A DNA stretch of 34,820 nucleotides from Deltaproteobacteria bacterium RIFCSPLOWO2_12_FULL_60_19 (GTDB lineage Bacteria > Desulfobacterota > Binatia > UBA9968): positions 11,373 through 46,192 of the forward strand of contig MGSS01000059.1 of assembly GCA_001798595.1 (NCBI GenBank), written 5' to 3'. Below, in pieces: positions 1-34,820 of the stretch (positions are counted from its first letter, which is position 1; the number at the start of each line of letters is the position of its first letter). Under the pieces are notes generated by a model. The model searched no databases and had not been told where the DNA came from. It saw nothing but the letters and a program-made list of their open reading frames with translations. The translations under genes and the position numbers were made by a program.

Positions 1-46
1 ATTCGCGCACAACCGGCGAGTCTTCGACGATCAGAACCTTAATCAT
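1..46 (-). CDS. cheB: Response regulator N-terminus, probably CheB (truncated by window edge)
   Basis: Only the first 15 codons are visible. They read MIKVLIVEDSPVVRE, the beta1-alpha1 start of a receiver domain with the acidic pair E8-D9. A Shine-Dalgarno-like GGTGG lies a few bases upstream, and the ATG follows the receiver-HPt gene by 18 bases. CheB methylesterases beside CheR and hybrid CheA often begin with a peptide of this kind. The cluster already holds CheR, CheA, two CheW and two receptors, so CheB is the missing member. The methylesterase domain is outside the window, and a plain CheY-like regulator cannot be excluded. Confidence 0.6.
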   Translation of the reverse strand, partial: MIKVLIVEDSPVVRE

Positions 47-64
47 TATAGGTCCACCTACGGC

Positions 65-814
65 CTAAATTAGTCTTCCGAGTTTAGCCACTGTCTCTTG
101 GAGCGCGCCAAACAGCTCGGGGGCCGGGTTAACATCCTTGCGTTTCCATGCGGCAAAGAGGCTCTCCAAGGATTCGCAGATCGTTGCGATCTCCGCCTGT
201 TTGACTGCTCGCGCGGCGCCCTTCAGAGTGTGCACTTCACGAAAAAGCGCATCGAGAATTTCCTGCTGTTTTTCAGTGCCGGCAATCTTTTTCAACTCAA
301 GGAGGCCGGAAGAGATGCAGCTCACATGCTCTGCAGCCTCGACCTTGAACGTTCCAAGGAGTCTTTTAACAAACTCGTCGTCTTTTTGAGCCGCGAGAAC
401 CGTTACTCCTACGCTGTCTACAGGCACTTTCCCAGGTAGACGGCGACTCTTTCTTGTTGCCAGCTCCCGGAGGGTTTGGACGATCAGCTCCACCGGGGCA
501 GGTTTTCTGAGATATTTGTCGGCGCCTGCGCCTATCGCCAGTTTTTCGTCTGCTGGTGAAGTGTAGGTTGCAGTGTAAAAAATGATGGGGATTCTTTTGA
601 ATTTTTTGCTTCTTTTGACTTTAGAGCAGAGACGATAGCCATCCATTCCTGGCATAAGAATATCTGAGATGATCGCGTCAATTTTTTCCCGTTTTAACTG
701 TTTAAGTGCCGCCAGGCCGTTCTCTGCTTCTATAGTAGTATATCCTTCTGCTTCCAACTGCGCCCTCAGCAGTTTACGATTGACCTGACTATCATCAACG
801 ATGAGTACGGTCAT
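65..814 (-). CDS. Receiver-HPt two-domain phosphorelay protein
   Basis: A soluble 249-residue protein. Residues 1-120 form a receiver: acidic pair D7-D8, phosphoacceptor D51 in SDILMPGMDG, T81 and K104. Residues 140-249 form a histidine phosphotransfer domain with HTLKGAARA around H195. The reading frame is open further upstream, but the start at MTVLIVDDSQ is preferred: it lies one base after the stop of the upstream receiver gene and has an AGAAGGG ribosome site. By eye the HPt is about 53% identical, without gaps, to residues 1-108 of CheA encoded at 7198-9450, so it looks like a copy of CheA P1. There is no kinase or output domain. A role as phosphate shuttle between the hybrid kinase or CheA and receivers of this cluster is inferred. 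Confidence 0.85.
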   Translation of the reverse strand: MTVLIVDDSQVNRKLLRAQLEAEGYTTIEAENGLAALKQLKREKIDAIISDILMPGMDGYRLCSKVKRSKKFKRIPIIFYTATYTSPADEKLAIGAGADKYLRKPAPVELIVQTLRELATRKSRRLPGKVPVDSVGVTVLAAQKDDEFVKRLLGTFKVEAAEHVSCISSGLLELKKIAGTEKQQEILDALFREVHTLKGAARAVKQAEIATICESLESLFAAWKRKDVNPAPELFGALQETVAKLGRLI

Positions 815-815
815 T

Positions 816-1208
816 TCACTGACCCTTCTGGACTTTTCCACCCCGCAAAAACCCCGCGACCTGACTCGGCAATTTGCGCGTATCAATGGGTTTGGCTATG
901 TACCCGTCGCAGCCGGCATTGAGCGCCTTTTCTTCGTCTCCTTTCATGGCGTAGGCGGTGAGGGCCAGAATAACTATCCCTCGTGTCTCCCCGTTTGCCT
1001 TCAGCCTCCGCGTTAGCTCCAGACCGTCCATTTCGGGCAGTTGAATGTCCATCAGGATAAGGCGGGGAGGAAAGGTCTTCAGTACCTCCAGCGCCTCTTC
1101 GGCGTTGGTGGCCGTCTTGACATCATACCCTTCACCCGCCAGGAGGACACGTACCAGCTTCAGGTTCATCGGGTTGTCGTCCACAATTAGAATCGGCTCA
1201 CCGGCCAT
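816..1208 (-). CDS. Single-domain response regulator, DivK/CheY-like
   Basis: A 130-residue stand-alone receiver. It shows the acidic pair D10-D11, phosphoacceptor D54 in LILMDIQLPEMDG, switch threonine T84 in LALTAYAMKGD and lysine K106 in IAKPID. The LTAYAMKGDEEKALNAGCDGY stretch is typical of DivK-like receivers and of receivers attached to hybrid kinases, less so of classical flagellar CheY. No DNA-binding or enzymatic output is present. It lies between the giant hybrid kinase and the receiver-HPt gene, one base from the latter, so the three are likely co-transcribed. It could relay phosphate from the hybrid kinase or CheA, or bind a protein target when phosphorylated; the partner is not known. 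Confidence 0.9.
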   Translation of the reverse strand: MAGEPILIVDDNPMNLKLVRVLLAGEGYDVKTATNAEEALEVLKTFPPRLILMDIQLPEMDGLELTRRLKANGETRGIVILALTAYAMKGDEEKALNAGCDGYIAKPIDTRKLPSQVAGFLRGGKVQKGQ

Positions 1209-1263
1209 AGCAACACTCCAGTCAGTACTTCTCAGTTGTTGGTTTTTATTTAAACTCGAAACT

Positions 1264-4200
1264 CTACTCTCTTGTCTTTGCTGCTGCTTTGCGGGCCGGT
1301 TTTTTAAACTGCGCCTTTTTTTCCGCAGGAATCCTCTCGGCCGGCCTTTCGCCTATGTGAATTCGCAACTCTTCGAGTAGCTGGGCCGCCCCGCTTGGTC
1401 CCTTTTGAACTATAGCTTGCACGGATGCCTGGAGCCGGACGCGGTCATCCCGTGTCAGATCCTTGACAGTCCAGACAATTACCGGCGTTCGGTAGGCACC
1501 GCTCGTCCGGTGGAAGCTCTCTAGAAATTGGAAGCCATCCATGTCCGGCATCAAGAGGTCGAGGATGATGGCCGCAGGCGGTTGTTTCGCCACCGATTTG
1601 AGCGCGGCTCTGGCATCGGTCTCGCAGACAGGAACATATCCGGCGTCGCGTAAGACGCTCTCCGCAAGCTTAAGGGAATGGGGATCATCGTCTATGCAAA
1701 GGACTTTTCTGGATCGATCCCGGACGACCCCCGCTCTCTTGATGGCGGCCAGGAGATCCTCTTTCGCGATGGGCTTTATCAGGAAATCTTGGATCCGGTA
1801 GCCGACCGCGCCTGTTTTATCGGCCACAACCGTAACCACGATGGTGGGAGTTTCCCGGTTCAAGCTGTCTTCCCGGACCTTGCGGAGCAGGTCCCAACCG
1901 TTCATGTCCGGAAGAATGACGTCGAGGGTGATGCCGTCAAAGGCTCGCTCTCGGCAAAGGGCTAACGCCTCCGTCCCGCTACCGGCGATCTCTACGTTGT
2001 AACCGGCGCCGGCAAGAATCTCGGAAAGGCAGGATTGGTCCTTGGCATCGTCCTCGACGACCAGGATGGTAGGTGCATTCGGTCTGGTGACGGGAACCGG
2101 CTTGCGGAGTGTACCTTCCGCAGCGCGAGAGGGAGACTCCGAGTAGCGGGGCAGGACGGCAAAGAAGGTGCTCCCTTTACCCAAGGTGCTGTTCGCGCCG
2201 ACCCTGCCCCCCTGGGCCTCAACGATCTTCTTGGTCAGAGCAAGGCCCAGCCCTGTTCCCGGGTACTTCTTAGCCAGGGTGGCGTCCAGTTGCTGGAATT
2301 CGACAAAGAGCCTTCCCCTATCTTCGGGCTTGATCCCGATGCCAGTATCCTCTACCTCGAGCCGGAAATCCTTAAGACCTTCCGGCGCCGCCCGTACCGT
2401 TATCCGTCCTTCATCGTTGGTGAACTTGATGGCGTTGGAGAGGTAATTGTAGAGCACCTGCTTGAGCTTAGCTGGGTCGAGCACCACGGAGTTGACCCCG
2501 GGATCGATGGAAGTCTCGACCTTGAGCCGCTTTTTCGCCGCCATAGTGCGGACGATATCGCAGGTCTCTCCAACGAGCTTGGTGAGTTCCACGGCCTCGG
2601 GCTGGAGCTCCATCCTTCCGGCCTCCACCTTGGCCAGGTCCAGCACGTCGTTGATGAGCTGGAGGAGGTGTTTGGCGCTGGTGAGGATATCGCCGAGGTA
2701 CTCCTTGTGCTGATCCGAGACCGGCCCCAGCCTGCCGTCGTGCATCATCTCGGTAAATCCAATAATGCCATTGAGCGGCGTTCTCAGCTCGTGGGACATA
2801 TTGGCTAAAAATTCGCTCTTCATCCGGTTCGCCTCTTGGAGCGATTGCTCGAAGCGCTTGCGCTCAGTCACGTCGCGCGCGGCGGCGAACACGCCCTGGA
2901 GCTTGCCGTCCCGGTCATTGAAGGTTGTGGCGTTGTAGGAGACCACCGTAAGGCTTCCGTTCTTGTTGCGGGCCGTGAGTTCGTAATCCGTAACTTTTTC
3001 CTCGCGCAGCACTACGCGGATGCCTTCCTCGGCGCGCTGCGGATCGGTGAAATAGTTTTTGAACGGTGACCCGATTAGCTCTTCGCGGGTGAAGCCGGTC
3101 AGGGACTGCATCTGCTGGTTCACGTCAGTGATGATACCGAGCGGATCTGTGGTCATCAAGGCATCGATGTTCGATTCGATCAGCGAGCGGGTGTAGAACT
3201 GCTGGTCGCGGAACTGGACTTCGAGCTCTTTCTGCGCCGTGATGTCGCGCGCAGCGGCCAGGATGCCCAGCAGCTTTCCGGAAGCATCGCTGAAAACGCC
3301 GGCGTTGAACGACACGGCGATGCGCCGTCCCAGGCGCGTGATCAGGGTCAGCTCGTACGCGAGAACTCGGTTTTCGGTTAGGGTTTGTTGCACTCCTGCG
3401 CTCGCGCGCTCCGGCTCCGTGAAGTAATCCTTGAACCGCGAATTGATGAGATGCTTGCGCGAATAGCCGGTCAGCCGCGTCGCCTCCTCGTTCACGTCGG
3501 TGATGACGCCGTCGGGAGCGATGGCGAACAGGGCGTCCGCTGAGGCCTCGATGAGCGAGCGATTGTAGGCCTGCTGCTCGGCCAACTGGTTCTGCAGCCG
3601 GGCCTGCTCGGAAATATCCCGCGCAGAGGCGAAGATTCCTTGCATGGTGCCATCCGGAGCGCGAAAGACCGAGGCATTGAAAGAGACGGTCGCTTTGCGG
3701 CCGGTCTTGGTTTTGAGGGTGAGCTGGTAGTTCGTGACCACCCCTTCGGCCAGGGTGCGTTTCACGCCGAGGTCAGCTTGATCCGGCTCGGTGAAGTACT
3801 GTTTGAACGTTTTTCCGATCAGCTCCTCACGGGAATAGTCGGTCATGCGGCACATCTGCTCGTTGACGTCGGTGATGAACCCGTCCGGATCGACTGTGAT
3901 CAAACCGTCCACGGAAGATTCAATCAGGCCGCGCAGGTAGTTCTGCTGTTCGCGGAGCTGCTCCTCGAGGCGCACGCGGTCGGTGATGTCGCGGGCGCTG
4001 GCGAAGATGCCGCGCACGTCGCCGCTCGGGTCTTTGAAGACCGAGGCGTTAAACGAAACCTGGAGATGTCGGCGCAAGCGCGAGACCAGGGTGAGCGCGT
4101 ACTCGGTCACAACGCCTTTTTCGAAAGTTTCCTGAACACCGGCTTTGGCGCGGTCCGGCTCGGTAAAGTAGTCGGCGAACGGTGTGCCTATGAGCTCCGC

Positions 4201-7065
4201 GCGCGCATAGCCGGTCATCTGACACATACGGTCGTTGACATCAGTGATAGTGCCAGAGGGGTCCACGGTAATGAGCCCGTCGACCGACGATTCGATCAGA
4301 CCTCGGTTATACGCCTGTTGTTCGCGCAACTGCTGTTCCAGTTTCTTCTGCTCCGTGATGTCCCGTGCGGCGGCGAACACCCCCTGGAGCTTCCCGCTGG
4401 CGTCGTTAAACGTGACCGCGTTGTAGGAGACGACGGTCTCGTGCCCGGTTTTACTGCGGGCGGTCAACTCGTAGTTGGTAACCTTGCCCTCCCGGACCAC
4501 TGTTTGGATGCCTTCCTCGGCCCGTCGCGGATCCGTGAAGAAATTCTTGAAAGGAGAGCCGATGAGATCTTCCCGGCTGTAACCTGTCAGTGCCGCCATT
4601 TGCTGGTTGACGTCCGTGATCGTTCCCACTAGGTTCGTAGTCATGAGCGCGTCGACGTTGGCCTCGATCAGGGAGCGCGTATAGAATTGCGACGCCTGGA
4701 GCTGTCCTTCGAGCTGTTTTTGCGCCGTGATGTCGCGGGCGGAGGCGAAGATGCCGCGTATATTGCCGCTAGGATCCTTAAAAACAGCCGCGTTAAACGA
4801 GACGGGAACTTGCCGGCCATCGGCCGCCTGCATGGTAAGCACGTAGTTGGTGACCGCGCCTTCTTTAAAGGTGAGCGTCACGCCTTCCTCGGCGCGGCCG
4901 CGCTCCGTGAAGTAGCCGGGGAACGAGGAGCCTATGAGCTGAGTGCGGGGCCTTCCAACCATGCGGCACATGGTCTCGTTGACGTCCGTGATGGTCATGG
5001 ACTCATCGACTGTGACCAGGCCGTCCACCGAGGCTTCAATCAAGCCCCGATTGTAAGCGCGTTCGTCAGCCAACTGCTTCTGCAGCCCCGCTTGCTCAGT
5101 GATATCGCGCGCGGAGGCGAAAATGCCGCGCACCTGCCCTGAAGGATCTTTGAAAATTGCCGCGTTGAATGACACGAGGCTTTCACGGCCGCCCTTGGTG
5201 CGCAGACTGAGCTCGTAATTGGACACCGCTCCTTTGTCCAGGGTCAGACGCACTCCCTCCGCAGCTCGCTTGGGGTCAGTAAAGTATTTGGAGAACGGTG
5301 TGCCGATAAGCTCTTCGCGCGGGTAACCGGACATGCGGCACATGGTTTCATTGACATCGGTAATGGTTATCATCGCGTTCACGGTGATCAGGCCGTCCAG
5401 AGAGGCCTCGATCAAGCCGCGATTGTAGGCCCGCTCGTCCGCTAGTTGTGACTGGAGCCGCGCCTGTTCCGTGATGTCGCGCGCCGAGGCGAAAATGCCG
5501 CGGATATTACCGGAGGGGTCCTTGAAGACCGAAGCGTTAAAGGAGACCTGGAGATGCTTGCCATCGCGCTTGGCCAGGCTCAGAACGTAGTCGGTGACGA
5601 TGCCCTTTTGAAACGTCTCATTGACTCCGGCGGTGGCGCGGTCTCCATCCGCGAAGTAGTCGGCAAACGGAGTGCCGATAAGCTCCTCTCGCGAGTAGCC
5701 CGACATGCGGCACATCTGCTCGTTGACGTCCGAGATCGCGCCCGAAGGGTCCACCGTGATCAGGCCGTCAACGGAAGCCTCGATCAACCCGCGGTTGTAG
5801 GCCTCGGACTCGCGCAGTTGTTGTTCAAGTTTCTTCTGCTCGGTGATGTCCCGCGCGGCGGCAAATACTCCCTGGAGTCTTCCCTTATCATCCCGGAAGG
5901 TGGACGCGTTGTACGAGACGACCGTCATGCGCCCATCTTTCGAAAGAGCCGTCAATTCATAGTTGGTGACCTTTCCTTCGCGGAGCACCCGGCGGATACC
6001 TTCTTCGGCTCGCGTCGGGTCCGTGAAGTAATTCTTGAAGGCCGAGCCGATCAGATACTCCCTCCCGTAGCCGGTAAGCACCGCCATCTGTTGATTGACG
6101 TCCGTGATGATCCCTACCGCATCCGTGGCCATCAGCGCGTCAATGTTCGATTCAATCAGCGAGCGGGTGTAGAGTTGCGTGGCCCTAAGCTCGTCTGTCA
6201 GACGGATTTCCTCCGAGATGTCTTTCGAAATGAGCAGAAAGCCGATCGCTTTGCCCGAGGAGTCGCGGCGGGGAGTCATGACCACGCGAGCGGTGAAGCG
6301 CTCGCTGTTTTTGCGGATTCTTTGGATAGTTCCTTCCCACTTGCCCTCCCGCAGCGCCGTCTGCATAATCTGGAGATGCTTGCCTGATTTTATGTCTTCA
6401 GGAACGTGGAGGATGGAAGAATTCGCCCGGCCTACGACCTCCGTCGGCTCATAACCGTACAACCGCCTGGCGCCTTCGTTCCACAGAAGAATTGCCCCAT
6501 TAAGGTCTTTGCCGATGATGGAATACTCGGTGGAGGACTCGAGAATATTGGTGATGAAGTCCAGCGCGCCCTGGGCGTCGCCGACAATGGCGCTGTCGAA
6601 AAGGTTGGCTCGTCGGAGATCCTCGGCAAAGCGCTGTTCGCTTGTAATATCTTTGGAGATCAGGAGGAAGCCGATGGCTTGGCCTGAGGAGTCGCGGCGA
6701 GGAGTCATGACCACGCGAGCGGTGAAGCGCTCGCCGTTTTTGCGGACCCGCTGGATCGTCCCTTCCCACTTGCCGTCGCGTAACGCAGCCCCCATGATCT
6801 CACGCGGCTTTCCGGCCTCCACGTCCTCCGGTGTATGGAGGATGGAAGAGTTGGCCTTGCCGACAACCTCTTCGGGGCCGTACCCATAGATGCGCCGGGC
6901 GCCCTCGTTCCAAAGAAGAATCTTTCCATCGATATCCTTGCCGATAATCGAGTACTCGGTGGAAGATTCCAGAACGTTTTGTAGGAAGGATAAGAGGTCG
7001 CCGACCTCCCGACCCACAAGCCGGCTTGTGGTTATAGTCGCGGACTCTATCTTGACATCGCTCAT
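1264..7065 (-). CDS. Giant soluble hybrid histidine kinase: 11 PAS, HisKA, HATPase, two receivers
   Basis: A 1933-residue protein with no membrane segment, so a cytoplasmic sensor. PAS1 (about 20-160) and PAS2 (about 163-299) form one related pair. PAS3-PAS11 are nine exact 124-residue units from residue 300 to 1415, each ending in an ARDITEQ-like linker helix. HisKA follows with phosphoacceptor H1425 in MSHELRTP. The ATPase domain has N-box N1540/N1544, DTGIGI from 1573 and GTGLGL from 1603. Receiver 1 has D1715 and receiver 2 has D1836 and K1888. The last 20 residues are Lys/Ala-rich. The ATG has a GGCGAGG ribosome site. Known PAS domains bind heme, flavin or small molecules or mediate dimerisation; no specific ligand can be read here. 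The adjacent DivK-like receiver and receiver-HPt protein are the obvious relay partners. Confidence 0.95.
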   Translation of the reverse strand: MSDVKIESATITTSRLVGREVGDLLSFLQNVLESSTEYSIIGKDIDGKILLWNEGARRIYGYGPEEVVGKANSSILHTPEDVEAGKPREIMGAALRDGKWEGTIQRVRKNGERFTARVVMTPRRDSSGQAIGFLLISKDITSEQRFAEDLRRANLFDSAIVGDAQGALDFITNILESSTEYSIIGKDLNGAILLWNEGARRLYGYEPTEVVGRANSSILHVPEDIKSGKHLQIMQTALREGKWEGTIQRIRKNSERFTARVVMTPRRDSSGKAIGFLLISKDISEEIRLTDELRATQLYTRSLIESNIDALMATDAVGIITDVNQQMAVLTGYGREYLIGSAFKNYFTDPTRAEEGIRRVLREGKVTNYELTALSKDGRMTVVSYNASTFRDDKGRLQGVFAAARDITEQKKLEQQLRESEAYNRGLIEASVDGLITVDPSGAISDVNEQMCRMSGYSREELIGTPFADYFADGDRATAGVNETFQKGIVTDYVLSLAKRDGKHLQVSFNASVFKDPSGNIRGIFASARDITEQARLQSQLADERAYNRGLIEASLDGLITVNAMITITDVNETMCRMSGYPREELIGTPFSKYFTDPKRAAEGVRLTLDKGAVSNYELSLRTKGGRESLVSFNAAIFKDPSGQVRGIFASARDITEQAGLQKQLADERAYNRGLIEASVDGLVTVDESMTITDVNETMCRMVGRPRTQLIGSSFPGYFTERGRAEEGVTLTFKEGAVTNYVLTMQAADGRQVPVSFNAAVFKDPSGNIRGIFASARDITAQKQLEGQLQASQFYTRSLIEANVDALMTTNLVGTITDVNQQMAALTGYSREDLIGSPFKNFFTDPRRAEEGIQTVVREGKVTNYELTARSKTGHETVVSYNAVTFNDASGKLQGVFAAARDITEQKKLEQQLREQQAYNRGLIESSVDGLITVDPSGTITDVNDRMCQMTGYARAELIGTPFADYFTEPDRAKAGVQETFEKGVVTEYALTLVSRLRRHLQVSFNASVFKDPSGDVRGIFASARDITDRVRLEEQLREQQNYLRGLIESSVDGLITVDPDGFITDVNEQMCRMTDYSREELIGKTFKQYFTEPDQADLGVKRTLAEGVVTNYQLTLKTKTGRKATVSFNASVFRAPDGTMQGIFASARDISEQARLQNQLAEQQAYNRSLIEASADALFAIAPDGVITDVNEEATRLTGYSRKHLINSRFKDYFTEPERASAGVQQTLTENRVLAYELTLITRLGRRIAVSFNAGVFSDASGKLLGILAAARDITAQKELEVQFRDQQFYTRSLIESNIDALMTTDPLGIITDVNQQMQSLTGFTREELIGSPFKNYFTDPQRAEEGIRVVLREEKVTDYELTARNKNGSLTVVSYNATTFNDRDGKLQGVFAAARDVTERKRFEQSLQEANRMKSEFLANMSHELRTPLNGIIGFTEMMHDGRLGPVSDQHKEYLGDILTSAKHLLQLINDVLDLAKVEAGRMELQPEAVELTKLVGETCDIVRTMAAKKRLKVETSIDPGVNSVVLDPAKLKQVLYNYLSNAIKFTNDEGRITVRAAPEGLKDFRLEVEDTGIGIKPEDRGRLFVEFQQLDATLAKKYPGTGLGLALTKKIVEAQGGRVGANSTLGKGSTFFAVLPRYSESPSRAAEGTLRKPVPVTRPNAPTILVVEDDAKDQSCLSEILAGAGYNVEIAGSGTEALALCRERAFDGITLDVILPDMNGWDLLRKVREDSLNRETPTIVVTVVADKTGAVGYRIQDFLIKPIAKEDLLAAIKRAGVVRDRSRKVLCIDDDPHSLKLAESVLRDAGYVPVCETDARAALKSVAKQPPAAIILDLLMPDMDGFQFLESFHRTSGAYRTPVIVWTVKDLTRDDRVRLQASVQAIVQKGPSGAAQLLEELRIHIGERPAERIPAEKKAQFKKPARKAAAKTRE
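2821..6168 (-). repeat. Nine tandem 372-bp PAS-coding repeats arranged in a four-unit super-repeat
   Basis: These units encode residues 300-1415 of the hybrid kinase, all exactly 124 codons. Units 1, 5 and 9 begin TRSLIE and carry DVNQQM. The other units mostly begin NRGLIE. Diagnostic residues pair unit 2 with 6 (FADYF, HLQVSFNASVFKDPSG), 3 with 7 and 4 with 8 (ITAQK then QFY). The array therefore reads as two copies of a four-PAS block (4681-6168 and 3193-4680, 1488 bp each) plus the first unit of a third (2821-3192). Confidence 0.9.
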
Positions 7066-7197
7066 AAAACCTCGCCTTCAAAAGTTCCAGCTCAAATCTC
7101 GCCCCCGATTACATGGTTTTCCTCAGACTTCTTAGTCGCGATAACTCTTTGGTTTCTTTCCTATTCTCTGATCCCCCAACCTCTGACGGCTGGACCG

Positions 7198-9450
7198 TTA
7201 AACTAACCTTCGGATGACCTCGAGCAGATTGCTCTGGTCAAAGCTGCTTTTCACGATATACGCGTTCGCGCCGACGTCGATGCCGCGCTCGCGGTCTTCC
7301 CGGGACTCGAGGGCCGTCACCAGCACCACAGGCACCGCGGACAGTTTCTTGTCCGCGCGGATCCTGGCGGTAAGGTCAAAGCCGTTCATGCGGGGCATAT
7401 CCACGTCCGACACCACGAGATCGAATTCGCCGCCGCGCAGCTGCGTAAAGCCGTCGATGCCGTCGACGGCGGCGGCGACCTGGTATCCCGCGGCCTCGAG
7501 GATATTCTTGACCAGCGCCCGCGCCGTGATCGAGTCCTCCACCACCAACACCGATTTTTTCTCCGCTGGTTCTTTTTCGCCGGGGGCGGCGGCTTCCCGG
7601 ACGGTCGCCGCGCTCAGGCGCACCGCAGATTTCATCAAATCCGGCACGTTGACGACGGGCACGACTCGTCCCGAGCCCAGAACCGTTGCCCCGGCGATAT
7701 TGCGCACGCGGGAAAGTTGCTTGCCCAGGCTTTTCACCAACACGTCCTGCTCGTTCAAGATTTCATCCACCATAAATGCAATGCGCTTCTCCGCCAGACC
7801 GAGAACCAGCGCCGGCGCGGCGTCCGCGGAATCGCCCGTCGCGCGTTTGCGCGGAAGTTCCAAAGCGTCTCCCAGGCGAGCCAGAGGGACCACGTGTCCG
7901 TTGAGTTGGATGGTCTCCCGGTTTTCCGCCGTTCGAATAGAATCCCTTTTGACCTTCAGAGTGCGCTCCACCGAGGCTAGCGGAAGGATGAAGAAATGTT
8001 CGTTGACCCGAACGAGAATTCCCCTGAACGTCGCCAGCGTCACCGGAAGAACAAGCCGGAACGCAGTCCCGGCGTCGGGTTGGCTCTCCATGGAGACTGT
8101 GCCGCTCAGTTTTTCCGCCTTTTCGCGGACAATAGCGAGACCGAGCCCTCTGCCGGAGAGATCGGTGATGATGGGACTGGTGGAGACTCCTGATTGGAAA
8201 ATCAGCGCCAACGCCTCCCGGTCGCTCAGCTTTTCCGCCTCCTCCTGGGAAACCGTCCCAAGCCTCGATGCCGCCGACCTGACCTTCGCAACGTCGATTC
8301 CCGCTCCATCGTCGGCGATCAGCGCCTCGACTTTATTGCCGTCTTTCTGCGAGACGGTGATCCCGACTCTCCCGCGAGATGGTTTCCCTTTTCGCCTTCG
8401 CTCCTCCGGCTTTTCAATGCCGTGATCGATACAGTTTCTAACCAGATGAATCAGGGGGTCTTTGACTTCTTCCAAAATTCTCCTGTCGATCTCGATCTCT
8501 CCCCCTTGGATCGACAGCTCCACCTCTTTTCCCTGCTCCCGGGAGAGGTCGCGGACAAATCTTGGAAAGATCTCCAAAATCGAAGAAAAGGGAAACATCG
8601 ATAGCCGCTTCATCTCCGCCAGGAGGTCGTCAACCAGTCTGCCGAGCGTCCGTTGATCGAGATCCGCCAGCTTCTTCATGCTTGCGAGTTTGGCCTCGAC
8701 CGATGCGGCGGCCCGTTCGTTTCGCTCCACAAGCTCCCTCAACGTCTCAACCTCCGACCGCCGGACCCGGCCCCCCGAAATCCGCCCCTTGATTCTTGCG
8801 CTCTCTCTTTTCCATGCGGCAAGCGCCGCGTTCACTTGGCCGAGCTCCGCGGCGCGCTGGACCGCCGCCAGTTTTGAGGTCAGCAGCTCCTCCGCTTGAA
8901 GCAACAGCGGCCCCAGCTTTGCCGTAGGGATCCGTATCGTATCGGCCATAGGGGGACGGAGGGCCGGCGTCGGATGTTCGTCCTGCGCTATCTGCAAACT
9001 CCGGCCGCCGGTGGCCGGCTCCTCGTCTCTCGGAACCAACCCTCTTGACGCCTCCTCAAGGCGCTGAATGAGATGCTTGAGCTGAGACTCTTCCGAAGCG
9101 GCGCTTGGGCCGCCGCCGGAGGACAGCAATTGACCCAGAGCGTCCACTGCCGGGTGAAGGAGATCGCACAACTCCGGCGATGGGGCTATCGCTTCCTGCT
9201 TTAACGCCGCAAAGATGCCCTCCAGGGATTGGCAGACCGCCTCGATTTCGGTCATGTTTACGGCGCGGGCGGCGCCTTTCAAACTATGCGCTTCGCGAAA
9301 GACCGCTTCCACGATCTGCGTCTGTCTCTCAGCCGCCGGCGTTTTCTCGATTTCCAAGAGCCCGGAGGTGATGGCCTTGAGGTGCTCCTCGGCCTCGGCT
9401 TTAAATGTCGCAAGCAACTCCTTTAGAAAGTCGTCGTCTTTCTTGGCCAT
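7198..9450 (-). CDS. cheA: CheA-type chemotaxis histidine kinase with C-terminal receiver
   Basis: A 750-residue hybrid CheA. P1/HPt spans residues 1-110 with phosphoacceptor H55 in EAHSLKGAARA. A linker follows, then a dimerisation region (about 215-310). The ATPase domain has N-box HLVRNCIDHGIE (335-346), DDGAGID (380-386) and GRGLGL (433-438). A CheW-like P5 domain covers about 471-615 and a receiver 630-750 with D682. There is no recognisable P2 domain. CheA autophosphorylates under control of receptor-CheW complexes and passes phosphate to receivers. A fused receiver is usual in chemosensory systems of alternative function, where it may be output or phosphate sink. It lies 44 bases downstream of a receptor gene and upstream of the PAS kinase. 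Confidence 0.96.
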   Translation of the reverse strand: MAKKDDDFLKELLATFKAEAEEHLKAITSGLLEIEKTPAAERQTQIVEAVFREAHSLKGAARAVNMTEIEAVCQSLEGIFAALKQEAIAPSPELCDLLHPAVDALGQLLSSGGGPSAASEESQLKHLIQRLEEASRGLVPRDEEPATGGRSLQIAQDEHPTPALRPPMADTIRIPTAKLGPLLLQAEELLTSKLAAVQRAAELGQVNAALAAWKRESARIKGRISGGRVRRSEVETLRELVERNERAAASVEAKLASMKKLADLDQRTLGRLVDDLLAEMKRLSMFPFSSILEIFPRFVRDLSREQGKEVELSIQGGEIEIDRRILEEVKDPLIHLVRNCIDHGIEKPEERRRKGKPSRGRVGITVSQKDGNKVEALIADDGAGIDVAKVRSAASRLGTVSQEEAEKLSDREALALIFQSGVSTSPIITDLSGRGLGLAIVREKAEKLSGTVSMESQPDAGTAFRLVLPVTLATFRGILVRVNEHFFILPLASVERTLKVKRDSIRTAENRETIQLNGHVVPLARLGDALELPRKRATGDSADAAPALVLGLAEKRIAFMVDEILNEQDVLVKSLGKQLSRVRNIAGATVLGSGRVVPVVNVPDLMKSAVRLSAATVREAAAPGEKEPAEKKSVLVVEDSITARALVKNILEAAGYQVAAAVDGIDGFTQLRGGEFDLVVSDVDMPRMNGFDLTARIRADKKLSAVPVVLVTALESREDRERGIDVGANAYIVKSSFDQSNLLEVIRRLV

Positions 9451-9465
9451 AACCTGCTCTGTTTC

Positions 9466-9494
9466 GGATTGGGGAGTGCGGATTCCCGCAATCC
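9466..9494 (-). other. Hairpin between receptor gene and cheA
   Basis: GGATTGGGGA (9466-9475) faces TCCCGCAATCC (9484-9494). They form a stem with one bulged base, placed directly after the receptor stop codon and ahead of cheA. There is no T tract, so it is not a strong terminator. It could stabilise or process the transcript between the two genes. It shares ATTGGGGAG with the palindromic insert at 15627-15713. Confidence 0.4.
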
Positions 9495-10265
9495 TTACAC
9501 TTTGTATCGCTCCACCAGCTGCTTGAGTTTTTGCCCCAGTTCGTGCAGGTTCCGCGCCGCCGCCTCAGCCTGTTTGGTGCCGGCGACGTTTTGCGTGGTG
9601 GCCTGTTTGATGCTCTCCATCGCCGCCGCCACCTGATCCATCCCCACGAGTTGCTGCTGGCTCGAAGCGGCGATCTGGGTTGCCGCCTGAGCCGATTCCC
9701 CGATACTCTCCGCCAGTATTCGGATCGACTCGCCCGCCTCGGTGGATTGTTTGACGCCGGCATCCACCGCCTTGGTCCCCTGTTCCGTTGCCAGGACCGC
9801 CGTACCGGTTGCTTTTTGAATGTCAGTGAGGATAGAGCGCACCTGGGCCGTCGCCTGCTTGGACTGTTCCGCCAGGCTCCTGACCTCCTGGGCCACCACG
9901 GCAAAGCCTTTTCCGTGTTCGCCCGCTTTGGCCGCCTCGATGGAGGCGTTGACCGCCAGGAGGTTGGACTGATCGGCCAGATCGTTGACCGTGGCGATGA
10001 TCTCTCCGACGGTTTGGCTCTGCTCGCTCAGCCGCACGATGCTCTCGGCGATGGCTTCCATCTGCTCCCTGATGCGGTTCATTCCCTCGACAGTGTCGTT
10101 CACCGACTTCTTGCCGGTTTGCGAAACCTGCGCCGACTTCTGAGCGGTCTCGGAGACGTACTTCGCTTTTTGGCTGGAGACCTGAGCGGTCTGTTTCACC
10201 TCTTCCACGGTAGTAGTGGTCTGGCTGATGGCTGTTCCGGTCTCCGCCGCTCCGGAGGCGACCTG
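9495..10265 (-). repeat. Receptor signalling-domain repeat, copy 1
   Basis: The 3' 771 bases of this receptor gene align without gaps to 11153-11923. By eye there are 32 amino-acid differences in 256 codons (about 87% identity). One 107-base block, 9922-10028, is identical to 11580-11686. Confidence 0.9.
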
Positions 10266-11132
10266 GGTCGTCGCCGCCAGAATCTCGCTGGCGGAGGAGC
10301 CAAGGACGTTTATCCCCTCGCGGATATTCCCAGTCACCTCCCGGAGACTCTCCACCATCCTGCGGAAGGTCTGAGAGAGAACGCCCACCTCATCGGCTCG
10401 ATGATCGCGGGCCATATTGACGGTAAGGTCGCCCGCAGCGACCAGGTCCGCGATGCGCGACAGCTCGCGCAACGGTCCCGCGATCACCCGCGCCATCGAC
10501 AGCGCCAGCACGATGCCGATTGCCACCGCCACGATCCCGACGAACAGAAAAATGCCAAACAATTGATTTGCCCGCTGCTCGGCGTGGGCCAGGCCGAGGC
10601 GCGCGCCTTCTTCCGACGCCTTGCCCAATTCCTCGGCAATGGCGCGAATCTTCTGCGCCCGCCCCTGCTGCACGCCGACCGCGAACTGCCGCGATGCCGC
10701 TAAATTGCCGGCGAGGATCAAAGGAATGATTTCGGCATCCTTGGTCTGGGCGAATGCCTGCCAGACGGACTTCAGCTCCTCGAGCCGCGACAGCCGGTTG
10801 GGATCGTTCTTCGCCCGCTCCAGGAGGCTGAGCGTGATCCCGTCAATCTGTTTCGAGCGTTCCGCCGCTTGCGCCAACAGGGGATCCTGTTCCGTGCGTT
10901 TGCTCAACAGCTGCGCTTCGAGCATCAACACCCGCATCCCGTTGTAATTGGCGCGCAGAGCCATCAGATCGCGCACGTTGGCGAAGTCTTCTTTGTAGAG
11001 GCGATTCTGCGACTCCAGGATCGTGGCGATTCCGGTGTATGCGGTGGCAATCACCCCTGCGAACAGCGCAAATATCAGACCGAAGCAAACAAACAGCTTG
11101 CCGCGCATTGTAAGATTAAGAAACCATTTCAT
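9495..11132 (-). CDS. Methyl-accepting chemotaxis protein with HAMP domain
   Basis: A 545-residue transmembrane receptor. TM1 is about residues 12-34. A roughly 155-residue helical periplasmic region of four-helix-bundle type follows. TM2 is about 191-213, a HAMP domain about 214-268 (P220, then DEV at 247-249), and the signalling hairpin runs from about 275 to the end. The hairpin tip holds [19 protein letters not shown]. The C-terminus is a plain helix ([10 protein letters not shown]) without a CheR-docking pentapeptide. It should transmit a periplasmic signal to CheA/CheW. Its last 256 codons are nearly the same as those of the next receptor gene upstream. The ATG follows the upstream stop by 20 bases and has AGGGG as ribosome site. 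Confidence 0.95.
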
Positions 11133-11152
11133 AGGTTATTTTCCCCTGGTTT

Positions 11153-11923
11153 TTACGCCCTATCGTGTTCCACCAACTGTTTTAGCTTCCGGCCGAGTTC
11201 GTTCAGGTTGTGAGCGGCCGTCTCCGCCTGTTTGGTGCCGGCAACGTTTTGCGTGCTGGCCTGCTTAATGTTCTCCATGGCCAAAGCCACTTGATCCATC
11301 CCCACCAGTTGCTGCTGGCTCGAGGCGGCGATCTGGGTCGCCGCCTGGGTTGACTCGGTAATGCTATCCCCCAGCAGCCGGATCGACTCGCCCGCCTCGG
11401 TGGATTGTTTGACGCCGGCATCGACCGCCTTGGTCCCCTGTTCCGTCGCCAGGACCGCCGCGCCGGTGGCTTTTTGAATGTCAGTGAGGATAGAGCGCAC
11501 CTGGGCCGTAGCCTGCTTGGACTGTTCCGCCAGGCTCCTGACCTCCTGCGCCACCACGGCGAAGCCTTTCCCCTGTTCACCCGCTTTGGCCGCCTCGATG
11601 GAGGCGTTGACCGCCAGGAGGTTGGACTGATCGGCCAGATCGTTGACCGTGGCGATGATCTCTCCGACGGTTTGGCTCTGCTCGCTGAGCCTTACGATAG
11701 TCTCAGCCACGGATTCCATCTGTTCCCGGATGCGGTTCATGGCGGCTATGGTCTCGTCCACCGATTTCTTTCCCGTCTGGGAGACCTGCGCGGACCGTTG
11801 CGCGCTTTCGGATACATACTTGGCTTTTTGGCTGGAGACCCCGGCGGTCTGCTTCACCTCTTCCACGGTCGTGGTGGTTTCGCTTACCGCGGTGGCCGTC
11901 TCCGCCGCCCCGGAAGCTACCTG
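11153..11923 (-). repeat. Receptor signalling-domain repeat, copy 2
   Basis: This is the partner of 9495-10265: same length, no gaps, with a 107-base identical block at 11580-11686. The periplasmic halves of the two receptors are not obviously alike, so similarity is confined to the cytoplasmic part. Confidence 0.9.
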
Positions 11924-12613
11924 AGTCGTCATGGCCAATATCTCCGCCGAGGAGGAAGAGAGCCGAGCGATCGCTTCGCGCAATTGTCGCGTGATCGACC
12001 TGGTAAGTTGAAAACCAATGGCGAGGCCGGAAACAATGGCGAGCAACGAGACGGCAACCAACAGAAAAGCGGAGCGGCCGAGTGTTTTTGAAAGATCCTC
12101 GCGTCCCTCGGCGAGACGCTTCTGTTGAAGTTCAATATACTGATCGCATTGGTCCCGTAGCTTAAGCGCGACAGGAAGCAATTCTTTGTCGCTTAGGGCA
12201 ACGGCTTCCTTGCGTTTTTCCTGCTGCAAAAACGCGATGCCTTGTTCTTGTCCCGCTTTATATTTCTTTTGAGTTTCCGCGATTTCCCCCAAGATGCGGC
12301 GCGCGGTCTCGGAGCGGGAAAGAGTTCGGAGTTTTTCAAGCAACGCATCAAACTGGCGCTGGCTGTCACGCAACTCTTTTACAAGTCTACTTTGCTCTTC
12401 AGAGTAGAGAAGCAACCCGCGGAACTGCGCTGTCTGGTCTCTCGCCTCCAGTTTAAGCGCCGTAGCGGTAAGAATAGCCTGCGTATCGACATCCAGAAAC
12501 TCGGTGTAGGCTCCTTCGGCTGTTCTAAAGAGGTAGAAGGCGGCTGCGGTCACAATAAGTAAGAGGATGAGCACGACTACGTAGCCGCCGATAAGTTTTT
12601 TGCCGATGGTCAT
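11153..12613 (-). CDS. Methyl-accepting chemotaxis protein lacking a HAMP domain
   Basis: A 486-residue receptor. TM1 is about residues 8-30, a helical periplasmic domain about 31-180, TM2 about 182-202, and the signalling hairpin about 217-486. Aligned to the neighbouring 545-residue receptor, the sequence passes from a short basic helix after TM2 ([14 protein letters not shown]) straight into [17 protein letters not shown]. About 51 residues that form HAMP in the paralogue are absent. There is no C-terminal CheR-docking pentapeptide. The start is supported by AAGGAGAG 7-8 bases upstream. It lies 12 bases after the cheW stop. It should still engage CheA/CheW, because the hairpin tip is intact, but signal conversion across the membrane must differ. 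Confidence 0.93.
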
Positions 12614-12625
12614 GATGGGCTCTCC

Positions 12626-13156
12626 TTAACTCTCTACCTCTTCGCGCACGACGATACTTTCGTCGGTAAGAAGCTTCCCGGCGTCGAGCAGGACGACTCT
12701 CTCCGGCGTCACGCCCCTGAGATACTGTTCTCGGATGCCCGTGAGAGTAGGCAGCGACGGCTGAACGTTCCTGAGCGCGATCCTTCGCATGCCCAGGATG
12801 GCGTCCGCGAGGATGCCGAATTCCATTGCGTGGTTGTGAATGATGACGACCTTGTTCAGGTCCGTAAGCCCTTTTTCCGGCAGGTCGAAGAACTTCTTGA
12901 GGTCGATGACGGAAACGATTTGTCCGCGCACGTTGATGATGCCGAGAACGAAGGGCGCCACGCAGGGCACGGGAGTGAGCTCCTTTAGCGGATAGACCTC
13001 GCGGACGTAAGACGATTCAATGCCGTACCTTTCGTAAGCCAGCTGAAACTCCAGCACCTCGATTTCCTCTCCGGCAGGCGCCTCTCCCTTGGGTTCTCGC
13101 GCAAGCGCTCGCGCCCGCTCCTTGAGGGTGCGCTTTTTATTCTCCGCAGTAGGCAT
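12626..13156 (-). CDS. cheW: CheW-like coupling protein (5' end uncertain)
   Basis: From the first ATG this is 176 residues: a basic leader (KKRTLKERARALAREP) followed by a CheW domain from about residue 30 (EVLEFQLAYERYGI, then GIINVRGQIVSVIDLKKFF). CheW links receptors to CheA. Upstream of the ATG the same frame stays open to 13261 and reads as real protein (AVDWQEIRQRLGAAQEAAEGG), but contains no ATG, GTG or TTG. An AGGA ribosome site sits 8 bases before an in-frame ACG at 13258. Alternatively a GTG at 13265 would be in frame if one A of the AAAAA run were missing. The gene follows cheR and precedes the two receptors. Confidence 0.9.
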   Translation of the reverse strand: MPTAENKKRTLKERARALAREPKGEAPAGEEIEVLEFQLAYERYGIESSYVREVYPLKELTPVPCVAPFVLGIINVRGQIVSVIDLKKFFDLPEKGLTDLNKVVIIHNHAMEFGILADAILGMRRIALRNVQPSLPTLTGIREQYLRGVTPERVVLLDAGKLLTDESIVVREEVES

Positions 13157-13289
13157 CCACCCGCCCTCGGCGGCCTCCTGAGCCGCGCCGAGCCGCTGAC
13201 GGATTTCTTGCCAATCGACGGCGGGTGTCTGTTTAGAGATGCCGGCTTTTTGTTTCGTATGTCACTTCCTCAATACGGCCTCGGGGATC

Positions 13290-14837
13290 TTACGCGTTGA
13301 TTTCCGCGTTCGATCCCTGAACTTTCGCCGATCCAATAATCTCGATCAGCCTGCCCGCAGTCAGGCCGTCGGAGTCGGGCAAAACGTCTTCCGGGCGATA
13401 GGCGCTCAAGCTCGAGAGTGCATTTTCAAAATGCTTGTTCGACTCCTTGAACCTCTCTTGCCGCAGGGCAAGGCTGCCTAACGCAAAATGGGCAAGGGTG
13501 AAGTTCTGATCGAGATATAGCGTGCGCCTGAGCGACGCCATGGCATCCTCGACGGCCCCTCGCTCCTGAAGGATCATGCCTTCCAGAAAGTGAAGAGCCG
13601 GGTTCAACCGGTCTCCCGCCCGGGCCTTTTCGCACCACTCCAGAGCTTCCTGAAGCTTGCCTTGATTGGCATAGAGCCGGGCGAGAAGGGCCATCGCGTT
13701 GGTATCGTCTCCTTTGTCCAGCAGGCGCAAAGAAAGTTTTTCCACAGCTTCCTCATAACGGCCTTGTCCATAGAGTCGGAATGCCTCCGTATAGAGAGGC
13801 GATTGGGATTCATCGAACTTGCGTTCGGCGCCCTCTGTTGCGGGAGCCGCCTCCCGACCGGGCGCGTCTTCTTCCGCCGCTCCTGACGAAAAAACCTCCG
13901 CCGCCGGCCCGGCAATGGCCTCGGCCGGCGCCGGCGGCGAAACGTTCGCCGCCTCCATCGCCCTGGAACCATACGCCTCCGGGCGGCCTGCGCCGGCGTC
14001 CTTTTTATAAAGGATCGCTTCTTCGAGACTGGCCATCGTAAATTGCGAGAAGAGCGCGTGAGAGGCTTCACTCGGACTGGCGATCAGCCATCCGCCGTCG
14101 ACGAGCGCGTCGTGGAACTGACGCACGGTTTGTCTTGCCCGCTCCGGCGCAAAGTACATGAGGACATTGCGGCAAAGGATCAGGTCCATGCCATTGGTGT
14201 TGTTCAGCAGCGACGGATAACCGTCTTCGGCTAAATTGAGGTAAGAGAAAGTGACCATCTTCCTGATTTCAGGCAGGATCTCGTAACGGCTCTCCTTTTG
14301 AAAAAAACATCTCTCCTTGACCCAGCGCGGCGTATCTCGAAAGGACCACTCGCCGTAAGCGCCGTCGGCGGCCTTGCGAAGAAACGAAGGGTTGATATCC
14401 GTTCCCAGGATCGTGATATTCCAATCCCCCAGGTCGGGGATTAACTTGCGCAGTAAAATGGCTATGGAATAAGGCTCCTCGCCGGTGGCGCAACCGGCGC
14501 TCCAGATTCTCAGGCGCCGCTGGCCGCGCCGGCGCGAGCCGATCAAATCGGGAAAGATGTGCTCTTCCAGGGCGGAGAAGGTGTTTTTTTCTCGGAAGAA
14601 ATAGGTCTCCCCGACGGTGAGATGGCTCGCCAGAGTCTCGATCTGTCGTTTCGTCAAAGGCGAAGAGATGAGCCATTGGGCACAGAGCTGCCCGCTGTCA
14701 AAGCCGAACTGCCGGGAGGCCGACTTGATTCCTCGCTCCAGATCCGGCCATCTTTCTTTCGGGAAATACAGCCCCATTTGCGAGGCGATAAAATCGCTGA
14801 AATGCGACAGCACGATGGCGGGTAAGCTTTCAGCCAT
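13290..14837 (-). CDS. cheR: CheR-type receptor methyltransferase with C-terminal TPRs
   Basis: 515 residues from the chosen start. The N-terminal CheR helical domain is about residues 5-80. The S-adenosylmethionine-dependent methyltransferase domain is about 85-280 and shows LRIWSAGCATGEEPYS, TDINPSFL and LILCRNVLMYF. An Ala/Pro/Glu-rich linker covers about 285-345, and two to three TPR-like repeats run from about 345 to 475. It methylates glutamates of the receptors; TPRs on CheR are found in Wsp/Frz-like systems and are thought to control receptor access. An ATG 21 bases further upstream exists, but MAESLPAIV at 14837 is chosen because GGGGAG lies 8 bases before it. It overlaps the cheW stop by 8 bases, indicating translational coupling. 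The receptors lack a docking pentapeptide, so recruitment must differ from E. coli. Confidence 0.95.
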   Translation of the reverse strand: MAESLPAIVLSHFSDFIASQMGLYFPKERWPDLERGIKSASRQFGFDSGQLCAQWLISSPLTKRQIETLASHLTVGETYFFREKNTFSALEEHIFPDLIGSRRRGQRRLRIWSAGCATGEEPYSIAILLRKLIPDLGDWNITILGTDINPSFLRKAADGAYGEWSFRDTPRWVKERCFFQKESRYEILPEIRKMVTFSYLNLAEDGYPSLLNNTNGMDLILCRNVLMYFAPERARQTVRQFHDALVDGGWLIASPSEASHALFSQFTMASLEEAILYKKDAGAGRPEAYGSRAMEAANVSPPAPAEAIAGPAAEVFSSGAAEEDAPGREAAPATEGAERKFDESQSPLYTEAFRLYGQGRYEEAVEKLSLRLLDKGDDTNAMALLARLYANQGKLQEALEWCEKARAGDRLNPALHFLEGMILQERGAVEDAMASLRRTLYLDQNFTLAHFALGSLALRQERFKESNKHFENALSSLSAYRPEDVLPDSDGLTAGRLIEIIGSAKVQGSNAEINA

Positions 14838-15309
14838 TGGTAGCGCTCCCCAGCGCATCGCGCAGACTATGTTCTTCTTCGAGCGACAAGAATGTTTCCA
14901 GATCGTTGATAAGCACTAGACCGTCTTCCAGCTTGGCCACGCCTTCCAGATATCCCGTTCCCGGAACGATCTCGGCCGCATCGATCACTGCGCCTTTGGG
15001 CCGTTCGATCAGGCCGCCGACCGAATCCACCTGCAGAGCGACAAGCCTCTTTGAAGTTTGGGCGATGATTAACTGGTCGGTGAGAGCGATTTCTCGAGCG
15101 GGACGACTGAGCCGCTTGCGGATATCGATGACCGGAACGATCCGCCCCTGAACGTTGACCACGCCGGCCACGATGTCGGGCGCCTTGGGGAGCGGAGTGA
15201 TCTCTACCATGCGGAGTGCTCTTTCCACAACGGGAAGGGGCAGCGCAAAGCGCTGCTCGTCAAGCGAGAAAACGACAAATTGGTCGGACGATTCCAAGAT
15301 TACTTTCAC
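14830..15309 (-). CDS. cheW: CheW-like coupling protein
   Basis: A CheW domain of about 159 residues: FVVFSLDEQRFALPL, then GVVNVQGRIVPVIDIRKRL and a C-terminal LINDLETFLSLEEE. It bridges receptors and CheA. The frame is open to 15408, but the only start there is TTG inside the upstream kinase gene. The GTG at 15309 is chosen because it overlaps the stop of a 17-codon reading frame as GTGA and lies just before the conserved domain. The strongest ribosome site and ATG in the area (TAGGAGAG, ATG at 15359) belong to that other frame, which meets a run of six A before stopping. Leader-coupled initiation, frameshifting or a one-base sequence error are all possible. It overlaps cheR by 8 bases. Confidence 0.88.
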   Translation of the reverse strand: MKVILESSDQFVVFSLDEQRFALPLPVVERALRMVEITPLPKAPDIVAGVVNVQGRIVPVIDIRKRLSRPAREIALTDQLIIAQTSKRLVALQVDSVGGLIERPKGAVIDAAEIVPGTGYLEGVAKLEDGLVLINDLETFLSLEEEHSLRDALGSATNG

Positions 15310-15359
15310 GCTTTTTTGTAAGCCAAAAACCCGCAGCAATCGGCCTGAGAGGCTTGCAT
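15306..15359 (-). CDS. Possible 17-residue upstream ORF coupled to cheW
   Basis: It begins at an ATG with a strong TAGGAGAG site that overlaps the stop codon of the preceding kinase gene, and encodes MQASQADCCGFLAYKKA. Its TGA overlaps the GTG of cheW. It may be a real coupling ORF. It may instead be the true N-terminus of CheW, put out of frame at an A6 run. Confidence 0.3.
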   Translation of the reverse strand: MQASQADCCGFLAYKKA

Positions 15360-15368
15360 CGGTCTCTC

Positions 15369-17639
15369 CTACGTGGTTGGGGCCCGTGCTCCTTGTGGCT
15401 GTTCGCAAGGCATCCTCACCGTGAACGTCGAGCCTTTGCCCGGCTCGCTCTCCGCCTGCACCGTTCCCCCCAACAGCTCGGTGAATTTCTTCGCGATATA
15501 AAGTCCCAGGCCGACGCCGCCGTAGAGACGGGTCTCCGAGCTGTCCACCTGGTAGAATTTGTCGAAGATGCGATCGAGCTTGTCTTTGGGGATTCCGACG
15601 CCGGTGTCGGACACCCGCAGCTCCACAAAGCGGGAGTTGGGAGTTAGGGATTGGGAATTGGGAGTTGGGGATTGGGGAGCGGCCCCAATTCCTAATTCCT
15701 GATTCCCAACCCCCACCCGGGCGGCGATGTGGATAGCGCCCTTGTCCGTGAACTTGATCGCGTTGTTGATGAGGCTTTGAAGAATTTGCTTGAGCTTGCC
15801 GATGTCGGTCGCGATCGGCATCGGATCAGATGGATAGTCCCAAATGAGCGCCAGTTCCTTCTTGTCGTGGGCAAGCTCGTAGTCCGATCTAAGGCCTCTC
15901 AGGAGATCCGAGAGATTCACTACGTCGCGCTCCAGCGTGGTCGCGCGGGCTTCCAGTTGCGTGGTCTGCATGATGGTGTTGATCATGGCGAGCTGGTCGG
16001 CCGCGCGGCTGAGAACCTTCTGCAGCGCCTCTTTCTGCTTGGGGTTGATCTCGCCCAGCATTCCCTCCTTGACCATGCCGGTATAACCCATGACTACGCT
16101 TAGCGGAGTCCTCAGCTCGTGCGACATCACGCTCAGGAATTCGTCTTTCACCGTATTGGCTTGTCTCAGCTCTTCCGCGTGTCGTCTGAGGTTCTCAAAG
16201 AGCCGGGAGTTCTGGATCGCGATGGCGGCCTGGGCCGCGAGTGTCGCCAGGAACTCGACCTCTTTGGCGCTGAACTGATGCTCCCTCTTTGTGTAAAAGG
16301 AAAGCACTCCTAAGACCTCGCCTTTGGCGATCAGCGGGACTCCGAGATAAGAGATCAAACCATGCTTACGGAAAAACTCAGGGTCTTTTACGTCTGGGTC
16401 CGTTTGCACATTGCGGACCATCCGGGATGCCTTAGCCTCGAACACGGCGTTCGGGATGCCGCGCCCGGCTTTCCACTTTTCCGCCTTCCATTCCGTTTCG
16501 TCCAGGCCGCGACAGGCTATCGGCTCCAATAGTCCGGACTCTTGGTTGAAGAGCCTGACGGTGGTAGCGGAATAATCCGGTAGAAAAAAGTCAATTTTTT
16601 GCAGCAGCACATCCAGGGTGGCGCGGAGGTCCAGGGTCGAGGTGATGGCCAGGTCTATGTCGTGCAGCGCGCGAATGCGCTGGAGATTGCGCTCGGTCTC
16701 CTCCTGCGCGTGGGCTTTCTGGATAGCGATGCCCATCTGATCGCTGATGGCCACTAATAAACGAATCTCGTCCGGATTGAATTTTTGCGGCGCGCGGGTG
16801 CCGAGTTGAAAGACGCCGAGAACCACGTCTTTAGCGCGCACCGGGATCACGATGCCCGACTGAACCCCTTCTCGCTTCCAGGTCCGCTGCCCGTCGCTGT
16901 GCTGAACGTCCTCTTCGACGCGCGGTTCCTTGAAGTTCATTACTCGTGCCGTTATCTTACCGAGGGAATCGCTGGTTCTCTGCTGATGCCTTTCGACGTT
17001 CTCTCGGTCGTGATACCCGCGCCAGGCCACCGGCATCAGGGTTGCCGTGACCGGATCAAATAGCCGGATAATGCCGATGTCGTAAGGGCGTGCGGCCATG
17101 GCTTTATCCAGGATCTTCTCCATGGTGGTGTGGATATCCGGCGCCGTCAGGATGATCTGGCTCACCTCTTGAAGAGTCTCCAATTCCTGATAGCGGCTCT
17201 TGAGGGACTCATCCGCCTGGCGCTTCTCATCGCGCAACTGCTTCTCTTTCAGCGCGCGCGCGACCGCATCGCCCAGGCGCGTCATGCGGTCTTTCAGGAT
17301 ATAATCCGTCGCGCCTTGCTTGAGCCGCGCGACCGCGACCTCCTCGCTGATGCTGCCCGTAACCACGATGAGCGGGATATCCAGGGCGCTGGCCTTCAAG
17401 AGTTCAAGCGCTCGGGGCGCGCCGAATTCCGGGAGGGTGTGGTCCGCAAGGATGATATCAGGGGCGCTTTGGAGTTGACTCAGGTAGTCGGCCTCGGTCT
17501 CGACTCGCCGCCATGCGGGTTCATAACCGGACCGCTGAAGCTCGTAGAGCATCAGCTCGGCGTCCGCGGGGCGGTCTTCCACGATTAGTACCCGAAGCGG
17601 GGTGCGCAGAGGCGTCTTTTTTGCCGGCATGCTCGTCAT
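15369..17639 (-). CDS. Receiver-GAF-GAF sensor histidine kinase
   Basis: 756 residues and no membrane segment. Receiver about 14-135 with D66 at the phosphoacceptor position ([11 protein letters not shown]). A coiled linker follows, then GAF1 about 155-310 and GAF2 about 325-480. HisKA has H507 in [10 protein letters not shown]. The ATPase domain has an N-box ending NNAIKF (625-630), SDTGVGI from 677 and GVGLGL from 708. Residues about 643-671 (rich in Asn, Ser, Pro) are an insertion between N-box and G1 box, encoded by a palindromic G-rich repeat. An N-terminal receiver makes it likely to be controlled by another kinase. Its ATG overlaps the stop of the upstream Rcp1-like receiver as ATGA, so the two are translated together. 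Confidence 0.93.
15627..15713 (-). repeat. Palindromic G-rich repeat translated within the kinase ATPase domain
   Basis: The plus strand carries seven runs of three or four G separated by 3-5 bases (GGGAGTTGGGAGTTAGGG and onward), then ATTGGGG (15671-15677), AGCGG, CCCCAAT (15683-15689) and further inverted material. It is a multiple of three and leaves the kinase open. The peptide contains [13 protein letters not shown]. The G runs lie on the template strand. Confidence 0.85.
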
Positions 17640-18079
17640 AACGTCGGCGGCTGGTTTAGCAGGAGCCAGTAAAGCCCCAAGTTGCGCACGGCTTCGGTGA
17701 ACTGCTCGAAGTCCACGGGCTTGACGATGTAGCTATTGACGCCGAGCTTATAGCTCTCGACGATGTCGCGCTCCTCGCGCGACGAGGTGAGAATGACCAC
17801 CGGGATCGTTTTTGTGCGCAGGTCGGACTTGAGGCGCCTTAACACTTCTAGACCATCCACCTTGGGCAGCTTAAGGTCGAGCAAAATCACTTTGGGCCCG
17901 TGGTCCATGCTGCGATGGGAGTGCGCGCCGGTTCCGAAGATAAATTCCAAGGCCTCCTCGCCGTCGCGCACGACTTCGATGTGATTGCTGAGGCGATTCT
18001 CGCTGAGCGCATGCAGGGTCAGCTCCACGTCGTTCGGGTTGTCCTCTACCAGCAGGATCTCTATCCTTTTGTCCGTCAT
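17636..18079 (-). CDS. Single-domain response regulator, Rcp1/phytochrome-partner type
   Basis: A 147-residue receiver: acidic E12-D13, phosphoacceptor D68 in [14 protein letters not shown]98 in [10 protein letters not shown] and K120 in [11 protein letters not shown]. The longer loop before the Asp strand and the [22 protein letters not shown] stretch are characteristic of the Rcp1-like family, which pairs with phytochrome-type or Cache/PAS kinases. There is no output domain. It overlaps both neighbours by ATGA (the dCache kinase upstream, the REC-GAF kinase downstream), forming a tight three-gene cassette. It most likely receives phosphate from the dCache kinase. Confidence 0.93.
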
Positions 18080-19803
18080 CGCTCCGCGCCTCCCAGGGTG
18101 AAATAAAACGTCGCTCCCTTATTGACCTCGGCTTCCGCCCAGACGCGGCCGCCGTGGCGGTGGACGATTCGCTGTACGATCGCCAGGCCAACGCCGGTCC
18201 CTTCGTACTCCTCGGCGCGATGCAGGCGCTGAAACACGCCGAAAAGCTTGTCGGCATATTTCATGTCGAAGCCGACGCCGTTGTCGCGGACGTAGTAAAC
18301 CGGCTCGCCGTTGCCGTTGAGGTTTCCCACCTCGATTTGCGCGGGATCGCGCCGGCGGGCGAATTTGAGCGCGTTGGACAGCAGGTTCACGAAAACCTGC
18401 TTCAGCAAGGCTGGATCGGCTTGACAGCTGGGAAGAGCTTTAACGGAGACGTGCGCGCGACCGTTGTCCTCGTAGCCGAGGTCGTGGAGCGCGTCGCGCG
18501 CGATCTCGGACGGAACAACTTGCCGGCGCTCAAGCGACTGGCGGGTCAAGCGGGAAAAAGCCAGCAGGTCGTCGATCAGGTCGCCCATCTGCTTGGCGTT
18601 ATCGCGCACGAGGCGCAGGTAGCGCTGAGCCTCGGGTAAAAGCTGGGGCAGGTGCTTGTCCATCAAGATGCGCGCGAAGCCGTCGATGGCGCGCAGCGGC
18701 GCGCGCAGGTCGTGGGAGACCGAATAGCTGAACGCCTCCAGCTCTTTGTTGGCGGTTTCGAGCTCGACGGCCCGCTGTTTCAGATCCTCGTTGAGCTTGC
18801 CGATCTCCCGGGCGGCTCGCTCGCGGTCGGACATGGCGTGCAGGATGAAAAACGCCAACGCAACGGCGAAGAGAAAGATCAAGCCGTAGGCGATTAAGAT
18901 CCGTCGGAGGCTGGCATCTCGGGCGGCAAAGGCTTCAGAGGCCTGCTGCTGGACGATGACCCCCCAGCCGTAACCCGGCACCGGCTCGTAAGCGGAGAGC
19001 CGCTCTTCCTTCTCAACCGGGTTCCATGTCACCTCAACGCCGCGCTCGCCGCTGAGCGCCTTGCGGACGACGGGCACGCTTGAAAAATCCACGATCTCGC
19101 CTTCCGGCGAGAAATTGGGGTGCGTCGCGATCTGTCCCTTTTGGTCCACAATGTAGACGAAGCCGCCGTCGCCGACATCGATCTGTTTCGTCCATTCAAG
19201 AAGGGTGGAGAGGCTCAGGTGGAGGACGAGAATGCCGGCGATCTTTTGACTCTCGGACTTGATCGGGACGGCGACGGCGATCACGTTATACTGAGGGGCG
19301 GCGGCCCGCTTGTAAACTTCCGAGATGTAAGACTCCCAGTTTCGACTCACACCCCGATACCAGTCCCGATGGGAAAAGTTTTGCCCGCGCACGTTGGCCA
19401 CTTCCGGTATGTCGGCCGTCAGCGTGCCGTCCGGTGTTGCGAGAAACAGCCGCTCTATGAAAGGGAAGTCCTTGGGCACGGCGCGCAGGATTTCCATCGC
19501 CTCGCTCCATTTGTTTTCCGCCACCAGCTGGCGGAAGCGCACGCGCGTGGCCAGCGATACGCCGATATCCTTAAGGCGATCGAGTTTTTCCTTCGTTATG
19601 CCGGCGGTCAGGTAGGCGAGCGCCTGTCTGCGAGCGTAGGTGTTGGCGGTCAGGTCCCGGGATGCCTGTAGATAACTGAATGCGCCGATGAGCAGCACGG
19701 GCAGGACGAGCAACAGGAGAACGAAGAGGTTTTTAAGCCGCCGCTTCCCCTTGTCATGGGAGAACAAAATGTTGTTCAACTGTTGTGTCGCGAGAGTCCA
19801 CAT
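18076..19803 (-). CDS. Membrane sensor histidine kinase with dCache-like periplasmic domain
   Basis: 575 residues from the chosen start. TM1 is about 25-43, a double-Cache-like extracytoplasmic domain about 45-298, TM2 about 302-323, then a coiled coil. HisKA has H364 in [16 protein letters not shown]. The ATPase domain has [16 protein letters not shown] (506-512) and GTGVGL (535-540). Phytochrome-like kinases share this HisKA subtype. The Cache domain has R146, W148 and Y149 (HRDWYRG), part of the amino-acid-binding motif, but the usual later Asp position appears to be His (VLHLSL), so the ligand is open. The frame extends to a GTG at 19821; the ATG at 19803 is preferred because AGGG lies 8 bases before it. 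Its stop overlaps the Rcp1-like gene. Confidence 0.93.
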
Positions 19804-19830
19804 CGAGCTTACCCTCGTCACGCAGTTACG

Positions 19831-19850
19831 GAGGCCAGGCTATCGGCCTC
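19831..19850 (-). other. Small inverted repeat just upstream of the dCache kinase
   Basis: GAGGCC (19831-19836) and GGCCTC (19845-19850) are perfect inverted arms with an 8-base loop. They lie about 30 bases before the chosen kinase start. They could be an RNA hairpin in the leader or part of an operator; nothing here decides between these. Confidence 0.3.
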
Positions 19851-19940
19851 GCTTTGTTGTGAGCGCCAGAGCCGACTATTAGGGGCATAAATATATACCC
19901 GCGCGTGTTCCGAGAACACCGGCGCAGTGATGAATTTTAT

Positions 19941-19981
19941 GTGGACGTTTGTCCTATATTTCGTGTAGGCGTTTGTCCTAC
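19941..19981 (-). promoter_or_regulatory. Twin operator-like sites upstream of the dCache kinase cassette
   Basis: Two 17-base sites, GTGGACGTTTGTCCTAT (19941-19957) and GTAGGCGTTTGTCCTAC (19965-19981), share CGTTTGTCCTA and start 24 bases apart. Each has inverted symmetry: GGAC/GTCC in the first and GTAGG/CCTAC in the second. They lie 138-178 bases before the kinase start, in a 227-base intergenic region. The spacing and symmetry suit a dimeric regulator; the adjacent NarL-type regulator is a candidate. This is inference. Confidence 0.4.
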
Positions 19982-19988
19982 GTTGCAG

Positions 19989-20028
19989 AAGGGAGCAGGG
20001 GAGGGGGAGCAAGGGGGCAAGGGAGAGC
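19989..20028 (+). repeat. G-rich low-complexity repeat after the NarL-type gene
   Basis: Runs of GGGAGC, GGGG and AAGGGGGC crowd into 40 bases directly after the response-regulator stop. The same GGGAGC theme recurs at 20656-20695 and, inverted, at 20848-20868. Confidence 0.6.
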
Positions 20029-20030
20029 GG

Positions 20031-20726
20031 CTAGAGTAGCTGGTGGTCGAGCGCGTAGCGGGTTAACTGCGCGTTGGTTTTGAGTTGCAGTTTTTGCAGC
20101 AAGCGGCCCCGGTAAGTGCTGATGGTCTTGACGCTCAGCGAAAGCTCCCTTGCGATCTGACTCGCCGTCTTGCCGCCGCCGATGGAGCGCAGCACCTCGA
20201 ACTCCCGGTCGGACAGGGCCTCGTGCAGCGGCATTGCGGAATCTGCGGCTATGTGAGCGGCCAACCTTTCAGCCAGGGCCGGGGTGATGTATTTTCCGCC
20301 GCCGCATACTTTTCTGATCGCATTGACCAATTGCTCCGGCGCGCTGTCTTTGGTCACGTATCCAGCGGCGCCTGCCTGGATGGCGCGAACGCCGAGCTGG
20401 TCCTCGGGGTGGATGCTGAGAATGAGCACCGGAAGCTTCGGGTGATCGCGCCGCAGATCCTTCAGCGCCTCTAACCCGCCGCGACCCGGCATCGTCACGT
20501 CGAGCAGAATGACATCGCAGGTTGTCCGGCGCGCCATTTCCAGCAGATCCCTTGCATTCGCCGCCTCGCCTGCAACGAGAACGTCAGGCTCGTCCGCGAG
20601 GATCTGCTTTAGGCCCTGTCGCACCACAGGGTGATCGTCCGCTATTAATACCCGCAGGGGAGCAGGGGAGCGTGGGAGCACGGGAGCATGGGAACCGGGG
20701 TGAGAACGATTTTCCATATCACTCAT
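20031..20726 (-). CDS. NarL/FixJ-family response regulator with LuxR-type HTH
   Basis: 231 residues. The receiver is about 25-140: D30-D31, phosphoacceptor D76 in VILLDVTMPGRGG, S104 and K126 in YVTKDSAP. The LuxR-type helix-turn-helix is about 168-228 (LSDREFEVLRSIGGGKTASQ, then LSVKTISTYRGRL). This is a transcription factor activated by phosphorylation. The upstream gene is a HisKA_3 kinase, the subfamily that normally pairs with NarL-type regulators, so these two form a cognate pair. The first 24 residues are unusual: Pro/Ser/His-rich sequence encoded by an 8-base G-rich repeat. No good ribosome site is seen before either of the two possible ATGs (residues 1 and 4). A target could be the twin sites at 19941-19981. 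Confidence 0.94.
   Translation of the reverse strand: MSDMENRSHPGSHAPVLPRSPAPLRVLIADDHPVVRQGLKQILADEPDVLVAGEAANARDLLEMARRTTCDVILLDVTMPGRGGLEALKDLRRDHPKLPVLILSIHPEDQLGVRAIQAGAAGYVTKDSAPEQLVNAIRKVCGGGKYITPALAERLAAHIAADSAMPLHEALSDREFEVLRSIGGGKTASQIARELSLSVKTISTYRGRLLQKLQLKTNAQLTRYALDHQLL
20656..20695 (+). repeat. Five 8-base G-rich tandem repeats inside the regulator gene
   Basis: Units AGGGGAGC, AGGGGAGC, GTGGGAGC, ACGGGAGC and ATGGGAAC follow without gaps on the plus strand. They are translated from the minus strand into SHAPVLPRSPAPL near the N-terminus of the NarL-type regulator. Eight bases is not a multiple of three, so copy-number change would shift the frame. Confidence 0.8.
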
Positions 20727-20789
20727 CGTTTGGTCAAAAGCCAGTGCGCCGGTCTGTTGATCATCGTCACGAGTTTGCCAATGATCCGG

Positions 20790-23700
20790 TCATGACTCTG
20801 TATTCGCTTTCTCTCCATTTCTCTCTTCGCGTTTCCCTTTCTCTTTTCCCCCCTGCTCCCCTGCTGCCATCGGTATTTTCACCGTCACCGCCGTTCCTTT
20901 CCCGCGCGTGTCGGCGATGACGACATCGCCGCCGACGAGCATGGCGCGCTCGCGCATGCCGAGAAGCCCGAGCGATTGCGGATCGGCGAGCTTGCTCTTC
21001 CGGATGCCGCCGCCGTTGTCTCTGACATGGAGTCTCAGCTGCCCGTTGCTCTGGTCGAGCCGCACTCGGACTCGCGTGGCATTGGCGTGACGCGCGATAT
21101 TGGTCAGCGCTTCCTGAAAGATCCGAAACAGCGCCGTGGAGCGGGTTTTGTCAAGCCCGCCTTCGTTCACGCTTGAGTCCAGCCCGCACCGAATGCCGGT
21201 GCGCTTCTCGAATTCCCGCGCCTGCCACTCGATGGCGGCGGAGAGTCCAAGCTCATCCAACACTCCGGGCCTCAACTCAGTCGAGATCCGGCGGACCGCG
21301 TTGATCGTGTCATCCATCAGGCCCAGCATCGCATCCGCCTTTTCGAGCAGAACCTCCTGGTCCTTGGGTAACTTCTTGCGCAGCCAGGCAAGATCCATCT
21401 TCAGACCCGTCAGCGTCTGCCCCAGTTCGTCGTGGATCTCGCGCGCCACCGTCGTTCTCTCTTCCTCGCGCGCGGCCTGCAGGTTGGCCGCAAAGGCGCG
21501 CAACTGCGTGCGGGAGCTCTGCAGCTCGGCTTCGAAGCGCTTGCGCTGTGTGACGTTGCGAATGATGCTCTGATAGCCCTGGACAACGCCATTGGCGTCG
21601 CGCCACAGGCTCGCGGTGATGAGGCAATCCAGCTCCACGCCGTCTTTTCTCCGCAGCCGGGCCTCATGCTCTCGTATCCAGCCATGGCGGTTGATCTTGC
21701 GGCGAAATTTCTCACGGTCCTTGGGATCGGCGTAGAGCCGCGCGGCATCCAGGCAGAGCAGCTCGTCACGGCTGTACCCGAACTGCGCCAGCGCAGCGCC
21801 GTTGGCGTCGATAAACTTTCCGTCGCGGGTGGTGATGCAGATCGCGTCTCTGGATCTTTCAAACAGAGTCCGGTACTTGGACTCGCTCTCGCGCAGGGCC
21901 TCCTCGGCCCGCTTGCGCTCGATCGCCGTCGCCAGCAGGTTGGCAACCGCCTGAACAAAGGCTACTTGCTCTCTGGTGAACGCGCGCCGCTTCGTGCTGT
22001 GCGCTCCCAGGACGCCGTAAGCGCCGTTTTTACCGTGGATCACCACGCTGACGCCGCTGACGACACCGTGCTCGTGCAGCAGTGGCGGCCCGTTGAAGCG
22101 CGTCTCGGTTGAGAGATCTTCGACCACGACGGGCTCATAGCTGAGAAGCGTATAGCCCGCCTGAGACTCATACCCGGCGCCGACGGTTGCCTGCCCGACC
22201 AAACCTTCCTTCCATCCGACGCCCGCCCGCAGCGCCAGCGCATGGCCGCCGGGAAGAAGCTCAAGCACCTTGGCGTACTCGACCTGGAGCACCTGAGTGA
22301 CCAGAACGACGGCCTCGTCCATCAAAGACTGGAGGTCGCACCCTCCCAGCGCGAGGTCTCCAAGGTGAGCGACGACGCCCTGCTCCAGAGTGTGTCGCTT
22401 AAGCTCCGCGTTTGCCGCGGTCAATCCTTCAGTCTGTCTTGTGACCTGCTCATAAAGCCGGGCCTTGTGAATCGCGAGGGCCGCCTGGCTTGCCAGCGCC
22501 GAGAACAACTCTATTTCCTCATCGACAAAGTCGTGATCCTCTCTTGTAAAGACGATGAAGCATCCGATGACGTCGCCTATAACCGTCAGGGGGACGCCGA
22601 GGAACGAGACGATGCCTTCCCTCCGCATGAACTCGGGGTTGGACGTTCTCGGATCGCGCTGGACATCCCGTATTGCCAGAGGGGCTTGGGTTTCAAGCAC
22701 GATCTTAGCAAGGCCGCGACCGGCGCGGACCGCCTTCCACTCTTTGACGTCAAGGTTTCTGCACGCGGTCGCCTCTAGGAGGCCGGTCTCCCGGTTGAGC
22801 AGTCTGATTTCCGCGGCCGCGTGCGGAACAAGCCGGCCGGTCTGGTCGAACAGAACATTCAAGACCGAGTTCAACTCCAGGTTCGAGTTTACCGCGAGGT
22901 TGACCTCATGGAGAGCGCGGGTCCGGTCAAGATTGCGTTGCAATCTATTAACCAGCTCTGCGTTCTCATAGGCCACGCCGATCTGTTCCGTGATAGAGTC
23001 GATAAGAAGTTGCTCGAAACTCTGGAGGCGATGGGGGGCCTGGCCGATGCACACCATCACGCCGACGATCTTGGCCTTGTTCTTGATCGGAAAGACCGCA
23101 AAAAAGTGAAAGCCGGCGTTTTGGGCAATGTTCGCTATCCTGAGCTCGCGAAAAAGGGCGTCAACCTCGATGTCTTCAAGGATCATCGCTTGTCCGCTCT
23201 TTAAAACTCTGCCGGCGATACCGGTGTTTTTGGGGATAGTCCTAAGCTTGGTCCAGAGCTCCGGGCGGGTTTCATAGGACGAGAACAGGCAGAGATCGCC
23301 GCTGCGGGGATCCTCGAAGAAGATCCTTGTTGCTTCGAAGTGAAATATCTTTGTGATCTCTTGAATGGCCTCGCGTATAACGCTTGCGGCTTCGAAAGAC
23401 TGATTGAGAGACGCGGCGACGCTGTTAACGGCTTGGAGCGATTGCAGGTGGCGGCCAAGCTGTTCCTCTTCCCGTTTACCTTCGGTGATGTCCACCATTA
23501 CACCGTGCAGCCGCTCTGGCCGGCCGCTACGATCTTTGACCACATGCACGAGGTCGCGAAGCCAGACGATACGCCCGTCGGCGGCCAGGAAGCGATACTC
23601 GAAACGGTGATCCTCGCTTCTTTTCGTCGCTTCCCGGCAGTAAGCTACGGCTTTCTCGCGGTCATCGGGATGGATGTGCTTGACCCAGAAATCGGGATCT

Positions 23701-23912
23701 TCGAGCCAGCCGCGCACAGGATAACCGAGCATCCTTTCGGCCGGCTCGCTGACGAATGTGAACTGCCACGTTTGCGCGTCGGCCTCCCAAACGATGGCGT
23801 CGAGATCGTGGACGAGATCGAATAAGTGATTTGCGGTCCCAGGCTTTGCCGGGGAGGTGGTGCGTCGTTGACTGACCAACGCACGCTTTGCGGCGCGTTT
23901 TTGTGACGGCAT
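20790..23912 (-). CDS. Multi-sensor HisKA_3 histidine kinase: PAS, three GAF, PAS
   Basis: 1040 residues and no membrane segment. PAS about 28-145, GAF1 about 158-318, GAF2 about 333-487, GAF3 about 508-666, PAS about 675-795. The HisKA_3 dimerisation helix has H827 in VAREIHDELGQTL. The NarX/DegS-type ATPase domain has QEALTNIARHANAT, RDNGGGI (964-970) and GLLGMRERA. GAF2 resembles GAF2 of the REC-GAF kinase at 15369-17639 (both have a Glu-Trp-Lys and an AGRG turn and end in a QAALAI-like helix). The last 25 residues are Gly/Lys/Glu-rich and partly encoded by a GGGGAGC-type repeat. AAGGGG lies 7 bases before the ATG. It is the first gene of the minus-strand block, and its partner is the NarL-type regulator 63 bases downstream. 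Confidence 0.94.
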   Translation of the reverse strand: MPSQKRAAKRALVSQRRTTSPAKPGTANHLFDLVHDLDAIVWEADAQTWQFTFVSEPAERMLGYPVRGWLEDPDFWVKHIHPDDREKAVAYCREATKRSEDHRFEYRFLAADGRIVWLRDLVHVVKDRSGRPERLHGVMVDITEGKREEEQLGRHLQSLQAVNSVAASLNQSFEAASVIREAIQEITKIFHFEATRIFFEDPRSGDLCLFSSYETRPELWTKLRTIPKNTGIAGRVLKSGQAMILEDIEVDALFRELRIANIAQNAGFHFFAVFPIKNKAKIVGVMVCIGQAPHRLQSFEQLLIDSITEQIGVAYENAELVNRLQRNLDRTRALHEVNLAVNSNLELNSVLNVLFDQTGRLVPHAAAEIRLLNRETGLLEATACRNLDVKEWKAVRAGRGLAKIVLETQAPLAIRDVQRDPRTSNPEFMRREGIVSFLGVPLTVIGDVIGCFIVFTREDHDFVDEEIELFSALASQAALAIHKARLYEQVTRQTEGLTAANAELKRHTLEQGVVAHLGDLALGGCDLQSLMDEAVVLVTQVLQVEYAKVLELLPGGHALALRAGVGWKEGLVGQATVGAGYESQAGYTLLSYEPVVVEDLSTETRFNGPPLLHEHGVVSGVSVVIHGKNGAYGVLGAHSTKRRAFTREQVAFVQAVANLLATAIERKRAEEALRESESKYRTLFERSRDAICITTRDGKFIDANGAALAQFGYSRDELLCLDAARLYADPKDREKFRRKINRHGWIREHEARLRRKDGVELDCLITASLWRDANGVVQGYQSIIRNVTQRKRFEAELQSSRTQLRAFAANLQAAREEERTTVAREIHDELGQTLTGLKMDLAWLRKKLPKDQEVLLEKADAMLGLMDDTINAVRRISTELRPGVLDELGLSAAIEWQAREFEKRTGIRCGLDSSVNEGGLDKTRSTALFRIFQEALTNIARHANATRVRVRLDQSNGQLRLHVRDNGGGIRKSKLADPQSLGLLGMRERAMLVGGDVVIADTRGKGTAVTVKIPMAAGEQGGKEKGKREERNGEKANTES

Positions 23913-24064
23913 GCTGAATCCCCTTCGCGCGGGAAGATGTCATAACGATGGCGCCGGACCGGATAAGCGGCCAAATTATGGCTCTTTTGCCGCGCAGGTT
24001 CAAGAAGAAATTTGCTCCGGGCGCTCCGCGGTGATAAATAGCGGGATACGGGATGCGCGATGCG

Positions 24065-24125
24065 TGTAGGGCGATCCTGTGTGATCGCCCAAGAAAAGCG
24101 GGCAGGCACACAGGCCTGCCCCTAC
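24065..24125. repeat. Composite double-hairpin repeat flanked by GTAGGG and CCCCTAC
   Basis: GGGCGATC/GATCGCCC (24069-24090, 6-base loop) and GGGCAGGC/GCCTGCCC (24100-24121, 6-base loop) are perfect 8-base stems. The whole element is bounded by inverted GTAGGG and CCCCTAC. Dispersed intergenic repeats of this GTAGGGGC...GCCCCTAC style are common in several uncultured phyla. Confidence 0.75.
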
Positions 24126-24148
24126 GATGAAATATGAAATACGGGATG

Positions 24149-24171
24149 TAGGGGCGTGATTTATCACGCCC
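24149..24171. repeat. Second GTAGGGGC-type hairpin
   Basis: GTAGGGGCGTGA and TCACGCCC form a perfect 8-base stem (24152-24159 with 24164-24171) around a TTTA loop. It has the same opening as the composite element 24 bases before it, so it is a partial copy of the same family. Confidence 0.7.
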
Positions 24172-24217
24172 AGGCAGAAAGAAAGGGCGCCAAGTTGGGA
24201 AGGGATGGGGGCTAGTT

Positions 24218-25249
24218 ATGCCGCGCTCAGCCGTCGTCATCGACCGCGAATATCTCAAGCACGATCCCGGGCAGTTTCACCCTGAGCGGCCGGCGCGGAT
24301 CAAAACTCTGCTCGACCTGGCGGGCGAGCTCGACGCGAAGAGTTTCGAGCTGCTGCCGCCGCGAGCCGCCTCGCGCGCGGAGATCGAGGCGTGCCACACG
24401 ACCGACTACATCGAAGTCGTCCAGGCCACTTCGCAAAAAAACCGCTACGCGCTCGACGGCGACACGGTGACGTGCCGGGATTCGTTCGGCGTGGGCTTGC
24501 TGGCCGTCGGCGGGTTTTTGAACTTGCTTGACTCCATCGCCGCCGGCGAGGCGCGAAACGGCTTCGCGCTCGTGCGGCCGCCGGGCCATCACGCGCTCAG
24601 GGATCGGGCGATGGGCTTTTGCCTGTTCAATACAATCGCCATCGGCGCGCGTCATCTCAAGCGGCAATACGGCGCGGAGCGCGTGCTCATCATGGACTGG
24701 GACGTGCATCACGGCAACGGCACGCAAGACGCTTTTTATCGCGACCGCTCGGCGCTCTATCTCTCAACGCATCAGTTTCCCTTTTATCCCGGCACCGGCG
24801 CGGCGGAAGAGGTCGGGGAGGGCAAAGGGGAGGGCTACACGGTCAACGTCCCGCTCCCGGCGGGCTGCGGCGACGCGGAATATCTCCGCGCCTTCGACGA
24901 GATCGTTATCCCGGTCGCCGAAAAATTCGCGCCCGACTGGGTGCTGGTCTCCGCCGGCTTCGATCCGCACCGGCGCGATCCGCTAGGCAGCATGAACGTC
25001 ACGGAAGAGGGCTTCGGCGCGATGGCGGCCATACTCATGGCGCTCGCGGAAAAACATGCCGGCGGAAAAATCGCCTTTCTGCTCGAAGGCGGTTACGATC
25101 TCGCCGCGCTCAAGAACTCGGTCGTCGCGGTGCTGGGAAAAATGGCTGGGAGAGCGGAGAGCATAGCTCATAGCGCAAAGGGCGGAGAAGCGATCGAACC
25201 GGTGATTCGGAAAGTGCGGAGCGTGCAGGAGAGGTACTGGGGCGGATAG
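24218..25249 (+). CDS. Histone-deacetylase-family enzyme (AcuC/HdaH-like amidohydrolase)
   Basis: 343 residues, the usual length for bacterial members. The zinc-dependent deacetylase signature is complete: paired histidines H124-H125 in RPPGHHA, zinc ligands D162 and H164 in MDWDVHHGNGTQ, third ligand D249 in SAGFDPHRRDPLG, and catalytic tyrosine Y293 in LEGGYD. The family removes acetyl groups from lysines (for example acetyl-CoA synthetase) or from acetylpolyamines; the substrate cannot be read here. The start is the ATG after a GGGATGGGG stretch. It is transcribed away from the signalling block. The next gene, fabF, is 127 bases downstream behind an AT-rich repeat, so co-transcription is uncertain. 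No signal peptide is seen, so it is cytoplasmic. Confidence 0.95.
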   Translation: MPRSAVVIDREYLKHDPGQFHPERPARIKTLLDLAGELDAKSFELLPPRAASRAEIEACHTTDYIEVVQATSQKNRYALDGDTVTCRDSFGVGLLAVGGFLNLLDSIAAGEARNGFALVRPPGHHALRDRAMGFCLFNTIAIGARHLKRQYGAERVLIMDWDVHHGNGTQDAFYRDRSALYLSTHQFPFYPGTGAAEEVGEGKGEGYTVNVPLPAGCGDAEYLRAFDEIVIPVAEKFAPDWVLVSAGFDPHRRDPLGSMNVTEEGFGAMAAILMALAEKHAGGKIAFLLEGGYDLAALKNSVVAVLGKMAGRAESIAHSAKGGEAIEPVIRKVRSVQERYWGG

Positions 25250-25311
25250 ATGAATTTTGAATTTTGGATTGTGAATTTTGAATTAAAAATTAAGGATTCA
25301 AAATCAAAAAT
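25250..25311 (+). repeat. AT-rich low-complexity repeat after the deacetylase gene
   Basis: Repeated GAATTTTGAATTTTGGATT-like strings stand out against GC-rich flanks. ATTTTGAAT (25275-25283) and ATTCAAAAT (25296-25304) are perfect inverted arms. It may act as a terminator for the deacetylase gene. It resembles dispersed intergenic repeats more than a designed terminator. Confidence 0.5.
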
Positions 25312-25376
25312 TTTCGGGCTATTGACCCCGCAGCCGGAGTACTCTATTTTTATGGTTCGTTTAGGGGAAACGGGCG

Positions 25377-26626
<1,250 letters not shown>

Positions 26627-26630
<4 letters not shown>

Positions 26631-27622
26631 GGAGTTCGCACACCCGCAGCGTCATTCTCGGCACCGGCTCGGAGCTGCCCGCGCGCGTCGTCACCAACGC
26701 GGCGCTGGAGCAGCTCGTGGACACCACCGACGAGTGGATCACCACGCGCACCGGCATCAAGGAGCGGCGGATTCTGGAAGATGGGAAGGGCAACTCGGAT
26801 ATGGCGTATCGCGCCGCGCAGCGGGCGCTGAGAGACGCGGGCGTGGAGGCGAAGGATCTCGACGCGATCATCATGGGAACGGTGACGCCGGATTATCCTT
26901 TTCCCAGCTCAGCCTGCGTCCTCGAAGACATGCTCGGCGCGCGCAATGCCTTTTCGTTCGACGTGAACGCCGCCTGCTCGGGATTTTTGAACGCGCTGGC
27001 GGTGGCCGATTCCTTTATTCGCACGGGAATGATCCGCCACGCCCTGGTGCTCGGCTCGGACACGCTCAGCCGCCTGCTCAACTGGAAAGACCGGGGCACC
27101 TGCATTCTGTTCGGCGACGGCGCGGGCGCCGTGGTGCTGGGCGCGACGCACGACGGCCACAAGGGCATTCTCAGCGCGCGTCTTAAAACCGACGGCTCCC
27201 ACGTGAAAACGCTCTACGTCCCCGCCGGCGGTTCGCTCAAGCCCGCGAGTCTCGAGAGCGTGAAGAAGAACGAGCACACGATCGCGATGAACGGCAAGGA
27301 AGTTTTCAAGATCGCCGTGCGCTCGATGGAGGAGATCAGCCGCCAGGCGCTGGACGAGGCGGGAGTGAGCATCGATCAGGTCTCGCTGGTGATTCCCCAC
27401 CAGGCGAACTTAAGAATCATCTCGGCGCTGGCCGAGCGGCTGAAAGTGCCGATGTCGAAGGTGATGGTGAACCTCGAACGATACGGCAACACCTCCGCCG
27501 CCTCCGTGCCGGTCGCGCTCGACGAGGCGCGGCGCGAGGGGCGCATCCGCGACGGCGACATCGTCCTGCTCAGCGCCTTCGGCGCCGGCTTTGCCTGGGG
27601 TGCCGCCGTCATAAAGTTCTAG
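26627..27622 (+). CDS. fabH: Beta-ketoacyl-ACP synthase III
   Basis: 331 residues from the ATG that overlaps the fabF stop (ATGA). The open frame begins 38 codons earlier inside fabF, but that part is shadow sequence. The Cys-His-Asn triad is complete: C117 in NAACSGF, H258 in VIPHQAN and N288 in [23 protein letters not shown] near the N-terminus and the C-terminal [13 protein letters not shown] are classic for FabH. It starts fatty-acid chains by condensing an acyl-CoA, usually acetyl-CoA, with malonyl-ACP. Gene order fabF-fabH without the rest of the pathway is noteworthy. A large palindromic repeat follows directly after the stop. Confidence 0.96.
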
Positions 27623-27748
27623 CAGGCCGGCCATAAAGGCCCATCTGCTGCGTTGCGCTTGGCCCGCTTCGCGTCAACGTACTGGAAAGTACGCCTCCGC
27701 TCGCGGACCTGCGCGCGCCTTGCATCTGGGACCTTTCTGACCGGCCTG
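27623..27748. repeat. 126-base imperfect palindromic repeat element
   Basis: The ends are inverted (CAGGCCGG at 27623-27630, CCGGCCTG at 27741-27748) and continue inward as CA-AAAGG-CC with single mismatches. The inner parts carry CATCTG, GCGTTGCGC, CGCGCC and GCATCTGG, with AACGTACTGGAAAGTACG at the centre. The type CATCTGCTGCGTTGCGC...GCGCGCCTTGCATCTGG is a recognisable dispersed bacterial repeat. It begins on the base after the fabH stop and could act as a terminator. Confidence 0.75.
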
Positions 27749-27799
27749 AAAATAATATAGAGTTCTTCTCAGCGTCTTGGCGGTGCAAAGACCGACGGC

Positions 27800-27828
27800 T
27801 TGACTTCGACTACCGCGCCGTTCAAATA
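27800..27828 (+). promoter_or_regulatory. Candidate sigma70-like promoter of the copper module
   Basis: TTGACT (27800-27805) and CAAATA (27823-27828) are separated by 17 bases upstream of the YHS gene. The -10 match is weak and transcription would begin almost at the ribosome site. No CueR/MerR-type palindrome with a long spacer is clear. Confidence 0.3.
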
Positions 27829-27846
27829 GGAAGCAAGGGAGGATTT

Positions 27847-27996
27847 ATGGCGAAGGATCCGGTGTGCCAGATGGACGTGGACGAGCAGAAGGCGGCGGTG
27901 ACGTCGTCTTACAAGGGGCAGACCTACTATTTCTGCCACAAGATGTGCAAAGAGACTTTCGACAAGGATCCGGAGAAGTATCTCCAGAAAAAGTAG
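27847..27996 (+). CDS. Small YHS-domain protein (49 residues)
   Basis: It encodes a complete YHS domain: KDPVCQMDVDEQKA, then SYKGQTYYFCHKMC and ETFDKDPEKYLQ. The Cys residues C7, C30 and C34 are the likely metal ligands. AAGGGAGG just before the ATG is a strong ribosome site. It ends 15 bases before a P1B ATPase whose own N-terminus is a related YHS domain, so the two are almost certainly co-transcribed. YHS domains are found on copper and other heavy-metal transporters; a stand-alone one may deliver metal to the pump or buffer it. It is too short for many gene finders. Confidence 0.9.
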   Translation: MAKDPVCQMDVDEQKAAVTSSYKGQTYYFCHKMCKETFDKDPEKYLQKK

Positions 27997-28011
27997 TCGC
28001 CAGGGAATTTC

Positions 28012-30426
<2,415 letters not shown>

Positions 30427-30434
30427 CGCCCGCC

Positions 30435-30460
30435 GGCAAAGCCTCCGACGAGGGTTTGCC
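30435..30460 (+). terminator. Hairpin after the copper ATPase gene
   Basis: GGCAAAGCCTC (30435-30445) and GAGGGTTTGCC (30450-30460) pair with one mismatch around a CGAC loop, 9 bases after the stop. There is no T tract directly after it; T-rich sequence comes about 25 bases later. It could terminate weakly or protect the 3' end. Confidence 0.45.
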
Positions 30461-30525
30461 TCCCGCCGTCCGTTAGAGTAAAAATGTTTTTTGTTCTCGA
30501 TTGTGAGTTTGGACGGGAGACATCT

Positions 30526-33117
30526 ATGGTGAAAGAGGCGGCGGTGGGGGCGGTTCTGTTGGCGCTCGCAGCGTCGGGCTGCGCCCAGATGGCGCTGTTT
30601 ACCGACGACGACCGGAAGTGCCACGAAGAGGCGAAAATCAATCCCGAGCTCGCGCTGCAAACCTGCTCGCGCGCCATCGAGGCGTTCCGTCTGCCGCTGG
30701 GGCCGGACACTTTGCCCGACCTCCTTGTCAGCCGCGGCGTCGCGCACGAACAGAGGCGGGACTACGACCGCGCGATCCAGGATTACAACGAAGCCATCCG
30801 GTTGAATCCCGGCCATGCTCAGGCTTTCAGAAACCGCGGCAACGTCTACCGCCTTAAAGGCAATAACGACCGGGCGATTCAAGACTTCGATCAGGCGATT
30901 CAACTGAACCCGGGCGATGCCGAGAGCTTCATTCACCGCGGAAACGCTTACTTCGGCCAAAAGCTCTACGACCGGGCGATTCAGGACTACGATCAAGCCA
31001 TCCGGTTGAATCCACAGCTCGCCGAGGCTTTCGGCAATCGCGCCAAGGTTCACCAGGTCCGGGGAAATCACGACCGCGCGATCGCGGACTATAACCACGC
31101 AACCCGGCTCAACCCGAAAGACGCCGCGGCTTTTTACAATCGCGCCGTCCTTTACCACTCCGAAAAGAAGGATTATGACGCGGCGATTCAGGACTACGAT
31201 CAAGCGATCCGGCTGAACCCGAGCCATGTCGACGCGTTGTTCGGCCGGGCCGCCGCCTACGACGACAACGGCGACTTTGCCCGCGCCATTCAAGATTACG
31301 ATCAGGCGATCCGGCTTAGTCCGGACGTTGCGGCGGCTTTCAACAGCCGTGGCCGGGCGCACTTCAAGCGGAAGGACTACGACCGGGCGATCCAGGATTA
31401 CGATCAGGCGATCCGGCTGAATCCCAACTTGAGCGTCGCTTTCGAAAACCGGTGCGCCGCCTACAACCGCAAAGGGGATTATGCCCGGGCGCTTCAAGAT
31501 TGCGCCGAGGCGATCCGGCTAAGCCCCGGCCTGGCGGGGGCCTTCAGCGAGCGCGGTCTCGCCTACGCCAATCGAGGGGATTACGACCGCGCGATCCAGG
31601 ACTATAGCCAGGCGATCCGGTTGGACCCGAGCCTCGCTCAGGTGTTCAACAACCGGGGCAATCTTTACCGCAGCCGGACGGACCATGACCGCGCGCTCCA
31701 GGACTACAATCAGGCCATCCGGCTGGACCCCAATCATGCGGAGGCTTTCTACAACCGGGCGATAATCTACGATAGCAAAGGGGACTACGACCGCGCGCTC
31801 CGGGACTATAGCCGGGCGATCCGCCTTAGGGCGGATAACGCCGGCGCCTTCTACCGCCGCGCCACCGTCTATCGCGCCAAAGGGGATTACGACCGCGCGA
31901 TCGAAGACTACAGTCAGGCGATCCGGATCGATCCTCAGCTTGCCGATGTTTTCTATTTTCGCGGCAACGCCTACAGCGAAAAACGGGAGTACGACCGGGC
32001 GATTCAGGATTACGATCGGGCGATCCGGCTGAACGGCGCCAACGTCGATGCCTTCAACGAGCGAGGCCTGGCCTACTACGGCAAGGGGGATTACGACCGC
32101 GCCCTGCAGGACTACGCCCAGGCGATCCAGCTGAATCCGAACCTTGCCTACATTTTTCATAACCGGGCCACCGCCTACTACAGAAAAGAGGCCTATGACC
32201 GCGCCATAGCGGACTACGATAAAGCGATCCAACTCGATCCGAAGTACGCCCGCGCTTTTATCGGTCGAGGCACCGCGTACGGCCGCAGCGGGGACTACGA
32301 CCGCGCGATTCAAGACTACGACCGGGCCATCAAGCTGGAGCCGAACGATGCCGCCGCGTTCAATAGCCGAGGGACCGCTTATTTCGCCAAGCGGGACTAT
32401 GACAGCGCCTTCCATGATTTCGATCGGGCGATCCGGTTGAACCCGACTCTGGCCGAAGCGTTCTACAACCGGGGCGCCGTCTACCAGCAACGCAAGGACT
32501 TCGACCGCGCGATTCAAGACTACAACGCGGCCATCCGGCTGAATCCCCAATACGGCGCCGCTTACAACAACCGCAGCGACGCGTGGCACGAAAAGCGGGA
32601 TTATGAGCGAGCGCTCGCGGACTATGAAGTGGCGGCGAAAGTCGATCCCAAGACGGCGCGGCACCTGTCGATCGGCTACGCGTCGTTTTACCTCGGGCGG
32701 ATGGCGCAGAGCGCCCAGGCGATGGAGCGGGCGGTGCAAGCCGCGCCGGACGATCCGTACGCCGTTCTCTGGCGCTATATCGCGCAGGCGCGCAGCGGCG
32801 AGCTGGACGCCGCCGCGCAGGAGCTGAAGCAGAACGCCGCCAAGCAGCGGGAGCGCGAGTGGCCGTGGGCGGTGATCGACTTCTACCTTGGGCGGACCAG
32901 TGAAAAAGCGGTGCTGGCGGCGGCGGACGATCCCGACCCGACGAAAAAACGGGAGCAGCTTTGCGAGGCGAGCTTCTACCGCGCCCAGGCCAAGATCCTC
33001 AAGGGCGAGAACACGCAGGCGCTGCCGCTCCTCCGCACCGCCGAGAAAAACTGCCCGGCGGACTTTCCCGAAGCCCACGGCGCCAGCGCCGAATTGAAGC
33101 GGCTCGGGCAGAAGTGA
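30526..33117 (+). CDS. TPR-repeat lipoprotein with 19 tandem TPRs
   Basis: 863 residues from the chosen ATG, which has GGGAGA about 6 bases upstream; a further 14 codons upstream look non-coding. The N-terminus MVKEAAVGAVLLALAASGC is a short lipoprotein signal with the lipid Cys at 19, though Ala at -3 is not the preferred residue. Residues 66-712 are 19 consecutive TPR units of 34 residues (one of 35) with consensus YDRAIQDYDQAIRLNP. One or two degenerate units and a roughly 120-residue non-repeat end follow. Similar C-termini occur in NlpI-like and soluble TPR proteins. It should be a membrane-anchored, superhelical protein-binding scaffold on the periplasmic side. No partner can be named from the context. 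Confidence 0.92.
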   Translation: MVKEAAVGAVLLALAASGCAQMALFTDDDRKCHEEAKINPELALQTCSRAIEAFRLPLGPDTLPDLLVSRGVAHEQRRDYDRAIQDYNEAIRLNPGHAQAFRNRGNVYRLKGNNDRAIQDFDQAIQLNPGDAESFIHRGNAYFGQKLYDRAIQDYDQAIRLNPQLAEAFGNRAKVHQVRGNHDRAIADYNHATRLNPKDAAAFYNRAVLYHSEKKDYDAAIQDYDQAIRLNPSHVDALFGRAAAYDDNGDFARAIQDYDQAIRLSPDVAAAFNSRGRAHFKRKDYDRAIQDYDQAIRLNPNLSVAFENRCAAYNRKGDYARALQDCAEAIRLSPGLAGAFSERGLAYANRGDYDRAIQDYSQAIRLDPSLAQVFNNRGNLYRSRTDHDRALQDYNQAIRLDPNHAEAFYNRAIIYDSKGDYDRALRDYSRAIRLRADNAGAFYRRATVYRAKGDYDRAIEDYSQAIRIDPQLADVFYFRGNAYSEKREYDRAIQDYDRAIRLNGANVDAFNERGLAYYGKGDYDRALQDYAQAIQLNPNLAYIFHNRATAYYRKEAYDRAIADYDKAIQLDPKYARAFIGRGTAYGRSGDYDRAIQDYDRAIKLEPNDAAAFNSRGTAYFAKRDYDSAFHDFDRAIRLNPTLAEAFYNRGAVYQQRKDFDRAIQDYNAAIRLNPQYGAAYNNRSDAWHEKRDYERALADYEVAAKVDPKTARHLSIGYASFYLGRMAQSAQAMERAVQAAPDDPYAVLWRYIAQARSGELDAAAQELKQNAAKQREREWPWAVIDFYLGRTSEKAVLAAADDPDPTKKREQLCEASFYRAQAKILKGENTQALPLLRTAEKNCPADFPEAHGASAELKRLGQK
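30721..32661 (+). repeat. 19 tandem 102-bp TPR-coding repeats
   Basis: Every unit is 34 codons except the fifth, which is 35. The DNA motif GACCGCGCGATTCAAGACTA and close variants recur once per unit. The regularity suggests growth by tandem duplication. Confidence 0.92.
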
Positions 33118-33182
33118 GTGGGGTCTGGAAAAACTTTCGGTCGCCGGTGTTCACTCGCGGGACAGAAGCATAAAACCAAAAC

Positions 33183-34373
33183 CTACCACCGGCTTCTGCT
33201 GCGCCGCCCGCGCTGGCCGAAGGGGGGCGGCGGTCTGTCTTCGAGCAGGCGGGTGTATTTGTAAGGGAAGCCTTCCAGCTTGACCCGCGGAATCTTCTGG
33301 CCGATGAAGCGCTCGATCGCGGCGATCTCCGGGAGATCTTCGGCGATGACGATGGTGAAGGCGTCTCCCGCGCTCTGCGCGCGGCCGGTGCGGCCGATGC
33401 GATGGACGTAGTCCTCGGGATGGTGCGGCACGTCGAAGTTGATGACGTGGCTGATCTGCTCGACGTCAATGCCGCGCGCGGCGATGTCTGTGGCGACCAT
33501 CACTTCATAGCGGCCGTTGCGGAAGCCGCTGAGCGCCTGCTCGCGCTCGCGCTGGGTGCGGTTGGAGTGGAGCACCGCGACGGCGTGGCCTTGCTGGTGG
33601 AGCTTGCGCGCGACGCGGTCGGCGCCGTGTTTGGTGCGGCAGAAGATCAGCACCTGGTTGTAATCGGTGCGCCGCAAGAGTTCTTCCAGTAGATCCTGCT
33701 TCTGGTCGCTCGCCACCGGATAGAGCGCGTGCGTGACGGTTTCGGCGGGCGAGCGGCGCTGGCCGATCTCGATGGTCTCGGCGTTGCGCAGCGCCCACTT
33801 GCAGAGCTGCTCGATCTCCGGTGGAATAGTGGCTGAGAACAGCATCGTCTGGCGATTGCGCGGGCAGCGCTCGACAATGCGACGCACGTCGGGCATGAAG
33901 CCCATGTCGAGCATCCGGTCCGCTTCGTCCAATACGAGGATCTCGATCCGGTCGAGCCGGACCATGCCGCGCTGCATTTGGTCGAGCAGGCGGCCCGGCG
34001 TCGCCACGAGAATGTCCACGCCCCGGCGCAGCGCCTCGTCCTGCCGGCCATAGCCCGTGCCGCCAAAGACGACTGCGGTGTGCAAGTTGGTGAAGCGGCC
34101 GTAGTCGCGGATCGCGGTCTCCACCTGAGCCGCCAGCTCGCGGGTCGGCTCGAGCACCAGCGTCCGCAGCGCGCCGTGCTGGGCGAGGCGGGAGAGGATC
34201 GGCAGCGCGAACGCGGCCGTCTTGCCGGTGCCGGTCTGGGCGCAGCCGATCAAGTCGCGCCCCGACATCACGAGCGGAATGGCCCGAAGCTGAATCGGAG
34301 TAGGGTCGGTGTAACCCGCGGCGCGCACGCCGTCGAGCACTTTAGGGGGCAAACCGAGTTGGGTAAATGGCAT
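33183..34373 (-). CDS. rhlE: DEAD-box RNA helicase, RhlE type
   Basis: 396 residues with all helicase motifs: Q motif PTPIQ (25-29), Walker A AQTGTGKT (45-52), PTREL (77-81), TPGR, DEAD (149-152), SAT (180-182), IFCRTKHGADR, TDIAARGID and HRIGRTGRA. An N-terminal F/Q-type start (FTQLGLPPKVLDGV) and a short basic tail (FGQRGRRSRSRW) fit the RhlE group, which unwinds RNA duplexes in ribosome assembly and RNA turnover. It converges on the TPR gene with 65 bases between the stops, and no clear terminator is visible there. It is transcribed alone in this window. Confidence 0.95.
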   Translation of the reverse strand: MPFTQLGLPPKVLDGVRAAGYTDPTPIQLRAIPLVMSGRDLIGCAQTGTGKTAAFALPILSRLAQHGALRTLVLEPTRELAAQVETAIRDYGRFTNLHTAVVFGGTGYGRQDEALRRGVDILVATPGRLLDQMQRGMVRLDRIEILVLDEADRMLDMGFMPDVRRIVERCPRNRQTMLFSATIPPEIEQLCKWALRNAETIEIGQRRSPAETVTHALYPVASDQKQDLLEELLRRTDYNQVLIFCRTKHGADRVARKLHQQGHAVAVLHSNRTQREREQALSGFRNGRYEVMVATDIAARGIDVEQISHVINFDVPHHPEDYVHRIGRTGRAQSAGDAFTIVIAEDLPEIAAIERFIGQKIPRVKLEGFPYKYTRLLEDRPPPPFGQRGRRSRSRW

Positions 34374-34626
34374 GAGTTTTCCTTATGCGGCTGAAAAATG
34401 AGTCGCTACGGGCCCGTCCGCTTTACTTCGAAACGTATAAACAATCAATGTAGCCGCTGCGGTCGAGTTCGGCAAGGGGAGCGGATTCGATGAATTCTGC
34501 CGGGCTGAATGGAATTCTTTTGGTTGCAGGAGTGGATGCCGGCATGGTATGAACAGAATCGAATACCCGAACGTCGGGCTTCAATCGAGGCGTTCGACCT
34601 GGCGGCGATGAAAGGAGAACGGATCT

Positions 34627-34820
34627 ATGCCTATGAGAAAAATCGCCATATCCTTGCCGGAGCCTGTGCTGGATACGGTTGACGAGCTTGCCTCGCGTCG
34701 GGGTGAATCCCGCAGCTGCGTTATCGCCACTATTCTATCGAGGCTGGCGCGCGTCAAGCGTGAGCGGGATATTACAGCTCGCATCGATGCGCTTCTTTCG
34801 GACGAAAGCATCGCCGCCGA
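34627..34820 (+). CDS. Ribbon-helix-helix (CopG-like) protein, truncated by window edge
   Basis: The visible 64 codons begin MPMRKIAISLPEPVLDTVDE and continue ASRRGESRSCVIATIL. This is the beta strand, two helices and turn of a CopG/Arc-type DNA-binding domain, with ISLPEPVLDTVDELA as the strand and first helix. AGGAG lies 9 bases before the ATG, with a second possible ATG two codons later. Such proteins are commonly antitoxins that repress their own operon, with the toxin gene next; that gene would be beyond the window. Upstream, CCCGA/TCGGG (34566-34578) is a small inverted repeat that could be its operator. The 253 bases between the helicase and this gene hold nothing else recognisable. 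Confidence 0.8.
   Translation, partial: MPMRKIAISLPEPVLDTVDELASRRGESRSCVIATILSRLARVKRERDITARIDALLSDESIAA

Follow-up and report, generated by a model that had tools for sequence, protein, structure and literature searches.

The operon and its REC-HPt gene

The window, by which we mean the whole stretch of 34,820 nt that was analyzed (contig MGSS01000059.1), carries a chemosensory operon close to one end. The genes are ordered CheW, CheR-TPR, CheW, MCP, MCP, CheA-REC, an 11-PAS hybrid kinase, a receiver, a receiver-HPt protein (REC-HPt) and cheB. The gene set CheW-CheR(TPR)-CheW-MCP-CheA(REC)-CheB is complete at the locus and, from this architecture, we take it to be that of the ACF class, presumably Wsp-like. 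The features are as follows:

1–46, minus strand: start of cheB, with 18 nt between the REC-HPt stop and its ATG (at 46); the remainder of the gene lies outside the window
65–814, minus strand: REC-HPt protein, 249 aa (ATG at 812–814, stop at 65–67)
68–391, minus strand: CheA-P1-type HPt domain of REC-HPt, residues 142–249 (site His195; K198, G199, E217)
392–439, minus strand: linker of REC-HPt, residues 126–141 (BLASTP against the local CheA)
440–814, minus strand: receiver domain of REC-HPt (REC') and start of the linker, residues 1–125 (Pfam; site Asp51)
816–1208, minus strand: REC1, a single receiver of 130 aa, whose stop is separated by 1 nt from the REC-HPt start; it shares 64% identity with its counterpart at the L054 locus described below
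1264–7065, minus strand: PAS hybrid kinase, 1933 aa (about 11 PAS domains, HisKA-HATPase and two C-terminal receivers)
7198–9450, minus strand: CheA, 750 aa (P1, HATPase, CheW-like P5 and C-terminal REC)
9124–9447, minus strand: P1 of the local CheA, residues 2–109 (BLASTP; Pfam Hpt at 11–106)
9495–11132, minus strand: MCP with HAMP, 545 aa (Pfam)
11153–12613, minus strand: MCP, 486 aa (Pfam)
12626–13156, minus strand: CheW (Pfam)
13290–14858, minus strand: CheR with TPR repeats (Pfam)
14830–15408, minus strand: CheW (Pfam)

No P2 domain was found in the local CheA. Just beyond the window, in the first cheB codons, a run of N (11356–11372 of L003) upsets the cheB frame as read.

Only two Pfam domains are present in the 249 aa of REC-HPt, Response_reg at residues 3–115 (95 bits) and Hpt at 151–245 (52 bits), and the domain bounds are placed at 1–115 for the receiver and about 144–249 for the HPt. 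As P3, P4 and P5 are absent, the protein was rejected as a CheA kinase. The site residues of the receiver are intact (acidic pair D7/D8, phospho-Asp D51, T81 and K104), and the fusion point, at about residues 140–142, is where a CheA N-terminus (KKDDDF-like) starts. The GC3 of the gene (0.52) is lower than that of its operon neighbours (0.64–0.78) and near that of the REC' gene at L054 (0.50). In a full-length model built from the single sequence the pLDDT of the receiver was under 50, and only the alignment-built model of the HPt was used.

The genome is 97% complete and Pfam detects two HPt domains in it, that of REC-HPt and that of CheA itself. A hybrid kinase in need of an HPt partner would therefore use one of these two, unless its true partner is a divergent HPt that falls below the Pfam threshold or lies in the missing 3%.

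Origin and age of the HPt domain

In a pairwise BLASTP alignment, residues 142–249 of REC-HPt match residues 2–109 of the local CheA without gaps (57/108 identical, 79/108 positive, E 2e-35). The preliminary description had reported about 57 identities by eye in a gapless match; the count proved exact, while the CheA residues, given there as 1–108, are shifted by one. The motifs it had noted at the start of the domain and around the histidine are also present (KDDEF at 144–148 and FREVHTLKGAARAV at 191–204), and its statement that other HPt domains are far removed agrees with the mean identity of ordinary HPts of relatives to this domain, which is 27%. The corresponding means are 30% for P1 domains of CheAs of other classes, 45% for those of ACF-type CheAs and 50% for those of CheAs from the same family.

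Profiles made from sequences that did not include the query rank the domain in the same order, with scores of 123.9 bits against the ACF-type CheA P1 profile, 73.5 against that of P1 from other CheAs and 15.9 against that of ordinary HPts; the P1 of the local CheA scored 150.9, 87.1 and 27.9 bits against the same three profiles. When the HPt alone was compared with NCBIfam, CheA models were the sole matches, and in the PDB the only sequence matches with E < 0.01, designed proteins aside, were two Thermotoga CheA P1 structures (the designed proteins, 6een etc., were dismissed as helical-repeat artefacts). The AlphaFold model of the HPt, built with an alignment, is a helical bundle (pLDDT 94) whose top fold match in the PDB is Thermotoga CheA P1 (1tqg, TM 0.80). 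Salmonella P1 and the P1 of R. sphaeroides CheA3 are among the top dozen matches, and non-CheA HPts such as HptB or AHP2 rank after the CheA P1s at TM 0.5–0.6.

Two trees were inferred, of 147 and 51 domains, and both place the REC-HPt domain among CheA P1s with ordinary HPts outside, so that the grouping with non-CheA HPts which the preliminary description had named as evidence against a P1 origin was obtained in neither. In one tree it falls within the ACF P1 set (SH-aLRT 96) and in the other it lies on the CheA side of a branch supported at 99/99. These trees use 101 columns, and forcing the domain out of the P1s was not significantly rejected (p value of 0.22 when it was placed with all non-ACF domains); tree support is thus moderate. 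An AU test of REC-HPt with generic HPts was set aside, as it only shifts the root and so carries no information. Since the forced-tree tests are not decisive, the P1 placement is carried by the profile scores. Taken together, these comparisons support derivation of the HPt of REC-HPt from a CheA P1, specifically from that of the Wsp-like, ACF-type CheA-REC kinases.

Whether the source was the local CheA is a separate matter. The two P1 domains in the operon are 51.5% identical, whereas the P1 of the local CheA shares 62–69% identity with the P1 of CheAs from further genera of its family, so that either the duplication is old, or the REC-HPt P1 evolves fast, or its source was another CheA. The earlier claim of a copy of CheA P1 therefore stands as regards a CheA P1 origin and is too strong in naming the local gene. 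A sister relationship of the two domains received a p-AU of 0.325 on the 101 columns, which neither shows nor rejects it. At four-fold degenerate sites, agreement is as expected of unrelated sequences (8/24, i.e. saturated), and identity at codon positions 1, 2 and 3 is 66, 77 and 40%, respectively. Saturated synonymous sites combined with higher identity at position 2 than at position 3 indicate, at the level of codon comparison, an old split of the two P1s and purifying selection on that of REC-HPt, with the protein sequence held.

Of the 23 columns conserved in ACF P1 domains, REC-HPt keeps 19, including the phospho-His (H195), the remainder of the HxxKG motif (K198 and G199) and the activating Glu (E217). 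Residues typical of the class are also kept (A200, R202, V204 and C213). The four altered columns, K175, D188, T196 and A210, might alter a contact.

The PAS-kinase cassette and its occurrence in other genomes

In the relatives examined, cheB lies directly after cheA, so the three genes ending in REC-HPt (11-PAS hybrid kinase, single receiver REC1 and REC-HPt) represent an addition between cheA and cheB. REC' is 52% identical to a lone REC' at L054, and 48% and 44% identical to REC'-HK proteins of two further genomes (G024 and G069), in which it is fused to a histidine kinase, with related genes for hybrid kinases and receivers nearby. Close relatives of REC' in 30 further genomes from the phylum sample lie at the head of open frames measuring some 310–960 aa, all longer than REC-HPt. 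Judged by these alignments, the output head of REC', a histidine kinase in relatives, is replaced here by the P1 of a CheA.

Another member of the family (G003; L167, 3346–9380) has a related hybrid kinase and single and double receivers directly downstream of cheB in the same type of operon, which indicates that the cassette has met this operon type more than once. In a further relative (G004), ACF-type cheA occurs at two loci (L164 and L165), both of them without an extra P1.

A second locus with the cassette, L054, lies on a contig of Methylomirabilota (JACQQF010000005) and reads MCP, a free P1 (114 aa), PAS kinase, three receivers, REC', CheA and CheB. Here REC' carries no head and is directly upstream of an intact CheA, and the free P1 is on the other side of the cassette. 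The PAS kinase of the window is 78% identical to the L054 kinase (985–5904) over 1616 aa, and the adjoining CheAs are 47% identical; the G+C content of the L054 cassette is 0.49–0.55, compared to 0.64–0.66 in its flanks. This difference in identity and the low G+C make it most likely, on compositional and similarity grounds, that the cassette moved laterally into L054. Among 94 Methylomirabilota genomes, a close REC' occurs in this one only, and a free ACF-type P1 occurs in two, including this one. The PAS array of the kinase is 74–86% identical between the two genomes, as against 45% for part of the kinase core, and is thus an unusually conserved sensor array.

Over about 74 codons, the free P1 of L054 (628–972) and the P1 of the adjoining CheA (7720–8060) are 96% identical in DNA and then diverge abruptly, and the tail of the free P1 scores 64 to other Methylomirabilota CheAs compared to 29 to its own CheA. 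The abrupt end and the differing affinities of the tails point to a mosaic of P1 copies arising from gene conversion or from recombination at P1. Both loci would be explained by an ancestor of the form CheA-cassette-CheA, in which the second CheA was cut back to its P1 in the lineage of the window and the first in that of L054; no locus with both CheAs around the cassette was found.

Such an ancestor would also suit the view that the P1 of REC-HPt is a vestige, the non-functional leftover, fused by chance, of a second CheA that lost its core once the cassette had been inserted. The L054 P1 stops at the boundary of the domain on the far side of the cassette, with REC' beside CheA, as that history predicts, and the synonymous divergence described above implies an old event. 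Decay over such a time sits poorly with 77% identity at codon position 2 against 40% at position 3 when synonymous sites are saturated, with the retention of all invariant residues, and with an open frame and coupled gene spacing, and we regard a vestige as quite improbable.

The REC-P1 fusion itself is rare. A search covering some 1,300 genomes from four phylum-level samples, a number of them searched repeatedly, used the HPt alone as query, as whole-protein searches of relatives were swamped by receiver matches, and found no REC-P1 fusion elsewhere; a contig scan for close peptides, which reaches close relatives only, found no further fusion. Free P1s were seen in the search and scan at L054 and L055 only, and the counts of REC-P1 and of free P1 are lower bounds on what exists. 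At L055, a Rokubacteria contig of 3.8 kb, the stand-alone P1-like frame (545–874) departs from P1 sequence at its C-terminus and may be a decayed CheA; no che gene was found on that contig. Short P1 frames at L058, L097, L209 and L213 were discarded as CheA genes cut by contig ends, and plasmid matches spanning REC and HPt proved, in the three records read (H2, H4 and H7), to be a response-regulator gene beside a full CheA gene and no fusion.

A single occurrence in a draft genome of 162 contigs raises the question of a chimeric contig joining unrelated genes. The fusion, however, is a single uninterrupted frame in a window free of N and is followed by the cheB of the operon, the operon agrees with those of relatives on both sides of the cassette, and the cassette recurs, together with an extra P1, in an operon of this kind in an independent genome, that of L054. 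An assembly artefact is hardly conceivable.

Proposed role and relation to known systems

The best-supported account is that REC-HPt may well be a phosphorelay adaptor that joins an acquired PAS cassette to the ACF CheA/CheB core. It is the last protein encoded by the PAS-kinase cassette (PAS hybrid kinase, REC1, REC'-X) placed between cheA and cheB. His195 would receive phosphate from the PAS hybrid kinase, by way of that kinase's receivers or of Asp51 of REC', and/or from P4 of CheA in trans, and the phosphate would pass to those receivers that a P1 of this class recognises by descent, the REC domains of CheA and CheB. PAS input would thereby reach both adaptation and the output of CheA. Transfer might also run in reverse, given that His-Asp transfer is reversible and two-way exchange is expected. 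The receiver of REC-HPt belongs to the inserted cassette, in which it normally carries a histidine kinase, a point that the preliminary description had missed, and flow from the cassette to the chemosensory proteins is thus at least as likely as the opposite.

We infer this role from what the sequence shows, namely where each half comes from, that the active-site residues are retained, that the genes are tightly packed (1 nt to REC1 and 18 nt to cheB) and that the P1 is under purifying selection. Precedents make each step reasonable and none proves it: CheA4 phosphorylates the Hpt of CheA3, and phosphate returns from receivers to CheA (PMC2924250); R. centenum CheA3 phosphorylates a receiver of the co-encoded PAS kinase CheS3 (PMC3868531); and separate P1s are known in operons of P1-less CheAs (PMC10782961). 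Confidence in the adaptor is held at an intermediate level by the weak tree support for an origin from the operon's own CheA, by the four altered P1 columns, by the chance that a further HPt escaped detection, and by the presence of REC-P1 in one genome, so that there is no cross-species conservation to draw on.

The preliminary description had suggested phosphorylation of the P1 in trans by the CheA core, with phosphate passing to its own receiver or to those of the hybrid kinase, so that chemosensory input drives the cassette. The ACF-specific P1 residues are kept and the two genes share an operon; moreover, phosphorylation of a separate P1 in trans is established (PMC2924250) and a liberated P1 is functional (PMC10782961). 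The local CheA, however, has its own intact P1, so that nothing forces use in trans, and the changes at K175, D188 and A210 might matter. As the whole explanation, this direction of flow is plausible and distinctly less probable than an adaptor.

Alternatively, REC-HPt could compete with the P1 of CheA for P4 or for receivers, or drain phosphate, and so act as a sink or scaffold with no relay role, in the manner of FimL, with CheA regulated by a paralogue of its own HPt region. Receivers fused to CheA are commonly sinks (PMC10782961), and FimL, a free paralogue of the ChpA N-terminus that lacks the phospho-His, is thought not to carry phosphate (PMC3019171). In REC-HPt, unlike FimL, the phospho-His and the receiver Asp are intact, and we consider a sink or scaffold unlikely.

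Returning to the adaptor, a broader reading, which we regard as possible but rather improbable, is that of a horizontally mobile PAS-kinase cassette that uses a CheA P1 as its port in che operons, with an extra P1 accompanying it either fused to the terminal receiver or at the other end. If so, a PAS sensor would be wired into CheA/CheB signalling with CheA itself untouched.

How two-component and chemosensory pathways come to be joined is generally surmised from genes lying side by side. In this operon the joint can be read in the sequence: a receiver from one of the two systems no longer has its usual kinase head and carries instead the phospho-accepting domain of the other, and these are the only two HPts detectable in the genome. 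REC-HPt is small and purifiable, and provides a test case of whether P1 specificity alone routes phosphate between a PAS kinase and CheA/CheB.

REC-HPt is a rare variant of known parts and not a new kind of system. Its P1 resembles those of the Wsp-like, ACF-class CheA-REC kinases in sequence profile, fold, phospho-His and class-specific residues, but is without P3-P4-P5, lies behind a receiver and is a second copy beside an intact CheA. As in bipartite CheA (PMC10782961), a separate P1 is encoded in the operon of a CheA; there, the CheA lacks an Hpt, whereas the local CheA keeps its own (Pfam, 11–106), which rules out a bipartite reading, and the extra P1 has a receiver. In Rhodobacter sphaeroides CheA3/CheA4 (PMC2924250, PMC10782961), a P1 is likewise carried by a non-autophosphorylating protein in the operon of a CheA core, but CheA3 contains a CheW domain and lacks a receiver, and CheA4 is without P1. 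The Che3 system of Rhodospirillum centenum (CheA3, CheS3 and CheY3; PMC3868531) is similar in its ACF-like operon, hybrid CheA, REC-PAS kinase and joined phosphate flow (here a putative one), but CheA3 acts straight on a CheS3 receiver with no extra HPt protein. Pseudomonas aeruginosa FimL (PMC3019171) is also a free paralogue of a CheA N-terminal Hpt region, but its phospho sites are occupied by Gln and it lacks a receiver. Lastly, multi-Hpt CheAs such as ChpA (PMC10782961) likewise place additional P1-like domains and a receiver within a single pathway; there, the copies lie inside CheA, whereas here the extra copy is on a separate protein of the cassette.
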